From Natronorubrum thiooxidans (GTDB taxonomy: Archaea > Halobacteriota > Halobacteria > Halobacteriales > Natrialbaceae): a DNA stretch of 64,000 nt. The position numbers were made by a program, and so were the translations under genes. The DNA lies in assembly GCF_900156475.1 (NCBI RefSeq), contig NZ_FTNR01000002.1, positions 1 to 64,000 of the forward strand, given 5' to 3'. Numbering within the stretch: position 1 is the stretch's first letter; each line of letters starts with the position of its first letter. Positions 1 through 64,000 of the stretch are shown one piece after another. The notes under the pieces are model-generated. The model was given only the letters and a program-made list of their open reading frames with translations, did no database searches and was not told the origin of the DNA.

Positions 1-510
1 GCGATTCAGCAGGAACTCTCGGAAGGGTGGAGTCGCGTCATCCAACACGACCTGACAGGGAAACTCGACGGTCACAGTTGGACCGTCGAGTTTCCCGTCT
101 ACATCGACTGTACGTACCTGAATGGACGATATGACGAGCAGGGCGTGGCGCGTCACGGCTACGCCGCTGACGCGCCGTTCATCGAGACACCACGCGACGC
201 TCGATACCACTACAGCAAACGCTTCGGTATCGAGTCGAGCTATCGCTTGTCCGAGCAAGCGATAGCGACGACAACGACGCGAGACGCGACGGTCAGACTG
301 CTGTACGTCGTAGTGAGTCTGCTGCTACAGAACGTTTGGCGGTATCTGCACTACGAATACGTGGCGACGCCCCGCCGAGGCGGGCGTCGCCTCTGGTGGT
401 GGCCATACAAGGAGTTCGTCAACATGGTTCGACGGGCTGCGTGGACGGCCCTCGCGGTGCGTCGGGCCGTCCCCGCAAACCGGCCACCTGACGACCGGTT
501 CCACCGGTAG
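1..510 (+). CDS. ISH3-like DDE transposase, 3' part (5' end outside window)
   Basis: The reading frame is open from base 1, so this is the C-terminal part of a gene that begins before the window. The segment YSKRFGIESSYRL followed by a hydrophobic stretch with NVWRYL matches the C-terminal end of haloarchaeal ISH3/IS4-like DDE transposases, where the Glu of FGIE is the third catalytic acid. The first 48 codons, before an internal methionine-like start, read in frame and look like the same protein. A hairpin lies 36 bases after the stop. I could not define the right terminal inverted repeat. The exact IS family is uncertain; that it is a transposase is likely. Confidence 0.75.
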   Translation, partial: AIQQELSEGWSRVIQHDLTGKLDGHSWTVEFPVYIDCTYLNGRYDEQGVARHGYAADAPFIETPRDARYHYSKRFGIESSYRLSEQAIATTTTRDATVRLLYVVVSLLLQNVWRYLHYEYVATPRRGGRRLWWWPYKEFVNMVRRAAWTALAVRRAVPANRPPDDRFHR

Positions 511-545
511 TCACTGACCGAGATCGCTGCCTTGTGAGTGGCTAC

Positions 546-585
546 GCTGTCGCGTCGGCGGCTGACCGCCGCCGACAGCGACAGC
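546..585. terminator. GC-rich hairpin downstream of the transposase
   Basis: GCTGTCGCGTCGGCGG and its near-perfect complement CCGCCGACAGCGACAGC are separated by a few bases (one-base bulge). It sits just after the transposase stop. It may be a transcription terminator or part of the element's subterminal end; there is no T-run to decide. Confidence 0.4.
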
Positions 586-666
586 TCCGTCCCCGATTAG
601 TGTTGTTCAACCGCTATCGACGACTCATCACGACAGAACAGGTGACTCAGGTCAGGCTAACTGGTA

Positions 667-1842
667 ATGCTTTGTGAGGTACTGAATCTTTTTGCAACTC
701 AGCAGTTCAACACGCTATCTTCGTTGTTGGAAGATAACTACACCCAACTCCTCTCGAATGAAGAGGAGTCAAAGCCGTTACACAGCCGAGAAGCAGCTAA
801 AGAAGTGTTGACTGCAAGAAGTTTCATGGAGCACCATACTGAACTGAACCCATCACTCGCAACCCGGATTATTGCAGACTCTAACTCAACGCTAAACCGC
901 GAAGTGTTTGCTCGTGAATATCTGAAAGCCCTCCATAGCGACTCGATGAGTCTTCTCTATCACGAGGTTGAAGGGATTGAGGGTAGTCATGGCGACCGAA
1001 AAATCCCAGAATCCAGCTTGTTGTTGAACTCCCTATTTGACAACGTCGATATAGCTATTGAACTACAGATCTGGAATCCAATCCGAGAAAGCGTTAAATC
1101 CTTCCTGCGGCGCCAAGCTGAACAGCCTAACGATGAGTATGTTGGTCGGCCTGAAGATTTCTCGCTAACTGGGCCAGGTCAGCCCTCACACGACCCAATC
1201 CTTGTGGGGATCGAACTCTTCGACCTGTTCGCCTCACAGGCCCTTCGACAAGATACTTCGCACCACATTTTCCTGCACTATCTGGCCGAGATTGTAGAAG
1301 AAATTTGCTCGAACTTCCAACTGGGGCCGTCTGCTGATGCTACAGATGAGTTCCCGAACGCGTACGGATACTTGCTGAAGCACACCATCGCTGTCTACCG
1401 AGGGTTGGTCACCCTTCCAGCGCAACCAAACCCTGATATCCGGATGGGGATCAAGCAGGTGAATACTGATCTTGAAGATGATCTATTGAAGAATGCAGTT
1501 TGGGGTTTTGTTCGAGCCCATAAAGCAATTCTACTCACGAATTCCATCCCTGACCAATTCAAAAAGGACGTAGTGAACAACCTTGTCCGGGCTTACATCG
1601 AATTAGGAAGCACTACGCATAGATCCAGCCAGATGTATCTTGCTACGCTGCATAATCACATCCTCGATGGCAGTGCAAGCGGCCAATCTCCGAGTGATGA
1701 ACATATAGAGTTCTTGGATGAGCTACACACCCAAATGAACCGCTTAGACCAGGGACAGTTCGCTCTAAGACCAGATTCCGAGCTTTATCGACGTCTCCTT
1801 ACCGATATCGATTCGGCACTTAACACACACCAATCACCGTAA
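667..1842 (+). CDS. hypothetical protein, 391 aa, possibly 5'-truncated
   Basis: I do not recognise this protein. It is soluble-looking and helix-rich, without transmembrane segments or a nucleotide-binding motif. It is less acidic and more AT-rich in codon choice than the core genes, as expected for acquired DNA. In-frame stops at 643 and 658 put the start at ATG 667. No ribosome-binding site is visible, and the gene begins about 160 bases after the transposase. The insertion element may therefore have removed the natural 5' end, so what is left could be the C-terminal part of a longer protein. Confidence 0.7.
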   Translation: MLCEVLNLFATQQFNTLSSLLEDNYTQLLSNEEESKPLHSREAAKEVLTARSFMEHHTELNPSLATRIIADSNSTLNREVFAREYLKALHSDSMSLLYHEVEGIEGSHGDRKIPESSLLLNSLFDNVDIAIELQIWNPIRESVKSFLRRQAEQPNDEYVGRPEDFSLTGPGQPSHDPILVGIELFDLFASQALRQDTSHHIFLHYLAEIVEEICSNFQLGPSADATDEFPNAYGYLLKHTIAVYRGLVTLPAQPNPDIRMGIKQVNTDLEDDLLKNAVWGFVRAHKAILLTNSIPDQFKKDVVNNLVRAYIELGSTTHRSSQMYLATLHNHILDGSASGQSPSDEHIEFLDELHTQMNRLDQGQFALRPDSELYRRLLTDIDSALNTHQSP

Positions 1843-2169
1843 TTCCATAGAAGCTACTTGAGCCAGCCAATTGTGTAAAGTTACTCAGTTATCGTAAGGG
1901 GTTAGCAAATGAAAGAGTCCGAGAACTCCCACTGCCGCCCCGTCGGGAGTCGAGCCTTGACCACGGCATGTTCCTCGGCAAACTTCGACCTTCGTAGGGA
2001 CTGATTGCACATCTTCAGTGAATATCGTTCGGTAGACAGGGGTATGCGACATTCAAGCCAGTGAATCGACAAGAACTCAAGCCTGTTGGCGTCGATGTAT
2101 GCGTCCCCAAGAGATCACCGACACCTCCTGTGTCTCCCCGCTCCGTACTCTCGATACCTTTCTAAGGCG
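1843..2169. other. no gene recognised
   Basis: Only very short open frames exist here, for example a 31-codon one at about 1909 with no recognisable composition. I see no RNA gene and no clear repeat. Confidence 0.5.
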
Positions 2170-2667
2170 CTATGTAGCCTGCTCAAACGCCTCCTCACTG
2201 TTAGCGATATAGTAGAATATCAAATCATAACCCTCCATCCGAAGTCCATCATAGTCGATCTCTCCAACAACTTCCACATAATAATGGTTTGAATGATGTT
2301 CATGACCACAGCTAACTATACTAACGTTATCATTCATTGTTTCTTCAAATTCTGAGGGGTTATCGATGACAAAGCCGTGGGTAACACAACTGAACGAGAC
2401 CCACCCCGAGATATCTTGCCAAGGCCAAAGCGTTCTTTTCAGTATGTATTCCGGACTATCATACTCCTCAAACACCACTTGTTCAATTTCAATAAATACT
2501 TTATCGTGTTTTTTGTTCTGGAGCTTTTTTGTCTCTCCTGCGCTTACAGCGAAGTAGTTTCGCAGACGTTCCTCAAACTCATAGCCATTTTCTTGGGTTG
2601 CAGCAGTATATCTCATCCACGCAATCAATCCAACCGAGATTGCGATGACGATCTGCAGACTAACCAT
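2170..2667 (-). CDS. hypothetical membrane-anchored protein, 165 aa
   Basis: The protein begins with one hydrophobic segment (residues 2-17, MVSLQIVIAISVGLIAW) and continues as a soluble acidic domain that is His/Tyr-rich near residues 120-130. This fits a single-pass membrane protein with an N-terminal anchor. The start is ATG 2667. It is divergent from the micro zinc ribbon at 2724, with only 56 bases between the starts. No family is recognised. Confidence 0.6.
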   Translation of the reverse strand: MVSLQIVIAISVGLIAWMRYTAATQENGYEFEERLRNYFAVSAGETKKLQNKKHDKVFIEIEQVVFEEYDSPEYILKRTLWPWQDISGWVSFSCVTHGFVIDNPSEFEETMNDNVSIVSCGHEHHSNHYYVEVVGEIDYDGLRMEGYDLIFYYIANSEEAFEQAT

Positions 2668-2723
2668 GGAGGCTCTCGAACCACCAGAACTATCTTTTTA
2701 TTGGAAATGGAAATTAAGATCAG

Positions 2724-2852
2724 ATGCCACTGTGTCCAAAATGTCGAGAAGGTTCTGAAGGACACTCCGACGAGGAGTTTCCAGAGGAGGGATTCAAAGA
2801 TATGGACGAGGCGGCTAAGCGGTGCGAAAGATGCGGTAGTCTATTTTTGTGA
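2724..2852 (+). CDS. small CPxC zinc-ribbon protein, 42 aa
   Basis: The protein starts MPLCPKC and ends with CERCG close to the C-terminus, so two CxxC knuckles are separated by an acidic 27-residue stretch. This is the layout of the many haloarchaeal one-domain zinc-finger micro-proteins (CPxCG type), which probably bind one Zn. It is divergent from the membrane protein at 2170-2667 and about 245 bases before the winged-helix gene. The cysteine spacing and acidic composition make it more than a chance frame, but it is short and has no visible ribosome-binding site. Confidence 0.55.
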   Translation: MPLCPKCREGSEGHSDEEFPEEGFKDMDEAAKRCERCGSLFL

Positions 2853-3097
2853 ATCCGATCGGGTTGAGAGTCTGCTGTTAACAATCGAAGAAACCAGTAT
2901 TGATTCACGTTGACGCTTCACACTTCCATGTCATAGTCCCACGCCACCGGTTAACGACGAGTGCGACACTATACCGAAGCAACGAGAAGAATCTACATTT
3001 CCTTGGTGTAGAGCCAGCTCGTTACCATGGACGGGGTCGTCCCTTTTCATTCCGAAACTGTGGAAAGGTTGAATTGTTCGTCAATCAACTTGGGTGT

Positions 3098-3409
3098 ATG
3101 GTGAGCTCAAACAGTGGTAGCGATTTGACGGAATTGACGGAGAATATGAAAGGAATATTGAAAGTGTTGGCAGACGCAGACGGTGAGGCTCTTCGTGGTG
3201 TTGAGGTACGTCGTCGGCTACGAGAGGACTACGGTATAGAACTCTCAAAGAGGGCAATGAATGGTGTGATAGCCAGAACTACAAGGTATCCACGGCACAT
3301 GGTGAATATCGAGTGGGTCGATGAGAGTGATATTGACGGGAACACAAGACACGTTTCGCACCAGCTCAAGCCCGATTATATCGACGAAGTACGCGAGCAA
3401 CTGCAATAA
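3098..3409 (+). CDS. winged helix-turn-helix protein, about 103 aa
   Basis: The segment from about residue 20 (GILKVLADADGEALRGVEVRRRL, broken here by the helix-turn) with a later RAMNGVIAR helix has the pattern of a winged HTH DNA-binding domain. The frame is open further upstream, but that translation is basic and unlike haloarchaeal proteins. I start it at ATG 3098, where the acidic part begins; GTG 3101 directly follows and is an alternative. It is a likely small transcription regulator of the accessory region; no target can be named. Confidence 0.6.
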   Translation: MVSSNSGSDLTELTENMKGILKVLADADGEALRGVEVRRRLREDYGIELSKRAMNGVIARTTRYPRHMVNIEWVDESDIDGNTRHVSHQLKPDYIDEVREQLQ

Positions 3410-3511
3410 CTCTCTCACTGGTGGAGTCTCCAATGGTACGTTCGCACGTCTACCAACCGGCTGTTTCGGATAAAAGTATATCCGGAGAATAGGATTTCAA
3501 AAGAGCTGAGA

Positions 3512-4534
3512 CTACAGGAATTCTCTTTTTGAGGAAACTTTCTTCCCTTGTACGCTGATTAGTTCGATGCTGGGGAGGAGGTCATCTTTGGTTTCACCTA
3601 CTCGTGTAGTTGCCCCTCCAGATAGTCCCCGGGACTCACCATGATGATGCTCTGAACGTGAATGAGTATGGCCAGTGATAACAAGATCGAGTGGAATATT
3701 GGAAGAGTCCAGAAGTCGGTTTAGTGAGCAATCGGGGCTGCCACTTGCTGTAAATGGAGCTATCGACTGATGGAGACAGAGCACCGTTGCTAGATTCTCT
3801 GGTGCACGTTCAAGATCAAGAACGAAATCAGTCCAGTCAGACTGGTGATCAACCCCATAGAATGCTACTGCGTCCCCGATTACTTCGTAACGAGAGCCCA
3901 AATGTACAGCAAGACCATCATCTGTAAACCGTTCCATGATTCGTCGGCCAGCTTGTCGTTCGTGGTTCCCATAGATGAAGTAGAACGGAATTCCATGTTC
4001 TGCTAACTCGGTCAAGACTCTACGACATACAGCAGTATCCTCTTCTTCAATTCCACTCCCTGGGTTGTGGAATAGATCTCCTCCATGGACGACTGCATCT
4101 ACATTTTTGTGAATCGCATATTCTATTGCAGCACGGAGCCCCTCTTCCGGGTTCACTGACCAAGACAGTCCACCATAGCTGTGGGTTGTCTTTCCTAGGT
4201 GGCTGTCGGTCAGAAATAGTATATCAGATGATTTTCTGCTTTGGGATGTGCCAAGCTTTTCGATTTTGAGAGAAGAGGTACCGTGAAGGACTTTTCCAGA
4301 AGGCCACGAATTTACTGAAACACCACTTAATCGATACCAGCAACCAATCTCCCAATCAAAGCTCCTGCCCTCCTCTGATTTCTCCCAAACAACGAACGGG
4401 AATCGCGTTCCATTGGAATCCTCCAAGCTCAACTCAAAAGCGCGATTCTCCTTTTCTGCGAGAGAGCAATCACGAACACGAACATCAATTTCGTGTTGGG
4501 AATCCTCCTCGAGATCCTCGTATAGCGTCTCCAC
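3512..4534 (-). CDS. Mre11/SbcD-like metallophosphoesterase with N-terminal OB-like domain
   Basis: The calcineurin-like phosphoesterase signature is complete and in order: TDSHLG, GGDLFH, GNHE, a later conserved His (CLHQS) and GHTHSR. These ligate two metals in SbcD/Mre11-type DNA nucleases. Before the catalytic domain lie about 110 residues predicted as beta-rich, perhaps an OB fold that binds DNA. The open frame runs back to GTG 4720, inside the neighbouring restriction gene, but that extra part is basic. The acidic protein starts at GTG 4534, which removes the overlap. It is downstream of and co-oriented with the GmrSD gene, so a role in DNA degradation beside the restriction enzyme is inferred. 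The start is uncertain. Confidence 0.7.
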   Translation of the reverse strand: METLYEDLEEDSQHEIDVRVRDCSLAEKENRAFELSLEDSNGTRFPFVVWEKSEEGRSFDWEIGCWYRLSGVSVNSWPSGKVLHGTSSLKIEKLGTSQSRKSSDILFLTDSHLGKTTHSYGGLSWSVNPEEGLRAAIEYAIHKNVDAVVHGGDLFHNPGSGIEEEDTAVCRRVLTELAEHGIPFYFIYGNHERQAGRRIMERFTDDGLAVHLGSRYEVIGDAVAFYGVDHQSDWTDFVLDLERAPENLATVLCLHQSIAPFTASGSPDCSLNRLLDSSNIPLDLVITGHTHSRSEHHHGESRGLSGGATTRVGETKDDLLPSIELISVQGKKVSSKREFL

Positions 4535-4649
4535 AGAGAAACTCGACCGTACACAGTAATAAATCGGATTGGTTACCTTATCAGATGGAGTGACAACCCT
4601 CTCACCCCTCCAAACAGCAACAAGGCAGGTAGAGAGATTTGATTCTGGC

Positions 4650-6488
4650 TTACTTATCCCAGTAATCGGAACCTGGCTCCGGCCAGACTTCGCTCGCTCG
4701 TTCCGAAAGCCACTCCCCACGCTCTGCTATCGTTTCCTCGTTCCATTCGTCTGGCCAACTTGTGACCAGGTGCTTATTCAAACGTAGAACCGTGTGATCT
4801 TGAATCGCATCGCGCTTATCATCCCATGCTGCATTGGATATCGATGGGTTCAGCTTATCAGTAAGAATTGTAAGATTCCCTATCCGATCCTTCGCATCGT
4901 CACGCTCCATCTGTTCTACCTCAGCAGGCCGTTCACCGGGGAGCGACCAATGTGCAGACCACTTCTGAGGGAGGATGTGCTCAATTTCCAAGTCCTGCGT
5001 GAACTCTAACGTCTCGCTGTAGCCAGTGTCACGTAACTCCCGTTCAATAGCCGCAAACACCATCTTGAGCCGTCGCTGATTGATGACGGCCCAGTATTCC
5101 AGATTCACCATCGAATCAGTCAACTTCTCATCGCTGGGCCAATAATCACTTTCACCCTCTTTACTGCGGAAGAACTCGACGACAGTATCCCCAACACGAT
5201 CATCGTCGCTCGTTTTGAGCTCGTCTAGAAGTTCGATGAAGATTTTATTGTAGTTCTTTGACGTCAGCCGCGACAGCATTCGACGCATCAACCAGCTCTC
5301 GATAGCTTCAATGGCCTTCACTCGTTGGGGCTTCGGGACGTTCTCTTCACCGAAAATCCAGAGGAGAACCGGGTATGGTGTCGTCGTATCGAGCACGTCC
5401 AATCGGCGGAAGAAGATTTCCTCTCGGGAGCCACGATCCGGTTCAGAGATAGTCTCGTAAATGGATGCGTAGTAGTCGATGTCCTTTACAATCTCCTCAA
5501 CGGACTGTTCTGTCCTGTCCAAGTACTTCCGAAATGCTGGGAATAGCTTCTTTGCACGCACTTGCTGGCTCATCTGCATCGTGAGCCAGTGCATGATGAA
5601 CACATCTATCCTTGGACGATCCAAGCGGCCCTGAGAGACATCTACACGCCATTCATCTTCGTCGAACTGCTTCCAGTACTTGTCGTGCAGTTCGCCGGGA
5701 TCGTTGTGTTGGAGAGTCGCCTCTCGAAAGAGGTAGTTCTTAATCAGATCTGCGGCGAGCAGCGGTGTCCCGCGGGCATTCAGCGTCTCGAAAATCACTT
5801 GCGCGTCGTCGCTCGATTCAAGATCGATTACGACGACACGGAGAAGATGCCACATCGTCGTGACGAGCGCATCAAGATGTTCTTCGGTGGATTCGGGCCC
5901 CGATTCCGCCCACTCCCGAATCTCGTCACTGAAATACTGGAAACACTCTTCCAGGTGTTCATCATCATCAAGTTCTGTATGATCCGACTCCGGGTCTGAG
6001 AACGTCATCACGTCGATGAACGCATCCTGATCAGCTTCGATTGGCCATACTTTCAGCCGGTCTGTCTCGGTGGACGTCAGATCCTTATCGTTGAACATCA
6101 GTTTCTCCACCAGGGATGCGGGCTCCTTATGATCGAGATCAGTCGCTACGGAGTGTACCGCAGACAGGAGCACTTGGAGCGTTATAAGGCGCTGTTGACC
6201 GTCGATGATCTCTCGCGTCTCTAGTTTTTGTGTTGGTGTCGATTGCTGGTCGAGAACGATTGCTCCCAAGAAGTGTGGAGACGTGTTTTGTTGGGCTTCT
6301 TGGCGTTCAATACTGGTATTTGCCCCTGCTTGCCGATCCATCAGTTCGTCCACAACGAGCTGGAGATCCTCCCAAAGGGGCTGCCAGTGTTCTTCCTCCT
6401 TCCACACGTAGGGACGTTGAAACCGAGGAACGACGTACCGAGTGTCCTTTCGAAAGATATCCTTCAAATCGAGTGTATCCGCTTTCAT
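4650..6488 (-). CDS. GmrSD-type restriction endonuclease (DUF262-DUF1524), 612 aa
   Basis: The N-terminal DUF262 domain shows FQRPYVW near residue 24 and the family signature IDGQQRLITL, a ParB-like NTP-hydrolysing fold. The C-terminal DUF1524 domain shows EIEHILPQ followed by IGNLTILT, the His-Me finger nuclease arrangement. A single chain carrying both domains is the layout of GmrSD-family type IV enzymes that cut modified (for example glucosylated) phage DNA. The length fits the family. The start is ATG 6488; a TATA-like CTTATA lies just upstream. The metallophosphoesterase follows. Function as antiviral defence is family knowledge; the modified base recognised is unknown. Confidence 0.85.
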   Translation of the reverse strand: MKADTLDLKDIFRKDTRYVVPRFQRPYVWKEEEHWQPLWEDLQLVVDELMDRQAGANTSIERQEAQQNTSPHFLGAIVLDQQSTPTQKLETREIIDGQQRLITLQVLLSAVHSVATDLDHKEPASLVEKLMFNDKDLTSTETDRLKVWPIEADQDAFIDVMTFSDPESDHTELDDDEHLEECFQYFSDEIREWAESGPESTEEHLDALVTTMWHLLRVVVIDLESSDDAQVIFETLNARGTPLLAADLIKNYLFREATLQHNDPGELHDKYWKQFDEDEWRVDVSQGRLDRPRIDVFIMHWLTMQMSQQVRAKKLFPAFRKYLDRTEQSVEEIVKDIDYYASIYETISEPDRGSREEIFFRRLDVLDTTTPYPVLLWIFGEENVPKPQRVKAIEAIESWLMRRMLSRLTSKNYNKIFIELLDELKTSDDDRVGDTVVEFFRSKEGESDYWPSDEKLTDSMVNLEYWAVINQRRLKMVFAAIERELRDTGYSETLEFTQDLEIEHILPQKWSAHWSLPGERPAEVEQMERDDAKDRIGNLTILTDKLNPSISNAAWDDKRDAIQDHTVLRLNKHLVTSWPDEWNEETIAERGEWLSERASEVWPEPGSDYWDK

Positions 6489-6635
6489 TGATGATTCACC
6501 ATTCCGGTGACTTCCGTATAAGTCGTTCCCACGAACGTATTTCGTGGCCGAACCGCAGCAGGGGATATGAACTGTTGTTTACCTCGGTTCCTGACGACAT
6601 TTACCCCACCTTCGGGACTGAAAGACTCGACTTTG

Positions 6636-6664
6636 CAACGACTTCCTGCCTTCTACGACACAGC
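6636..6664. repeat. direct repeat copy 1 (CTTCCTGCCTTCTACGACA)
   Basis: About 28 bases around CTTCCTGCCTTCTACGACA recur at 12446-12474 with a one-base substitution and a small indel. Both copies lie just 3' of a minus-strand unknown gene (6734 and 12487). Confidence 0.7.
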
Positions 6665-6733
6665 AGCGATGCTACTTGCGGAAGTCGTCCTGAATGGAGA
6701 ACCCACCTTTGAAAACGTATATTGGGCGACGTG

Positions 6734-6988
6734 CTATTGGACGTCTTCGGCCAGGCCGGACATCTCTGCACTACGGTTTGTCACTTCGAAGTCTTCAAGA
6801 CTCCAGCCTTGGTCAATATGCCATTCAATGAGGCCGGCAATTGCAGCACTATCCAACTTGCTCAAGTCGATTTTTACGCGCATATAGTCACCACTATGAT
6901 AAGTTAGCTTTGTGTCACTAAACGTCCATTCGTCGAGGTCATTAAGAACGGTCAAAACGTTCTCGTTTGGGACTGATTCTCTTGTCAT
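6734..6988 (-). CDS. hypothetical protein, 84 aa
   Basis: This is a small acidic protein with no recognised domain. It contains SGDYMRVKIDLSKLD, which reads like an alternating beta strand and helix, and ends with an acidic helix. The start is ATG 6988. The gene stands alone, with repeat DNA on its 3' side. It is probably part of the plasmid-like gene set. Confidence 0.5.
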   Translation of the reverse strand: MTRESVPNENVLTVLNDLDEWTFSDTKLTYHSGDYMRVKIDLSKLDSAAIAGLIEWHIDQGWSLEDFEVTNRSAEMSGLAEDVQ

Positions 6989-7229
6989 TGGCTTAGATTG
7001 TTTTGATATTATCGACTGCCAGAGAACCTTCCACGCTCATACCCGGGTTTTCAAAGGTAGGGGGGCGGGAATACTTAGTCACGAATGGAAGGCGCGTTCT
7101 GTTTTCCAACCTGACTTGACCATCAGCAACTTAAAAATATTTGTAATGGCACAAGCTAACAATGGACAGAGGTTATAATGCGAGAATCAAGACTTTCCTC
7201 GAATCTTTCATAGAACTCTTTCGGCGGGG

Positions 7230-7250
7230 ACACCCCTCGTTGTGAGTGGT
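7230..7250. repeat. 20-bp origin-box-like repeat, copy 1
   Basis: ACACCCCTCGTTGTGAGTGG occurs three times in the same orientation: here, 12993-13012 and 13276-13296. On the complementary strand it reads CCAC, a spacer, then AACGAGGGGTGT. This resembles the G-rich half of haloarchaeal origin recognition boxes bound by Orc1/Cdc6. The resemblance is my recollection of the consensus, not a search result. Confidence 0.6.
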
Positions 7251-7548
7251 CAAGGCTCATCTCGCACCATCATAGTGACGAGTCACACGCACACGTCACA
7301 GTCACATATCACACCCATCGATCACAGTGAAGTACTGACCATCCTGTCGTCCGACCGGCGCCGCTGGGCCATCGAGTACCTGGCCGAGCAGCCACCGAAC
7401 GACGTGGTGACGGTGTCCGATTTGGCAGAGGAGGTGGCCGCACGCGAAAATGACTGCACCGTGAATGAACTCACAACAAAGAGAACGCGTCTATATCGCC
7501 CTTTGTCAACGGCACCTCGTCACAATGGAAGACACCGTTCTCGAGTAA
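7242..7548 (+). pseudogene. DUF7344 (haloarchaeal HTH-like) gene, frameshifted
   Basis: The frame from GTG 7242 gives a DUF7344-type segment, VLTILSSDRRRWAIEYLAEQ, followed by VSDLAEEVAARE. Near 7480 the homology moves to another frame, which reads RVYIALCQRHLVTMEDTVLE and stops at 7546-7548. One base gained (or two lost) around the AAGAGAACGCG run explains this. Even after the shift the domain would be short at its C-terminus. The N-terminal 25 residues come from TCACA-rich repeat DNA and may not be real protein. DUF7344 proteins are predicted DNA-binding regulators in haloarchaea. Confidence 0.55.
7275..7330. repeat. TCACA-rich repeat block 1
   Basis: The pentamer TCACA (with CACAC variants) is repeated about seven times in 55 bases. 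Its first 27 bases nearly match the end of the larger block at 13526-13640. Confidence 0.65.
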
Positions 7549-7683
7549 GATAAAGAAAGGAGTCACACCGACCGAGACACCCGCGCGTCTCTGGAGCGCC
7601 TATACTGCCTTCCAGCGCTCGCTGAACGGCTAGTACTCGCAGCACCAGCACCACTATTATCATCGGATCAATAATGTCGTGCA

Positions 7684-7989
7684 ATGCGACAAGGAAGCAT
7701 CAATTACTTTTTCGGGAGTCTATTCAGCCGACAGGCAATCTACGCATACGGGATCGCTGGCGGAATCACGACTGTCTTCCAACTACTACTACTCTGGGCC
7801 AACTATTTCACCGAAGTTCCTACTCGAACTGAATCGTTCCCTGTTTTCGTCGAGCTGTACATCGAGACATTGCTTCCTCTTTGGATTCCGCCAATTACCC
7901 CGTGGAATGCGGCAATGCTCCTCACGAACGCCTTCCTCATGTTGATGATTTTGGCCCAGTGGACAATCAACTACGACAGAGCATTTTAG
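7684..7989 (+). CDS. hypothetical membrane protein, 101 aa
   Basis: Two hydrophobic segments are visible, one around residues 19-40 and one around residues 76-95. A loop with aromatic residues and prolines separates them, which suggests a two-pass membrane protein. The start is ATG 7684. No family is recognised. The gene lies between the broken DUF7344 gene and the operon at 8241-9493. Confidence 0.55.
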   Translation: MRQGSINYFFGSLFSRQAIYAYGIAGGITTVFQLLLLWANYFTEVPTRTESFPVFVELYIETLLPLWIPPITPWNAAMLLTNAFLMLMILAQWTINYDRAF

Positions 7990-8240
7990 CGCACCATCCA
8001 TACTGACACCCGATATAGACGCGTCGGGATCGCCTCAGTTCACACGCCACCCCTGGGGGTCGATGATTCCAGAGTGGAAAAGTTCGACCGAACTGCTACA
8101 AGGGGGTGGTCGGAAACCGGTGGTACGGAACACATGAACGACCCGTGATGTATGTGCCGACATCGGTCAGGCTCACAGCTACTTCGAGTGACTTCAGATC
8201 TACTTCGACAGGCTGTCACACTTGGAACGCACACCCCAGC

Positions 8241-8897
8241 TCAACAACCGTCAGTATCGTCTTCGTCGAAGCCGGAGTTAGAACTACATCCACAACCACC
8301 AGTAGATGGTGCATCTGAATGCTTCTCTTTGAGCCGGAGCGTCTCCTCGAGGCATTCCTTAGTCACCTCCTCACAACCGGCAAAGTGATCCAGGATGGTC
8401 TCCATCTCGGATTTTCCGAGTTTCGCCTCACTGCGGGGACTGACCCCGACCTCATTCACAGGGATTGCATCTGCGAGGCCATACAGCTTCACGGGGCCGA
8501 TCACCGCGTATCGGTCGCCCATATCCAGGTAGTCTCTCTTCTCAATGTACCCAACAATCTGCTTTCCGCCAGACAGCTGGTCGGGGTTCGTGATGAGTAC
8601 AAGGAACTGCTCATTGGAGGTGAGGAATGATGCAATCGCTTGTGGCACGCAGCTGTGACGATAGTTCTCGGCGGCGATGATCTCACCATCAGTGTTAAGG
8701 CCTTGCTCAGCGCCGTACTCAATGTTCGGTTCGGTCTTCCCACGACCAGGGATATCGCGTACGGGAAGTTTTGAGCCGGAGCAGTGGTGGAAGAACTGCG
8801 TCCGTGCGGTCAGGGCAGCGCTCTCGATTATGATCTGCTCTTCAGGCGGGTAGGTTGGTCTGGATGGCATGTGTTGTATCTTGTTGACAGTTTTCAC
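8241..8897 (-). CDS. hypothetical protein with Cys-rich tail, 218 aa
   Basis: This is the second gene of a two-gene operon: its GTG start at 8897 overlaps the stop of the gene above by four bases (GTGA). The middle part alternates strands (FLVLITN, IVGYIEK, YAVIGPVKLYG), a beta-barrel-like pattern that recalls PUA/EVE-type or nucleotide-modification-associated domains. I cannot assign it to a family. The last 20 residues carry a Cys cluster (GGCGCSS and a final Cys) with acidic residues, perhaps a metal site. Coupling to the EVE-like gene implies they act together. Confidence 0.6.
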   Translation of the reverse strand: MKTVNKIQHMPSRPTYPPEEQIIIESAALTARTQFFHHCSGSKLPVRDIPGRGKTEPNIEYGAEQGLNTDGEIIAAENYRHSCVPQAIASFLTSNEQFLVLITNPDQLSGGKQIVGYIEKRDYLDMGDRYAVIGPVKLYGLADAIPVNEVGVSPRSEAKLGKSEMETILDHFAGCEEVTKECLEETLRLKEKHSDAPSTGGCGCSSNSGFDEDDTDGC

Positions 8898-9493
8898 TCG
8901 ATTCGGAACAGGTCAGCAAGAATCGTCCGCCCGAGGATGACCTCTGCGAGCAGCTGCATTCCGTGCTGATACTTATCTCCGGGAGTCTCCAGCGTTCGCT
9001 GTGGTGTTTTTCGCCCCGTGGTGGTGCGGATGTCTTCCGGACTGACCGTTGACTCCTCTCCGAGCACCCCGAGCCACTTCACAGGGACGTGGTACTCTCG
9101 AAACTCCTCCTCCCCAGGATTGTACAGGTTCTCCTCAGCAGGAACTCTCGAGCCGCTCCACGAAGCCTGCACGACGCCAAAGGCCCGTGCTCCACCGTCG
9201 TACTTGACCGAAGAGTCACTCACGTACGAGACGACACCATCACCTGGCTCTAGTTCGCGGAGCGATTCTCCAAACCGTTCGGCACCGTACGTCGCGACGA
9301 CTCCATTGGAGTAGATCTTCGTCCCATCTCCGGGCACGTACTGGGCGTTGGTATTCACATAGTGGATAGTCGATGTCTCAAAGTATCGTTCGAGCGCCTC
9401 TTCAATCGTCTCAGACATGTTTCCATCCTCCTTGAGCTTCTCTTTCAGCGACGTGGGCAACGTAATGCTTGCCCGCTCTCGTTCTTCAGACAT
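8894..9493 (-). CDS. ribbon-helix-helix / EVE-like domain protein, 199 aa
   Basis: The N-terminus (RASITLPTSLKEKLKE, then a helix MSETIEEALERYFE) has the strand-helix-helix pattern of CopG-type DNA-binding proteins. The rest resembles an EVE/PUA-like barrel: GDGVVSYVS, AFGVVQASW, EEFREYHVPVKWLGVL. EVE domains bind modified bases in DNA or RNA and often occur near restriction genes, as here with GmrSD. I use ATG 9493 (MSEERER) and not the longer frame from 9526, because the acidic, structured part starts there. Translationally coupled to the gene at 8241. Domain assignment is by pattern only. Confidence 0.6.
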   Translation of the reverse strand: MSEERERASITLPTSLKEKLKEDGNMSETIEEALERYFETSTIHYVNTNAQYVPGDGTKIYSNGVVATYGAERFGESLRELEPGDGVVSYVSDSSVKYDGGARAFGVVQASWSGSRVPAEENLYNPGEEEFREYHVPVKWLGVLGEESTVSPEDIRTTTGRKTPQRTLETPGDKYQHGMQLLAEVILGRTILADLFRIE

Positions 9494-9526
9494 TGACTTC
9501 GACTCATACGTACCCAGACCAATCAC

Positions 9527-9694
9527 TTAATGGTTCCCCTCAATGTGCACAGAAGAGGGTTCAATATCAATCAACCAGTTAGCCTCCATCGGTCGCATTA
9601 CCCCTGAATTAGACAGTACACCGTGGGTGATACTCATTCCACGATCAGTTGCCGAGAACAACATCTGTTCAAGGGATTCCGACCCCGTGAACAC
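9527..9694 (-). CDS. possible small protein, 55 aa
   Basis: A mildly acidic short frame from GTG 9694 to the stop at 9527, 33 bases before the RHH/EVE gene on the same strand. A TATA-like CTTATAAG lies on the minus strand near 9752, which would place the transcript start close to this GTG. A longer version would start at a TTG at 9766. No family is recognised. It could be a leader peptide or simply the 5' untranslated part of the operon. Confidence 0.35.
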   Translation of the reverse strand: MFTGSESLEQMLFSATDRGMSITHGVLSNSGVMRPMEANWLIDIEPSSVHIEGNH

Positions 9695-9782
9695 AGAAAC
9701 ATCCCGGTTGAAGCAAACTACTACCTGCTGTATTCTCGATCCAACCCAGAGCCTTATAAGTGACAAATGACCTTATTCCCAT

Positions 9783-10607
9783 ATGTCGAAAGGCCAACTG
9801 ACTCTTCCACCGAACGCCGAGCCACTACTGCCGTCTCAAAACCGTACAGCAATCAACCACCACATCGAGACGAATATTGATTCTCTCTCAGGGGTTCATT
9901 CTGCGGAAGCTGGCAGGCTCTTCGATCGAGCGAATATGAATAGCTTGGAACTGCAAAATCGTTTTGATGTTGATCCAGTACTCGTGGCAGACTATCTGCG
10001 TGTACGCGAAGACGATACGCTCGCGCTGCACCCCATCGTCTGCCAAGTTGTCAAAGAAGAGCACCACGATCAACTGCTTGATGATCTCGTTCGGACATAC
10101 CATGACCGTTTGATTCAAGAAAGTGGCACTTCACGGAGCCTAGAACCGGTGCCAGGATTTCCTGAACCAGCTCTGGACGGATTGAACGAAGGGATTGACC
10201 TGAGTCATCGTCGTCCCGAGTTCGCAATCAATGCTGTTGAGGACATGGACTGTGACGGGCGCGATATACGTCCAGCGACTGATTATCCCATTCAGGCGCA
10301 CGACATATTCGCAGACCTTCGCAAGAAAGGTGTTGTCACGAATCTCGCAAAGTCAGGTTGTGAGGCTTGTGGACACAAGGCGGGGCACAAACTCGCCACC
10401 CAATTGCGGAGTGAAGAGTACACAGTTCACGGCTACGCAGGCATTGCTGCAAGTGCTCATCCAGAAAGACCCTTGATTTCCGTCCAAGGTTTCGACGGGA
10501 GTTCTTGGGGGTCTGTAGATGTTGTCGATCTTGTTTTGGATCGCGCTCGGGAGCATAGCTTCCAATCGGATATCAAAGTCCAGAAAGCGGGAGTCTTGAA
10601 ACAGTGA
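9783..10607 (+). CDS. hypothetical protein, 274 aa, CxxCG motif
   Basis: I do not recognise this protein with certainty. The last third contains a CEACG knuckle followed by a region ending GFDGSSWGSVDVVDLVLDRA, which is vaguely like DUF6891-type proteins that have a similar Cys pair and Gly-rich end. The N-terminal two thirds are helical, with several His. The start is ATG 9783, divergent from the small frame at 9527-9694 across about 90 bases. Composition is that of the plasmid-like region. Confidence 0.6.
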   Translation: MSKGQLTLPPNAEPLLPSQNRTAINHHIETNIDSLSGVHSAEAGRLFDRANMNSLELQNRFDVDPVLVADYLRVREDDTLALHPIVCQVVKEEHHDQLLDDLVRTYHDRLIQESGTSRSLEPVPGFPEPALDGLNEGIDLSHRRPEFAINAVEDMDCDGRDIRPATDYPIQAHDIFADLRKKGVVTNLAKSGCEACGHKAGHKLATQLRSEEYTVHGYAGIAASAHPERPLISVQGFDGSSWGSVDVVDLVLDRAREHSFQSDIKVQKAGVLKQ

Positions 10608-10785
10608 TTTCGGCACTCAGCGAGAACAACATCTAAACAGGGACTGCTGACCTCATGAACAGTAAACGGCCCCATAACACAGTTAGAGGTCGCGGGGCAC
10701 AGGCACCGACCACAGCCACAGAAAATCTGCCGAGACACCCAAACTGGGAATAGGTAGATTCACCCTGCATGAACCAGAGCAAATG

Positions 10786-10817
10786 CCCTATGTGAAATCC
10801 TATAGGAATTGCTATAG
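10786..10817. repeat. CTATAG inverted repeat at 3' end of the par cassette
   Basis: CTATAG-GAATTG-CTATAG (10800-10817) is palindromic and overlaps the stop of the 10812 gene. The preceding bases TATGTGAAATCC resemble the right arm of the repeat upstream of parA (12056-12099). It is a candidate partition site or operator. Confidence 0.55.
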
Positions 10818-11195
10818 TCGCTGACTGGCGTGTTCTTCGACCGCACCGCGGGTGGCATCGAGTTTGTCAGGTGCCGCGGTCTCGAAGCCGAGGCGAAGGG
10901 CCAGCCGGAGCACCTCGCTCCGGTCGGGCTCACTCTCGTCCTTGATTCCCAGTGCGTCACGCAACTGTTCACCCGTCTCAACCAAATCATCCTCGTGGGC
11001 TTCAAGCGCACCGAGTAGCGCAGCCATCGGCCCGTCCCACACACTCACCGTCTTCTGTTTCCCACCAGCGTCAATCGCCTCCAGTTCATCGAGGATTGCT
11101 TCCTGGAGTTCGTGCTGTTCCCGTTTACTACTCGCCTCGTCGAGGCGGTCGCCAGAACTGGTCTGTTCGCGTAGTTGTTCGAGGTCTTCGTCCAT
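10812..11195 (-). CDS. putative ParA partner / site-binding protein, 127 aa
   Basis: This small, very acidic, helix-rich protein is encoded two bases after parA. The last part (DRSEVLRLALRLGFETAAP) reads like a short DNA-binding helix pair of ribbon-helix-helix type. In plasmid partition systems the gene directly after parA normally encodes the centromere-binding adaptor, so this role is inferred from position. I see no ParB nuclease-like domain. A CTATAG palindrome overlaps its stop codon, and a larger related repeat precedes parA. Confidence 0.6.
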   Translation of the reverse strand: MDEDLEQLREQTSSGDRLDEASSKREQHELQEAILDELEAIDAGGKQKTVSVWDGPMAALLGALEAHEDDLVETGEQLRDALGIKDESEPDRSEVLRLALRLGFETAAPDKLDATRGAVEEHASQRL

Positions 11196-11197
11196 GG

Positions 11198-12046
11198 TTA
11201 GTCCTCCACGCGTTCGATGAGTGCCTCTGCGTCAGCGAGGAACGCCTCACGCGCGCGCTGTGCAGTCGTGCTCGGATTCTTCAGCTCGAAGGCAGTCATA
11301 CCCTGCTGGGTGGCGTTACGGATGTCCTGTGAGTACGGGACGTACTCAGGTGCAATCGTGTCGGAGTATTCCTCGTGGAACGCCTCCAAGTACTCGGTGG
11401 CGAGGTTGGTGCGGTCGTCAACCTTGTTGGGAAGTACCATCACGAGTTCGACGTCGATCCCGAAGCTCGACCGAATCTTCTCAAGGTCTTCGCGGAGTGC
11501 GCCAGCCTGCTCGGCTTCAAACGGCCCCATCTCAACCGGAGCGAGGACACGCCGGGCTGCCCAGAGACCATTGTAGGTGACGTTGTTCGACATCCCGGGA
11601 AGATCGATAAGAACAATGTCGTAGGGGAGACCCTCCACATAGTCATCGAGGAACGCCTCCAGGCGCGCGTAGCGTTCGCCAGCATCATCGATATTTCCCA
11701 GCTCGGAGTCCAGCGTATCGAGGCCCGGGTGGGCGGGGATGAGATCGACGTCTTCGTCGGTCTCGTAGACGAGGTCGTGGACGGCGTCGTCGCCAAGCTT
11801 CTCCGCGATGGTCGGCCAAGCGTCGTCGAAAACAGTGCTAATGTTGGGCCACGCTTCGTCGGCCTCAATGGCGTCCTGGACGTCGCTCCAGACGTCGAAC
11901 GCTTTGGCGAGGTCGCCCTGCTTGCCAGCGAGATCGATTAGCAGGACATCGTGGCCCTGCTGGGTGAGTGCGACGCCGAGGTGTGCGATACTGGTGGTTT
12001 TGCCTGTCCCTCCTTTATCGAGGAAGCTGGCGATTCGTGTAGTCAT
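11198..12046 (-). CDS. ParA/Soj-family partition ATPase, 282 aa
   Basis: The deviant Walker A box KGGTGKTT at residues 11-18 with the signature lysine, the LLIDLAG strand (Walker A' region) and VLIDLPG (Walker B-like) identify a ParA/MinD ATPase. ParA dimerises with ATP, coats nucleoid DNA and moves plasmid or chromosome centromeres through its adaptor. The start is ATG 12046. A 15-bp inverted repeat lies 10 bases upstream and could serve as operator and parS. A plasmid-type par gene here supports an integrated-plasmid origin. Confidence 0.88.
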   Translation of the reverse strand: MTTRIASFLDKGGTGKTTSIAHLGVALTQQGHDVLLIDLAGKQGDLAKAFDVWSDVQDAIEADEAWPNISTVFDDAWPTIAEKLGDDAVHDLVYETDEDVDLIPAHPGLDTLDSELGNIDDAGERYARLEAFLDDYVEGLPYDIVLIDLPGMSNNVTYNGLWAARRVLAPVEMGPFEAEQAGALREDLEKIRSSFGIDVELVMVLPNKVDDRTNLATEYLEAFHEEYSDTIAPEYVPYSQDIRNATQQGMTAFELKNPSTTAQRAREAFLADAEALIERVED

Positions 12047-12055
12047 TCAAGGTCA

Positions 12056-12099
12056 CCTATAGGATTCACTGTAGTAATTCATATAGTGAATGCTATAGG
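12056..12099. promoter_or_regulatory. parS-like inverted repeat upstream of parA
   Basis: Left arm CCTATAGGATTCACT and right arm AGTGAATGCTATAGG are complementary at 14 of 15 positions, with a 14-base spacer. The site ends 10 bases before the parA start, so a bound protein would cover the promoter. It is probably the autoregulatory operator and may be the centromere. Confidence 0.7.
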
Positions 12100-12183
12100 T
12101 TTAAAGCTGCGTCAGACGCTGGTTCCGGAAGTCCACAGAAGCCGTACCAGAATCAGGGAGCGACATCTGTTCTCCCCAGGAGT

Positions 12184-12273
12184 ATGGATGACTCCGGGGC
12201 CGTAGATGTCCTCGTTAACTCCATCGAAAAAGTGCCCAGTGAGGAGTCCGTATCTGTGCTCAAGACACGATAA
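12184..12273 (+). other. tiny acidic open frame, 29 aa, in an otherwise gene-free stretch
   Basis: The 387 bases between the parA repeat and 12487 contain no normal gene. The frame from ATG 12184 gives a short acidic peptide (MDDSGAVDVLVNSIEKV and on), whose composition is haloarchaeal. It could be a gene fragment or chance. Otherwise I see only repeat copy 2 at 12446 here. Confidence 0.2.
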
Positions 12274-12445
12274 GTCCTACACACGAGTTGGTTCGAAGAG
12301 GACGCCTGCGCTAGCCGACGCGAGCACGACCTCTCCGTAACTGTCGTCTTTTCTGTAAATAGGGAGAATATCGACACATAGAGAAACCGGCCTTGGATTA
12401 TGAGTATAATCACCCCACCTTTCACCGCATTAGAATCGGATCTTC

Positions 12446-12474
12446 AACGTCTTCCTGCCTTCTACGACAACAGC
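12446..12474. repeat. direct repeat copy 2 (CTTCCTGCCTTCTACGACA)
   Basis: Second copy of the repeat at 6636-6664, here 13 bases 3' of the stop of the 12487 gene. Confidence 0.7.
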
Positions 12475-12486
12475 GTTTGGTAAGAA

Positions 12487-12924
12487 TTAGTCTGTGAGAA
12501 TATCGTCGTCCGGAGTAGAAATGTCTTCAGTAGACGTTGCATCGACTTTATCCGGGGCTGTATTGGCGTCGCTGATATCCTCCGCTACAGCGAACTGCTG
12601 CGAGGTGAGACGCATATCATCACACGCCTGATCGAGCAACTCGGCCAACTCGTCTGGAGAATAGCCGTTCTCTTTGTTAGACTCCAGGGCCCGCGCGATG
12701 GATACCACTTGCGCGACGGTTTCCCCGTCGTCGTCAAAATACATCTCAGATAGTTCGTTGAGTGCTTCATCCGATTCGTCGATATGGCGCATAGCAACGG
12801 CAGCACCGGCAGCCTTCTCGAAATTCTCACCGAAGAACTCCCGCGCTTCTGCTTCCGTGATTTCCCCATCCTTATATTTGAGAAGCATGTCGTTGTACTC
12901 CTCAGAATCCACAGGCACAGTCAT
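12487..12924 (-). CDS. hypothetical acidic protein, 145 aa
   Basis: This is a highly acidic helical protein (for example YKDGEITEAEAREFFGENFEK, shown in part) with a disordered Asp/Thr-rich tail. No family is recognised. The ATG 12924 start lies just inside the duplicated leader 12922-13012, so it shares its upstream sequence, including a hairpin and the origin-box-like repeat, with the gene at 13025. I chose 12924 rather than the longer frame because the leader duplication aligns the two start codons. Confidence 0.6.
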   Translation of the reverse strand: MTVPVDSEEYNDMLLKYKDGEITEAEAREFFGENFEKAAGAAVAMRHIDESDEALNELSEMYFDDDGETVAQVVSIARALESNKENGYSPDELAELLDQACDDMRLTSQQFAVAEDISDANTAPDKVDATSTEDISTPDDDILTD

Positions 12925-13012
12925 TACTCGATGATACTCGCCGACCAGTAATAATAACGGGGCTGAGACCCCGTTATCGAAATGAAATTGGTACACCCCT
13001 CGTTGTGAGTGG
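12922..13012. repeat. duplicated gene leader, copy A
   Basis: About 90 bases are repeated at 13206-13296 with few differences. They include GATACTCGCCGACCA, AATAATAACGGGG, a hairpin AACGGGG-CTGAGA-CCCCGTT, a short variable part, and ACACCCCTCGTTGTGAGTGG. Each copy ends at the ATG of a minus-strand gene (12924 and 13210). Confidence 0.8.
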
Positions 13013-13024
13013 AATCGTGAAGAA

Positions 13025-13210
13025 TCAGAACTCGGTGAGAACAGCCTCGACGTCTTTGTCGGTCGCGCACTTTGTGGCCGGAACTTCGTCCCGATCGATC
13101 GTTCCTGCCGGGTGCACTGGCGTTTGGTGTGGTTCAGTCGCTAACAGACACAGATTATGCAGATATCGTCGCAACCTGTCGATAACTGCTTGCATCTCAC
13201 AAGAATCCAT
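13025..13210 (-). CDS. hypothetical small protein, 61 aa
   Basis: The protein starts MDSCEMQAVIDRLRRYLHNL and is of unknown family. Its 5' leader (13206-13296) is a duplicate of the leader of the 12487 gene, and the two ATG codons align in that duplicate. This fixes the start at 13210, inside a longer frame from 13234. The two genes' proteins themselves are not obviously similar, so the leader alone seems to have been copied or conserved. Confidence 0.5.
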   Translation of the reverse strand: MDSCEMQAVIDRLRRYLHNLCLLATEPHQTPVHPAGTIDRDEVPATKCATDKDVEAVLTEF

Positions 13211-13296
13211 TACCCGAAGATACTCGCCGACCAATAATAATAACGGGGACGAGACCCCATTGTCGAGATGAAACTACACCCCTCGTTGTGAGTGGT
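13206..13296. repeat. duplicated gene leader, copy B
   Basis: Second copy of the leader at 12922-13012. The hairpin is AACGGGG-ACGAGA-CCCCATT (less perfect), and the third origin-box-like repeat is at 13276-13296. Confidence 0.8.
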
Positions 13297-13308
13297 GTCG
13301 ATCCCGTG

Positions 13309-13452
13309 TTAGCGCCAGTCCGGGAGCAACACAATATAGTCTGCCTTGACATTGCCACGGCCAGCGATTTCCCATCGATTCTCATCCTCATGCTCAACGT
13401 TGGCTTCTTCGAAAATTTCGATGTGACCGTCTTTGATAGCGATTGCAGGCAT
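13309..13452 (-). CDS. small acidic protein, 47 aa
   Basis: This frame is shorter than usual gene-finder limits but protein-like: it starts MPAIAIKDGHIEIFEEANVE and ends KADYIVLLPDWR, with an alternating beta-strand pattern and net negative charge. A GGGG tract a few bases upstream of ATG 13452 could act as ribosome-binding site. It lies on the same strand as, and 12 bases upstream of, leader copy B, so it may be the first gene of a small minus-strand series. Confidence 0.5.
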   Translation of the reverse strand: MPAIAIKDGHIEIFEEANVEHEDENRWEIAGRGNVKADYIVLLPDWR

Positions 13453-13940
13453 CAAAACCCCGGTCTCGTCCCACCTACAAAGTATTTTGCATGATAGTCT
13501 CGTGTGATGAGAAGTTGTGAAATATCACACTCACATGCGACTTTCACAATTCACAGTGAGAACTCACACTCACACATCACAGTCACCTGTGAGAGTCACA
13601 TGTCACAGTGACGCGTCACACCCACACGTCACAGTGGCCAGAGGCGGGACTCCATCGAGCGCGCCACAGAGACTTTTCGAGATCGACTCCACCACCAGCA
13701 ACTCCCGGCAACAAGACCCTTGAAAAAGAGGATTCGTACCTTTTTGGGTATAGTCCCGGGCGGATTCAGCCCTTTGTTGATTGCAGGGGGCTTCGCCTCC
13801 TCAATTACGAGGCCAAGGAGTGCCACACCATACTCGGAACAGCGAATGTTCTCTGGTATCCATCTCGGCCAGTTCATCCGTCCTTACAACCGGGCTCAAC
13901 TACAACCGTTCCACGAGCTTTACCGGTACGACACAAACCA
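13453..13940. other. gene-free stretch holding TCACA repeats
   Basis: No convincing gene lies here. A TTG-started frame at 13720-13998 and an opposite frame at 13629-13877 are basic and overlap the gene at 13941. The left part is the repeat block 13526-13640. Confidence 0.5.
13526..13640. repeat. TCACA-rich repeat block 2
   Basis: More than ten copies of TCACA or its reverse TGTGA occur in 115 bases at irregular spacing. The last part (GTGACGCGTCACACCCACAC and on) nearly matches 7275-7301. Confidence 0.7.
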
Positions 13941-14357
13941 TTACTCATCGCTATCCGTTATTCTCCAAGAGTCACATTCGTCTACAGCAAGATCATAAAC
14001 TGCTGGTGGGTCGTTGGTGGCAATACCTTCACAGTAGGTCTGGAATGACTCAATATCTTCTAATGCATTCTCAGGCGGTCTCATAGAATGGGCAACTTCC
14101 GCGATCTCTTGAGTCCCGTCGTCATAAATGAAGTACCGATCATGGACAGATGCTTGGATATCCTCTCGGTCGTCGATGGGGAGACCTCTGAAGTACGACA
14201 AAACTGCTAGACGTCCATAGGGCCCATCAAATACCACCTTAGTTTCTAACGTGTAGGTATAATTGGAATCGTCAAGAACGGCTGACTCAGTCGAAACGAT
14301 TCGAACTCGTTCAGGATATTCTGTAGGCTCGATATCGGATTTTGATACAGAAATCAT
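13941..14357 (-). CDS. hypothetical protein, 138 aa
   Basis: This unknown acidic protein has several strand-like segments (RVRIVSTESAVL, YTLETKVVFDGPYG, DRYFIYDDGTQE). The middle is like a small beta-rich domain and the C-terminus is helical. I use ATG 14357 (MISVSKSD); a GTG at 14372 would add five residues. It is the last gene before the tRNA and is still of accessory composition. Confidence 0.6.
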   Translation of the reverse strand: MISVSKSDIEPTEYPERVRIVSTESAVLDDSNYTYTLETKVVFDGPYGRLAVLSYFRGLPIDDREDIQASVHDRYFIYDDGTQEIAEVAHSMRPPENALEDIESFQTYCEGIATNDPPAVYDLAVDECDSWRITDSDE

Positions 14358-14649
14358 TAGTTGTCTATTCACCAGTCTCTGGTTTTACTGTTCCTCTTCC
14401 CTGGTGTGGAGCAGTGGTCAAGCATGATCTCTTGTAAGGCACCAGCACTTATCGTCAGTCACACATTGTCTCCTGCGAGTACGCCTGATGCATAGGTTTA
14501 TGATTATTCATTGAATTATTAGCACTAGCGAACCGCACTACGGAGGCGACCCGCGTGATGTGGCATAACGAACTCTCCCGGGCTATCGGGGAAACAGTTA
14601 AAAGAACCTCGTCGCCGTCTGTTGACTTCTAGCCGTTATGCGGCGGTAT

Positions 14650-14723
14650 GGGCGCTGCAGGATTTGAACCCGCGACAGCTTGGTCCGAAGCCAAGTACTC
14701 TGTCCAGACTGAGCTAAGCGCCC
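14650..14723 (-). tRNA. tRNA-Arg(TCG)
   Basis: The minus strand folds as a cloverleaf: acceptor GGGCGCT/AGCGCCC, D arm GCTC..GAGT, anticodon arm CTTGG-CTTCGGA-CCAAG with anticodon TCG (reads CGA, Arg), and T arm GCGGG-TTCAAAT-CCTGC. It has no intron and no encoded CCA. Its 3' end faces the accessory region, as expected if an element integrated into it. Confidence 0.93.
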
Positions 14724-14870
14724 GTACCACCTCTTTTCGGTCGGCCCCGTATAAGTCACTCGATTTGCGACGCTTTCGACACCGACCAGCACACCATACT
14801 CGCTCGAGCACCCGGTACTGCGTTCTGCTTCTCAGTCGGTGAAAATTATCGCACGAGGTCTTTATGCTGT

Positions 14871-15077
14871 ATGACCAAGAGGAAACTGTTAATGACGGTG
14901 AACGAGGCCCCGATTCCCGACGATAGCCGGTCTGTAGACGCACCGCTCGAGTTGCTTACTGACGACGAGAACGAGGTCTGGACTGCCGTCCCCGCCGATG
15001 CGACTGGCGATGACCGGGTAAGAAAGTGGCTCTCGGTCGACGCTGATACGCTGTGTGATCTCGAGGAGTGGCGATAA
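14871..15077 (+). CDS. small conserved haloarchaeal protein (DUF7511-like), 68 aa
   Basis: The C-terminal half (WTAVPADATGDDRVRKWLS, then CDLEEWR) is a pattern I know from short haloarchaeal proteins of unknown function, probably DUF7511. A second protein in this window (51495-51725) ends in the same way, and the two can be aligned. The start is ATG 14871. This is the first core gene after the tRNA. The role is unknown. Confidence 0.65.
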   Translation: MTKRKLLMTVNEAPIPDDSRSVDAPLELLTDDENEVWTAVPADATGDDRVRKWLSVDADTLCDLEEWR

Positions 15078-15207
15078 CGGCAGTTGCCCATGCGGGAGAT
15101 TGACGCTACCCGGTCACGTTCCTGATCGGGGTCGCCCGACAGCATCGTCCAGTTCCCACTGGGGGCGGATCGGACCGTTTAACCAGCCCGACTGAGCAGT
15201 CCCGTCC

Positions 15208-16062
15208 ATGACAGCGGGCGAGACGATCCGTGGGTTGCTCGAGTTGACGCGACCGGTAAACGTGATTGCGGCGAGTGTGTTGACGTTTATTGGCGCGTTC
15301 GTCGCCGGCGGTGTCACCACTGCGCCGTTTGCGGTGGTTGCGGCGATCGCTGCAACGGGGGTTGCAGTCGGGGCCGGGAACGCGATCAACGACTATTTCG
15401 ATCGGGAGATCGACCGGATCAACCAGCCCGAGCGGGCGATCCCCCGCGGGGCGGTGAGTCCACGTGGCGCGCTCGTCTTTAGTTTCGTCCTGTTTGTCGG
15501 TGCCGTTGGACTCGCGATCACGCTTCCGGGAGCTGCAATCGCCATCGCAGCGATCAATCTCCTCGCGCTGGTGGCCTACACGGAGTTTTTCAAAGGATTG
15601 CCGGGGCTGGGGAACGCGCTGGTTGCCTATCTCGTCGGGAGTACGTTTCTCTTCGGCGCTGCAGCGGTCGGGAACATGGGTCCCGCCGTGGTTCTGTTCG
15701 TCCTCTCGGCGATCGCAACGCTGACTCGAGAGATCATCAAGGACGTCGAAGATATCGCCGGTGACCGCGAGGAGGGGTTGAACACGCTTCCGATCGCGAT
15801 CGGCGAGCGACGCGCACTCCAGCTTGCGGCAGGATTGCTCGTCGTGGCAGTCCTCGCGAGCCCGGTTCCGTATCTCGTCGAGTATTTCGGTGTCGCGTAC
15901 CTACTGGTGGTGCTTCCAGCAGATGCGGTGATGCTCTATGCGGCCGTCGAGAGTTTCGAGGATCCGACGGCTGGACAATCACATCTCAAGTACGGCATGT
16001 TCCTCGCTGCGCTGGCATTTATTATCGGCCGGGCGGCGATCAGGGTTCCGGGAGGGCTCTGA
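15208..16062 (+). CDS. ubiA: UbiA-type geranylgeranylglyceryl-phosphate geranylgeranyltransferase
   Basis: Membrane prenyltransferase of about 285 residues with around eight hydrophobic segments. Both Asp-rich motifs of the UbiA family are present: NDYFDREID and DVEDIAGDREEG, which bind the Mg-prenyl-diphosphate. In archaea this enzyme adds the second geranylgeranyl chain to GGGP, making digeranylgeranylglyceryl phosphate, the core of ether lipids. The start is ATG 15208. The gene is monocistronic. Other UbiA-type prenyltransferases exist in haloarchaea, but the length and motif spacing fit the lipid enzyme best. Confidence 0.85.
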   Translation: MTAGETIRGLLELTRPVNVIAASVLTFIGAFVAGGVTTAPFAVVAAIAATGVAVGAGNAINDYFDREIDRINQPERAIPRGAVSPRGALVFSFVLFVGAVGLAITLPGAAIAIAAINLLALVAYTEFFKGLPGLGNALVAYLVGSTFLFGAAAVGNMGPAVVLFVLSAIATLTREIIKDVEDIAGDREEGLNTLPIAIGERRALQLAAGLLVVAVLASPVPYLVEYFGVAYLLVVLPADAVMLYAAVESFEDPTAGQSHLKYGMFLAALAFIIGRAAIRVPGGL

Positions 16063-16237
16063 ATCGCGAACTCGTTCGGGTCGAAGACGCCTCTCGCGAG
16101 TAGTAATTAGTATTGGTGGTAATTGTGCGATCAAAAGTAATATAAGCTGGATACCGTATTCTCATACTACACGCCGACGTAGCCAACGAACACAGTAACG
16201 GCAGCAGTACGGCTGCAGATGGATGTGAGTATCTGGT

Positions 16238-16870
16238 ATGTATGACCTCGCAGACGTCCTACCGGACGCTGAAATCGATCCCGGGACGAACCTACTCATC
16301 GCGGGCCCGCCGCTTACGGGAAAGCGACAGCTCGCGTTCGACATCCTCGCGAGTGGTGCCAATCGCGGTGACGGGTCGATCGTCGTGACGACCAAAGACA
16401 GTGCCAGCAAGGTCCTCGAGTCGTTTACCGACTCGGTTGGCCCTGGTGTCGACCCCGATATCGGCGTCGTCGACTGTGTTACCAAGCAGCGTGGGATCGG
16501 TTCGGTCGAGGACGACCCACGGGTCAAATACGCCTCCTCACCCGTCGACATGACGGGAATCGGAATCAAGCTCTCGGAGTTCCTCCAGGATTTTTATGAG
16601 GAACGTGGCGTGACTGAAAACCGAGTACTGCTGTCTTCCGTTTCGACGTTACTCATGTATTCGGACCTTCAGACCGTCTTTCGGTTCCTCCACGTCTTTA
16701 CCGGCCGGATCCAGAGTGCTGACGCAATGGGCATCTACGTCATCGACTCGACGTCTCATGACGCCCAGACGATGAACACGCTCAAACAGCTGTTCGACGC
16801 CTCCATCGAACTTGGGGAGAGGAGCGATGGCAACGAGCCACGAATCCGGACGGCTGGCCTGTCGAGTTGA
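16238..16870 (+). CDS. RecA/KaiC-superfamily HTR-like signalling protein
   Basis: A 210-aa protein with a P-loop (GPPLTGKRQ near residue 24) and a RecA-like core without a clear catalytic Glu. It matches haloarchaeal 'HTR-like' proteins, short KaiC relatives often near signal-transduction genes. It may sense or relay a regulatory signal rather than hydrolyse ATP on DNA. A TATA-like GTAATATAA is present about 100 bases upstream. The start is ATG 16238. Confidence 0.7.
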   Translation: MYDLADVLPDAEIDPGTNLLIAGPPLTGKRQLAFDILASGANRGDGSIVVTTKDSASKVLESFTDSVGPGVDPDIGVVDCVTKQRGIGSVEDDPRVKYASSPVDMTGIGIKLSEFLQDFYEERGVTENRVLLSSVSTLLMYSDLQTVFRFLHVFTGRIQSADAMGIYVIDSTSHDAQTMNTLKQLFDASIELGERSDGNEPRIRTAGLSS

Positions 16871-17199
16871 TTGTGATCACGCTACGGGCCGACTACTGAC
16901 GTTCGATCGGATACAGCTGGGATCACGACATGCTGTACGAACGATCTCTTCGATCGGCCGGCCGCTAACTCGCTTATGGCCGTCGAGGAACCGATTGGTA
17001 TCGCTGTCTCTTCTGTCTGAGCGACGAGGTCAGTACGCCATGCAGCCTCGAGCGAGATGCTGCCGATGTACTCGGGACCTAACCGAGGATTCGTGACGAT
17101 GAAGTGGCGAGTCGTACTGAAGCCGATGGCCGAGGCTGTCCAGGATCGGTTCTAACGGTCGACACCGTCGACTTGTCGTCTGAGACGGGCGACCGTGCG
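16871..17199. other. no gene recognised
   Basis: Only frames of fewer than 20 codons are open on the natural codon pattern. I see no RNA fold. Confidence 0.5.
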
Positions 17200-17547
17200 T
17201 TACTTCGCTCCCGTATTGTCCGCTTTGGCATCCGTGCCCGGGTTTGCTTCCCCGTCGGTGGACGCCGTCACCTCGCCATCGGCTTCGGCATCCTCGAGTT
17301 CGGCCTCATCGATGGCTGCCTCAGCGAGGATCTTCTCGCCGTCGAGACCCTGTTCTTCGGCCATCGCAAGCAACAGCGCGCGCTGTTCGGTGAGCTGGTG
17401 GTCGAGACGCGTGACCGTTTTGTGGGTCTCATCCATCTCCTCTTCTAACCCGATGATCCGTTGCTGGAGTTGCTGTACCTGCTTGTACATCGCTTCGGCA
17501 CGGTCGGACAGGCTCTGAATCTTCTTTGCAGTGCTGCCAAGTCCCAT
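17200..17547 (-). CDS. DUF5798-like coiled-coil protein, 115 aa
   Basis: It starts MGLGSTAKKIQSLSDRAEAM and continues with a clear coiled coil to about residue 65, then a disordered acidic tail. This is the layout of the haloarchaeal DUF5798 family of unknown function. The start is ATG 17547. Divergent from the SRP RNA gene at 17724. Confidence 0.75.
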   Translation of the reverse strand: MGLGSTAKKIQSLSDRAEAMYKQVQQLQQRIIGLEEEMDETHKTVTRLDHQLTEQRALLLAMAEEQGLDGEKILAEAAIDEAELEDAEADGEVTASTDGEANPGTDAKADNTGAK

Positions 17548-17696
17548 AGTTCAGCGATGTATTGGCCGACTAATGGGCCTTTTCCTCCGTTGCGTGTCCA
17601 GCAATCGATTGCTGATCGACGGGTCGGCATTCGAAATCGATGAGCTCGCTGTCGAGGACACCCTGACAGCCTCGGGCGATCACGGAGGCGAAAGGC

Positions 17697-17704
17697 CCTT
17701 AAGT
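17697..17704 (+). promoter_or_regulatory. probable TATA box of the SRP RNA
   Basis: CCTTAAGT lies 20-27 bases before the inferred RNA start, the usual distance for a haloarchaeal TATA element. Confidence 0.5.
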
Positions 17705-17723
17705 TCCACCCGTCTACGACGAA

Positions 17724-18029
17724 GTGGATAGGTCGGGCAGTTTGGCCCTGCTCACTACCCGCGCTATGGTCATCAGCGGGGACCGAACACCGTGGACGTC
17801 CGGTCAGACCGACCGGAGCCCCGGGAGCCAACATAGAAGCCTCGTCCGTCGGGGACAGCGGTCCACGATGGCCGTCCGCAGGGACGTCCCATCGTGGTTA
17901 GTCGGCGACAGCCCATCAGGCGCGGAAGCGAGCAGTGGACCGCCGAACACCTGTCGCTCGACGGGTTGCGGGGTGGAGAAGGCAACTGGGATTCCTCCGG
18001 CCGGAACGCCGGGCAATCGCGGCTTCCAC
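17724..18029 (+). ncRNA. ffs: SRP 7S RNA
   Basis: The region lacks any plausible protein gene but carries the conserved SRP RNA landmarks. The 5' domain has GGGCAGTTTGGCCCTGCTCA. Helix 6 has GAGCCAACATAGAAGCC. The helix 8 core has ATCAGG, the GGAA tetraloop (GCGCGGAAGCG) and GAGCAG at 17914-17936. The ends pair (GTGGA at 17724 with TCCAC at 18025-18029), giving about 306 nt, the normal archaeal length. The RNA scaffolds SRP19 and SRP54 and targets membrane proteins to the translocon. Ends are accurate to a few bases only. Confidence 0.92.
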
Positions 18030-18304
18030 ATTCATACCGATTTTCACTCCGACAAGCCGATGCTCTCTACTCGCCCAGAACAGTTCGTTGTAACAGCCTT
18101 CCGTGCGGATCACAGTCGGTTGCTCCACTCGAGTCGACCGGACTGCGAGACACCGATCGCACGGCTGTCGGCTGTGTCGGAGTGTCGTGACGTCAGTCGA
18201 TTCACTACTCAAAAGAAGTCCCACGACAGGGTCAAACCAGGATGTGGGTGTGGATGGCTGTCGGGTCGACCCTGCGGTAACACGTGGGAAGACTCGTAGC
18301 CGTA

Positions 18305-18454
18305 TTATTCGTCGACTGCAGACGTGTTGGTTGGCTGCTGTTCTGTTCGCCGCTTTGCAAAGCTCATGCCGCCAGCAAAGCTGAGCGTGCCAACGAGGGC
18401 AGTGATTCCAAGCAACATTTCGTGACTGACGTGGTGCAAGAGTACTGGTTCCAT
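18305..18454 (-). CDS. small membrane protein, 49 aa
   Basis: From ATG 18454 the protein reads MEPVLLHHVSHEML followed by one hydrophobic helix (GITALVGTLSFAGGMSF) and a basic FAKRR, then a polar tail: a single-pass peptide with the basic end inside. The longer frame to 18511 adds a non-haloarchaeal N-terminus. I think similar short proteins occur in other haloarchaea, but no function is known. Confidence 0.55.
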   Translation of the reverse strand: MEPVLLHHVSHEMLLGITALVGTLSFAGGMSFAKRRTEQQPTNTSAVDE

Positions 18455-18680
18455 CTTTGAACCTTCATCCGTAGCATGCTGGTCGTATGATATAATCGTT
18501 TCCAAATTCACCTTCAGTAGTGAAAGTTAGCTTGTGGTTGAGATCGAGATTCCGTTCACGAGCGTGATCGCGGTTCGAGTGGTTCCCGCACAGACTCACC
18601 CGTGGGGAGACGACGTTCGGCGGCGTCAGGACTCGAGTGTCAGCGATATGCACGCAAAAACGGGTCGCCGAACCGTCGCG

Positions 18681-19601
18681 CTAGTCGGTCGTCTGTCCGA
18701 GACGCTGTCGGTCTTCGAGTTCGAGCCCGCCCTCGAGCGTGCGGACGGGGTAGGGGATATCGATCCCTTCCTTGTCGAAGCGTTCCTTGACCGCAGTGAC
18801 GTACTCGCCACGCGTGCGAACGAAGTCAGCGCGGGATGGGTTTGCGATCCAGAACCGCGACTGCAGCCCGACGTCGGAGTCGCCGAGTTCGGTCAGTCGG
18901 ACGGAGGGCGCGGGATAGTCCATAATGTCGGGGTGGCGCTCGGCCTCCTCGACGATGATGTCGGTCGCCTGCTCGATATCGTCGCCGTAGCCGATCCCGA
19001 AGACAAACTTCAGCCGGAGCTTGTCGGCGTCGACGGGATTTTTGAGGACGTTGTCAGTCAGCGCCGAGTTCGGCACCGTCAACAGTTCGTTGTCGAACGT
19101 CCGCACGCGGGTCACGCGGAGGCTAATGTCTTCGACGACGCCCGAATACGTCCCGTCGTCCCACTCGATCCAGTCGCCGATCCGGAACGGTTTGTCGGTG
19201 TAGATGAACACGCCCGCGACGAAGTTCGAGATGACGTTTTGCATCGCGAACCCGATCGCGAGTGCGCCAGCCGCGGCGATGCCGGCCATCGACACGAGGA
19301 AGTTGCCGTACTCGGCGAAGCCGAACGCGATCGCGATCGCGACGAACGCGATTCCGAACTTCGTCAGCATCAACAGCGGGTTCTGTGCGTGTTTGTCGAG
19401 ATCCCGTCTGTCGAACGCTCGCTTGACCAGCGGCAAGACGATCAGCCGACCGAGGATCCAGATTGCGACGAACGCAATGACGAATTTGATCGCACTTTCT
19501 GCACTCGCGGCAGCCGCGGTTCCGATCACATCCTCGAGGGCGCGCCCGATCACACCGAGATCCGCCGCTTGCAGTGGGATCAATCCACTACCGCCGCTCA
19601 T
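18681..19601 (-). CDS. mscS: MscS-family mechanosensitive channel, 306 aa
   Basis: Three N-terminal membrane segments are followed by the pore-lining helix region GIAAAGALAIGFAMQNVISNFVAGVFI and the beta domain with FRIGDWIEWDDGTYSGVVEDISLRVTRVRT (quoted in parts), the MscS_2 signature. It opens on membrane tension and releases solutes on hypo-osmotic shock, important for a halophile. The start is ATG 19601, four bases inside the yhbY gene (ATGA overlap), so it is translated from the rnp4-yhbY-mscS operon. Confidence 0.9.
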   Translation of the reverse strand: MSGGSGLIPLQAADLGVIGRALEDVIGTAAAASAESAIKFVIAFVAIWILGRLIVLPLVKRAFDRRDLDKHAQNPLLMLTKFGIAFVAIAIAFGFAEYGNFLVSMAGIAAAGALAIGFAMQNVISNFVAGVFIYTDKPFRIGDWIEWDDGTYSGVVEDISLRVTRVRTFDNELLTVPNSALTDNVLKNPVDADKLRLKFVFGIGYGDDIEQATDIIVEEAERHPDIMDYPAPSVRLTELGDSDVGLQSRFWIANPSRADFVRTRGEYVTAVKERFDKEGIDIPYPVRTLEGGLELEDRQRLGQTTD

Positions 19602-19846
19602 CGGTGTAGCACTGCCGTATGTCCGCGGGTGTCGACCAGTTCGGCGTTGACGTGGCCAGCGAGATCGGCTGCCTTTTCGTCGGTCGAACTGCCGGCGCGG
19701 GCCGCACGAAGGAATTTGACCTTCACGAGGTGTTCGTTCGAGAGTTGATCGTCGAGTTCGTCGACGACCGACTCGAGACCGCTCTTGCCGACCCAGACGG
19801 TGACGTCGAGGTCGTGCGCTTCTTGCTTGAGTTCCTGTGTATCCAT
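19598..19846 (-). CDS. yhbY: YhbY/CRM-domain RNA-binding protein, 82 aa
   Basis: A single CRM domain: KQEAHDLDVTVWVGKSGL, then VKVKFLRAAR containing the basic loop, and an ending typical of YhbY (GHTAVLHR). Such proteins bind pre-ribosomal RNA. The start is ATG 19846 (MDTQELKQ), which fits the family; the longer frame adds unrelated residues. It overlaps mscS by four bases and follows rnp4, the common haloarchaeal order. Confidence 0.85.
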   Translation of the reverse strand: MDTQELKQEAHDLDVTVWVGKSGLESVVDELDDQLSNEHLVKVKFLRAARAGSSTDEKAADLAGHVNAELVDTRGHTAVLHR

Positions 19847-19942
19847 GGCCCTCAATAGCGATCCGAGCCGTTTCAATCTTCCCGATTCGGGCTCTCACGA
19901 CAAACCGGGGCCGGAAATCAGTGACGGCTCGATTGGACGACC

Positions 19943-20221
19943 CTACTCGGTGTAGGGATATCGTGCGTGAGCCCCACAATCACAGGTGATCACGACGTGT
20001 CCGTTCTGCAGTCTCACACGGGCGTTCCGTCCTGGTCGCAGGTACGCATCACAGCGGTCGCAGGTGAACCGTCGGAACTCCCGTGGCAGTGTGAGCCGGT
20101 TTCGCTCCGCGACGCGACGGGCCAGTCGGACGTAGTATCGCGCTCGGTCATCGTTGCCCTCGGCTGCCGCCGCTCGAGCCAATTCGTGGAGGCGCTCGAT
20201 TCGCTCGGCGGCGATATCCAT
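19943..20221 (-). CDS. rnp4: RNase P protein component 4 (Rpp21)
   Basis: 92 residues from ATG 20221. A helical N-terminus (AAERIERLHELARAAAAE, YYVRLARRVAERNR) is followed by a zinc site FTCDRCDAYLRPG and ITCDCGAHARYP. This is the Rpp21/Rnp4 architecture; with Rpp29 it helps RNase P RNA cut the 5' leader of pre-tRNA. The long frame to 20293 is not needed. First gene of the rnp4-yhbY-mscS set. Confidence 0.92.
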   Translation of the reverse strand: MDIAAERIERLHELARAAAAEGNDDRARYYVRLARRVAERNRLTLPREFRRFTCDRCDAYLRPGRNARVRLQNGHVVITCDCGAHARYPYTE

Positions 20222-20390
20222 ACGGTCCGTTTTATCGGGTCGCGTATTGATGTTGTGTTCTCGGAGCCGTCTGGGACCGGCGATTGCAAGCAATATGTTT
20301 CATGATAGAAGACCACACAACGTGGTTGTTAGACCGAAGAAACGACAATCAAGAGCGTTTCGATGCTTCTCCATAGCCAACGACAATGCG

Positions 20391-20405
20391 CAATATTGTT
20401 ATATA
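20391..20405 (+). promoter_or_regulatory. promoter of the first SBP-PAP2 unit
   Basis: CAATATTGTTATATA ends 28 bases before the ATG at 20434. A nearly identical CAATACTGTTATATT precedes the second unit (23183-23197). TTATAT is the likely TATA box; the CAATAnTG part may be an upstream regulator or BRE site shared by both copies. Confidence 0.6.
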
Positions 20406-20433
20406 CCAACAGCAAAGGTGTATACTAGACTGA

Positions 20434-22287
20434 ATGAACTGTGATACAACCGACCACGTCGACGGTATCGATCGGCGATCAGTCCTCGCTGCCGCTGGAG
20501 CAGGGCTGTCGTTCTCGCTGAGCGGTTGTGTCGATACCGTCCAAAGCGTCGTCAGCGATGCCGAGGACGACCAAATCTCGTTGTCTCTTGTCACGGTCCC
20601 CGACGATGGCAACAGAGAGACCGTCCGCATTGCACGCCATCTCGAGCAAAACCTCGAGGCGGTCGGTATCGACGTGACCATCGCCTGGCGGTCGCGCTCG
20701 GAGTTCCTGAAGATGGTCCTGATCGATCACGACTTCGATCTGTACGTTGGTCGCCACCCCGCCGACTTCGACCCCGATTTCCTCTACGAGGCCCTCCACT
20801 CCACGTACGCCGAGGAATCCGGCTGGCAGAACCCCTTTCAGTACTCGAATCCAACCTTCTTCGACCCCCTCCTCGAGGAGCAGCGCCGAGCCGACGGCGA
20901 CGAACGGCGCGAACGAATCAAACCAGTCCTGAGAGCACTCGCTGAGGAGAAACCGTTCGATCCGATCTGTCGTCCTGACGAGTACCGCGTCGCCAACACC
21001 CGGTTCGACGGGTGGGGCGATGGCCACCTCGCGACCCGTCGTGGCTATCTCGGCCTCGAATCAGAGGCGGACGCCGAGCGACTACACGCGCTCGTGACCG
21101 ACGCACGACCGTCCCAAAACGTCAATCCGCTCTCGGCGACGGTCGACGAACAGGGAACGATCACCGACTTGCTGTACGACTCCCTTGGAACTCTCGTCGT
21201 CACCGAGGACGACGAGGGAGTGGCCTACGACGTCGAGCCGTGGCTCGCCGCCGAACCCTGGGAGTGGGAACCGACCGACGAGATAGATGCGTCCGAATCA
21301 GTTGCCGAGACGGACGAGACGAAAACGGACGCCGATGGGATGCTGACTGCAACGGTGACGCTCCGAGAGGACTGTACGTTCCACGATGGTGAGCCAGTGA
21401 CCGCCGAGGACGTCGCGTTCACGTACCAGTTTCTCAAGGACACCGCACGCGGCCAATCCGCAAGCCCATCGCCGGCACCACGGTATCGCGGTCAGGTGAG
21501 CGCAGTCGAAAACATCGAGGTCGAAGACGACTATCGGCTTCGGATCACCGTCGATGCTGGCACCGAGGTCGGTGAGCGTGCACTGACGGTTCCGATCCTC
21601 CCCCGACATATCTGGTGGAACGAAATTCAGGACCGAATCGGTGATCTCGAGAACTTCCGGGCACCACAGGGGCGATGGGGACTCGTCGAAACGAACTCGG
21701 TATCGCCGATCGGAAGTGGCCCCTTCCAGTTCGAGAGCCAGTCCGAGCGGACCTATCTGCATCTCGAGCGCTTCGACGACCACTTCTCCCGTCGCGATGA
21801 CGTCGACCTTCCCGAACCGACCGTCGACGAGCTCCGATTCACCGTCGATCCCGGCAGCACCTCCTCTATTTCACGGGTCGAAAGCGGTGACGCCGACGTC
21901 ACATCGTCGCTGCTCGAGGCACACTCGATCAGCGACATTCCGGACAGCTCAGACGTCGAACGTCTCGAATCACCCTCGTGGACGTTCTATCACCTCGGGT
22001 TCAACACCGATTCCGGGCCGTGTAGCAAAACCTCCTTCCGGCAAGCAGTGACGCAGCTGATTGATAAGGAACGGATTACCGAGAAGATGTTTTACGGCCA
22101 TGCGACGCCGCTTTCGAGCCCGGTCACCGACGAGTGGGTCCCCGACGACCTCGCGTGGGACGGCGACGATCCGGTCACTCCCTTCATCGGAACCGACGGA
22201 TCGCTAAACGTTGCAGCAGCACGCGCTGCATTCGAAGCAGCCGGATTCCGGTACGACGATGATGGCCGGCTCCGTGATCGATACTAA
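20434..22287 (+). CDS. circularly permuted family 5 solute-binding lipoprotein, copy 1 (617 aa)
   Basis: A Tat signal (RR at 14-15, hydrophobic stretch) ends in a lipobox LSGC with Cys32, so it is an exported lipid-anchored protein. Residues about 47-205 (ISLSLVTVPDDGNRETVRIA, FDLYVGRHPADFDPDFLYEAL) look like the C-terminal lobe of SBP_5 proteins. From about residue 217 the normal N-terminal part starts (ARPSQNVNPLSAT, later CTFHDGEPVTAEDVAFTY). The protein ends at FRYDDDGRLRDRY, exactly where ordinary SBP_5 proteins continue into the lobe placed here at the front. This is a circular permutation. It is coupled by TAATG to the PAP2 gene. The ligand is unknown; family members bind peptides, but no permease is near. 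Confidence 0.85.
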   Translation: MNCDTTDHVDGIDRRSVLAAAGAGLSFSLSGCVDTVQSVVSDAEDDQISLSLVTVPDDGNRETVRIARHLEQNLEAVGIDVTIAWRSRSEFLKMVLIDHDFDLYVGRHPADFDPDFLYEALHSTYAEESGWQNPFQYSNPTFFDPLLEEQRRADGDERRERIKPVLRALAEEKPFDPICRPDEYRVANTRFDGWGDGHLATRRGYLGLESEADAERLHALVTDARPSQNVNPLSATVDEQGTITDLLYDSLGTLVVTEDDEGVAYDVEPWLAAEPWEWEPTDEIDASESVAETDETKTDADGMLTATVTLREDCTFHDGEPVTAEDVAFTYQFLKDTARGQSASPSPAPRYRGQVSAVENIEVEDDYRLRITVDAGTEVGERALTVPILPRHIWWNEIQDRIGDLENFRAPQGRWGLVETNSVSPIGSGPFQFESQSERTYLHLERFDDHFSRRDDVDLPEPTVDELRFTVDPGSTSSISRVESGDADVTSSLLEAHSISDIPDSSDVERLESPSWTFYHLGFNTDSGPCSKTSFRQAVTQLIDKERITEKMFYGHATPLSSPVTDEWVPDDLAWDGDDPVTPFIGTDGSLNVAAARAAFEAAGFRYDDDGRLRDRY

Positions 22288-23129
22288 TGCTCTCTGAGGT
22301 GCTGACCAGGGTCGTGATCGTCGTCTCGATCCTGCTTCCGATTTCGCTTGGGCTGTTCGTCGGGCGAGAGCGACTCGCGACGACGCGAACGGAGTGGCGC
22401 TCCCGGATTCGGCTATCCGGACCGGCAATTCTCGTCGTCTCGTCCGTCCTGTTGCTCAACCGAACCGTACGGCAGGACGGTCCGGGAATCGGCGTCCATA
22501 TGACTGAGGTGATCCGGAAGATCGAAGGCGAGTTCGTTCTGATCTTTCAGGAAGTGGCGACGCCACAACTGACGGCGTACTTCTCGTTTATTTACATCTA
22601 CGGCTACACGTTCCTGCTGGTCTTCCCGGTCATGGCGTATTTTGCGCTCTCGGACACCAAGATGTTCCGTCGGCTGCTCACTGCGTATGCGTTCAACTAC
22701 GCGATCGGGCTCGTGTTGTACGCACTCGTGATCGCATACGGCCCGCGAAACGTGCTGCCCGAACTGATCGCAAGTTCGGGTTCGGGGACATCAACGATGC
22801 TCTACGACCACAGCCCCGAGTTCAAATATCTGACCCGGGAAGTCAACCGCAACGTCAACGTCTTCCCGTCGTTACACACGTCGCTTTCGGCGACGGTCGG
22901 GATATTTGCCTATCTCACTCGCTCGAGCTATCCGAAATGGCTCCCCGTCGCAATCGTTCTCGCGGTCAGCGTCATCATCTCGACGATGTATCTGGGGCTT
23001 CACTGGGGGATCGACGTCCTCGCAGGGCTGGCGCTCGCATCGTTCTGTGTCGCCCTCTCGTGTCGAATCGTCGGTCGCTGGTCGCTATCGGGGTTGTACG
23101 AGCAACTGACCGAATTCGACCGGTTCTAA
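22287..23129 (+). CDS. PAP2-superfamily membrane phosphatase/phosphotransferase, copy 1 (280 aa)
   Basis: A polytopic membrane protein with about six hydrophobic segments. It carries the PAP2_3-like signatures FPSLHTSLSATVG (core His in place of the classical PSGH) and YLGLHWGIDVLAG (second His and Asp), as in inositol-phosphotransferase/AUR1-type enzymes. These act on lipid phosphates at the outer membrane face. The start ATG overlaps the stop of the binding protein by one base, so the two are co-translated. The same pair is repeated at 23228-25884. The substrate is unknown. Confidence 0.8.
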   Translation: MLSEVLTRVVIVVSILLPISLGLFVGRERLATTRTEWRSRIRLSGPAILVVSSVLLLNRTVRQDGPGIGVHMTEVIRKIEGEFVLIFQEVATPQLTAYFSFIYIYGYTFLLVFPVMAYFALSDTKMFRRLLTAYAFNYAIGLVLYALVIAYGPRNVLPELIASSGSGTSTMLYDHSPEFKYLTREVNRNVNVFPSLHTSLSATVGIFAYLTRSSYPKWLPVAIVLAVSVIISTMYLGLHWGIDVLAGLALASFCVALSCRIVGRWSLSGLYEQLTEFDRF

Positions 23130-23182
23130 GACGGCGTGTACAATGGCCGTAACTGCAGTCTCGGTGTTCAGATCCGCTAACA

Positions 23183-23197
23183 CAATACTGTTATATT
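23183..23197 (+). promoter_or_regulatory. promoter of the second SBP-PAP2 unit
   Basis: CAATACTGTTATATT is 13 of 15 identical to the element at 20391-20405 and lies at nearly the same distance (45 versus 43 bases) from its ATG. So each unit keeps its own promoter. Confidence 0.6.
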
Positions 23198-23227
23198 ACC
23201 GCGAGCGAACTGTAACAAAAGATCGAG

Positions 23228-25039
23228 ATGGGGGATGAACGGATCAGCGCTGGTCGAACTCCCGACGGAGACAGCGCTGTCACCGGCAGTACTGATGGCA
23301 TCAGCCGTCGGGCTGCACTGGCCAGTGCCGTCGGACTAACGGCGTCAACCAGTGGCTGTGTCCGCCAACTGCGTAGCATCGTCAACCGGGACGACATCCA
23401 ACAGCTGTCACTGACGATTACCACCCGTTCTGCGGACGGTGACCGGGAAAGTATCCGGCTCGCTCGAGAGATCGCTGCGACCCTCGAGACCGTCGGGATC
23501 GACGTGTCGATCGAGATGCGATCGAACGAGGAGTTCCTGCGGGCGGTGCTGATCAACCACGACTTCGACCTCTACGTCGGCCAACATCCCGGCGGGATCG
23601 ACCCGGACTTCCTCTACGAAACGCTCCACTCGCTGTACGCCGACGAATCCGGGTGGCAAAACCCCTTTGGCTTTACAAATCTGCTGATCGACGACCGCCT
23701 CGAGGCCCAGCGAGTAGCCGACGGGGACGAGCGCCGTGAAGCCGTTGTGGCGATGCTCGAGGCCATCGCGATCGAACAGCCGTTCGTCCCGATCTGTACC
23801 CCGACCGAGTATCGCCTCGTCAGGGACGATCGGTACGACGGCTGGAGTCGCGGCCATCTCGCGACACGGACGGGCTATCTCGACCTCGAGCCACAGACGG
23901 ACAACAGCGCCGACCGGCTCCGGGTCGTCCACATGGACCCGCGGCCATCAGAGAATCTCAACCCGCTGAACGCGGAGTACCGGGAACAGGGGACGTTCAT
24001 CGACCTGCTGTACGACTCGCTTGCAGTCGAGGTCGTCGCTGCCGACGGCGATCATGCCCTCGAGCCCTGGCTCGCCGAGGGCTGGGAGTGGACCGACGAG
24101 TCGACGCTGCGTCTCGCTCTCCGGTCCGACTGTGCGTTTCACGACGGCGAGCCGGTCACTGCCGATGACGTCGCCTTTACGTATCGCTTTCTCGAGGACA
24201 CTGTGCTCGGAGCCGACGCGTTCCCCGCACCCACACCGCGCTATCGAGGGCGCGTCGCTGCGGTGGACGACATCGACGTGCGGGATGAGACCACACTCGA
24301 AATAACGGTCGGGACGGGCCAGGCAGTCGGTGAGCAGGCGCTGACAGTGCCGATACTCCCCGAGCATCGATGGTCCTCCCGGGCAACGGCTGCAACTGTT
24401 CCCGGCGTTCGCATCGCACAAGGAACGACCGAGGCGGTCGTCACTGACAACATCCCACCGATCGGTAGCGGGCCGTTTCAGTACGACAGCCACAGCGACC
24501 GGGACTACGTGCTGTTCGAGCGCTTCGACGACCACTTCACGCGGCGCGGGTCGGTCGACTTGCCCGAGCCGACCGTCGAGGAGCTACGGATCGGCATCGA
24601 TCCCCGGAGCACGTCGGCGATTCAGTTGCTCGAAGACGACAGCGCCGACGTCACGAGTTCACCCCTCGAGAGCTACGTGATCGAGGATATCGAAGAAACG
24701 GACGCTGTTCGCCCGCTCGAGTCACCCTCGTGGACGTTTTACCATCTTGGGTTCAACGCCCGGTCGGCACCCTTCGGGAACCCGCGATTTCGGCAAGTCA
24801 TCGCCCAGTTGATCGACAAAGCGTGGCTGGTTGACGAGGTGTTCCACGGTCACGCAACACCGATCGCGACGCCGGTGACCGACGAGTGGACCCCGGACGA
24901 CCTCGCGTGGGACGGCGCGGACCCGAAGATGCCGTTTCTGGGTTCGAACGGCGAGGTCGACGTCGATACGGCACGGACGGCGTTCGAGGAGGCTGGGTTC
25001 CGGTACGATGCCGATGGAAAGCTGCGGGTGAGACAGTGA
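23228..25039 (+). CDS. circularly permuted family 5 solute-binding lipoprotein, copy 2 (603 aa)
   Basis: Paralogue of the 20434 protein, with the same order of parts: Tat motif (RR at 27-28), lipobox TSGC with Cys44, and displaced C-lobe at about 58-215 (LINHDFDLYVGQHPGGIDPD, LYADESGWQNPF). The main domain runs from about 228 (PRPSENLNPLNAEYREQGTF, CAFHDGEPVTADDVAFTYRF) to the end FRYDADGKLRVRQ. It lacks the extra acidic insertion of copy 1 near residues 285-300. Stop and next start share one base (TGATG). The two copies are clearly diverged, so the duplication is not recent. Confidence 0.85.
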   Translation: MGDERISAGRTPDGDSAVTGSTDGISRRAALASAVGLTASTSGCVRQLRSIVNRDDIQQLSLTITTRSADGDRESIRLAREIAATLETVGIDVSIEMRSNEEFLRAVLINHDFDLYVGQHPGGIDPDFLYETLHSLYADESGWQNPFGFTNLLIDDRLEAQRVADGDERREAVVAMLEAIAIEQPFVPICTPTEYRLVRDDRYDGWSRGHLATRTGYLDLEPQTDNSADRLRVVHMDPRPSENLNPLNAEYREQGTFIDLLYDSLAVEVVAADGDHALEPWLAEGWEWTDESTLRLALRSDCAFHDGEPVTADDVAFTYRFLEDTVLGADAFPAPTPRYRGRVAAVDDIDVRDETTLEITVGTGQAVGEQALTVPILPEHRWSSRATAATVPGVRIAQGTTEAVVTDNIPPIGSGPFQYDSHSDRDYVLFERFDDHFTRRGSVDLPEPTVEELRIGIDPRSTSAIQLLEDDSADVTSSPLESYVIEDIEETDAVRPLESPSWTFYHLGFNARSAPFGNPRFRQVIAQLIDKAWLVDEVFHGHATPIATPVTDEWTPDDLAWDGADPKMPFLGSNGEVDVDTARTAFEEAGFRYDADGKLRVRQ

Positions 25040-25884
25040 TGCTGGGCCGGGTATTGGTACAACTGGTCGTGGTCGTCATGCTGTTGGTTTTCGTTTCGAC
25101 CGCGCTGTTCGTCGGCCGATCCCGACTCCGAACGACACGGAGTGCGTGGCGACGTCGACTGCGGGCGGCCGCACCGATCACGATCGTTCTCGTCGCCGTC
25201 TTGCTCTTGAATAGCGTCGCCAGACAGATCGTCCCGGACCTCTCGTGGATTATCGACTGGAATCTCACCGATCCGATCCACGACCTTGAGGGGGAGTTCA
25301 TCATCTGGTTGCAGGCACAGGCGACGCCGTCGGTGACGGCGTACTTCTCGTTCATGTATATCTACGGTTACGTCTTCTTGCTGGTGTTCCCCACCATCGC
25401 CTACTTCGCACTCTCGGAGACGCGTCCGCTCCGGGAGCTGTTGACGGCCTACACGCTGAACTACACCATCGGATTGGTGCTGTACGTCTTCGTCATCGCC
25501 TACGGACCGCGAAACGTGATGCCCGAACTCGTCGATGCGCTGTTGTACGACACCTATCCGCAGTATCAACACCTCACGCGACAGGTCAATCGCAATACGA
25601 ACGTCTTCCCGTCGCTGCACACCTCGCTCGCAGTCACTGTTTCCATGCTCGCATATCGCACGCGGGAGCCGTATCCGATATGGAACGTCGTTGCGGCCAT
25701 TCTCGGTGTCTCCGTCGCGATTTCGACCATGTATCTCGGCATTCACTGGGCGATCGACGTCGTCGCCGGCGTCGTCCTCGCATACGTCAGCGTCGAACTC
25801 GCCAGCATCCTCGTCGGGCGCTGGTCAGTTTCGGCGTGGATGGGCAGCCGCACGCTGTCGCTGCGTACGCTTTGGCGGCGCTAA
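25039..25884 (+). CDS. PAP2-superfamily membrane phosphatase/phosphotransferase, copy 2 (281 aa)
   Basis: Paralogue of the 22287 protein, with the same membrane layout and motifs: YFSFMYIYGYVFLLVFP, FPSLHTSLAVTV, YLGIHWAIDVVAG. The start at ATG 25039 overlaps the binding-protein stop, as in copy 1; the longer open frame upstream lies inside that gene. The His and Asp needed for phosphoryl transfer are present in both copies, so both are probably active. Confidence 0.8.
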   Translation: MLGRVLVQLVVVVMLLVFVSTALFVGRSRLRTTRSAWRRRLRAAAPITIVLVAVLLLNSVARQIVPDLSWIIDWNLTDPIHDLEGEFIIWLQAQATPSVTAYFSFMYIYGYVFLLVFPTIAYFALSETRPLRELLTAYTLNYTIGLVLYVFVIAYGPRNVMPELVDALLYDTYPQYQHLTRQVNRNTNVFPSLHTSLAVTVSMLAYRTREPYPIWNVVAAILGVSVAISTMYLGIHWAIDVVAGVVLAYVSVELASILVGRWSVSAWMGSRTLSLRTLWRR

Positions 25885-25991
25885 TCGTCCTGTTTCGGGT
25901 TGTCCGCCCGCAACTCGGATCCACGGTGTCTGGCAGTGAGCCGGTGCTGCTCGAGGCGTGAGAAACGGCGAAAATCGCGACTGGCTAGTCG

Positions 25992-26366
25992 TTAGTTATC
26001 CTCGAGTGCGTCGGCGATCCGCTTGAGTGCGCGCGTCTGGTCGCGCATCTCGTCGCGAAGCTGTCGGACTTCCTGGACGAGTTCCTCGTTGCCGACCTCT
26101 TCGCCGCGGCCGCCGGGTGCGCCACCGGGGCCACCGGGACCGCCCGGGCCGCCGCCCATCATGCCGCCCATCATCTGCGCGAACGGGTTGCCGCCACCGC
26201 CCATGCCGCCGGGGCCACCGCCGCCACCGAACGGACTCTCTGGCGGTTCACCCTCGCCTTCGCCCTCTTCGGCGCGTTTTTCGCGAATCTCTTCGACTCG
26301 TTCACGGAACGACTTCTCCTCGCCGCCCTCGTCTCCTGCGTCGTTGGATTCGTTTTCCTCAGCCAT
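25992..26366 (-). CDS. low-complexity Gly/acidic haloarchaeal protein, 124 aa
   Basis: From ATG 26366: an acidic N-terminus (MAEENESNDAGDEGGEEK), a charged helix, a Gly/Met/Pro-rich central part, and a C-terminal coiled-coil helix (VQEVRQLRDEMRDQTRALKR). It probably oligomerises through the last helix. Conserved-looking in haloarchaea, of unknown role. The frame to 26441 adds non-acidic residues and is not used. Confidence 0.6.
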   Translation of the reverse strand: MAEENESNDAGDEGGEEKSFRERVEEIREKRAEEGEGEGEPPESPFGGGGGPGGMGGGGNPFAQMMGGMMGGGPGGPGGPGGAPGGRGEEVGNEELVQEVRQLRDEMRDQTRALKRIADALEDN

Positions 26367-26482
26367 GCCTGCTGCTTCTGTGCCACCGCGGAAAAGGATT
26401 ACCATGTGTTGGATACACTGGGGCACACCGACCGCGATCACCGGGACGCGGCCAGCGAATGTGTCGCTCGAGGATGTCCGAC

Positions 26483-27235
26483 TCAGCCGAACGAGCCCAG
26501 CGACGACTGAAGATTCCGACTTGGCTCTCCGTTTGCCACTGTATACCCCACGAGATCGCGCATGTCGACGGCGTACGTTGTCCCGCCGTTCTCGAGAACG
26601 AGCAGCCGACCTTTCACCCCGATGACGGTGCCTGCAGCGATCGTCTCGGGAACCGGCTGCCGTTCACACTCGAGATCATAATCGAGCCGAAACCTCTCGA
26701 GTACGTCGAACTCGGCAAGCGTTGTGTCCCAGGCGGCTTCGTCGACCGTCGCCGCGAGCGAGGCGACTTTGGTCGGCGTGCGGACTCGATCGACGAGTCG
26801 CTCGGCGATTTCGGCTTCGATCTCGCGGGCGAGCCGGCCGTTCGAGACGGTGTGGACGCGGGCTGCGCGGTCGGCCCCCTGCTCTCGGAGCCGGGTCTCG
26901 AGTCGACGAGATTTGGTGACGCCGACTTTGAACGTGTCGGGGGCAAAGGCGGCGATGTAGACCGCGTGCTCCTGATAACAGTCCATCTCGTCTTTCAGGC
27001 AGGTGCCCGTACAGCGGGCACAGACCCACGTGCTCGTATGGAACTCACAGTGGGGCGCTGCTGGGCGCGCACAGGCGATGTGGTCGCCGTCGTGGACCGT
27101 GCCCGCACAGTGTCGTGACTCGAGCGAATACGAGAGGTTGTCACCGGTCTCGAGGGACTGGCGCTCGACCGTTCCGCCGTCGCCGAACAGCAGCGCCGAT
27201 CCTCGCCCGCTCGGCTCGTAGCCCACCAGTTGCAC
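26483..27235 (-). CDS. DUF2797-family protein, 250 aa
   Basis: Zinc-binding segment with Cys/His (HCAGTVHDGDHIACARP, HCEFH, CARCTGTC) followed by a GIY-YIG-like stretch (HAVYIAAFAPDTFKVGVTKS). This is the DUF2797 pattern; no reaction is known. I start it at GTG 27235 (VQLVGYEP), since the upstream frame overlaps the divergent gene and is not acidic. Four or more Cys suggest one or two Zn. Confidence 0.75.
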   Translation of the reverse strand: MQLVGYEPSGRGSALLFGDGGTVERQSLETGDNLSYSLESRHCAGTVHDGDHIACARPAAPHCEFHTSTWVCARCTGTCLKDEMDCYQEHAVYIAAFAPDTFKVGVTKSRRLETRLREQGADRAARVHTVSNGRLAREIEAEIAERLVDRVRTPTKVASLAATVDEAAWDTTLAEFDVLERFRLDYDLECERQPVPETIAAGTVIGVKGRLLVLENGGTTYAVDMRDLVGYTVANGEPSRNLQSSLGSFG

Positions 27236-27352
27236 GCGTTCGACTTGGGTGTAACTCGGGATATACTGTTCGCTGTCTCGTCGGCAGCCGACAGTACGGC
27301 GCGTTCGGACGAACCGCCTATGCCTATCTGCGTCGACACCGAAGCCGACCGT

Positions 27353-27700
27353 ATGACACTCGACGGGCGACTCGAGGCGGACGTATCGACGGCCGAGGAC
27401 GGGACGACAGTGGTTCGATTCGAGTTTGCCGTCACAAACAGGGGGCCAACGCCGGTCGGACTGGAGTTTCCAGACGCGTGCAAGGCTGAGTTCGTCGTGC
27501 GCGATGATGGCCGCGAACTCTGGCGGTTCACCGAGGGCAAGGCGTTTGCGCAACTGCTCACCTCGGAGACGATTCCGCCAGCGGAGACGGCGACCTACGA
27601 AGCCGAATGGGTGGCACCTCAGTCGGGTGGCTACGTCGCCGTCGCCGAGTTACGGGCGCGGGAGGCGACCTGTGAGGCCCAGACCGATTTCGGCGTGTAA
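27353..27700 (+). CDS. BsuPI-like (intracellular proteinase inhibitor) domain protein, 115 aa
   Basis: A beta-sandwich pattern typical of BsuPI-domain proteins: VVRFEFAVTNRGPTPVGLEF, then WRFTEGKAFAQLL and the PAETATYEAEW strand. The start is ATG 27353 (MTLDGRLEADV); ATG 27320 adds 11 residues and is possible. No signal peptide, so cytoplasmic. Divergent from the DUF2797 gene. Confidence 0.7.
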   Translation: MTLDGRLEADVSTAEDGTTVVRFEFAVTNRGPTPVGLEFPDACKAEFVVRDDGRELWRFTEGKAFAQLLTSETIPPAETATYEAEWVAPQSGGYVAVAELRAREATCEAQTDFGV

Positions 27701-27871
27701 TACTGCCGGTTGTGCCGGTGGTCCGACGGGACCACACGATTGGACATTCCACCGGAGCTGACGGCCAACTGCCACTCAGTGACTGGTGGGCGGCGATCAG
27801 GTCCGTCATCGGACGCGGCGATGAGCGCCGACAGCGAAGTCCCTAAACCACCCCCATCCCAACGGCGAGCC

Positions 27872-28732
27872 ATGCAAGCGCTGGTTGTCGCGGCCCACGG
27901 GTCACACCTGAACCCGAACGCCTCGGACCCCACCTACGCCCACGCGGATACTGTCCGCGAGACGGGGGCGTTCGACGAGGTCCGCGAGGCGTTCTGGAAG
28001 GAGGAACCACACTTTCGCGATGTGATCCGGACACTCGAGTCCGAGTCGGTGTTCGTCGTTCCGCTGTTTATCAGCGAGGGCTACTTCACCGAGCAGGTGA
28101 TCCCCCGTGAACTGCGCCTCGAGGAGTGGGACCCCGAGCAGTGGGACTCCGACGGGACGACTGCCTCACAGGTCACACTCGAGGCCGAAGACGTCGACAA
28201 GACGATTCACTACTGCGGGCCGGTCGGCACTCACGATGCGATGACCGACGTCATCGTCCAGCGAGCCGAGAACGTGACGGACGATCCGGACGTCGGCGAG
28301 GGCGTCGGCCTCGCGGTCGTCGGCCACGGCACCGAGCGCAACGAAAACTCGGCGAAGGCAGTCGAGTATCACGCCGACCGGATCCGCGAGCAGGGTCGGT
28401 TCGACGCGGTCGAGGCCCTCTTCATGGACGAAGAGCCGGAAGTCGACGACGTCACGGACTACTTCGAAACGGACGACATCGTCGTCGTCCCGTTGTTCAT
28501 CGCCGACGGCTACCACACCCAGGAGGACATCCCCGAGGATATGGGATTGACCGAAGACTACCGCCTCGGCTGGGACGTACCGGCCGCGGTCGACGGCCAC
28601 CGCGTCTGGTACGCCGGGGCCGTCGGTACCGAGGACCTGATGGCCGATGTCGTCCTCGAGCGTGCAGCCGACGCCGGGGCCGATATCGGCGGCGCACTCG
28701 AGTCGGACACGGGGCGGAGGGCTGATACGTGA
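27872..28732 (+). CDS. cbiX: sirohydrochlorin cobaltochelatase CbiX, 286 aa
   Basis: Two CbiX repeats: the first with VVAAHGSHLNPN and VVPLFISEGYFTEQ, the second with LAVVGHGTERNENS and VVPLFIADGYHTQ. The His of each half binds the metal and the tetrapyrrole. It inserts Co2+ into sirohydrochlorin in anaerobic-type B12 synthesis. The start is ATG 27872; the longer frame reads into non-coding DNA. The stop overlaps the next gene by four bases, so they form one unit. Confidence 0.9.
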   Translation: MQALVVAAHGSHLNPNASDPTYAHADTVRETGAFDEVREAFWKEEPHFRDVIRTLESESVFVVPLFISEGYFTEQVIPRELRLEEWDPEQWDSDGTTASQVTLEAEDVDKTIHYCGPVGTHDAMTDVIVQRAENVTDDPDVGEGVGLAVVGHGTERNENSAKAVEYHADRIREQGRFDAVEALFMDEEPEVDDVTDYFETDDIVVVPLFIADGYHTQEDIPEDMGLTEDYRLGWDVPAAVDGHRVWYAGAVGTEDLMADVVLERAADAGADIGGALESDTGRRADT

Positions 28733-29886
28733 CGATACCCGCAGCCGTGTTCGACTCGCTGATCGCGACACTCGAGGCCGAGTCGCCGATCGCGTTCGAC
28801 GGCCTGCGAATCGACTGCGACGGCGAGACGTACCGCCTCGAGACGCCCGAGCGCGAACGGACCGGCCTCGACGAAGACGACCTTGAGGCTGCTCTCGAGT
28901 CGGTCGTCGACTACGTCACGAACTGGCACTACTGGCAGGAGGCAGTCGGCGGGACGGGAACCGCTCGTCGGGCGTTCCTGCGGTGGTGTGAGCGGGCACC
29001 GCGTGCGGCCGAGATGGACACCGACGAGACGTCGGCGACTTCGGACGACCCCCTCGAGGTGCCGGCACGATACGACGCGCTTCGGGAGGGAGTCGACCGC
29101 GAGTGGGGCCAACTGTGTCTCACGACCCGGCTCGTCGACGACACAGACGCCGCTGACTCCGCTGGCGAGCGCGTCTACGACCTCTGGCACGTCGACGACG
29201 CCGATACCGACCTCGCCGACCTCGAGGTCTACGACGACCCACGAGATGCTCGAGAGCTCTCGACCAACGACGACGACGGCCGCTATCGACCGCTGAAGAC
29301 CGCACCCACGTTGGTCTCGGGATGGGCCTTTACCGGCCTCTCGGGGTCGGAACTCGTCGAAACGATCGGCTTTTTCTATCCCGCGACGATCGCAAACTGG
29401 CACCGAGAGCTGCAAGGGACGTTGGACGTCGATCACTGGCTCGAGACTGCCGAACGCCAGACCGGCATCTACGACGTCATCGATGAACTTCCCCGTGAGG
29501 CCGTCGAGTGGCTGACCGAGGCCTGCTGTGTCGACTCCCAGTGTCTGCGCCGCCGCGAGTGGCAGTACGAGGACGGCGACGAGATCGCGGTCGACGGCGG
29601 CGACGGCCAGTTCCCGTGTCGGGAGCCGTGTTCGCTCGTCGTCGCCGCCGCGCGCAAGTGGACCGTCCTCGAGTCCGAAGACGAACGCACCTACGAACTC
29701 GAGTTGACGCCGAGCGAACTGCACCAACTCGAGGAGCTTATCGACGCCGTCGCCGACGGCCGAACCGACGAGATTCGTGAAGCCGACGTCTACGACGGTG
29801 CGAACCGCTATCGGGCGCGATATCTCCGGGCAAAACGGTTCGACGACGACGGCACCCTCGAGGCGCGCGAGCGCCACGACGACTGA
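28729..29886 (+). CDS. DR2241-like CbiX-associated protein, 385 aa
   Basis: GTG start in a four-base overlap with cbiX. Near residues 260-310 it has CCVDSQCLRRREWQ and CREPCSLVVAAARKW, whose four Cys fit the [4Fe-4S]-binding domain described for DR2241-family proteins. These are often fused or linked to CbiX. A role in cobalamin synthesis, perhaps electron supply or metal handling, follows from context only. Confidence 0.75.
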   Translation: MTIPAAVFDSLIATLEAESPIAFDGLRIDCDGETYRLETPERERTGLDEDDLEAALESVVDYVTNWHYWQEAVGGTGTARRAFLRWCERAPRAAEMDTDETSATSDDPLEVPARYDALREGVDREWGQLCLTTRLVDDTDAADSAGERVYDLWHVDDADTDLADLEVYDDPRDARELSTNDDDGRYRPLKTAPTLVSGWAFTGLSGSELVETIGFFYPATIANWHRELQGTLDVDHWLETAERQTGIYDVIDELPREAVEWLTEACCVDSQCLRRREWQYEDGDEIAVDGGDGQFPCREPCSLVVAAARKWTVLESEDERTYELELTPSELHQLEELIDAVADGRTDEIREADVYDGANRYRARYLRAKRFDDDGTLEARERHDD

Positions 29887-29915
29887 CGACAGGTGCGTCT
29901 CTCGCGACCGCGGGA

Positions 29916-30491
29916 TTACCGAATCAGTAACACAAGCGCCACGAGAAATCCGACTGAAACGATGGCAAGCCCGGCCATCGCGACCGGGCCACCGATCGTG
30001 GCCGCCGTCAACACCGCGATTCCGACGGCGACGAGCCCGAGCGCGACGACGCCGAGTGTCGCGGGTTCGAGACCAACGGTGGCGATCAGTTCCTCGAGGG
30101 CGCTCCGTTCGGGCGCGTTCTGTGCGGGTTTCGACAGCGATTCGTCGACGTCGACGTCTCCCGGCGCTGGTTTGACGGTGACGGGAATCGACAGCGACTC
30201 CGAGCCGTACCCGGTCAACACCTCGAGTGTCCCGTCGACGGGACGGTCGATCGCCTCGGCAGTGACGCGGACGAGGACGATCGTTTCGCCGTCGGCTTCG
30301 ACGTAATAGTTCGACTCGGGGAGCGTCGCGATCCGCTCGAGGTCGCCGCCGAGCCGACAGTGGACGTGTGCGGGTGTGCCGTGACTCTGCAGGCGGAGGT
30401 CGAACGAGCCCCGGACCTCGAGGCGACTACTGGCTGTCTCGAGTGAGTCGGCAGACCCGCGATTGACGTGGACGGTGACCTCCTGGGACAC
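29916..30491 (-). CDS. haloarchaeal membrane protein (DUF7524-like), 191 aa
   Basis: The N-terminal 130 residues form a beta-rich domain (EVTVHVNRGSA, SESLSIPVTVKP), followed by two strongly hydrophobic segments near the C-terminus (TLGVVALGLVAVGIAVLTA and GLAIVSVGFLVALVLLI). The soluble part thus sits before a hairpin anchor. The start is GTG 30491. Family name from memory only; the role is unknown. Confidence 0.65.
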   Translation of the reverse strand: MSQEVTVHVNRGSADSLETASSRLEVRGSFDLRLQSHGTPAHVHCRLGGDLERIATLPESNYYVEADGETIVLVRVTAEAIDRPVDGTLEVLTGYGSESLSIPVTVKPAPGDVDVDESLSKPAQNAPERSALEELIATVGLEPATLGVVALGLVAVGIAVLTAATIGGPVAMAGLAIVSVGFLVALVLLIR

Positions 30492-30506
30492 GGTTTGTGT
30501 GATCGA

Positions 30507-30707
30507 TCAGGCCGGGGTTTCCTCGCGCATATCCGGTGGCAGCAGGTTCGGGATGCCGTCTTCGATGGGGTAGCGCTCGCCACATTCGCGACAGACGAGC
30601 GTGCCCGCGACGATTTCCTCGCCGTCATCGTCGTATTCGGCGTCCTCGAGTTCTAAGTCGTGTTTGTCCAGCGGACAGCAGAGGATCTCCAGCAACGACT
30701 CCTTCAT
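30507..30707 (-). CDS. Trm112-like methyltransferase activator, 66 aa
   Basis: MKESLLEILCCPLDKHDLEL, then LVCRECGERYPIEDGIPNLLP: the four-Cys zinc fold of Trm112/UPF0434 proteins. Trm112 stabilises several SAM methyltransferases that act on tRNA, rRNA and release factor, in archaea as well. The start at ATG 30707 fits the family. The Trm9-like enzyme at 39473 in this window is a possible partner. Confidence 0.85.
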   Translation of the reverse strand: MKESLLEILCCPLDKHDLELEDAEYDDDGEEIVAGTLVCRECGERYPIEDGIPNLLPPDMREETPA

Positions 30708-30790
30708 GATAAACAGGCTTACCGCAGACAGCAAAAGGCTTCGGGAACGAAACGGACACAGCCGCCCGCCGGACGGTCGCGAGACTGCAC

Positions 30791-31300
30791 TCATTCCGAC
30801 TGGGTTCGTTCCTCACGGACGGTACTACCGACGACGAGCGCGGCCCCGATGATGACGAGGTTTTTGATGATGTACTGTCCCTCGACGGTCAAGCCGTAGG
30901 GAATCGTCGTGAACGCCACCTCGGGTAAGAGCACGAGCGGGAGGAAGGTGCCGGGCATCTGGAGGAACAACAGGAGGATGCCGAGCCGGATCAGCGGCCG
31001 GTAGAGCAAGCAGATGCCGATCAGCACCTCCCAGACGCCCAGTATCGGGACGAACAGCTCCGGTGGAACGACGTACACCGTCGCGGCGACGAGCTCCGCG
31101 GCCGGGCTCACACCGAACACCTTCAGCCCGCCGAACCAGACGAAGACGATCCCGAGCGCGATACGAAGCGTCGGCAGCCCCCAACGTCCCATCCAGTTGG
31201 CGATCGATCGGTCGACCGCTTCGACACGACGGACCGTTTCCGCTGGAACGCCGAGGGTTGACTCGAGTCGGCGAACGAGTGCTGTGAATGGATCACTCAT
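30791..31300 (-). CDS. DoxX-family membrane protein, 169 aa
   Basis: Four hydrophobic segments with the DoxX-type pattern LRIALGIVFVWFGGLKVFG at the first helix and IPILGVWEVLIGICLLY after it. DoxX proteins are small membrane subunits linked to respiration or sulfur and oxidative stress; the exact function here is open. The start is ATG 31300. Confidence 0.75.
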   Translation of the reverse strand: MSDPFTALVRRLESTLGVPAETVRRVEAVDRSIANWMGRWGLPTLRIALGIVFVWFGGLKVFGVSPAAELVAATVYVVPPELFVPILGVWEVLIGICLLYRPLIRLGILLLFLQMPGTFLPLVLLPEVAFTTIPYGLTVEGQYIIKNLVIIGAALVVGSTVREERTQSE

Positions 31301-31383
31301 AGACAGTCCTCACAGAAAGTAAACGGCCTCTGCGAGCAAAAGGTCGCGGTGTGTCTATTCGGGGAGACGCGGTCGTCGCCAAT

Positions 31384-31467
31384 TATAGTAACAACTGCAA
31401 CGGTTTGCACACCGATCGCACACCTGTCGTGCGATCGGGTGCGCACTGACTTTCAGTGGCTACTATA
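31384..31467. repeat. 84-bp imperfect palindromic element (MITE/REP-like)
   Basis: The element begins TATAGTAACAACTG and ends CAGTGGCTACTATA. The halves pair through GACACCGATCGCAC-type arms (CCGATCGCAC and GTGCGATCGG) around a short loop. It lies between purA and the DoxX gene, outside any gene. I believe close relatives are scattered in other haloarchaeal genomes, but no second copy is in this window. Confidence 0.65.
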
Positions 31468-31497
31468 GCGAACCGCAAAAAAAACGAGGCCGAAGCG

Positions 31498-32862
31498 TTA
31501 CTCGTACGGGTTCTCGACGATGACGGTCTCCTCGCGGCCGGGACCGACACCGACCGCGTAGATCGGGGTGTCGAGTTCGTCGCTGATGTACTCGAGGTAG
31601 GTCCGGGCGTTTTCCGGGATCGCCTCGTAGCCATCGGCTGCGACCTCGGCCCAGTCGACCGCTGGCCAACCGTCGAAAGACTTGAACGTCGCTTCACAAC
31701 GACCCCACTGCTCGGTCGTCGGGGGCACGGTGAAGATCTCCTCGCCGTCGAACTCGTAGCTGTGGCCGACCTTCACTTCCTCGAGTCCGGCCAGCACGTC
31801 GATGTGGTTGATTGCAAGCCCTGTAAAGCCGTTTGCACGGGACGCATGGCGCAACATCGGCATGTCGAGCCACCCGACACGGCGCGGGCGACCGGTGACG
31901 GTGCCGTACTCGCCGCCCTCGTCGCGGATCTGGGTTGCGAGTACTTCCTCGTCCTCGTCAGCACCCTCGTCCGGGTCGTAGTCAGGCGTCTGATCCTCGA
32001 CACCGCCGAGTTCGGTCGGGAGCGGCCCCGTGCCGACGCGCGAGAGGTAGGCCTTGACGATCCCGATGATGTCACCCTGTCCGACGACGGTCGGGCCGAG
32101 TCCGGTACCGACGGTCGCGCCACCCGAGGTCGGGTTCGAGGAGGTGACGTAGGGGTAGACGCCGTGGTCGATGTCGAGTGACGTCCCCTGTGCGCCTTCG
32201 AGCATGACGTTGTCGCCGTCGTCGATGCGGTCTTGCAAGAACGTGCCACAGTCGACGGTCATGTCTTCCTCCTCGAGTCGCTTGCCGTACTCACGATACG
32301 TCTCGTAGAGGTGGTCGATGTCGAACGCCTCGCCGGTTTCCTTCTCGAAGACCTCCTCTGCGAGGGCTTTCTTCTGGGGAACGACGTACTCGAGTCGCTC
32401 GCGAAGCACGTCGGGATCGAGCAAGTCGCCGATCCGGACGCCGCGTCGGCCGGCCTTGTCCTCGTAGGTCGGGCCGATGCCGCGTTTGGTCGTTCCCGCT
32501 GCGAGGTCTTCTTTCTCTGCTTCTTCGATCCCGTCGAGCGCGCGGTGATACGGAAGGATAACGTGTGCGCGTTCGGCCACGCGCACGTCCGGCTCGAGGC
32601 CGCGCTCTCGGAGCGTGTCGATCTCGTCGAACAGCGTCTCGGGATTGACGACACAGCCGTTGCCGAGAACGCCGACCTTCCCGCGGACGGCACCGGATGG
32701 CACGAGCGATAGTTTGTACTTCTCACCGTCGTCAACGACGGTGTGCCCAGCGTTGTCGCCACCCTGATACCGAGCGACGACGTCGGCGGCGTCGCCATAG
32801 AGGTCGACGACTCCACCCTTGCCTTCGTCGCCGAGTTGCGACCCGACGATTGTGACGGTCAT
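31498..32862 (-). CDS. purA: adenylosuccinate synthetase, 454 aa
   Basis: GSQLGDEGKGGVVD at the N-terminus carries the catalytic Asp and the GTP loop; GGDNAGHTVV has the catalytic His. TTKRGIGPTYEDK and the LEGAQGTSLDIDHGVYPYVT region (quoted in parts) bind IMP and Asp. It makes adenylosuccinate from IMP, aspartate and GTP, the first AMP-specific step. The start is ATG 32862; the longer frame of 541 codons has an unrelated N-terminus. An acidic insert (DEGADEDEEV) near residue 310 is typical of halophiles. Confidence 0.95.
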   Translation of the reverse strand: MTVTIVGSQLGDEGKGGVVDLYGDAADVVARYQGGDNAGHTVVDDGEKYKLSLVPSGAVRGKVGVLGNGCVVNPETLFDEIDTLRERGLEPDVRVAERAHVILPYHRALDGIEEAEKEDLAAGTTKRGIGPTYEDKAGRRGVRIGDLLDPDVLRERLEYVVPQKKALAEEVFEKETGEAFDIDHLYETYREYGKRLEEEDMTVDCGTFLQDRIDDGDNVMLEGAQGTSLDIDHGVYPYVTSSNPTSGGATVGTGLGPTVVGQGDIIGIVKAYLSRVGTGPLPTELGGVEDQTPDYDPDEGADEDEEVLATQIRDEGGEYGTVTGRPRRVGWLDMPMLRHASRANGFTGLAINHIDVLAGLEEVKVGHSYEFDGEEIFTVPPTTEQWGRCEATFKSFDGWPAVDWAEVAADGYEAIPENARTYLEYISDELDTPIYAVGVGPGREETVIVENPYE

Positions 32863-32927
32863 AACAGCGGCGGATTCTTGCCCGGCCGATAAACAGATTA
32901 CGGTATGGCCGGGGTGTATCCCTCGAG

Positions 32928-32945
32928 ATATACATGCATGTGTAT
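32928..32945. promoter_or_regulatory. near-palindrome upstream of purA
   Basis: ATATACATGCATGTGTAT is symmetric around CATGCATG, with one extra base on the right. It lies 66 bases upstream of the purA start, a possible regulator site. Confidence 0.35.
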
Positions 32946-33216
32946 AGATCCCGCGATGTACCCTGTCGCTGACCGTCCGCCCTCGAGGACCGAGCCGGTG
33001 GTCGCATGGCGAGTAACGGACTGCCAACACCGGCGTGTCTGAACCCGGCAAGAGGCAAGCGGCCATGGCGCACGCGAACACAACTCCGTTTCGTCTGGCG
33101 ATTCTGCGAGCATGATTGCTCACTGAATCGTTCTGTCACCCTGGGAACGGAACCGTTAACTACTGACAGGCCGAATCGTCTAGTTGCGCGAAAACGGGTC
33201 AGTCGCGGAGAGTAAC

Positions 33217-33224
33217 TTTTAAAA
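33217..33224 (+). promoter_or_regulatory. TATA box TTTTAAAA
   Basis: It lies 27-34 bases before ATG 33251, so the transcript would start at or next to the start codon (leaderless). Confidence 0.65.
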
Positions 33225-33250
33225 GGCCCAAAGACAAGTTAACAAATGCC

Positions 33251-33556
33251 ATGATAGACCGACTTGAGAAGGAAGTCGATATGTTGGAACGGCATCTGCA
33301 GGTCCTGAAGATGGTTATCGAGAACGAACCGATCGGGATCGTCAAGATGTCGAACGAGACGGGTTACCCGCACCACAAAGTTCGGTACTCGCTTCGTGTC
33401 CTCGAGGAAGAAAACCTCATCGAGCCCTCCAGCCAAGGTGCAATTAAGACCGAGCGCACCGCAGAGTTCGTCGACGAACTCGACGGCAAGCTCGACGACA
33501 TTGTCGACAAACTCGACGGTATGAAGATCGAAGACGTCGCAGAGATCGAAGGGTAA
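33251..33556 (+). CDS. small winged-HTH regulator, 101 aa
   Basis: Short coiled-coil start (MIDRLEKEVDMLERHLQVLK), then a wHTH: IGIVKMSNETGYPHHKVRYSLRVLEEENLIEPS (given in parts: recognition helix PHHKVRYSLRVLE), then a second coiled-coil at the C-terminus. This is a conserved haloarchaeal predicted transcription regulator that probably dimerises. It has its own strong TATA box and is probably leaderless. Confidence 0.8.
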   Translation: MIDRLEKEVDMLERHLQVLKMVIENEPIGIVKMSNETGYPHHKVRYSLRVLEEENLIEPSSQGAIKTERTAEFVDELDGKLDDIVDKLDGMKIEDVAEIEG

Positions 33557-33849
33557 TCTCTCTCCGCACCGCTCCGGCCCACCCCTGTGTGTTGTTCCCG
33601 GGCCGGTACTATCGAGGCCCCCGCACCTCGACCAGCGACCGACACCCGACCGCCACAGACTGCCCACGATCGACACTGGCCGGCCGGAGGCAGTAATCTG
33701 TGCGGTCGACCGGCGCGGGCTAGCACCTGCCACATTTATGATAGCTGTTTTCTCTTCGTCGACAAGACAGTGAGACTGCACGCCACAGCGGCGATGTGCA
33801 GTCCGTCTACCGATTCCGGTACGAACTGTTCGATAAGCGCAGGGAGTCC

Positions 33850-36363
33850 CTACAGTTCGGGGACGTTCATGTGGAACCCTTCCGAGCGCGATTCGACCAG
33901 ACAGAGGTGATACCCCTGTTTACGGGAGAGATTGACGTAGCTCAGCTTCGAGCTGCGACTGAGAAAGCCACTGCTGGTCGCCTGTTCGGCGACCTCGAGC
34001 GCGCCTGGCTCGAAGTAACTCGAGGTGACGACGGTCGCGGCCGCGAGGTCGGGATAGTTCGCTTTAACCGCCGAGGCGGCTTCTTCCATCTCCTCGAGCA
34101 TCCCCTGTGTCGCGGGTTCGCGCGAGTCGTTCAGGTTCGCAACAACGAGCGGATTCCCCATCTTGTCGAACGCGACGATATCGAACGCCACACTGTCGGG
34201 AACGTCGTCGGTGTCGTCGTCCGCGAGCGAGATCGTCGCGTCGAGTTCGGCGCGGTCGATCTGCGGGATCGCGTCGTAGAGATCGGCCAGTGCGTTGGCG
34301 TTGCCGGTGTCACGGATCTCGTAGAGAACCATCGCGGTGAGCCAGTCGACAAAGCGGTACTCCATCGTCGCGGTGAGAAACTCCTCGTAGGGCGTGCCAT
34401 CGACAGCGACGTCGGTCGCGTCGAACCCGGTGTGGTATTCGAGACGGAGATTCGAGGCGACCTCGCTGCGATCGGCGTCGCCGTCGTGGGCCGTCTCGAG
34501 GGTCGGCTGGCTCTTCGAGCCGTACCGGACGAAGAGGTTCGTTTCGCCGAGGGCCTGCTGTGGTGGGAGGTGGGTATTTGTCTCCGGCGTGTCCGTCGTC
34601 GACTCGCCGGTATCGGCTGCGGCCTCCTGGGCCTGCTTGAGATCAGATTCGAGCCCCTCGATGCGTGAGCGGAGCCGGTCGACCGTCTCTGTGAGTTCGT
34701 CGTTTTCCGCTCGAAGCCGGTCGCGTTCGGCCTCGAGTTCCTCGAGTTTGGCGACGAGTGTCTCGTGTTGTTCCGTTCGTGTTTCCAGTTGCTGGGTGAG
34801 TGCGGCGATCTGCTGGTCGTGGTCGGAACGCGATGGCGTCCCAGCGGTCTCCGACGCTGTGTTCGAGCCCGACTCGGTGTCGGAACGGTCCACTCGAGCC
34901 GGCTGCTCGCGCTGACGAGCGTTAGTTTCGGCGGACTGGGGTCGCTGTCGGCTCGACTGTGCCCGTGTCGTCTCCGTCTCAGTGGCTGTCGAGTCCGACG
35001 ACGGCTGTGGGGGGTGCGAACTCGGTTCATGGTGACTGGCAGCCATGCCGTCTCGAGTCGAGTCCGCCGTCTCGGTGTTGTCCGGATCGATCGATGGGAT
35101 GCGGCGCGTTTCGCGCCACTGTGCCTCCTGTTCGAACCGCGCAGGGTCCTCGGACGGGTCGTCTTCGGACTCTGACTCGATGTCGTCTTCGGTCCAGGAG
35201 ATATCGTTCTGATCCAGTTGTGCTGCTGCCTTTTCGACCGTCGCGGGATCGAGACTCGAGTGATCGCTGTCTTCGGTGGACTCGCCGTCGCTGTCAGCGT
35301 CGGTATCCGGTTCCGAGATGGGGTCCGGCACCGACGCGGACTCCTGTTCGACGGGGGCCGTGTCGTCGCTACTCTCGTCCGTCGATACCGGACCGGCGAC
35401 AGACTCGCTCGGTTCCGACTCGAGTGCGGTTTGATCCGTGTCGATTGCTCGTTCTGACTCGCTCTCGAGGTCGGCTGTCGCCTCCGCATCGGTAATCCCG
35501 CTCGAAGCCGGTTCCGGCTCCGAGTCGCCGGTCGTCGTGATCCCCGACAGGCCATCCGGCTCCTCAAGTGTCGAGGCCGTCGTCGGGTCGTCGAGGCTGC
35601 TGTCCGCGATCGGCGTGCTCGTCGCCGTCTCGTCGGCCGTCGTCGGCTCCGTCTCAGCGATGTCGATCGACTCGAGTGCCGACTCCGTTGGGTCGGTGCT
35701 CGGTTCGGGGTCCGACTCGGGTTTCGTGGCCGACTCGTCGGCCGTCACCGAAGTCGACGTCGGATCAGGGGCCGCGCTGGTATCGCTCTCGGCGGTCTCA
35801 CTGTCGTCGCTGTCGGCTGTCCCGGTGTCTGGCACGTCGGTCACGTCGATGTCGACGTCAGTTACTTTGTAAATCCCGACTTCGCCGTCGGCTCGTTCGA
35901 ACGCCTCGTCGCCGGTTAGCAGCTGCTCAGCGTTGCCGATGTAGGCCGCTGCCATTCGACGCCCGCCGTAGTAGACCGCGTAGTAGTCGCCGCTGAGGAC
36001 GTTTTCGCTCAGTTCGATATATCCGGTAAACGAGCCGCTCTGGAGCGTCTCGTCGACCTCTCGAAGCGGTGTTTCGTTCGTGTAGTACTTCGCTCTCGTA
36101 TCGCCGCCCTGTTCTTCCATCGCACAGAGCAGCGGGAGCGAGGGATGGGGTGCCTCGTAGGTCGTTCCCGAGGCGGTTTCGAACGCCTCCAGAGTCCCGT
36201 CGACGATCCCGACGACGCGACCGTTGAGCATGAATAGCCACGTTCCAGCAGCGACGACAGCCCCCGAAAAATCAACTGCAGCGAGATCCGCGAGGCCATC
36301 GTATCCGCCACTGAACTGGCGAGAATCCCATTGTTCGACGCGCTCTTTCGTGCGCGAGTTCAT
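33850..36363 (-). CDS. DUF7527-like haloarchaeal protein, 837 aa
   Basis: Three parts. Residues 1-170 form a folded domain (MLNGRVVGIVDG, YYAVYYGGRRMAAAYIG). Residues about 170-530 are very acidic, Ser/Thr/Asp-rich and surely disordered, with a coiled coil near residues 540-600. The last 220 residues are an alpha/beta domain (NLFVRYGSKSQPT, FDIVAFDKMGNPLVVAN, YHLCLVESRSEGFHM) that resembles a nuclease-like fold, but I see no complete catalytic set. Known in haloarchaea as an uncharacterised family (name from memory). No signal peptide. The start is ATG 36363. Confidence 0.7.
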   Translation of the reverse strand: MNSRTKERVEQWDSRQFSGGYDGLADLAAVDFSGAVVAAGTWLFMLNGRVVGIVDGTLEAFETASGTTYEAPHPSLPLLCAMEEQGGDTRAKYYTNETPLREVDETLQSGSFTGYIELSENVLSGDYYAVYYGGRRMAAAYIGNAEQLLTGDEAFERADGEVGIYKVTDVDIDVTDVPDTGTADSDDSETAESDTSAAPDPTSTSVTADESATKPESDPEPSTDPTESALESIDIAETEPTTADETATSTPIADSSLDDPTTASTLEEPDGLSGITTTGDSEPEPASSGITDAEATADLESESERAIDTDQTALESEPSESVAGPVSTDESSDDTAPVEQESASVPDPISEPDTDADSDGESTEDSDHSSLDPATVEKAAAQLDQNDISWTEDDIESESEDDPSEDPARFEQEAQWRETRRIPSIDPDNTETADSTRDGMAASHHEPSSHPPQPSSDSTATETETTRAQSSRQRPQSAETNARQREQPARVDRSDTESGSNTASETAGTPSRSDHDQQIAALTQQLETRTEQHETLVAKLEELEAERDRLRAENDELTETVDRLRSRIEGLESDLKQAQEAAADTGESTTDTPETNTHLPPQQALGETNLFVRYGSKSQPTLETAHDGDADRSEVASNLRLEYHTGFDATDVAVDGTPYEEFLTATMEYRFVDWLTAMVLYEIRDTGNANALADLYDAIPQIDRAELDATISLADDDTDDVPDSVAFDIVAFDKMGNPLVVANLNDSREPATQGMLEEMEEAASAVKANYPDLAAATVVTSSYFEPGALEVAEQATSSGFLSRSSKLSYVNLSRKQGYHLCLVESRSEGFHMNVPEL

Positions 36364-36482
36364 AGTTCAACAAGAAGGAACTGAAACAAATACGTTTCGT
36401 CTAGTGGCACTTCGCTCCCGATTCCGTGCCGGAATCGACCGCTATCGGCCGATTTTGGTCCGTGGTCGACGAGTGTATAAGC

Positions 36483-36761
36483 CTAAATTTTCGATTCCGC
36501 GTCTTCGGCGAGTTCTTTCATCCGTTTCCCGATTCGACCCGCGCTCGAGAACTCGTCTTCGCTCATGCCGTTTGCGAGGGCGTTCCCGAGGATGAAGACG
36601 GCGTGTTTGTGTTCGCTTTTCGATTTGTGGACGTGTGATGGATCGACATCGAGCTGGTGGTACGGGTCGAAGAGCGTCTCGTCGACGTCCTCTCGCTGGG
36701 AGAAGTGCTCCATGATGACGACGAGTTCTTCGTGGAGCTCGAGGAGTTCGTCTTTATGCAT
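36483..36761 (-). CDS. UPF0058 family protein, 92 aa
   Basis: MHKDELLELHEELVVIMEHF, then YHQLDVDPSHVHKSKSEHKH and a helix AVFILGNALANGMSEDEF. This matches UPF0058, small archaeal helical proteins of unknown function with several His that may bind metal. The start is ATG 36761. Confidence 0.85.
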   Translation of the reverse strand: MHKDELLELHEELVVIMEHFSQREDVDETLFDPYHQLDVDPSHVHKSKSEHKHAVFILGNALANGMSEDEFSSAGRIGKRMKELAEDAESKI

Positions 36762-36830
36762 ACACCGTTGTATGAACGGTTTCGATTTAAGCGTTGTGTG
36801 CGGTCCAGTCGCAAAACCCGTCTCGAGGGC

Positions 36831-37490
36831 TCAGCGGCTTGGTACGGTGGGTCTGCTGTCGTTTCGTCCGTCTTGTCGCCATCGGTCGGCGGCGACGAGA
36901 CAGACCCAACTGCCGAAGGCGACGGCGGCGACGAACTCGGGGACGGCAAACCACGCCATCGGGTCGGCGCTCCCGGCTCGAGACAGCAACCAGCCGAGCC
37001 AGCCGAGTGGATGCACCAGCCCGAGCCAGATGGAGGCGAGTCCGAGTCGGGGCTTCTCGGCGAGGACGAGCCCGGTGCCGTAGACCCACTGTGCAACCGG
37101 TGCGAGCCCGAAAAACAGCAAGGCAGCCGGCCCGTGCAGGCTCGTCGCGAGATAGAACTCGGTGTGGTCGAGAAAGAAGACGCCAACGCCGACCAGGCCG
37201 AGCGTCGCTCCCCACAACAGGACGACGCCGAGGCGCTCGAGGTCGGTTCGACTCGCTACCCAGAGTCGCCAGCCAAAGGGGATGCCGAGCAGCCCGCCAA
37301 GGATCAGCCCGCCGTTGAAAAGCAGGACGGTTCGGGTTCCGTAGCGGCCCATATCCGACAGTGCGCGGTCGCGCCAGGTAAACGTCTCCGGGGCAGCGAG
37401 CAGGGTTGCGAGGACGATCGCGCCCAGTGCGACGGTCGGCGCGGCGAGTCCACAGCCCGTTGCGAGTCGACGCCAGTTCCGCTCAGTCAT
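36831..37490 (-). CDS. DUF998-like membrane protein, 219 aa
   Basis: Six hydrophobic segments. The first extracellular loop has WRDRALSDMGRYGTRTVLLFN, the DUF998 hallmark (LSD-x-G pattern). Function unknown. The start is ATG 37490 (MTERNWRRL); the longer frame to 37763 is basic and overlaps the next gene's 3' end. Confidence 0.75.
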   Translation of the reverse strand: MTERNWRRLATGCGLAAPTVALGAIVLATLLAAPETFTWRDRALSDMGRYGTRTVLLFNGGLILGGLLGIPFGWRLWVASRTDLERLGVVLLWGATLGLVGVGVFFLDHTEFYLATSLHGPAALLFFGLAPVAQWVYGTGLVLAEKPRLGLASIWLGLVHPLGWLGWLLSRAGSADPMAWFAVPEFVAAVAFGSWVCLVAADRWRQDGRNDSRPTVPSR

Positions 37491-37633
37491 GGTGCTCGAG
37501 TCGCCGCGGAAACGTATCAAACTGCGTGTTTGTTCGTTCCGTGACTCGAGGCCGAGCGGCGCGTCGAGCGTACGACACGCTCGAGGGCAGTGACGGGTGG
37601 CAAAACGGGGTCGAGGGTCGAACGGGTAACGAT

Positions 37634-38794
37634 TCAGTCCGAAGCGACGGGCGTCGTCCCGTCGCGCTGGCCGGCCGGGAACCATGCGAGTTCGTGGTCG
37701 GCCGTGACGCGGACGGCAACGCGCTCGTCGAGATCGATCTGGTCGGAGTGATTGTGCATACACTCGATAGTTTCGCCCGAGTCGAGTTCGACGCGGTAGA
37801 GGACAGTTGGACCGAGATACCGGCGGTAGACGACGCGACCGTTGGCCTCGGCGTCTTCGGCTGGGAAGGCCGTCACGTCGTCGGGGCGAACGAGCAGGTC
37901 GAGGGTGGAGCCATCGTACTGGTGGGCGAGGCCGTTGACGTCGTCACGAAGCACGCGGCCGAGCGCAGTGTCGACGCTGTCGCCGTGGACCTCCCCCGAG
38001 AGGAAGCTAGCGTGGCCAAGAAAGCCAGCGACGAACCGCGATTCCGGCTGCTGGAAGACCTGCTGGGGCGTATCGATCTGTTCGATTGCGCCGTCGTTCA
38101 TCACGGCGACGCGGTCGGAAATCGAGAGCGCCTCCTCCTGATCGTGAGTGACCGAGATGGCGGTGACGCCGGCTTCTTTGATAATCCGGCGGACCTCCTC
38201 GCGCATCTCGACGCGCAGGTCGACGTCTAAGTTCGAGAACGGCTCGTCGAGCAACAGCATCTCGGGTTCGGGGGCGAGCGAGCGCGCGAGGGCGATCCGC
38301 TGTTGTTGCCCGCCGGAGAGTTCGTCCGGGTAGGCGTCGCCCTGTGCCTCGAGGCCGACGAGCTCAAGCAGTTCGTCAACGCGGGCGTCGCGTTCGGCCT
38401 CGGACCACTCTTGGAGGCCGAACGCGACGTTCTCGCGGGCGGTCAGATGCGGAAACAGCGCGAACTCCTGAAACACGACGCCGACGCCGCGTTCTTCCGG
38501 TGGGACGAAGCGACAGTCGCCCGCGACGTCGCGGTCTCGAAGTCGAATCCGTCCGGCGTTTGGTTTCTCGAGGCCGGCGATCAGCCGCAGCGTCGTCGTT
38601 TTGCCACAGCCCGATGGGCCGAGGAGCGTGAGTATCTCGCCGTCGCGAACGGACAGTGAGAGATCCGGGATGACCTCTTCGGTGCCGTACTGTTTCCCGA
38701 CGTTATCGAGTTCGAGTACGACGTCGTCCGCCGGTACCGTCGGTGCATCCGGGTGTTCATCAGCCGCCGTTGTGAGCAGTTGTCCGTTCGCCAT
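37634..38794 (-). CDS. ABC transporter ATPase, Fe(III)/CUT1-like (FbpC type), 386 aa
   Basis: Walker A GPSGCGKTT, signature LSGGQQQR, Walker B MLLLDEPFSNLD, the H-loop THDQEEAL, and a C-terminal TOBE region (LLVRPDDVTAFPAEDAEANG). These identify an importer ATPase of the iron(III)/putrescine/thiamine group. I start it at ATG 38794 because GGAGGG precedes it by seven bases; ATG 38812 is the alternative. No permease or binding protein is next to it. A DtxR/Idr-type operator sits in its promoter, which points to iron uptake. Confidence 0.85.
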   Translation of the reverse strand: MANGQLLTTAADEHPDAPTVPADDVVLELDNVGKQYGTEEVIPDLSLSVRDGEILTLLGPSGCGKTTTLRLIAGLEKPNAGRIRLRDRDVAGDCRFVPPEERGVGVVFQEFALFPHLTARENVAFGLQEWSEAERDARVDELLELVGLEAQGDAYPDELSGGQQQRIALARSLAPEPEMLLLDEPFSNLDVDLRVEMREEVRRIIKEAGVTAISVTHDQEEALSISDRVAVMNDGAIEQIDTPQQVFQQPESRFVAGFLGHASFLSGEVHGDSVDTALGRVLRDDVNGLAHQYDGSTLDLLVRPDDVTAFPAEDAEANGRVVYRRYLGPTVLYRVELDSGETIECMHNHSDQIDLDERVAVRVTADHELAWFPAGQRDGTTPVASD

Positions 38795-38829
38795 TGATCG
38801 ACCCTCCGGCATCTGCCGGCATTCATTTG

Positions 38830-38847
38830 TTTTAGGTGTGCCTAAAA
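38830..38847. promoter_or_regulatory. DtxR/Idr-type iron operator
   Basis: TTTTAGG-TGTG-CCTAAAA is a perfect 7-4-7 palindrome matching the TTAGG...CCTAA boxes of DtxR/IdeR and haloarchaeal Idr/SirR regulators. It lies between the likely minus-strand TATA (ATATAAGT near 38850-38857) and the ATPase start, so the bound repressor would block transcription when iron is sufficient. Confidence 0.75.
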
Positions 38848-38896
38848 TACTTATATCTGCCGGTCGCTCCCGCTGGGCTGAAAAACCGAGCGCCGA

Positions 38897-39367
38897 TCAG
38901 AGTTCGACGCCGCTCGGGATCAGACTGTGTTGGCGAAGCAGGTCGCCTTCGTCGTCGTAGACGAGAAACGTTCGCTTGTCGTAGCTGACGAACTGGTCGC
39001 CGTCGAGGCTAATTGCGACCTCGTAGCGCCCGTCGGTTTCGGTTGCCTCTTCCCCATAGCCACGGGCGGCTTGAATAAACGTCAGGACGTCGTCGGCAGC
39101 CTCGTTGAGTTCAAGGATGAACTCGCCGGTAACCCGGTTCGTGACGCTGACGACACCCGCGGTATCATCGCCCAGTGGACCCTGGAGTCGAAGTGCGACG
39201 TCGGTCTCTGCTGCCTCGAGAACGTCACCGTCAGGGCCAGTAAGGCGCTCGCGAAGCATCGTCGCCGGGCCAGTGAAGTCGATCGATACCGAGGGCTTGC
39301 TCGGTTCGCCGTTGGTCTCGACCCAGTCGACATTGTTGACATCTAACGTGAAGTGCTCGCGCCTCAT
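38897..39367 (-). CDS. DUF5793-like protein, 156 aa
   Basis: From ATG 39367: MRREHFTLDVNNVDW, then a beta-rich domain and a C-terminal FLVYDDEGDLLRQHSLIPSG. This matches a haloarchaeal conserved family of unknown function (DUF5793, from memory). No membrane or metal motif is seen. It lies upstream of the ABC ATPase on the same strand, but the iron operator lies between them, so they are probably separate units. Confidence 0.7.
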   Translation of the reverse strand: MRREHFTLDVNNVDWVETNGEPSKPSVSIDFTGPATMLRERLTGPDGDVLEAAETDVALRLQGPLGDDTAGVVSVTNRVTGEFILELNEAADDVLTFIQAARGYGEEATETDGRYEVAISLDGDQFVSYDKRTFLVYDDEGDLLRQHSLIPSGVEL

Positions 39368-39472
39368 TCCGTATCTACCGGTTCGCACTCAGACCGTATC
39401 AACGTAACGCCACTGTCGCATCGATGATGACGTTACGAACGCTTTTTGCGCGTGCCCCAACGAGGACGGACA

Positions 39473-40183
39473 ATGGCCGAGGAGCACCCGCGAGCCGACA
39501 CCTCGCGACGAGTCGCCGTTCGTGACACCTACGATCGGATCGCCACCCATTTCGCCGCCACCAGAGAGTACGCCTGGCCCGAAGTCGAGACGTTCGTCGA
39601 GACGCACGCGAATGAACTCGAGCCCGCTGTGGACGACTCGCTCACCGGGCTCGATCTCGGCTGTGGCAACTGCCGACACGCCGAACTGCTCGCCGGCCAC
39701 TGCAAGCGCGTCGTCGGCCTCGACGTCAGCCGCGGGCTCCTCGAGACTGGTCGCGAGCGCGCCCGCGAGCACGGGTTCGCCGTCGCACTCTGTCAAGGCG
39801 ACGCCGCACGACTGCCGCTGGCCGCTAACAGCGTCGACATCGCCGTCTACGTCGCGACGCTCCATCACCTGCCGACCCAGCGAGCCCGCCGAGACAGCCT
39901 CGATGAACTCGCGCGCGTCCTCGCCCCCGATGGCCGCGCGCTCGTCAGCGCGTGGTCGACCGCCCACGACAAGTTCGACGAAACCGACGGGTTCGACACG
40001 ACCATCGAGTGGACACTGCCGGGCGGCGAACCCGTCGACCGCTTCTATCACATTTACAGCCCCGAGGAGTTCGATGCCGCCCTCGAGGCGAGCGCACTCG
40101 AGGTCCTCGAGTGGGAGGTCTCGAGTGGGAACTGCTATGCGACGGTCGCAGGGGCAGCCGACTCGAGCCCACGAGCGGAGTGA
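39473..40183 (+). CDS. Trm9-like SAM methyltransferase, 236 aa
   Basis: SAM motif I LTGLDLGCGNCRHAELLAG at about residue 57, post-I VVGLDVSRG, motif II-III CQGDAARLPLA and VYVATLHHLP. The N-terminal YDRIATHFAATREYAWPEV is like Trm9/ALKBH8-type enzymes that methylate the wobble uridine side chain in tRNA. In yeast Trm9 needs Trm112; a Trm112-like protein is encoded at 30507. The target is inferred. The start is ATG 39473. Confidence 0.75.
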   Translation: MAEEHPRADTSRRVAVRDTYDRIATHFAATREYAWPEVETFVETHANELEPAVDDSLTGLDLGCGNCRHAELLAGHCKRVVGLDVSRGLLETGRERAREHGFAVALCQGDAARLPLAANSVDIAVYVATLHHLPTQRARRDSLDELARVLAPDGRALVSAWSTAHDKFDETDGFDTTIEWTLPGGEPVDRFYHIYSPEEFDAALEASALEVLEWEVSSGNCYATVAGAADSSPRAE

Positions 40184-40283
40184 TCGGGGGCTGTAGTCGT
40201 CCGCGGCGTTCAAAACTGGCCGACTCGAGCGGGTTGATCGAAAACGGAAGCATCTTAAACACGGAACCAGAATCGGGAGATAG

Positions 40284-40354
40284 GCGCGGATGGTCTAGTG
40301 GTAGGACCTGAGCCTTCCAAGCTCATGGCCCGGGTTCAAATCCCGGTCCGCGCA
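40284..40354 (+). tRNA. tRNA-Gly(TCC)
   Basis: Acceptor GCGCGGA/TCCGCGC with A discriminator, D arm GGTC..GGACC, anticodon arm TGAGC-CTTCCAA-GCTCA with anticodon TCC (Gly), and T arm CCGGG-TTCAAAT-CCCGG. No intron; CCA is not encoded. Confidence 0.95.
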
Positions 40355-40389
40355 TTCCTGCGGCGAACCAACTCGTGAGCCGCAGGAAT
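40354..40389. terminator. 11-bp perfect hairpin after tRNA-Gly
   Basis: ATTCCTGCGGC and GCCGCAGGAAT pair perfectly around a 14-base loop, starting on the discriminator base of the tRNA. It could be a terminator, a processing signal or a scar of an integrated element. Confidence 0.5.
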
Positions 40390-40459
40390 CGTATGAGGGT
40401 GTTGAAGTAGAGCAGTCACAGCGCGTGAGCGAAGCGAACACGATCGTCTTCGTGCAGTT

Positions 40460-40603
40460 CTACTGTGAGACGACAAGTCCCGCGAGGGGATACGTGTGGC
40501 CACTCGACAGCCCCTCGCTCCGACGGATGGCGGTCCACGGCGACGTGTCGAGGCCGGCAAGTGTGGCACCCGCTCCCGCGAGCAGCCAGCGTCTGGAGGG
40601 CAT
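40460..40603 (-). pseudogene. Tat-signal fragment, 47 aa, probable remnant of a secreted protein
   Basis: The frame from ATG 40603 begins MPSRRWLLAGAGATLAGL, a good Tat signal (twin Arg plus hydrophobic Ala/Gly stretch), but stops after 47 codons. I see no continuing homology in other frames. It is either the broken 5' end of a lost secreted-protein gene or a tiny exported peptide. The rest of the 316-base stretch 40390-40705 holds nothing else I can name. Confidence 0.35.
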
Positions 40604-40705
40604 ACGGCGAATCGAGACAGTCAACTGATATACATTTTGTGTTCGGCTCGTTGTACTCTCGTAGGCACCATATTCTCACACGCGACAGCGGTCGTGTCTC
40701 GCGGG

Positions 40706-41425
40706 TCAGTCCGAAGCCGCCTGCAGTGCCCGCTCGAGTCGGGCGACGAGTTGCGTGTCGTCGGTCCACAGCCCCTCGAACCCATCGGCGTCGCGCTCTC
40801 TGGCGATGAGCCCGCTGGTCCGGAGTGGATCGCCGTCGCCGTCGAAGGTGAGCACCCAGAACGAGCCGATCTCGTCGCCGCCGTCGGCGTAGATCGTCAC
40901 GCCAGGAATCGACGGTCGGTCCCAGTCGTCGGCGATATAAACGTGGATGTCGAGCGCCGACTCCGCGGCGAGGCGGGCGTACACCGCCTCCATCGGCTCG
41001 AGCGCGTCCGAATTCTGGAACCCCACCCGGAGCGTCCCGCTGCCGGCCCGCCAGGCCCGGTTCTCGATCTCACGGCTGACCGCGAGCAGTTGCCGGCGCT
41101 CGAGGGAGTGCCACACTGTCGACTCGAAGACCTCGACCAGGCGGCGATAGCTGGCGTCGTCGAGGGCGTCGGCCCACGGCTCGTTGATCGGCGGCTCGAG
41201 GAACTCTCGGGCGGCCTCGAGGCCGATAGCAGCGACGAACGCATCGTCCTCGTGGATGACGAAGAAACTCTGACTGGCCGCAGTTACATCCGGGAGCGAG
41301 CGGTAGTCGACGGCGTCGACTCCGGTCTGGAACCAGTCGACGACGTCGGGCTGTGGCTGTGGCGCATAGATGGTGACGGTTCGTGTCGGCGGGTCGATCT
41401 GGGCGAAGTAGGCAGAGAGTGTCAT
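40706..41425 (-). CDS. DICT sensory domain protein, 239 aa
   Basis: The pattern matches haloarchaeal DICT-domain proteins: VTIYAPQPQPDVVDWFQT near the start, FFVIHEDDAFVAAIGLEAA, and the C-terminal LRVGFQNSDALEPMEAVY with FWVLTFDGDGDPLRTSGLIA. DICT domains are thought to sense signals together with diguanylate-cyclase or HTH partners. Here a DUF7344 HTH gene ends 50 bases upstream on the same strand, the usual haloarchaeal pair. The start is ATG 41425. Confidence 0.8.
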   Translation of the reverse strand: MTLSAYFAQIDPPTRTVTIYAPQPQPDVVDWFQTGVDAVDYRSLPDVTAASQSFFVIHEDDAFVAAIGLEAAREFLEPPINEPWADALDDASYRRLVEVFESTVWHSLERRQLLAVSREIENRAWRAGSGTLRVGFQNSDALEPMEAVYARLAAESALDIHVYIADDWDRPSIPGVTIYADGGDEIGSFWVLTFDGDGDPLRTSGLIARERDADGFEGLWTDDTQLVARLERALQAASD

Positions 41426-41474
41426 TGATCGTGGGCCTCGAGTGCGACTCGGTAACTGAACACGGCGTGTACGA

Positions 41475-41843
41475 TCACGAACCGGTCTCCATCGCGCAGG
41501 CCCGTGTGACGATCTCTCGGGCGGGGTCCGGGCAGGGTGCGAGCGAAAGGGAGTCGGTGTCGTCGTCGTACCACACCATCCCGATTTCGACCAGTTTCGG
41601 AACGTGGGTGTGCTGGAGGTTCAGATAGCACTGATCACGACATTGTGACTCGACGATTCTGCCGTCAGCCGTGTAGGTCCACCCGGAAACGACGTCTGCC
41701 AGTTCTGACAGCAATGCCGTCTCGTGTTCGAGCAAAAAGTAACACATGAACCGGCGGTTCCGGTTTCGGAGCGCCAGAAACGCATTGTCGATAACGTTCT
41801 GACTCGACCGTGGTCCGTCCGACGACAGGTCTTCCGGGTCCAT
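41475..41843 (-). CDS. DUF7344 HTH protein, 122 aa
   Basis: FLALRNRNRRFMCYFLLEHE, then LSELADVVSGWTY and the recognition-like QCYLNLQHTHVPKLVEIGMVWYD (quoted in parts): a winged-HTH-like DUF7344 domain that is intact, unlike the broken one at 7242. It is likely the DNA-binding partner of the DICT protein downstream. The start is ATG 41843; upstream frame residues are basic and belong to no gene. Confidence 0.75.
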   Translation of the reverse strand: MDPEDLSSDGPRSSQNVIDNAFLALRNRNRRFMCYFLLEHETALLSELADVVSGWTYTADGRIVESQCRDQCYLNLQHTHVPKLVEIGMVWYDDDTDSLSLAPCPDPAREIVTRACAMETGS

Positions 41844-41949
41844 GTCTAGGTGTATCCCTCGAGTCAAGTTAACTATCGCCTTCCATTTGCCATCGGTGCG
41901 ATCGGCGTCGCCGGTGTGGGGGACAGATCGCGACGACCGACGGCCGAGT

Positions 41950-42126
41950 TCACTCCTCGAGCGGTCGTCCCGACGGGCGGTCACTGAGATCGACGGTCGT
42001 GGCGAAGACGAGTCCGAGGACGGTCCCGAACAGGAGGTAGCCGACGAGACTTTCGATGGCGGCTGTCGGAAATGCGCCGGCCGTGCCACCGACTGTGCCG
42101 CCGAGGAGCTGGACTGGCAAGCACAA
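41950..42126 (-). CDS. possible small membrane protein, about 58 aa
   Basis: The frame ends at TGA 41950 and carries a Gly-rich segment and one hydrophobic helix (IESLVGYLLFGTVLGLVFATT), then a polar acidic tail. The only starts are TTG (42126 or 42120), since TAG precedes them. It could be a real short membrane protein or the remaining C-terminus of a longer one. It fills most of the otherwise empty stretch 41844-42207. Confidence 0.4.
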   Translation of the reverse strand: MCLPVQLLGGTVGGTAGAFPTAAIESLVGYLLFGTVLGLVFATTVDLSDRPSGRPLEE

Positions 42127-42207
42127 CTACCACGCCAGCGGGCGACGAAAACCCGAGTACTGTGGGTCCTCCGCCAGTCTTACGTGCTGGCCCGCAAAGC
42201 TTCCGGC

Positions 42208-42735
42208 GTGGAGTACGATCTGCTTGGCTGGCCGCCCGACGGCCCGAAACTACGCCTCGATTACAAGCGGTTCAGCTACGCCGGCAAGTTCGTCATGACG
42301 AACACCGGGAAAGCCGTGGCTCGAGATGACGACACGATCGTCGCCGCCGTCGCGTTCAACGAGGACCGCACCGACGCGGACACGCTCTGGCTGCGCTACG
42401 TCACCGTCGACCGCGAGCGCCGCGGCGAGGGTATCGGCCCGAAACTGCTGGGTCACGTCCGCGACCGCGCCGTAGAGCGCGGCTACGATCGGCTTCGAAT
42501 CGCCGTCAACAACCCGTTTGCCTACGAAGCACTCTATCGAACTGGCTTCGCCTACACTGGCGAGCAGACGGGCATCGCCGAACTCCTTCTCGAGTACCCG
42601 ACTGCTGGCATCGAGGACGCTCGAGCACGGTATCAGGCTGGCCTCGAGCAGTTTCGCGAGCGCGATCTCTCCGACGAAGAGGGGCAATTTCTCGAGTCGC
42701 GACGTGACAGCGAACCACCCGAACCGGAGTCCTGA
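42208..42735 (+). CDS. GNAT-family N-acetyltransferase, 175 aa
   Basis: The acetyl-CoA loop RRGEGIGPKLLGHVRDRA follows a strand LWLRYVTVD, and the end NPFAYEALYRTGFAYTGE is typical of GNAT enzymes. The substrate is unknown. I start it at GTG 42208 (VEYDLLGWPPDGPKLRLDY): this is where the conserved, acidic protein begins, while the longer frame from 41842 overlaps the small membrane frame and is basic. Confidence 0.75.
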   Translation: MEYDLLGWPPDGPKLRLDYKRFSYAGKFVMTNTGKAVARDDDTIVAAVAFNEDRTDADTLWLRYVTVDRERRGEGIGPKLLGHVRDRAVERGYDRLRIAVNNPFAYEALYRTGFAYTGEQTGIAELLLEYPTAGIEDARARYQAGLEQFRERDLSDEEGQFLESRRDSEPPEPES

Positions 42736-42819
42736 TAGCGACTCGAGCGAATGCGAATTTAAACACGACCACTGGCGCGAAGCCAATACTTCAAATCCCA
42801 GTCGGCCCAAACGTCACCA

Positions 42820-43797
42820 ATGGGAAACGCTGCACTACGTGATATCGCCGTCATCGAGGAGGTTCCCTTCGACGACGTCGAGGGTGTCGTCGCGGTCGAC
42901 GCACACAACTGGCTCTACCGCTATCTGACGACGACGGTCAAGTGGACGAACAGTTCGAAGTACACGACCGCCGACGGCACTGAAGTCGCGAATCTCGTCG
43001 GCATCATCCAGGGCCTCCCCAAGTTCTTCGAACACGACATCACCCCGGTAATGGTCTTTGACGGTGGCCCCTCGGAACTGAAAGCCGACGAGATCGAGTC
43101 CCGCCGCGAGCAACGCGAGACCTACGAGGACCAACTCGAGGCCGCCCGCGAGGAGGGTGACGCAGTCGCGATCGCCCAACTCGAGTCCCGAACGCAACGG
43201 CTGACGCCGACGATTCAGGAGACGAGCCGTGAGTTGCTCGAGTTGCTCGACGTCCCAATCGTCGAAGCGCCGGCGGAGGGTGAAGCACAGGCCGCCCACA
43301 TGGCTCGACGCGGCGACGCCGACTACGTCGGCTCGGAGGACTACGACGCGTTGCTCTTCGGCGCGCCGCTGACCCTGCGACAGCTCACAAGCAAGGGCAA
43401 CCCCGAACTGATGGATCTCGAGGCCACGCTCGCACATCACGACCTCACGCTCGAGCAACTGATCGACGCGGCAATTCTCATCGGTACCGACTTCAACGAC
43501 GGTGTGCACGGGATCGGTCCCAAGACGGCGATCACGGAGATTACCGAGCATGGCGACCTCTGGAGCGTTCTCGAGGCCCGCGGCGACAGCGTCGAGTACG
43601 GTGACCGCGTGCGACAGCTGTTCCGTGATCCGAATGTGACCGACGACTACGAGTTCGAGACGACGCTCGAGCCGGATCTCGAGGCCGCGCGGGCGTACGT
43701 CACCGACGAGTGGGGTGTCGACGCCGGCGAGGTCGAACGCGGCTTCGAACGGATCGACGAGAGCGTGACACAGACGGGGCTGGATCGCTGGACCTGA
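42820..43797 (+). CDS. fen: flap endonuclease FEN1, 325 aa
   Basis: N-terminal [15 protein letters not shown], then the XPG N region ([26 protein letters not shown]) and XPG I region ([23 protein letters not shown], in parts) with the acidic residues that bind two metals. A helix-hairpin-helix follows ([14 protein letters not shown]). The tail QTGLDRWT is a PCNA-interaction motif. It cuts 5' flaps in Okazaki fragment processing and repair. Length and start (ATG 42820) fit the archaeal family. Confidence 0.95.
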
Positions 43798-43822
43798 CCA
43801 CATTGCTGACCGAACGGCAAGC

Positions 43823-44908
43823 TTACGCGGAGTGAAGCGAGTCGACGATCGATTCGATAGTGTCGATCGGGAGGTCGTGTTCGGTCGCAATCTCCTCGAT
43901 CGTGGCCGGACTCGGCGTCGGTGGCGTCTCGTCGGGCTGTTCGGACTCGAACGGCGCTAACTCGGTGTCTCGAATATTCAGGTTGACTGCGTCCCAGCGG
44001 GTGTAGTGGCCGACGGAATCGAAGTACGCCTTCGTCGCGCGGCGTTCGTCACGGTCGAACTCGGCAGTGAGCAGCGTCTCCTCGCCAATTGCTGGGCCGG
44101 CTTTGACGATCCCGGCCGGGTTGATGAGCATGCTCCCGCCGGCGGCGATGTTGAAGTCGACGTCGTCCATCACGCGCTCAAGCATGTCGTCGCTCATGTA
44201 GGCCGAACTCGAGATGACGAACGACTGGGTTTCGAAGGCGTACTCGCGCATCGCGGGGTACTGATCACAGGTCTCGATCGCCGACCGATCCGTCGCCTTC
44301 GACTTGTCGCCGGGGTGGCCGTGCTGTTCCCAGAATCCGGGCCAGACGGCGGGGTGGATCTCCTCGCCCATCGCAGCGAGTGCGCCTTTCGGCAGGGTCA
44401 TGTGGTTCTCATAGCAGATGAGCCCGCCCATCCGGCCGATGTCGGTGTCGTGCGTGTCGAGCGTCGACGGATCGCCCCGCCCCCAGATCGTTCGCTCGCC
44501 GTGGGTCGGCATGAGCTTCCGGTGGCGACGTACCAGCTCGCCCGATCGGTCGAAGTAGAACAGCGAGTTGTACAGCGTCTCGCTTCCCGGCCGCTCGGAT
44601 CGTTCGTTCGTCCCCAAGACGACGTGGCAGTTCGCCTCGTCGATCACCTCGCCGAGTACCTCGAGAGCGTCGTCCTCGACCGAGAGGCTGTTTTTCTGCA
44701 AATCGACCATCAACTCGGTCCAGCGGGCGACCGAACTTCCTCGCCAGTAGGGGTAGCCAGGGAAGAACGTCTCCGGGAAGACGACGACGTCGACGTCCTG
44801 ATTGCCAGCCTTTTCGATCCATTGGCACGTCTTCTCGAGCGTGGCGTCCTTGCCGTGGTAGACCGGTTCGATCTGTGCGGCCGCCGCGGTGAACTGTTCT
44901 GCGACCAT
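43823..44908 (-). CDS. nitrilase-superfamily carbon-nitrogen hydrolase, 361 aa
   Basis: The catalytic triad is visible as E46 (FPETFFPGYPYW), K131 (HRKLMPTHGERTIWGRGD) and C165 (GGLICYENHM). This spacing and the WGRGD segment fit true nitrilases (nitrile to acid plus ammonia) better than amidases. The C-terminal 50 residues are an acidic extension. The start is ATG 44908. It stands alone, so the nitrile used in nature is not indicated. Confidence 0.85.
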   Translation of the reverse strand: MVAEQFTAAAAQIEPVYHGKDATLEKTCQWIEKAGNQDVDVVVFPETFFPGYPYWRGSSVARWTELMVDLQKNSLSVEDDALEVLGEVIDEANCHVVLGTNERSERPGSETLYNSLFYFDRSGELVRRHRKLMPTHGERTIWGRGDPSTLDTHDTDIGRMGGLICYENHMTLPKGALAAMGEEIHPAVWPGFWEQHGHPGDKSKATDRSAIETCDQYPAMREYAFETQSFVISSSAYMSDDMLERVMDDVDFNIAAGGSMLINPAGIVKAGPAIGEETLLTAEFDRDERRATKAYFDSVGHYTRWDAVNLNIRDTELAPFESEQPDETPPTPSPATIEEIATEHDLPIDTIESIVDSLHSA

Positions 44909-45012
44909 ACACGATGATTGCTAACGAGTACCAAAAGCGTACTGTCACAGTTGGCACACGCTCGAGGACGGAGAACGGACGACAGATGGGACACGCAGGC
45001 GTCCCGAATCGG

Positions 45013-45990
45013 TTAGAACAGGTGGTCGTCGAGCAGTCGAGCGGGGCCGCCGACGTCCCAGATGGTCGTCGAGACGCCGCAGTCGGCGATTTCCTCTTCG
45101 ACGCGCTCGGCGTACTCTTCGGTGGTGTTGACGTAGACGGTGGCACCGGTGTCCGTCGAGAAGTAGACGGGGATGTCCTCCTCGTCGCGGAGTTTGCGGA
45201 CGCGATTGAAGATCGTCAGCGTCTCTGGTTGCCAGTAGACCCAGCCCGACGGGCCGGTCATCGTGGTTGCGGCGAGCGACAGCGAGTCGTGTTCGGCGAG
45301 TTCGAACACGCCCTCGAAGTCATTGTTCCGCAACGAGTCCCGCATCTCGGCGATCTGACCGTGGATGTGGGCGTTGCGCGCCTGAAACATGTGGCTGTCG
45401 GCGGCCTCGTTGTGGGCGTCCTCGGTCTCTTTGTGGTAGGGAACGAGTCCGACGATGATCTTGAGCTCCTCGTGGAGATCGGTCGGGATGCGACTCGAGC
45501 GACAGTCCTCGTCGTTCAGTCCCGTATGCAGTTGCGAGAACGCCCCGGTGACGGCTCGAGCGGCCGAGGCCGAACCGACACGAGCGATCGTCGAGATCTC
45601 CGGTTTCGACGCATCGAGCCCCGCGGCTTCGGCGAGTGCCATCGCGGCGGCCGCAAAGCCCGAGGACGACGAGCCAAGCCCGACGTTCGAGGGAAAGCTG
45701 TTCTCGCTCTCGAGGCGGACGGGGTAGACGGTGTGGGCGGCGTCGGATTTTGACCGTGCCTTTTCGACGACGGCTTCGACTCGCTCGTAGGCCCGGCCGT
45801 CGAGTTCCTCGCCGTCGACGACGAAGGTGTCCTCGTCGTAGTCCATCGAGAATTCGACGGTCGTCCGGGTGTGGCTCGGAGCCGTACAGAGGCTGATGCT
45901 GTCGTGATACGGCAGTCGCTTGATGTCGTCTCGCATTCCGTGGTACTTCACCAGCCCCTGGATCGGGTGGGCCATGGCGGTGGCTTTCAT
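45013..45990 (-). CDS. mvaD: phosphomevalonate decarboxylase MvaD, 325 aa
   Basis: GHMP-kinase fold: MKATAMAHPIQGLVKYHG at the N-terminus, the ATP loop FPSNVGLGSSSSGFAAAAMA, and GAFSQLHTGLNDEDCR. Haloarchaeal members decarboxylate mevalonate 5-phosphate to isopentenyl phosphate in the archaeal mevalonate route, a result from Haloferax. The start is ATG 45990; the longer frame to 46128 lies outside the family. It supplies isoprenoids used by enzymes such as UbiA here. Confidence 0.88.
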   Translation of the reverse strand: MKATAMAHPIQGLVKYHGMRDDIKRLPYHDSISLCTAPSHTRTTVEFSMDYDEDTFVVDGEELDGRAYERVEAVVEKARSKSDAAHTVYPVRLESENSFPSNVGLGSSSSGFAAAAMALAEAAGLDASKPEISTIARVGSASAARAVTGAFSQLHTGLNDEDCRSSRIPTDLHEELKIIVGLVPYHKETEDAHNEAADSHMFQARNAHIHGQIAEMRDSLRNNDFEGVFELAEHDSLSLAATTMTGPSGWVYWQPETLTIFNRVRKLRDEEDIPVYFSTDTGATVYVNTTEEYAERVEEEIADCGVSTTIWDVGGPARLLDDHLF

Positions 45991-46160
45991 ACCCGGATAG
46001 GCGGATGATGGCCGCTTAAAGCTCACGGCATCCGAGTGAGAACAGAATTCGTAGGGCTTTCGGGAGGAAGAGACGTCTCTGCAACGGGTTTCCGAGTATG
46101 GGTGGCGTGCCGGCGTGGCAGGCCACACCGCTCTGTGACCGTTGGTGGATCGCGGGGGCG

Positions 46161-47507
46161 TTACTCGAGGTTGCCCTGCAGCACTTTCGCGGCGGTCAGG
46201 ATCGGGTCCCAGACGGGGCTAAACGGCGGCGCGTAGGCGAGGTCGAGGTTCTGTAGCTCCGAGACGGTCAGTCCCGACGAGACGGCCGTCGCGACCGTGT
46301 CGATCCGTTTCGTGCCCTCTGGACCGACGAGACTGGCTCCGAGGACGCGGTTGCTCCCCTGATCAGCGACGAGCGTGACGGTCAGCTCGGTCGCGCCGGG
46401 GTAGTAGTGTGGGCGCGTCTCGGTGTCAATGGTGACGGAGACGGGGTCGAAGCCGGCCTCGCGTGCGCGCTCGTCGTCGATGATGCCGGTTCGAGCAGCA
46501 CCAAGCTCGAAGGCTTTGACGATCGCCGTGCCGGCGGTGCCGCCGGTCGCCGTGGGATCTCCCGAAACCGTCGAGCCGATCGCCCGACCGGCTCGGTTGG
46601 CCGTCAGCGCAAGCGGGACGTGGTCGGGCTCACCGGTGACGACGTTTTCCGCCTCGGCACAGTCGCCCGCGGCGTAGACGTCTTCGTCGTTCGTGCAGCC
46701 GTACTCGTCGGTCGCGATAGCCCCCGTTTCCCCGATCTCGATGCCGGCCGCCTCGGCGAGTTCGACGTTCGGCGCGACGCCGACGCCGACGATGACGAGG
46801 TCCGCCGACATCGAGTCGTCCTCAACTTCGACCGACTCGACGTGGTCGCTCCCGGCAAAGCCCTGGACGGCGGTCTCGAGGTGCAGATCGACGCCCTGCT
46901 CGCGGAGGTGCTCCTCGACGACCCGTGCCGTCTCCTCACCGAAGGGCTGGAGCGTCTGTGGGAGCATCTCGAAGATCGAGACGTCGACGCCGCGTTCGTC
47001 GAGCGCTTCGGCCATCTCGACGCCGACGTAGCCGCCGCCGACGATTGCGGCGGTCGCTGGCTCGTGGGCCGAGACGTAGTCTTCGATGGCGTCAGCCTGG
47101 TCCATGCTCCGGAGGGTGAACACGCCCTCGAGGTCCATCCCATCGAAAGGTGGGACGATAGCGCGAGCGCCAGTGCCGATCAGCAGGTCGCCGTAGGACT
47201 GTTCGAAGCGCTCGCCGTCGGCCTCGACGGTGACGGTCTTCGCCTCTGGGTCGATCGCGACGACCTCGTGGCCGGTCCGCAAGTCGACGTCACGCTGCTC
47301 GCGGAACTCCTCGGCCGTGACCGAGACGAGGTCCTCGAGGTTCTCGACGTCGCCTTTGACGTAGTAGGGCATCCCACAGCCCGCATACGAGACCCACTCG
47401 CCTTTTTCGAAGACGAGTACGTCCCGGTCCGGAGCCTCGCGTTTGGCCTTGCTTGCGGCACTCATCCCGGCTGCGTCCCCGCCGACGATGACGAACGGAT
47501 CTGTCAT
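46161..47507 (-). CDS. CoA-disulfide reductase-like FAD/NAD(P) oxidoreductase, 448 aa
   Basis: N-terminal FAD site VIVGGDAAGMSAASKAK, active-site SYAGCGMPYYV (Cys44), NAD(P) site AIVGGGYVGVEMAEAL, the second FAD motif VYAAGDCAEAEN, and a C-terminal dimerisation domain. This is the CoA-disulfide/NADH-oxidase/polysulfide-reductase group, single-Cys type. The neighbouring DsrE, TusA and rhodanese genes suggest that it reduces persulfides or CoA-polysulfide. The start is ATG 47507; a CACAATA motif lies 43-55 bases upstream. Confidence 0.85.
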   Translation of the reverse strand: MTDPFVIVGGDAAGMSAASKAKREAPDRDVLVFEKGEWVSYAGCGMPYYVKGDVENLEDLVSVTAEEFREQRDVDLRTGHEVVAIDPEAKTVTVEADGERFEQSYGDLLIGTGARAIVPPFDGMDLEGVFTLRSMDQADAIEDYVSAHEPATAAIVGGGYVGVEMAEALDERGVDVSIFEMLPQTLQPFGEETARVVEEHLREQGVDLHLETAVQGFAGSDHVESVEVEDDSMSADLVIVGVGVAPNVELAEAAGIEIGETGAIATDEYGCTNDEDVYAAGDCAEAENVVTGEPDHVPLALTANRAGRAIGSTVSGDPTATGGTAGTAIVKAFELGAARTGIIDDERAREAGFDPVSVTIDTETRPHYYPGATELTVTLVADQGSNRVLGASLVGPEGTKRIDTVATAVSSGLTVSELQNLDLAYAPPFSPVWDPILTAAKVLQGNLE

Positions 47508-47549
47508 GGCTGGCGATACGCTCGCATCGTAGTAAAGTATTTCCCAAAG

Positions 47550-47562
47550 TACACAATACTAA
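47550..47562. promoter_or_regulatory. CACAATA motif upstream of the CoA-disulfide-reductase-like gene
   Basis: GTACACAATACTA resembles three sites in the tusA/rhodanese-MBL divergent promoter (48854-49013). It may be a shared regulator site of the sulfur genes. Confidence 0.4.
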
Positions 47563-47739
47563 GAAGTCGCCGCCAGCGTCGATCACCAGCGACTGTGAGT
47601 GGTGGATACGTGTGACGCCGTCGGATATCACGTGACTGCGTCGTGGTCGAAGCGAGACGTCGAGAACGCTCTGCGGATGCTGTCAGCTACGGACCATGTG
47701 TACGCGTCTCAAGAATTGTTCGTCATCGGATTACTCGAA

Positions 47740-47991
47740 TTACTCGAGGTCGACACGCCCACTCGAGTGGACCGTAATGTCGTAGCCACGATACCGAAAC
47801 GAGACCTGTCCGCGACGGGCAGTCGTGTCGGATGTGGTTGGGTCGAAGAGTCGATCCAGAGCGTTCGTATCGACAACGTCGTACAGCGGCGGTTCGAGGC
47901 TGGCAGGGTCGACGTCGTCTGCGTTGGCGACGGTCTCGATGACACGCAGACTCGGACGTGCGTTCGCCTCCGGCGATTCGTGTTCGAGCAT
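47740..47991 (-). CDS. HalOD1 output-domain protein, 83 aa
   Basis: VIETVANADDVDPASLEPPLYDVVD, quoted in part (SLEPPLYDVVDTNALDRLF), and RGQVSFRYRGYDITVHSSGRV: the HalOD1 domain of haloarchaeal signalling proteins, here alone. It ends in a terminal GRVDLE. The start is ATG 47991, five bases after the DsrE-like gene's stop on the same strand, so it belongs to the tusA-dsrE operon. Role: probably protein or nucleic acid contact in a regulatory step, unknown. Confidence 0.8.
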   Translation of the reverse strand: MLEHESPEANARPSLRVIETVANADDVDPASLEPPLYDVVDTNALDRLFDPTTSDTTARRGQVSFRYRGYDITVHSSGRVDLE

Positions 47992-47996
47992 ATGGG

Positions 47997-48578
47997 TTAG
48001 ACCAACAGCTGGACGTCCGATTCGGCCATGTGCTGGATCGCGGTCGCTGCGCCGACGCCCGTCGTCACACCATCGTAGAAGTCGTCTTCGTCGTATTCCA
48101 TCAGCTCGATGGTCATCTGGCAGGCCTGCAGGTCGACACCCTGATCGAGCGAGAGGTCGATTAGCTCCTCGATGGTTGCGGTGCCGTTCTCGTCGATCTT
48201 CTTTTGCATCATCTTCGTCGCCATCGAGTCCATGCCGGGCAACGCGGCGAGTGCGTTCGGCATCGGCATGCTCGGGTTGCCGACGGCGGAGAGCTTGAGC
48301 TCCTTCGATTTCTCCTCGTGAAGGATGTCGAGTCCCCAGAACGTGTGGAAGACGACGACGTCCCAGCCGAAGGCAGCTGCCGTGCTCGCGAGGATCAGTG
48401 GCGGGTAGGCCATATCGAAACTGCCCTGGGTCGCGACGATCGTCATCTTCTGCTGATCGTCGCCGTCGTCCAGTTCGGCCAGCGACTGCTCGAGTTCGTC
48501 GACGCGCTCGCGCAGGGCCTGTACCTCGGCAGCGTCGATGGAGCCGTCGGCCGATGGCGTGGTGTTATCCGTACTCAT
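47997..48578 (-). CDS. DsrE/DsrF/DrsH-like sulfurtransferase, 193 aa
   Basis: An acidic coiled-coil start (AEVQALRERVDELEQSLAE) is followed by the DsrE fold: KMTIVATQGSFDMAYPPLIL, WDVVVFHTFWGLDIL, and the Cys site DLQACQMTIELME, the candidate persulfide carrier. DsrE-type proteins pass sulfur to or from TusA. It is one base from tusA (48580). The start is ATG 48578. Confidence 0.85.
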   Translation of the reverse strand: MSTDNTTPSADGSIDAAEVQALRERVDELEQSLAELDDGDDQQKMTIVATQGSFDMAYPPLILASTAAAFGWDVVVFHTFWGLDILHEEKSKELKLSAVGNPSMPMPNALAALPGMDSMATKMMQKKIDENGTATIEELIDLSLDQGVDLQACQMTIELMEYDEDDFYDGVTTGVGAATAIQHMAESDVQLLV

Positions 48579-48579
48579 A

Positions 48580-48825
48580 TTATGCCGTTTTCTTCACGTA
48601 GTGGGTGTAGAGGTCATCGCCCTCGACCTGATCGAGGAGTTCGACGCCGTCGGTGCCCTCTGCCCAGCCCTGAATGTCGCTCATGCTGCCCGAATCGGTC
48701 GAAACGACCTCGAGGACGTCGTCGGCGTCGAGGTCGTCGATGGCTTGCTTGGTTTTGACGATAGGCATTGGGCAGGACAGTCCTTTCACGTCGAGCGTCT
48801 CGGTGGTTTGGTATTCCGAACTCAT
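48580..48825 (-). CDS. tusA: TusA-family sulfur carrier, 81 aa
   Basis: TLDVKGLSCPMPIVKTKQAI has the CPxP motif whose first Cys (residue 18) carries the persulfide sulfur. It is the first gene of the tusA-dsrE-halOD1 minus-strand operon and divergent from the rhodanese-MBL gene; the 244-base gap holds several CACAATA motifs. Length is normal. Confidence 0.92.
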   Translation of the reverse strand: MSSEYQTTETLDVKGLSCPMPIVKTKQAIDDLDADDVLEVVSTDSGSMSDIQGWAEGTDGVELLDQVEGDDLYTHYVKKTA

Positions 48826-48853
48826 AGGTTATCTCTGCTCTGTATTGGAGCTA

Positions 48854-49013
48854 TTACACAATATTGGCTACGTCTATAAAAGGATATCGATTATTGTGCA
48901 TCTAGCGAACAGCTGTGAGTCGCCCAAACGGGTGCTGACCCCTCTGTGGGCGCTTACATACGTACAAACTAGAGTAATTCGGCACCTCGAGCAGAAGCTA
49001 TATTGTGCAATAA
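48854..49013. promoter_or_regulatory. divergent sulfur-gene promoter with three CACAATA motifs
   Basis: TTACACAATATTG (48854-48866), ATTATTGTGCATC (48890-48902, inverted) and TATTGTGCAATAA (49001-49013, itself TATTG-TG-CAATA). The CACAATA/TATTGTG core recurs once more before the CoA-disulfide-reductase-like gene. A TATA-like CTATAAAAG at 48874-48882 serves the tusA side or the opposite strand. Confidence 0.5.
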
Positions 49014-49069
49014 GGGAAATACTATACAAACTCTTAAGTGCGAGCAACCGGTACTGGGAACTGTACAAC

Positions 49070-50263
49070 ATGGCCGACATGGACTTTCCAACGCCTGACG
49101 AACCGGTCGAATCGGTGACCCCTGACGAACTGAAAGCACGAATCGATGCGGGCGACGAGGTTACGCTCCTCGATGCGCGCATGGAAAGCGACTACGACGA
49201 GTGGCGAATCGACGGCGAGAACGTCGAGTCGATCAACGTTCCGTACTTCGAGTTCCTTGAGGACGATATCGACGCCCACAGTCTCCAGAAGATCCCGGAG
49301 GACCGTGAGATCACCGTCCTCTGTGCGAAAGGCGGCGCGAGCGAGTTCGTCGCCGGGACGCTGGCCGAACGCGACTACGACGTCAACCATCTCGAGGACG
49401 GGATGAACGGCTGGGCACGAATCTACGAGGCCGTCGAGGTCAAGGACTACGACGGTGCCGGCACCCTGCTCCAGTACCAGCGCCCCTCCTCGGGCTGTCT
49501 GGGCTACTTCGTCTACGATGACGGCGAGGCAGCCATAATCGATCCGCTGCGTGCGTTCACCGACCGCTATCTGAACGACGCCGACGAGCTCGGTGTCGAG
49601 CTGAAGTACGCGATCGACACGCACATCCACGCCGATCACATCTCGGGCGTTCGCGCACTCGACGCCGTCGGTGTCGAGGGCGTCATCCCCGAGGCGTCGG
49701 TCGACCGCGGCGTCACCTACGCCGACGAGATGACGCTCGCCGAAGACGGCGACGAGTTCCAGGTCGGCGACGTCACGATCGAGACGGTGTACACGCCCGG
49801 CCACACCTCCGGGATGACCTCGTACCTGATCGACGACTCGCTGCTCGCGACTGGCGACGGGCTGTTCATCGAGAGCGTCGCCCGTCCCGACCTGGAGGAA
49901 GGCGACGACGGCGCACCCGAAGCCGCCAGCCTGCTCTACGAGTCGCTCCAGGAGCGTGTCCTCTCACAGCCCGACGACACCCTCATCGGTGGTGCTCACT
50001 TCAGTGACGCCGCCGAACCCGCCGCGGACGGCACCTACACCGCCCCGGTCGGCCAGCTCAAAGAGGACATGGCCGCGCTGACGATGGACGAAGACGAGTT
50101 CGTCGAGCTGATCCTCTCGGATATGCCACCTCGCCCGGCCAACTACGAGGACATCATCCCGACGAACCTCGGCCAGCAGCAGGCCGACGACGACGAAGCC
50201 TTCGAACTCGAGCTCGGCCCGAACAACTGTGCTGCCAGCCAGGACTCGCTGGCGGACGACTGA
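49070..50263 (+). CDS. rhodanese-MBL persulfide dioxygenase-like fusion, 397 aa
   Basis: Residues about 1-125 are a rhodanese domain with LLDARMESDYDEWRIDG and the active-site loop VLCAKGGAS (Cys). Then comes an ETHE1-like metallo-beta-lactamase domain with THIHADHISG, TPGHTSG and TGDGLFI, a single-Fe persulfide dioxygenase pattern. Such enzymes turn GSSH/CoA persulfides into sulfite and a thiol. The order rhodanese then MBL is the reverse of the better-known CstB/PRF fusions. The start is ATG 49070 (MADMDFP); the longer frame is not acidic. Two transporter genes follow. Confidence 0.85.
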   Translation: MADMDFPTPDEPVESVTPDELKARIDAGDEVTLLDARMESDYDEWRIDGENVESINVPYFEFLEDDIDAHSLQKIPEDREITVLCAKGGASEFVAGTLAERDYDVNHLEDGMNGWARIYEAVEVKDYDGAGTLLQYQRPSSGCLGYFVYDDGEAAIIDPLRAFTDRYLNDADELGVELKYAIDTHIHADHISGVRALDAVGVEGVIPEASVDRGVTYADEMTLAEDGDEFQVGDVTIETVYTPGHTSGMTSYLIDDSLLATGDGLFIESVARPDLEEGDDGAPEAASLLYESLQERVLSQPDDTLIGGAHFSDAAEPAADGTYTAPVGQLKEDMAALTMDEDEFVELILSDMPPRPANYEDIIPTNLGQQQADDDEAFELELGPNNCAASQDSLADD

Positions 50264-50283
50264 GCCACGTGATCTGATACTGA

Positions 50284-50775
50284 ATGTTCACAGAACTCCT
50301 TCCGCTTTCGTTGACCGCCGAGCTGTTCCCCAACGGCATCACTCGGTACGCCGTCGGGGGACTGTTCGTCGGCCTCGGCGCGGTCGTAATCTACATGGGG
50401 ACCGGAATCGCTGCCGGCGCGAGTACGTTCCTCGAGTCGACGCTGTCGTACGTCTCCGATCAGTCTCGGTTCCAGCAGTACCGCAGTTCGCGGGACTGGC
50501 GGATCGTATTCACGCTGGGGATCATCCTCGGGGCGGCGGTGTACGCCGTCTTCTGGCAGGGTGGCGCATGGACGACGGACGTCCAGCCCTGGCGGCTGCT
50601 GCTCGGCGGCGTCTTCGTCGGGATCGGCACCCGTATCGGCAAGGGCTGTACGTCCGGCCACGGCGTCTGTGGCGTCGGCTCGGCGTCGAAGACGTCGATC
50701 GTCGGCGTGGTGACGTTCCTGCTGGTCGCGATCGTAACGGCACAGCTGGTCCAGCTCATGGGGGTGAGTCCGTAA
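50284..50775 (+). CDS. YeeE/YedE half-transporter, N-terminal type, 163 aa
   Basis: About four hydrophobic segments and the conserved Cys loop GKGCTSGHGVCGVG. YeeE/YedE (TsuA-like) proteins import thiosulfate or other sulfur species through such Cys residues. Bacterial proteins are one chain; here two genes code for two halves, the second at 50830. It lies 20 bases after the rhodanese-MBL gene. Confidence 0.82.
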   Translation: MFTELLPLSLTAELFPNGITRYAVGGLFVGLGAVVIYMGTGIAAGASTFLESTLSYVSDQSRFQQYRSSRDWRIVFTLGIILGAAVYAVFWQGGAWTTDVQPWRLLLGGVFVGIGTRIGKGCTSGHGVCGVGSASKTSIVGVVTFLLVAIVTAQLVQLMGVSP

Positions 50776-50829
50776 TATGAGTTGCGAGACACGTGCGTCT
50801 CGAGATAGCGAACGGGGAGGTGACGACCC

Positions 50830-51288
50830 GTGAGCGACCGACATCCCCTGTTCATGCCGCTGATCTTCGTCGGCGGCCTGATCTTCGGCTTCGGGCTCGG
50901 CTTTAGTCACATGGCCCGCCCGGAAGTCGTGCTGGATTTCCTCCAGTTTACCGACTTCGGGCTGTTGTTCGTCATGTTCGGTGCGGCGATCGTCACCGGG
51001 ATCGCCTTCGCGATCATGCCTCGAGTGAGCGATCGCGCACCGCTAACCGGCGACGTGTACGGCCGCCGGCTGAAGTCGTTCGACCGCAACGTCTTGATCG
51101 GCGGCGCGATCTTCGGCGTCGGCTGGGGCCTGTCGGGGATCTGTCCCGGCGCGGCCTACGCGAGCATCGGGATCGGCAATTTCACGATCCTCTGGGCGCT
51201 CGCCGGCATGTTCGCCGGTGCCTACCTCCAGGGCCGCTGGCGCAGCCAGCGTGCGGCGTCCGAAACCACGCCTGCGGGTGCTGACTAA
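50830..51288 (+). CDS. YeeE/YedE half-transporter, C-terminal type, 152 aa
   Basis: GTG start; hydrophobic segments with GGAIFGVGWGLSGICPGAAY (single Cys loop), the second-half motif of YeeE/YedE proteins (DUF6691-like). It probably forms the channel with the 50284 product and feeds persulfide or thiosulfate to the TusA/DsrE/rhodanese enzymes. Confidence 0.82.
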   Translation: MSDRHPLFMPLIFVGGLIFGFGLGFSHMARPEVVLDFLQFTDFGLLFVMFGAAIVTGIAFAIMPRVSDRAPLTGDVYGRRLKSFDRNVLIGGAIFGVGWGLSGICPGAAYASIGIGNFTILWALAGMFAGAYLQGRWRSQRAASETTPAGAD

Positions 51289-51494
51289 CCCCGTGACTTC
51301 GACTCCAGTCCCACGAATCGCTGTCTGAACGCGTTTTTGTACACCACTTCGTTTCTGATCGCCCAGACCGCAGTCTTGCTCGGGGTGTCGGTGTCGTTTA
51401 ACGATACCTACGACGAGCGCGTCATAGAATAGACATAGTGTGGAAACTGCTAGCCGGTCGTACGACGGGGCGTCTGTGCGTCGACTATGGCGGG

Positions 51495-51725
51495 TTAGCG
51501 CATTTCTTCTCGAGAGACGAACGCCGAGCCGGTCGCTTTGATCCACGTCTCCTCGATGGTACCGGCGGTCACGGCCGAATAGATCGTACAGACGTCCGGC
51601 CGGTAGTCGTTGCGCTCGAGATACGCCTGATAACACGGCGAAACGTCTCCGGGGAAAGGGTCATCGGCGGCCGCTAACGCGTCGATATCCGCCCGGCGTT
51701 CGGCGTCGGTGTTCCGTTCGGTCAT
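51495..51725 (-). CDS. small DUF7511-like protein, 76 aa
   Basis: Acidic N-terminus, then DVCTIYSAVTAGTIEETWIK and FVSREEMR. Its end aligns with that of the 68-aa protein at 14871 (WTAVPADATGDDRVRKWL, CDLEEWR), so both belong to one haloarchaeal family. It is 12 bases downstream of cobW on the same strand, so co-transcribed. Role unknown, perhaps linked to metal supply through cobW. Confidence 0.7.
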   Translation of the reverse strand: MTERNTDAERRADIDALAAADDPFPGDVSPCYQAYLERNDYRPDVCTIYSAVTAGTIEETWIKATGSAFVSREEMR

Positions 51726-51737
51726 CGTCGAACCTTG

Positions 51738-53024
51738 TCAGTCGGCAATCCCGAGTTCCTCCGTCTGCTCCTGCTGGTCGTCGGCGTCGGGCTCGTCAGC
51801 CGCGTCCTCAGCCGCAGGCTCTGGCGGCTCGAACGTCGGGAACCGATCCTCGAACGCCGACCAGTTGGCCTCGAGTTCGTCGGCAGTCAGCAGACAGTCG
51901 GCGAGGTCGCTTCGCAGCGACGCGTGGTCCATCTCGGTGCCGATCACGACGAGTCGGACGTTGCGGTCGCCCCATCGGTCGTGCCACAGCTCCTCGAGTT
52001 GTGGGTTTGCCTCGAGCTGTTCGCGCCGCTCGTCGGCCGGTAGCGTGTCGATCCACTGTCCACCGGGGCCGACACGAACTGACTGGCCGGCGACGTTGAA
52101 CGTCAGCGCCTCGTCTTCTCGGGTTGCGAGCCAGAAGTGGCCTTTCGCGCGAACGACCGCATCGGGGAACGCATCGAGCAGGTCGGCAAAGCGCTCGGGG
52201 TGGAACGGCCGGCGTGCCTCGAAGACGAACGAACTGACGCCGTGTTCCTCTTCGGCCGACTCGTGGGGCTCTTGCAGTTCCTTGATCCAGCCTGCAGACT
52301 GGCTCGCGTCCTCGAAGTCGAACCGATCGGTCTCGAGGATGTCGTCGGGATCGATCCGGCCGTGTTCGGTGCGGATGATCTCGGCACGGGGCTGGAGCAC
52401 CTCGAGTGTGGATTCGATCTTCTCGAGGGTGGCCTCGTCGACCAGATCACACTTGTTCAACAGGAGGACGTCACAGAACTCGACCTGCTCGACGAGCAGG
52501 TCGCCGAGGTGTTTTTTCGTCCCATCGTCGTCGAGGATCTCGTCGGACTCCATCGCGGTGTGGAACTGGTGGGCGTCGACGACCGTGACGGTCGTATCCA
52601 GATGGCAGCCCTCGAGCGGCTCGATGCCGGTCTCCTCGTAGAACTCGGTGGGATCGAGATCGGACTGGTCGAAGCCGAGCGTCAGCGTCTGAGCGACGGG
52701 CAGCGGCTCGGCGACGCCAGTCGACTCGACGATGATGCCGTCGAACGCGCGGTGCTGGGTGAGTTCCCCGATGGCATCGAGCAGGTCGCCGCGAAGCTCA
52801 CAGCAGATACAACCGTTCGAGAGTTCGACCAACTCCTCGTCTTCGTCGGCGATATCCGAGGACTCGGCGACGAGTTCGGCGTCGACGTTGACCTCGCCCA
52901 TGTCGTTGACGAGTACGGCGAGGTCGCGGTCGTCGCTCTCGTGGAGCACGTGGTTGAGAACGGTCGTCTTGCCGGCACCGAGGATACCGGACAGTACCGT
53001 GACGGGAATCGAGTTGTCGGACAT
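51738..53024 (-). CDS. CobW/COG0523-family GTPase metallochaperone, 428 aa
   Basis: Walker A SGILGAGKTT, the zinc motif NGCICCELR, Walker B-like IIVESTGVAEP, and NKCDLVDE (G4). A C-terminal CobW_C domain (FHPERFADLLDAFPDAVVRAKGHFW, in part) and an acidic tail follow. COG0523 GTPases deliver Zn or Co. The AT-rich palindrome between it and the divergent flavoprotein could be a Zur-like operator, which would favour zinc. The start is ATG 53024; the longer frame overlaps the operator. Confidence 0.85.
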   Translation of the reverse strand: MSDNSIPVTVLSGILGAGKTTVLNHVLHESDDRDLAVLVNDMGEVNVDAELVAESSDIADEDEELVELSNGCICCELRGDLLDAIGELTQHRAFDGIIVESTGVAEPLPVAQTLTLGFDQSDLDPTEFYEETGIEPLEGCHLDTTVTVVDAHQFHTAMESDEILDDDGTKKHLGDLLVEQVEFCDVLLLNKCDLVDEATLEKIESTLEVLQPRAEIIRTEHGRIDPDDILETDRFDFEDASQSAGWIKELQEPHESAEEEHGVSSFVFEARRPFHPERFADLLDAFPDAVVRAKGHFWLATREDEALTFNVAGQSVRVGPGGQWIDTLPADERREQLEANPQLEELWHDRWGDRNVRLVVIGTEMDHASLRSDLADCLLTADELEANWSAFEDRFPTFEPPEPAAEDAADEPDADDQQEQTEELGIAD

Positions 53025-53046
53025 TCGATTAACAATACTACTTGAG

Positions 53047-53067
53047 AGATAATAGAAGTTATTATCT
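53047..53067. promoter_or_regulatory. 21-bp palindrome between cobW and the flavoprotein gene
   Basis: AGATAATA-GAAGT-TATTATCT, perfect 8-bp arms. It is 23 bases from the cobW start and 43 from the divergent start, so one regulator could control both. AT-rich and Fur/Zur-box-like in shape. Confidence 0.6.
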
Positions 53068-53109
53068 AAAGCAGTGTAGTTATTAATACTGCGGCCAAAC
53101 ACCCGGCTG

Positions 53110-54345
53110 ATGTTCGAGTGCGCTATCGTCGGCGGTGGCATCCACGGCACGTACGTCTGCCAGCGGCTGCTCGAGGACACCACCCTCGAGCGTGACGAGG
53201 TACTGGTGGTCGACCCACACGAGCGCCTGCTCGAGTCGTTTCGCCGGAAGGCACGCGCCTGCGAGATGGACGAACTGCGCTCGACGTTCGTCCACCACGT
53301 CGGCACCGAGCCGTTCGGCCTCGAGAGCTTCGCCGAGGGACGAGGTCGGACGGACGAACTCCTGCCGACGCCGGGGTATCCACAGCGCCCGACGCTGTCG
53401 CTGTTTCTCGACTACGCCGACTACGTGATCGAGGGCAACGACCTCGACTCTCTCCACCGGCAGGCGAGCGTCGACGCAATCTGTCGGACCGAACACGGCG
53501 ATGGGCTCGTTCTCGAGACGACAGCAGCCGACGGCGCTGGCTCGAGCGAGGCGATCCGAACCCGAAACTGCGTACTGGCGATCGGCCACGGCGGCCGCTA
53601 CCGGAAGCCAGCGTGGGCCGATGGCGTCGACTCGATCACCCACGTCTGGGACGGGTTCGACCCCGAAACGCCCGCCGAGGAGACAATCGTCGTCGGCGGC
53701 GGGATCACGGCCGCCCAGCTTGCGACCTGTCTCGCCGAACGCGAGCGCGAAGCGGTGACGCTCTGTTCGCGCCACGAACTCGAGACGGCGACCAGCGAAG
53801 CCGACCCGCGCTGGATCAACTGGAACCACATCGAGAACCACCTCCACCGACAGCCGGCGGGCTCACAGGACCGGTACGAGATCGTTCGCACGGCGCGCAA
53901 CGACGCCACGGTTCCCCAGACGCTGCTCGAGCGCCTCGAGTCGGCAGTCGACGACGGACCTCTGTCGATCCGATACGGAGACGTCCGCTCCGCCCGCGAC
54001 GTGGACGGCCAGATGCGGCTGTTGCTCGAGACAGGGGGCTGTCTGTCGGCCGATCGTGTCGTGCTGGCGACGGGCTTTGCACCCGTCTTCGAGCACCCGT
54101 TCGTCGACCGCGTCGCCGACGAACTGGACCTCGAGCGAGGGTATCGCGGGATGCCAGTGCTCGACGACGAGACGTTGGCGTGGTCGCGAACCGACGGCGG
54201 CGAGTCGTCACTGTTCGTCACCGGCGTGCTGGCGGCCGGCACTATCGGTCCCTTCGCAGGGAACATCGCCGGCGCGCGGCGTGCGGCCGATCGGCTGACG
54301 GACGCGATCGCTGCCAGCGACAGGCTTCCGCTGGCGGCCGACTGA
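53110..54345 (+). CDS. FAD/NAD(P)-binding SidA/IucD-like protein, 411 aa
   Basis: N-terminal CAIVGGGIHGTYVCQRLL (GxGxxG FAD site), internal IVVGGGITAAQLATCLA (NAD(P) site), and C-terminal VVLATGFAPVF, as in ornithine/lysine N-hydroxylase relatives. The activity is unknown; the protein is shorter than siderophore hydroxylases. It shares a promoter region with cobW, so metal-linked control is inferred. The start is ATG 53110. Confidence 0.75.
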   Translation: MFECAIVGGGIHGTYVCQRLLEDTTLERDEVLVVDPHERLLESFRRKARACEMDELRSTFVHHVGTEPFGLESFAEGRGRTDELLPTPGYPQRPTLSLFLDYADYVIEGNDLDSLHRQASVDAICRTEHGDGLVLETTAADGAGSSEAIRTRNCVLAIGHGGRYRKPAWADGVDSITHVWDGFDPETPAEETIVVGGGITAAQLATCLAEREREAVTLCSRHELETATSEADPRWINWNHIENHLHRQPAGSQDRYEIVRTARNDATVPQTLLERLESAVDDGPLSIRYGDVRSARDVDGQMRLLLETGGCLSADRVVLATGFAPVFEHPFVDRVADELDLERGYRGMPVLDDETLAWSRTDGGESSLFVTGVLAAGTIGPFAGNIAGARRAADRLTDAIAASDRLPLAAD

Positions 54346-54433
54346 TGCGTGCACTCGAGTCGGAGACAGCGACTCGTTCTGACTGCCACGGCGCATCCGT
54401 ACCGTTTTGTATCCGTGCAGAGTATTGTGTTCT

Positions 54434-54805
54434 ATGAGCAAGATCAGGCCGCCGGAACTCGAGGAGCGACTGGAAAACGGGGAGTCGCTGTACATCCTCG
54501 ACATCCGCCCGCGCAATACCCACCAGCGTGACGGCATCGACGGCAGTCAGAACATCCCCGTCTACGGCGACCTCCGACGTGGTGACGAGACCGAGTTTCG
54601 GCAGTCGCTGTCGAAGGTTCCGAAGGGGAAGACGGTTGTCACGGTCTGTAAGGCAGGTGTCGTCGCGAAGAAGGCAACAGCGGTGCTCGAGGCGGAAGGC
54701 TACGATGCCGTCACACTCGCCGGCGGCATGCGGGGCTGGAACGGCTACCAGAACGGCTCAATCGGCTATCGGCTCTCGTCGCTGCTCAGAGGGTTGCTCC
54801 CGTAA
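54434..54805 (+). CDS. rhodanese-domain protein, 123 aa
   Basis: ESLYILDIRPRNTHQRDGID, active-site TVCKAGVVAKKA (Cys), and GYDAVTLAGGMRGWNGYQNG: a single-domain rhodanese of the sulfurtransferase type. The start is ATG 54434. It may serve the sulfur-relay genes 4 kb away, though it is not in their operon. Confidence 0.85.
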   Translation: MSKIRPPELEERLENGESLYILDIRPRNTHQRDGIDGSQNIPVYGDLRRGDETEFRQSLSKVPKGKTVVTVCKAGVVAKKATAVLEAEGYDAVTLAGGMRGWNGYQNGSIGYRLSSLLRGLLP

Positions 54806-54811
54806 CGACCG

Positions 54812-55651
54812 TTATGCCACCCGGAGTCGGATCGTGATGCCGTCCGGGTCCGTGAGTTCGATTCCTGCTGCAGCGTCGTCGACCGCCACGGTAGCGTCTT
54901 CGAGACGCTGCCGAACCGTTGTGAGCGTCGAGTCGTCCGGGACGATGAACTCGAACCAAGCCAGTCCACGACCGCCAGCGGGCTGTGACCGACCGTTCCA
55001 CGTGTTCACGCCGAGATGGTGGTGGTACGTCCCGGCCGCGAGAAACACCGCTGAACGCACTTCCGTCTGGACGGTGAGTCCCAGGGTGTCGACGTAAAAC
55101 GCCCGTGTCGCCTCGAGCGAGGACGCTTCCAGATGGATGTGGCCAACCGTCGTTCCGGGAGGGGCTTCCGTGCGTCCGTCTGACTGTGCCGCAATGTCGT
55201 CGAGATCGAGGGCCACGGTCCCGATCTGTACCGTGCCGTCGTCTGCACGTGGCCACTCCGCCTCCGGTCGGTCCGTATAAATCTCGATGCCGTTGTCTTC
55301 GGGGTCGGTGAGGTACAGCGCTTCGCTCACGTAGTGATCAGATGCCCCGTCTAACTGCCAGTGGGTTCTGATTCGCTCGAGTGCACTACCTAACGCAGTG
55401 TGCGAGGGGACCGTGAACGCGTTGTGAAAGAGCCCTGCCTGCTCCCGGCGTCGAGGTGGTGCGTCCTCGTCCTGTTCCAAGACGAGCAACGGCGTCCCGT
55501 CGACGCCGAGTGTTGCCGTCGTTTCCTGTCGCGTCTGTACCGCGAGGCCGACGACGTCTTGGTAGAATTCGATCATCGCCTCGAGATCCGTGACGACCAG
55601 CGCAGTACGGCCGATTCGTGCTGTCTCGGGAATAAGCGGGGACTCGGTCAT
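54812..55651 (-). CDS. two-domain VOC/glyoxalase-fold protein, 279 aa
   Basis: Two VOC halves: RIGRTALVVTDLEAMIEFYQDVVGL with AGLFHNAFTVP, and TVGHIHLEASSLEATRAFYVDTLGL with FIVPDDS. The His and Glu positions fit metal binding as in CatE/catechol-2,3-dioxygenase-like enzymes. The substrate is unknown. The start is ATG 55651. Confidence 0.8.
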   Translation of the reverse strand: MTESPLIPETARIGRTALVVTDLEAMIEFYQDVVGLAVQTRQETTATLGVDGTPLLVLEQDEDAPPRRREQAGLFHNAFTVPSHTALGSALERIRTHWQLDGASDHYVSEALYLTDPEDNGIEIYTDRPEAEWPRADDGTVQIGTVALDLDDIAAQSDGRTEAPPGTTVGHIHLEASSLEATRAFYVDTLGLTVQTEVRSAVFLAAGTYHHHLGVNTWNGRSQPAGGRGLAWFEFIVPDDSTLTTVRQRLEDATVAVDDAAAGIELTDPDGITIRLRVA

Positions 55652-55866
55652 TGACGGCTCAATGTTGGCGCGTGGCCCATATGGGCCTTTGCGGACAGTG
55701 CGTTTACCAGCTAACAGCCATGTTATCGGCTCGAGGGCTCGACGCACCGTCGACCGCCCGGCCCGGAGAGCACGAGCGCAGGACTTGGCTCGCGTGGGTA
55801 TCCACGAACGTGCATGACAGACGCAAGGCGAAAGCGTTTTTGAGCACGGTTACGGGGTATCAGATA

Positions 55867-56118
55867 ATGACTGGCTACACCGCGACGGTGACCGTCCGAC
55901 TCAAACACGGCGTGCTCGATCCCGAAGCCGAGACCACACAGCAAGCCTTAGAACGGCTTGGCTTCGAACTCGAGGATCTGCGCGCTGCGGACCGCTTCGA
56001 GGTCGACCTCGAGGCCAAGTCGGCTGACGCCGCGAGCGAGCGCGCAAGCGAGATGGCAGAACGACTGCTCGCGAACCCGACCATCCACGACTACGACGTG
56101 GAGGTCGCCGAGCGGTAG
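55867..56118 (+). CDS. purS: phosphoribosylformylglycinamidine synthase subunit PurS
   Basis: 83 residues: YTATVTVRLKHGVLDPEAET, then RFEVDLEAKSADAASERASEM, the PurS fold. It is the small subunit of the PurS/PurQ/PurL complex that makes FGAM. The start is ATG 55867; purQ starts on the base after its stop, so they are one unit. A large purL is not in the window. Confidence 0.93.
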   Translation: MTGYTATVTVRLKHGVLDPEAETTQQALERLGFELEDLRAADRFEVDLEAKSADAASERASEMAERLLANPTIHDYDVEVAER

Positions 56119-56799
56119 ATGACGGTTTCGATCATCCGCTTTGGCGGCTCGAACTGCGACCGCGACGCCGAACGCGCCCTCGAGCACCTCGACATCGACG
56201 CCGAGATCGTCTGGCACGAGGACGGCCTCCCCGAAGATCCCTCGGGGATCATGCTGCCCGGCGGGTTCTCCTACGGTGACTACCTGCGTGCGGGTGCGAT
56301 GGCCGCGCGCTCGCCGATCATGGCGGAGGTTCGCGAGGCCGCCGCCGACGGCGTCCCCGTGCTCGGCGTCTGTAACGGGGCCCAGATCGGCTGCGAGTCC
56401 GGCCTCACCGAAGGCGCGTTTACGACCAACGAGAGCGCGCGCTTCCAGTGTGAGCACGTCTACCTGCGCGTCGAACGCGACGACACGCCCTGGACGGCCG
56501 CCTACGAGGAAGGCGACGTTATCGAGATCCCGATCGCCCACGGCGAAGGGCGCTACGAGATCGACGACGACCGACTGGCCGAACTCGAGGACGACGACCG
56601 CGTCATCTTCCGCTACTGCGACGAAAACGGCGAGACGGGGCCGGACACGAACCCGAACGGCTCGAAACACAACGTCGCCGGCGTCATCGGCGACCGCGAG
56701 ACCGTCGCCGTGTTGATGCCCCACCCCGAGCGCGTGACGCTGCCCGACGTCGGCCCGACCGACGGACAGGGCGTGCTGCAGGGCTTCGAGTCGGCCTAG
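56119..56799 (+). CDS. purQ: phosphoribosylformylglycinamidine synthase subunit PurQ
   Basis: Class I glutaminase: IRFGGSNCDRDAERALEH at the start, nucleophile Cys in VLGVCNGAQIGCESGL, and the His-Glu pair near MPHPERVTLPD. It delivers ammonia from glutamine to PurL. 226 residues, normal length. Starts directly after purS. Confidence 0.95.
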   Translation: MTVSIIRFGGSNCDRDAERALEHLDIDAEIVWHEDGLPEDPSGIMLPGGFSYGDYLRAGAMAARSPIMAEVREAAADGVPVLGVCNGAQIGCESGLTEGAFTTNESARFQCEHVYLRVERDDTPWTAAYEEGDVIEIPIAHGEGRYEIDDDRLAELEDDDRVIFRYCDENGETGPDTNPNGSKHNVAGVIGDRETVAVLMPHPERVTLPDVGPTDGQGVLQGFESA

Positions 56800-56960
56800 C
56801 ACGGTCGCATCGCCGCGATATTTTTCGGTGTCTGCTTCGCTCAGCAGTCGTTCTAATCAGCTATCGGGACCGTCCGCGAGCCGTCGCTCCGCTCGAGATC
56901 CGGTAGAACCGTTCGAGCGCGAATCAAAAAGTGGTTGCAGACTCCGCGCGTTCGAGCGCT

Positions 56961-58061
56961 TTACCGCGTCAGTGGCTGGTTGAAGCTGCGTTCGCGTTCC
57001 AGCACGACCTCCCAGGTTCCTTCACACTCACAGGAGACCTGTTCGAAGACGGTGGGGTCCTGTCGGAGGTCGAAGTCCTTGATCGCCTTCTGGACGCGGT
57101 CGTCACAGTCTTGGCAGTTGTGGGGGCCGCGGTCGGAGCCGTGGCCGACGGGGTCCGAGACGACGATGGCGTCGACGTCGGCGGTCTGTTCGAGGACGTG
57201 GGCGACCGACCACAGCCACGGCGGCCGGTAGCCGTCGCGGAAGTAGAGTTCGTCAACCATCGTATACCGCTGGACGTTACACGGGTTCATCGAGACGGTG
57301 TGACAGCCATCGACGTCGGCACAGCGCTCGATCGAACTGATCATGTCTTCGACCGCTTCGGACTCTGTGAGAAACGGCGGCTTCATCAGCAGATACGCCT
57401 TGATCCCTGCGTCGGCGTCGTCACCAGCTTCTGCGTTGGCCTCGGCGGCTTCCGCGCAGGCATCTTCGAAGTCCGCGAAGTCGAAGTACTTGTTCACGCA
57501 GTCGTGTCGGACCCGGTCAGTCGCCGTCTCGAGGCCGATCGCGATGTCTGTGTCGATACTGTGGCGGGTGAAGTCGGCGATCTTCTCACGGTCGACGAAG
57601 TCGGGCAGCGACTCGAGGACGATGCGCTCGCGGTCGGCGAACGTCTCGCCGATGGCGCGGCGGGTTTCGGCACCGACCTCGCGCTCGTCGAGGAAGGAGC
57701 CGGAGGTGTAGATCTTGATGAGCTCTGCTGGCTCGTCTGCGTTGTCGGCCTCGTGCTCGAGACAGACGTCGATCTGGTTCATCAGGGCCTCGTGGGAGAC
57801 GGAGCCGCCGTCGACGCTCTCGGCGACGTAGCCACACATCGTACAGCCGCCGGCGCGGGCCCAGCGACAGCCGCCGGTGTTGAGAATAATCGTCAGACTC
57901 CGTTTGACGCCACCGGGGGTGTTGTCCTCGTCGAGCCAGACGCGGGTCGGCTCGTGGGGGTCGTAGCTCGCCTCCTTGCGAGAGCGGATCTCTCGCATGA
58001 CCTTGTTGTGGGCGTCCATGCCCTTGCCCTGCTCGTAGACGTCGGGCGTGGGTTTACTCAT
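56961..58061 (-). CDS. archaeosine-synthesis radical SAM protein RaSEA, 366 aa
   Basis: GGCRWARAGGCTMCGY gives the C-x7-C-x2-C cluster of this family (TIGR01210-type), followed by the radical SAM core (IKIYTSGSFLDEREVG, ESLPDFVD, AIGLETATD). With ArcS it converts preQ0-lysine tRNA to archaeosine. The extra C-terminal Cys (HNCQDCDD, VSCECEG) are typical. The start is ATG 58061; the whole protein lies opposite purQ's end. Confidence 0.9.
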   Translation of the reverse strand: MSKPTPDVYEQGKGMDAHNKVMREIRSRKEASYDPHEPTRVWLDEDNTPGGVKRSLTIILNTGGCRWARAGGCTMCGYVAESVDGGSVSHEALMNQIDVCLEHEADNADEPAELIKIYTSGSFLDEREVGAETRRAIGETFADRERIVLESLPDFVDREKIADFTRHSIDTDIAIGLETATDRVRHDCVNKYFDFADFEDACAEAAEANAEAGDDADAGIKAYLLMKPPFLTESEAVEDMISSIERCADVDGCHTVSMNPCNVQRYTMVDELYFRDGYRPPWLWSVAHVLEQTADVDAIVVSDPVGHGSDRGPHNCQDCDDRVQKAIKDFDLRQDPTVFEQVSCECEGTWEVVLERERSFNQPLTR

Positions 58062-58197
58062 TGTGGAGAGAAAGCGGTCCAGCGCCTAAAGCGCCTTCGT
58101 CTAGCGACCGGCACCAGCGGTGCCGTCCTCGAGGTTTAGTCGATCACCTGTCGTCATCACTCACGAGACTCGTCACTGCTCGACAAGAGCGACGCCA

Positions 58198-58386
58198 TTA
58201 GAGCCGCATCTCACGCGTCTCGATGGCGTCGCAGGTGGGACAGATGAACTGATACTGGACGCGGCTGCCCGCGGCGCTGACGCGCCAGCTTCCGTCGTCG
58301 TCGATGTACCCACAGGCCGAGCACTCGAGGTCTGTTTCGTTGAATCTGTCTCGGAGTCGCTCAAACGGTGATCGTGAACTAGACAT
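58198..58386 (-). CDS. HVO_0649-like zinc finger protein, 62 aa
   Basis: Two Cys pairs: DLECSACGYIDDDGSW and FICPTCDAIETREMR, a short zinc ribbon known from haloarchaea (family name from memory). The start is ATG 58386; the longer frames to 58403 and 58428 are less likely. Function unknown, probably nucleic-acid or protein binding. Confidence 0.75.
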   Translation of the reverse strand: MSSSRSPFERLRDRFNETDLECSACGYIDDDGSWRVSAAGSRVQYQFICPTCDAIETREMRL

Positions 58387-58497
58387 GTGACAACATATGT
58401 CATGATCTAACATAATAGTTCGGGTCACGTAGCCGACAGGTCACTCGTCCGGATGATCCCCGTGGTTCTTAGGATGATGCCGCCCGAAGGACTGGGC

Positions 58498-60411
58498 ATG
58501 GAACATGCCGACACGGAGTATGAGGGTGGCGGCGGTCGTCCGACGGCCGCGGCCAGCGCGCTCGAGACAGTCGTCGATCCGGTCGTCGCCGTCGCTGACG
58601 GGACGATCACGTACGCAAACGAGGCCGCGAGGGATGCGTTCGGGCTGTCGACCGACGAACGGACCGGTCACTGGGACCCAGCAACCGTCTTCGAGTCGTG
58701 GTCACAGCTCGAGGCGGCGATCGGCGAGACGACCGTCGGAACGGTTCGGACGAGCGTCCTCGAGGACGAGCAATACAACGCACGCATCCACCGATCCGCA
58801 GACGGTGCGACGATCACGTTCGAACACAGCGACCGCGAGACTGGCGAGACGAGTCGTGTAACCAACGAGTTCACGCCCATCGGCGAGAGCGACCGCGCCG
58901 TCAAGGATCGTGCGATCAACGAGGCCCCGGTCGGGATCACGATCTCCGATCCCGACCTCGAGGACAACCCGCTAGTCTACGTCAACGACGCCTATCGGGA
59001 CATGACCGGTTACAGCTTCGACGAGGTCGTCGGCCGGAACTGCCGATTCCTGCAAGGTGAGGACTCGAGCGAGGACGCGATCGCCGAGATGGCGGCCGCA
59101 ATCGACGAGGACCGTCCGGTCACCGTCGAACTCAAGAACTACCGCAAAGACGGCACCGCGTTCTGGAACGAGGTCACGATCGCCCCCGTCCGCGACGACG
59201 AGGACACCGTCACACACTACGTCGGTTTCCAGAACGAAGTGACGGCTCGCAAGGAGGCCGAACTCGAACTCGAGCGACGAACCGCGGAACTCGAGTATAT
59301 CTTGGATCGCGTCGAGGGGCTGATTCAGGACGTCACCGACGTCGTCGCGGGGTCGACTACCCGATCCGAACTCGAGGCCGAAGTCTGTGACCGGATCGCG
59401 ATGGAGTCGGCCTACGACGGCGCGTGGATCGGCGAACGCAACCCTGCAACGGGGAGCATCGACGTCCGAGCGAGTGCGGGCGGCTGTCCCGAAACGGGTG
59501 TTCCGGCTGACGCCGACCATCCGACTGCGGCCACACTCGCCGAAGACGCTGCAACGACCGAGACGCGCGAGGGGGTGACACACGCCTCGTTTCCGCTGAC
59601 GTACAACGACATCGAGTACGGCGTGCTCACCGTCTGTGCCGGCGACGGTCGAGCGATCAACGAGCGTGAGACAGTTATTCTCTCTGCGCTTGCCCGCGCG
59701 GTCGCAAGCGGCGTCAACGCCCGCGAAACCAGTCGCGTGCTCGAGACCGACGCCGTCGTCGCTGTCGAACTCACGCTGACCGATTCGGCCGTCGCCTCGG
59801 CGGCCCTGTCGGACGCGGCGGACTGTCGACTCGAGTACCGCCGTTCGGTCCACCGCACCGACGACGAGACGGCATCGCTGTTTACTGTCACCGGGCCCGA
59901 CGCCACCGCTGCCGACCTCACTGCCGCCGCCGACGAAATTCCCGATCTCGACTGTCGTATCCTCGTCGAACGCGATGACGAGTGTCTGGTCGAACTCTCC
60001 GGTGGCGACGATCTCGTCGGGTGGCTCTCCGAGCGTGGCGTTCGCACACAGTCGATCGAAAGCGAGGACGGGCACACCGACCTCACACTCGAGATCCCCC
60101 GCTCGGCCAACGTCCGCTCGGTCGTCGAAGCGGTCGAGGACCGCTACCCCGGGACCGACATCGTCTCGTTCCAACAACGTGATCGCGACCGCGAGACCCG
60201 CCAGGAGTTCGCCGCTCGGCTCGAGCGTGATCTCACCGAGCGGCAGTTCGCTGCGTTGCAGCGAGCGTACCTGAGTGGCTACTTCGAGTGGCCCCGGCCG
60301 ACGACCGGCGAGGAACTCGCCCAGTCGATGGGCGTCTCGCGGCCGACGTTCCACGAACACCTGCGGACGGCGGAGTCGAAGCTGTGTCAGGCGTTCTTCG
60401 GCGACGAGTAG
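58498..60411 (+). CDS. LOV/PAS-GAF bacterio-opsin-activator-type regulator, 637 aa
   Basis: A first degenerate PAS domain (residues 25-115), then a LOV domain at about 140-250 with GRNCRFLQG (reactive Cys182), LKNYRKDGTAFWN and VGFQNEV, all flavin contacts kept. A coiled-coil linker and a GAF-like region follow. The bacterio-opsin activator domain leads to the HTH_10 at the end (LTERQFAALQRAYLSGYFEW, ELAQSMGVSRPTFHEHLR). It is likely a blue-light-sensing transcription factor. I start it at ATG 58498 (MEHADTEYEG), where the acidic part begins; ATG 58453 is possible. Confidence 0.85.
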   Translation: MEHADTEYEGGGGRPTAAASALETVVDPVVAVADGTITYANEAARDAFGLSTDERTGHWDPATVFESWSQLEAAIGETTVGTVRTSVLEDEQYNARIHRSADGATITFEHSDRETGETSRVTNEFTPIGESDRAVKDRAINEAPVGITISDPDLEDNPLVYVNDAYRDMTGYSFDEVVGRNCRFLQGEDSSEDAIAEMAAAIDEDRPVTVELKNYRKDGTAFWNEVTIAPVRDDEDTVTHYVGFQNEVTARKEAELELERRTAELEYILDRVEGLIQDVTDVVAGSTTRSELEAEVCDRIAMESAYDGAWIGERNPATGSIDVRASAGGCPETGVPADADHPTAATLAEDAATTETREGVTHASFPLTYNDIEYGVLTVCAGDGRAINERETVILSALARAVASGVNARETSRVLETDAVVAVELTLTDSAVASAALSDAADCRLEYRRSVHRTDDETASLFTVTGPDATAADLTAAADEIPDLDCRILVERDDECLVELSGGDDLVGWLSERGVRTQSIESEDGHTDLTLEIPRSANVRSVVEAVEDRYPGTDIVSFQQRDRDRETRQEFAARLERDLTERQFAALQRAYLSGYFEWPRPTTGEELAQSMGVSRPTFHEHLRTAESKLCQAFFGDE

Positions 60412-60624
60412 GCCGTGATCTGAAACGATCGGGGCGGCCTACTCTCGGCGTTCGACCGAGTCGTCGACCGACGCCGCTGATACGGTCTGCTGGAAGTCAG
60501 TTCCGGCGCGACCACGAGTCCGTCCGTGGTCGCAGGCTGAATGCCGGTCTTAACCCGCTGTAGTCCGACGTTAGGGACTGGACGGTCGCCGATGTTTATT
60601 TACCCCTCGGTGATAGTCCGGGCT

Positions 60625-60819
60625 ATGTTCGAACACGTCCCGTCGGTGCCACTTCAGATCGGCGGCAGTGATTTCTTGTACTGGGCGGTGATATTCTTCG
60701 TGCTCGCGATCATCGCCGCGGCCGTTGGTGCTCGTGGGGTTGCCGGGATTTCGATGGAGATTGCTCGTATCTTCGTGTTGATCTTCATTATTCTCGCGAT
60801 CGTTGCCTTGCTGCTGTAG
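60625..60819 (+). CDS. DUF1328-family small membrane protein, 64 aa
   Basis: FLYWAVIFFVLAIIAAAVGA and IARIFVLIFIILAIVALLL: two membrane helices with the DUF1328 (UPF0391) pattern, found in many prokaryotes. Unknown role, thought to be stress related in bacteria. The start is ATG 60625. Confidence 0.85.
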   Translation: MFEHVPSVPLQIGGSDFLYWAVIFFVLAIIAAAVGARGVAGISMEIARIFVLIFIILAIVALLL

Positions 60820-61039
60820 GGCCGGGCTCGGCCAGCGTCTCGGTTCTCGATCACGACCGACATCGGTTACGAGTTGGCAGTATTTGACACGTCGATTCCC
60901 ATCGGTCGTTCGATACGATTCGCCTTCCGACCGGACTGTCGGTGAGAATTTCCCTTGGCGTGGGTGTAACGGCATTCGGTTACATCAGGGTGGGAACGAT
61001 TAACAGGATAGACGTCTAATTAAAGAGTGAGGAGTTATC

Positions 61040-62965
61040 ATGACAGAACTCGGCGGTTTCCAAGACAGGGTTGCACGGGTCGATCTCTCGGAGGGGTCGG
61101 TCGCGTACGAGTCGATTGACGAGGAGGATGCGAAAAAATACATCGGTGCGCGCGGACTCGGTGTCAAGTACGTCTTCGAACAGGGGCCGGACGTCGACCC
61201 GCTCGGTCCCGATAACTTGCTTGCGTTCATGAACGGGCCGCTGTCGGGGACGCAAGTAACGATGAGCGGTCGGATCGCCGTCTGTACGAAATCACCGCTG
61301 ACCGGTACCGTTACCGACAGCCATCACGGTGGTTGGTCGGGCGCTCGGCTCAAATGGGCTGGCTTCGATGGCCTCCTGTTCGAGGGCGAAGCCGACGAGC
61401 CAGTCTACGCCGTCGTCGAGGACGGCGAACTCGAGCTTCGGGACGCCTCCCATCTCTGGGGTAACGGCGTCCACGAAACCCGTGAGACGATCGAGGAGGA
61501 AGTCGACGGCTCGTATGGCAAGAACCTCTCGATCATGGCGATCGGTCCCGGTGGAGAAAACGAAGTCAAGTACGCCTGTATCATCAACGAGGACGACCGC
61601 GCTTCGGGTCGTGGTGGGACGGGCTGTGTTATGGGATCGAAGAATCTCAAGGCCGTCGTCGTCAAGTCCTCGACGAAGATGCCCCAACCCGCGGATCAGG
61701 AGACGTTCAAGGAAGGCCACCAGCAGGCGATGCAGGCCATCCAGGAGTCCGACGTCACCGCACCCAACGAGGGTGGGCTCTCGATGTACGGGACGAACGT
61801 TCTGATGAACATCGGCGAGGAGATGGACGGCCTCCCGACGAAAAACGGCCAATACACCTCGACTGAAGCCATGCGCGATGCCGAAGGCGTCGACATCGAC
61901 GCCGAACGCGTCTCCGGCGAGAACGTTCGCGAGAACATCCTCGTCGACGAACCGACCTGCCACTCCTGTCCGGTCGCCTGCAAGAAGGAAGTCGAAGTGC
62001 AGACGATGCACAAAGGCGAGGAGATGAACGTCCGGATGGAGTCCTACGAGTACGAGTCGGCCTACGCACTCGGCCCGAACTCCGGCCACACCGACCGCGA
62101 CGCCGTTGCGCTCATGATCGATCGCTGTAACGACATGGGCGTCGACACCATCGAGACGGGCAACATGATGGCGATGGCCATGGAGATGTCCGATGAGGAC
62201 AAACTCGAGGAAGGCGACCTCGAGTGGGGCGATGCCGAGACGATGGTCGACATGATCGAACGGATCGGTCGCCGTGAGGACGACCTCGCGGACCTGCTCG
62301 CGGAGGGGCCACGCCGCGTCGCCGATCGCAAGGAGGCCCACGACAACTCGCTGGCGGTCAAAGGCCAGACGATCGCCGCCTACGACCCACGCTGTATGAA
62401 AGGCATGGGGATCGGCTATGCCACCTCGAACCGCGGGGCCTGCCATCTGCGCGGGTACACACCCGCCGCCGAAATTCTGGGCATCCCGGAGAAGGTCGAT
62501 CCCTACGAGTACGAGGGCAAGGGCGAACTCACCGCTGCCTTCCAGGATCTCCACGCGATCAGCGACTCCTTCGACATCTGCAAGTTCAACGCCTTCGCCG
62601 AAGGCATCGAGGAGTACGTCCTCCAGTACAACGGCATGACCGGCCTCGACGTCACCGAGGACGAACTCATGGAGGCCGGCGAGCGCGTCTACAACTTAGA
62701 GCGCTACTACAACAACTTGAACGGCTTCGACGGCGCGGACGACTCCCTGCCCGCACGCTTCCTCGAGGACGGCATCCGCGGCCAGGGCGCAAGCGAAGGC
62801 GAGTACTGCGAACTCGAGGAGATGAAAGACGAGTACTACGACCACCGCGGCTGGGTCGACGGCGTCGTTCCCGACGAGAAACTCGAGGAACTCGGCATCG
62901 ACATCGGGCCGGGGACGGGCGTCAGCGCCGACAGCGGCGGTGCGGCGGCCCCGAGCGACGACTAA
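61040..62965 (+). CDS. aldehyde ferredoxin oxidoreductase, 641 aa
   Basis: Tungsten/molybdopterin AOR family: RVARVDLSEGSVAYE and IGARGLGVKYVFE at the start, then SGRIAVCTKSPLTGTVTDSHHGG, in part. The cluster ligands are C307, C310 and C314 (CHSCPVACKK) and C514 (FDICKFN) for one [4Fe-4S]. It oxidises aldehydes to acids with ferredoxin; the exact aldehyde is not shown. GAGGAG, five bases before ATG 61040, is a good ribosome-binding site. Confidence 0.93.
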   Translation: MTELGGFQDRVARVDLSEGSVAYESIDEEDAKKYIGARGLGVKYVFEQGPDVDPLGPDNLLAFMNGPLSGTQVTMSGRIAVCTKSPLTGTVTDSHHGGWSGARLKWAGFDGLLFEGEADEPVYAVVEDGELELRDASHLWGNGVHETRETIEEEVDGSYGKNLSIMAIGPGGENEVKYACIINEDDRASGRGGTGCVMGSKNLKAVVVKSSTKMPQPADQETFKEGHQQAMQAIQESDVTAPNEGGLSMYGTNVLMNIGEEMDGLPTKNGQYTSTEAMRDAEGVDIDAERVSGENVRENILVDEPTCHSCPVACKKEVEVQTMHKGEEMNVRMESYEYESAYALGPNSGHTDRDAVALMIDRCNDMGVDTIETGNMMAMAMEMSDEDKLEEGDLEWGDAETMVDMIERIGRREDDLADLLAEGPRRVADRKEAHDNSLAVKGQTIAAYDPRCMKGMGIGYATSNRGACHLRGYTPAAEILGIPEKVDPYEYEGKGELTAAFQDLHAISDSFDICKFNAFAEGIEEYVLQYNGMTGLDVTEDELMEAGERVYNLERYYNNLNGFDGADDSLPARFLEDGIRGQGASEGEYCELEEMKDEYYDHRGWVDGVVPDEKLEELGIDIGPGTGVSADSGGAAAPSDD

Positions 62966-63084
62966 TCGACGACCGATCCCCCGCGGTCGGCGCCGGGGGC
63001 GACGGGTAGCGGTCGTTTTTTTAGCCCGATCGGCTCGAGCGGTCCTGCCGACTGTCGAGAACCGATCACCGCCGCAACGAGGAT

Positions 63085-63849
63085 ATGGACCTGTATCGGT
63101 ACAATTTCGGCGTCTATCACTGGCGGCGACGATTCGCATCGATCGGCGCCGCCCTCTCGGCGACTGTGATCGCTACTGCGGTCGGTCGCCGGACGGAGCG
63201 CCGTCGCCGAAAACTCGCCGCCGCGGCGGTCGGTGCCGGGGCGGCACTGGGAGGTACTCGAGTGGCGACTCGAGCGCTCTCACCGCCGCCCTGGAAGATC
63301 GATCGGGAGAAATACGAGGCGCTCGCGAGCCGGCTTCCGCTCGACGACGCGGCGCGGCTCCTTGACGTCGGCTGTGGGACTGGTCGGTCGCTCGTTGGCA
63401 TCGCACCCGCCGTCCCACAGGGATGCGAGACGATTGGCCTCGACGTCTTCGACGACCGAATCATCCTCGGTAATGGCCCGAGACTCGCGCGGCGAAACGG
63501 GCGTCGCGCCGGACTCACCGTGACGCCGATCGCTGGCGACGCGACGCGGCTTCCGCTGAGTGCGGGGTCGTTCGACGTCGTCACCGCCTGCCGGGTCTTA
63601 CACGACCTCGAGGCGCCGGCCGTCGACCGGACGCTCCGCGAGATCCACCGCGTCTGTACCCCCGACGGGTCGGTCGGGATTCTCGAACTCCCGCTCGTTC
63701 CGACCGACGTCTCAGCCGATCCGGAGACGTACTGGCCGGATCGCGTCTCGGCGGCGGGGTTTCGGATCGATGCGTACGAGCGCATCGAACGCGGTGGCGG
63801 TGGCGAACCGTATCTGTTGCTCGTGGCGACGCCGCGTTCCGATCGCTGA
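63085..63849 (+). CDS. class I SAM methyltransferase, 254 aa
   Basis: Two basic/hydrophobic N-terminal stretches (residues 14-50) may anchor it to the membrane. Then come motif I AARLLDVGCGTGRSLVGI, a later DATRLPLSAGSFDVVTACRVLHDLE (in part), and the end VGILELPLVPTDV. The methyl acceptor is unknown; ubiquinone/menaquinone (UbiE-like) or small-molecule targets are possible. The start is ATG 63085. The last 150 bases after it contain no gene I can name. Confidence 0.75.
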   Translation: MDLYRYNFGVYHWRRRFASIGAALSATVIATAVGRRTERRRRKLAAAAVGAGAALGGTRVATRALSPPPWKIDREKYEALASRLPLDDAARLLDVGCGTGRSLVGIAPAVPQGCETIGLDVFDDRIILGNGPRLARRNGRRAGLTVTPIAGDATRLPLSAGSFDVVTACRVLHDLEAPAVDRTLREIHRVCTPDGSVGILELPLVPTDVSADPETYWPDRVSAAGFRIDAYERIERGGGGEPYLLLVATPRSDR

Positions 63850-64000
63850 CTGCCACCACGGAGTGTGTCCCTGATGACGGTCATACGAGGGGGACTGCTT
63901 AACGATATGTACAAATGTTTTATTTCCGACTCCGTGGATAGCTGCCGAATGTGAGAGGTAATGACTCGCATAGATCATGCGCGCCGGTGTTTCCTAGCGG

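Follow-up and report, generated by a model that had tools for sequence, protein, structure and literature searches.

Two tandem cassettes encode solute-binding proteins paired with PAP2_3 membrane proteins

The window analysed here, a stretch of 64,000 nucleotides from Natronorubrum thiooxidans, contains two cassettes in which a gene encoding a family 5 solute-binding protein (SBP) is followed by a gene encoding a phosphatase-like PAP2_3 membrane protein (Table 1). Both SBP reading frames are real and intact, as the original prediction had given them, and their products share 54.8% identity. An RR motif and an SGC lipobox are present in the two proteins, a pattern found in 54 of 61 genes of the window type. 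In both cassettes the SBP stop codon and the PAP2 start codon share one base, within TAATG (22284-22289) and TGATG (25036-25041), suggesting that the translation of the paired genes is coupled.

Table 1. Features of the two SBP-PAP2 cassettes.
Feature	Coordinates	Strand	Remarks
Permuted SBP_5 copy 1 (617 aa)	20434..22287	+	Tat-type signal, lipobox SGC (Cys32)
Copy 1 relocated segment: C-terminal half of lobe II and last lobe I segment	20572..21066	+	
Copy 1 main part, equivalent to the N-terminal and middle regions of ordinary SBP_5 (residues about 213-617)	21070..22284	+	Pfam 2-284, AppA 63-305
PAP2_3 membrane protein 1 (280 aa)	22287..23129	+	FPSLH and HWGID motifs
Permuted SBP_5 copy 2 (603 aa)	23228..25039	+	Tat-type signal, lipobox SGC
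Copy 2 relocated segment (residues about 57-224)	23396..23899	+	Pfam profile 289-360
Copy 2 main part, equivalent to the N-terminal and middle regions of SBP_5; ends in FRYDADGKLRVRQ	23900..25036	+	Pfam 2-286
PAP2_3 membrane protein 2 (281 aa)	25039..25884	+	Start overlaps SBP stop codon (TGATG)

The order of the SBP_5 segments is swapped in both proteins

A Pfam search of both proteins reported SBP_bac_5 (PF00496) as the sole family, with whole-protein scores (175.9 and 167.8 bits) that satisfy the curated cut-off for family membership (32.4 bits). Mapping the two parts of each protein separately onto this profile outlined a swapped order in both copies. Residues 267-611 of copy 1 and 278-599 of copy 2 correspond to the N-terminal and middle regions of the profile (positions 2-284 and 2-286), and the N-terminal segments, searched alone, match its end (positions 290-360, E 3e-4, and 289-360, E 1e-4, respectively). 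A sequence search against the PDB also returned a reversed order with the AppA chain 1xoc, to which residues 284-557 of copy 1 align at positions 63-305 and residues 30-193 at positions 342-501. Taken with the matches of the fragment in Foldseek, the Pfam and AppA alignments delimit the relocated segment of copy 1 to residues about 47-211. The main part of this protein ends at the cut site GFRYDDDGRLRDRY, and the AGFRYD-DG-L junction forms the end of both chains.

When an HMM was derived from the N-terminal blocks of permuted family members alone, it matched ordinary SBP_5 proteins in their C-terminal part, with scores of 10-53 bits and always behind their main part (33 rows, some of them overlapping stretches of one gene), and it scored at best 3.7 bits on shuffled sequences. 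The collinear order of SBP_5 proteins (N-lobe, middle, C-lobe) is hence not met in either copy, nor in any of the relatives sharing their cut site (type A, see below). No internal repeat or second C-lobe was found in the main part of either window protein, and no double-length intermediates, with two N-terminal or two main blocks per frame, were found among the loci retrieved. Open frames of up to 1056 aa were considered and, judging by where the signal peptide lies, rejected as start-less upstream extensions in high-GC DNA.

These results uphold the original prediction that the usual C-terminal lobe is placed first, after the lipobox, in both proteins, that both chains end at the junction where this lobe would normally continue and that the permutation, being common to the two paralogues, is older than their duplication. 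The prediction would have been refuted if the N-terminal 160 residues constituted an independent non-SBP domain, or if the main domain already contained a complete C-lobe. Neither is the case, given the SBP_5 matches and poor isolated model of the former, and the absence of an internal repeat in chains that stop at the junction.

In a comparison by eye with OppA, the stretch aligned after the FDlYVG.HP motif, where the Asp contacting the amino end of a bound peptide would be expected, appeared variable, with AD in copy 1 and GG in copy 2.

The complete two-lobe fold is predicted from a permuted chain

AlphaFold modelling of the whole chain, using an alignment of 43 sequences, yielded a single compact globular fold (mean pLDDT 90.1, pTM 0.89). 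Confidence fell to a pLDDT of 63.4 and a pTM of 0.44 when the N-terminal block was modelled alone with its own alignment, so that no independent folding is predicted for this block. Even so, Foldseek returned SBP_5 family members, among them NikZ and DppA, as the top PDB matches for the model of this fragment (E values of 2e-3 and weaker). The whole model matched SBP_5 structures over ~425 columns with TM values of 0.4-0.5, in sequential order only; Foldseek cannot follow the changed segment order, and coordinates were superposed exclusively through this program. No solved permuted structure was found, and none of the best 60 PDB chains is collinear with the family profile over its whole length. 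The claim that the fold is complete with its ends moved is thus supported as a prediction, in which the usual two-lobe fold is fully formed and lobe II is built from both chain ends. This arrangement would place the lipid anchor of the haloarchaeal members at lobe II, instead of lobe I.

Permuted proteins are present in haloarchaea and alphaproteobacteria

The extent of the family in other haloarchaea was assessed by counting sampled Halobacteria genomes that contain a homolog of copy 1 (E<=1e-20). Such homologs were detected in 266 of the 391 genomes (about two thirds), covering 71 of 86 genera. A third, distant permuted SBP with a PAP2 neighbor is encoded in the genome of the window itself (contig C11:283871-285592, locus L062). 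An identical cut was also observed in less similar proteins of two further groups: a second haloarchaeal group (Halalkalicoccus, Natrononativus, Halorussus and Haloprofundus) and an alphaproteobacterial one (Roseomonas, Nitratireductor, Ketogulonicigenium and Maritalea), for which tblastn matches were also obtained in Microvirga and Neorhizobium. In these two groups the permuted gene is usually the first of an operon that also encodes two permeases and two ATPases, arranged as SBP-permease-permease-ATPase-ATPase in the Alphaproteobacteria, and genes encoding M28 or M20 peptidases, hydantoinase or creatininase are often found near these transporter-linked operons.

All the permuted loci first examined presented the C-lobe first, a twin-arginine signal and a common end point, usually with a lipobox, and a twin-arginine-like signal with the identical end point was seen in every window-type locus examined. 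The twin-arginine/lipobox pattern was absent from all six bacterial members read. The bacterial distribution derives from plasmid records only, without a chromosome scan, and no permuted members were detected in other classes of the phylum, where the listed matches cover only the main part.

Several alphaproteobacterial permuted SBP_5 genes heading Opp-type operons are plasmid-borne (L067, L068, L069, L070, L074 and L106), and those at L067-L069 have genes for M28 or M20 peptidases and hydantoinase/oxoprolinase in their vicinity. In Natronorubrum bangense, the locus appears with equal match values in both the chromosome record and that of plasmid unnamed1 (L002 and L003), the plasmid stretch also carrying genes such as that for adenylosuccinate synthase; this double occurrence might reflect a chromid, a recent duplication or an assembly overlap.

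A second permutation affects a different site

A distinct permuted form (type B) was identified at locus L100 (5861-7528, minus strand), where protein P0006 places the C-lobe first following a cut before the LL.eAG helix. Its main part ends at Pfam position ~257, compared with ~284 in type A, and L100 groups with ordinary proteins in the tree. The haloarchaeal loci of this type include permuted (L100, L140, L141, L142, L143 and L144) and unpermuted (L133, L136, L138 and L139) representatives. The permuted L140 protein and the ordinary L136 protein show 53% identity in their main parts and 56% identity in the relocated segment, and the L133 protein, also of ordinary order, aligns with the profile uninterrupted. 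Both forms precede like permease-permease-ATPase-ATPase operons, and the event appears recent enough for unpermuted relatives, with 45-55% identity, to persist in this setting. Permuted and ordinary members of type B do not fall into two clean groups in the tree that unites all type A rows (see below), which leaves the number of changes within this type undetermined. Type B resembles the type A proteins of the window in presenting the C-lobe first, a Tat-type lipoprotein signal and a haloarchaeal distribution, but it differs from them in its cut (~257), its position in the tree, its close unpermuted relatives and its invariable location beside permeases.

For phylogenetic inference, the segments of permuted sequences were returned to their usual arrangement before alignment with unpermuted ones. 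In one tree of these re-ordered sequences, all type A rows formed one clade (support 95/91). In a tree based on a different sample, the window branch grouped with an ordinary protein on a long branch and not with the remaining permuted rows (95/78), and a single type A clade was not rejected there (p-AU 0.354). Together with the identical cut site, these data favor one origin for type A, which we consider likely. A single origin for types A and B was rejected (lnL 206 worse, p-AU 0.0002), and it is hence very probable that at least two permutation events have taken place.

The window branch is associated with PAP2_3 proteins

A PAP2_3 gene follows 60 of the 61 distinct window-type genes, 59 of them identified by an automatic rule and the remaining one, the second copy at L001, upon inspection, its SBP and PAP2 frames overlapping through an open frame that starts early. 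A permease was located beside 27 of the 28 other type A genes, and beside none of the 61 window-type genes, although many of these loci had only 1.5 kb of flanking sequence and a distant permease could have been missed. The requirement of a cognate permease and ATPase for an Opp/Dpp importer is thus not met by any window-type gene (0/61). The two PAP2 partners in the window exceed the PAP2_3 profile cut-off (66.6 and 69.0 bits, against 27). They present the catalytic PSxH (here FPSLH) and HxxxD motifs of this family (PF14378), which are kept in 65 of 65 true PAP2 frames, and differ from it in their pairing with an SBP. The active site of PAP2 family enzymes usually faces outward. To our knowledge, no PAP2 enzyme is known to be paired with an SBP, and no report of this association in haloarchaea was found in the open-access literature searched.

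Relationship to known systems

The permuted proteins resemble ordinary family 5 SBPs (OppA, DppA, NikA and AppA) in the sequence family of both parts and in their predicted fold, in being secreted or lipid-anchored and, in the permuted sister branch, in their Opp-type operon. They differ from them in the swapped order, with a cut at profile position ~284/290 and new ends within lobe II, and the window branch also differs in lacking neighboring permeases and in its pairing with PAP2_3. Periplasmic binding proteins that were circularly permuted by engineering, and permuted halves of ribose-binding protein, have revealed that relocated ends are tolerated (PMC9815098), but these are laboratory constructs of other SBP classes, whereas the permutation reported here is natural and old. 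Titles and abstracts in the open-access literature searched returned only engineered permutants or unrelated uses. The claim that no permuted SBP_5 family has been described thus stands provisionally, and a large two-lobe SBP that is circularly permuted in nature appears, with the same proviso, to be undescribed. The original prediction did not anticipate the scale of the phenomenon across haloarchaea and alphaproteobacteria, the second independent permutation or the PAP2 pairing. SBP permutation is widespread, crosses domains and involves at least two events at different sites, and profile-based annotation silently takes the permuted proteins for ordinary SBPs.

Origin and putative function of the permuted proteins

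Sequence comparison shows that the two window proteins are members of an ancient branch of SBP family 5 (type A) that is circularly permuted. In this branch the cut lies just past the conserved eAGy.yd.dG.L helix-turn of lobe II, and a short linker connects the former C-terminus to the former N-terminus. The inferred mechanism would involve tandem duplication, fusion and truncation; a signal peptide would then have been added ahead of the relocated segment. Since permuted proteins head complete Opp-type ABC operons in what would be the older setting, they probably still deliver ligand to a permease, and transporter-linked members hence likely continue to work as SBPs, uptake being inferred from operon context. 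In the window branch, the permease genes would have been lost and each SBP coupled to a PAP2_3 membrane enzyme. The strict pairing with a membrane enzyme whose active site usually faces outward suggests a role beside the PAP2 protein, in which the SBP may capture an extracellular polar ligand or headgroup and present it to the PAP2 active site or, alternatively, sense such a ligand and regulate the enzyme. This functional model is advanced tentatively and leans towards the doubtful side, with both the ligand and the role of the pair being inferred.

Several alternative explanations may be considered. It is possible that the window SBPs are ordinary transport SBPs serving an Opp permease encoded elsewhere, with PAP2 as a merely co-transcribed neighbor. 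The presence in the same genome of other Opp systems with permeases (L063, L064 and L066) and the transporter linkage of the permuted sister branch are consistent with this view, but it is at odds with a PAP2 linkage that extends to 60 of 61 genes from many families, with the codon overlap in the window and with the absence of adjacent permeases. The SBP could also be a lipoprotein sensor or structural subunit that binds ligand and regulates or stabilizes PAP2 without handing over a substrate; that its gene is strictly paired with that of an integral membrane enzyme is compatible with this possibility, but direct evidence for it is lacking. Independent permutation of the window and transporter-linked branches at one site is unlikely: the branches are not sisters in one tree, but they share an identical cut, form one clade in the other tree and do not reject a single clade. 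That the N-terminal ~160 residues constitute an additional domain of unrelated origin preceding a C-terminally truncated SBP is all but excluded, for although this piece alone scores 20-22 bits, under the Pfam gathering score, its HMM matches the C-terminal part of ordinary SBP_5, its Foldseek matches are SBP_5 proteins, and it is modelled poorly alone but with high confidence within the whole chain. An assembly, frameshift or annotation artefact misjoining two half genes can be all but dismissed, as no support for it was found and the order recurs in dozens of independent genomes and in both window paralogues, with intact frames and signal peptides.

The reading of the window proteins as permuted SBPs operating beside PAP2 admits a bolder form. 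By moving the lipid anchor and the free ends to the other lobe, the permutation may have enabled recruitment to the PAP2 enzyme, and the window SBP could conceivably be a substrate-capturing or regulatory subunit of a non-transport SBP-enzyme complex of a kind not described before. The data point to an unexplored two-gene SBP-PAP2 module in most haloarchaea, and the type B pairs provide a natural before/after test of how the position of the chain ends and the anchor affects SBP-permease docking. With regard to the ligands of permuted SBPs, CoA transferase and CoA ester lyase genes lie at locus L073 between the permuted SBP gene and its permeases, a gene order that may hint at an organic-acid ligand.
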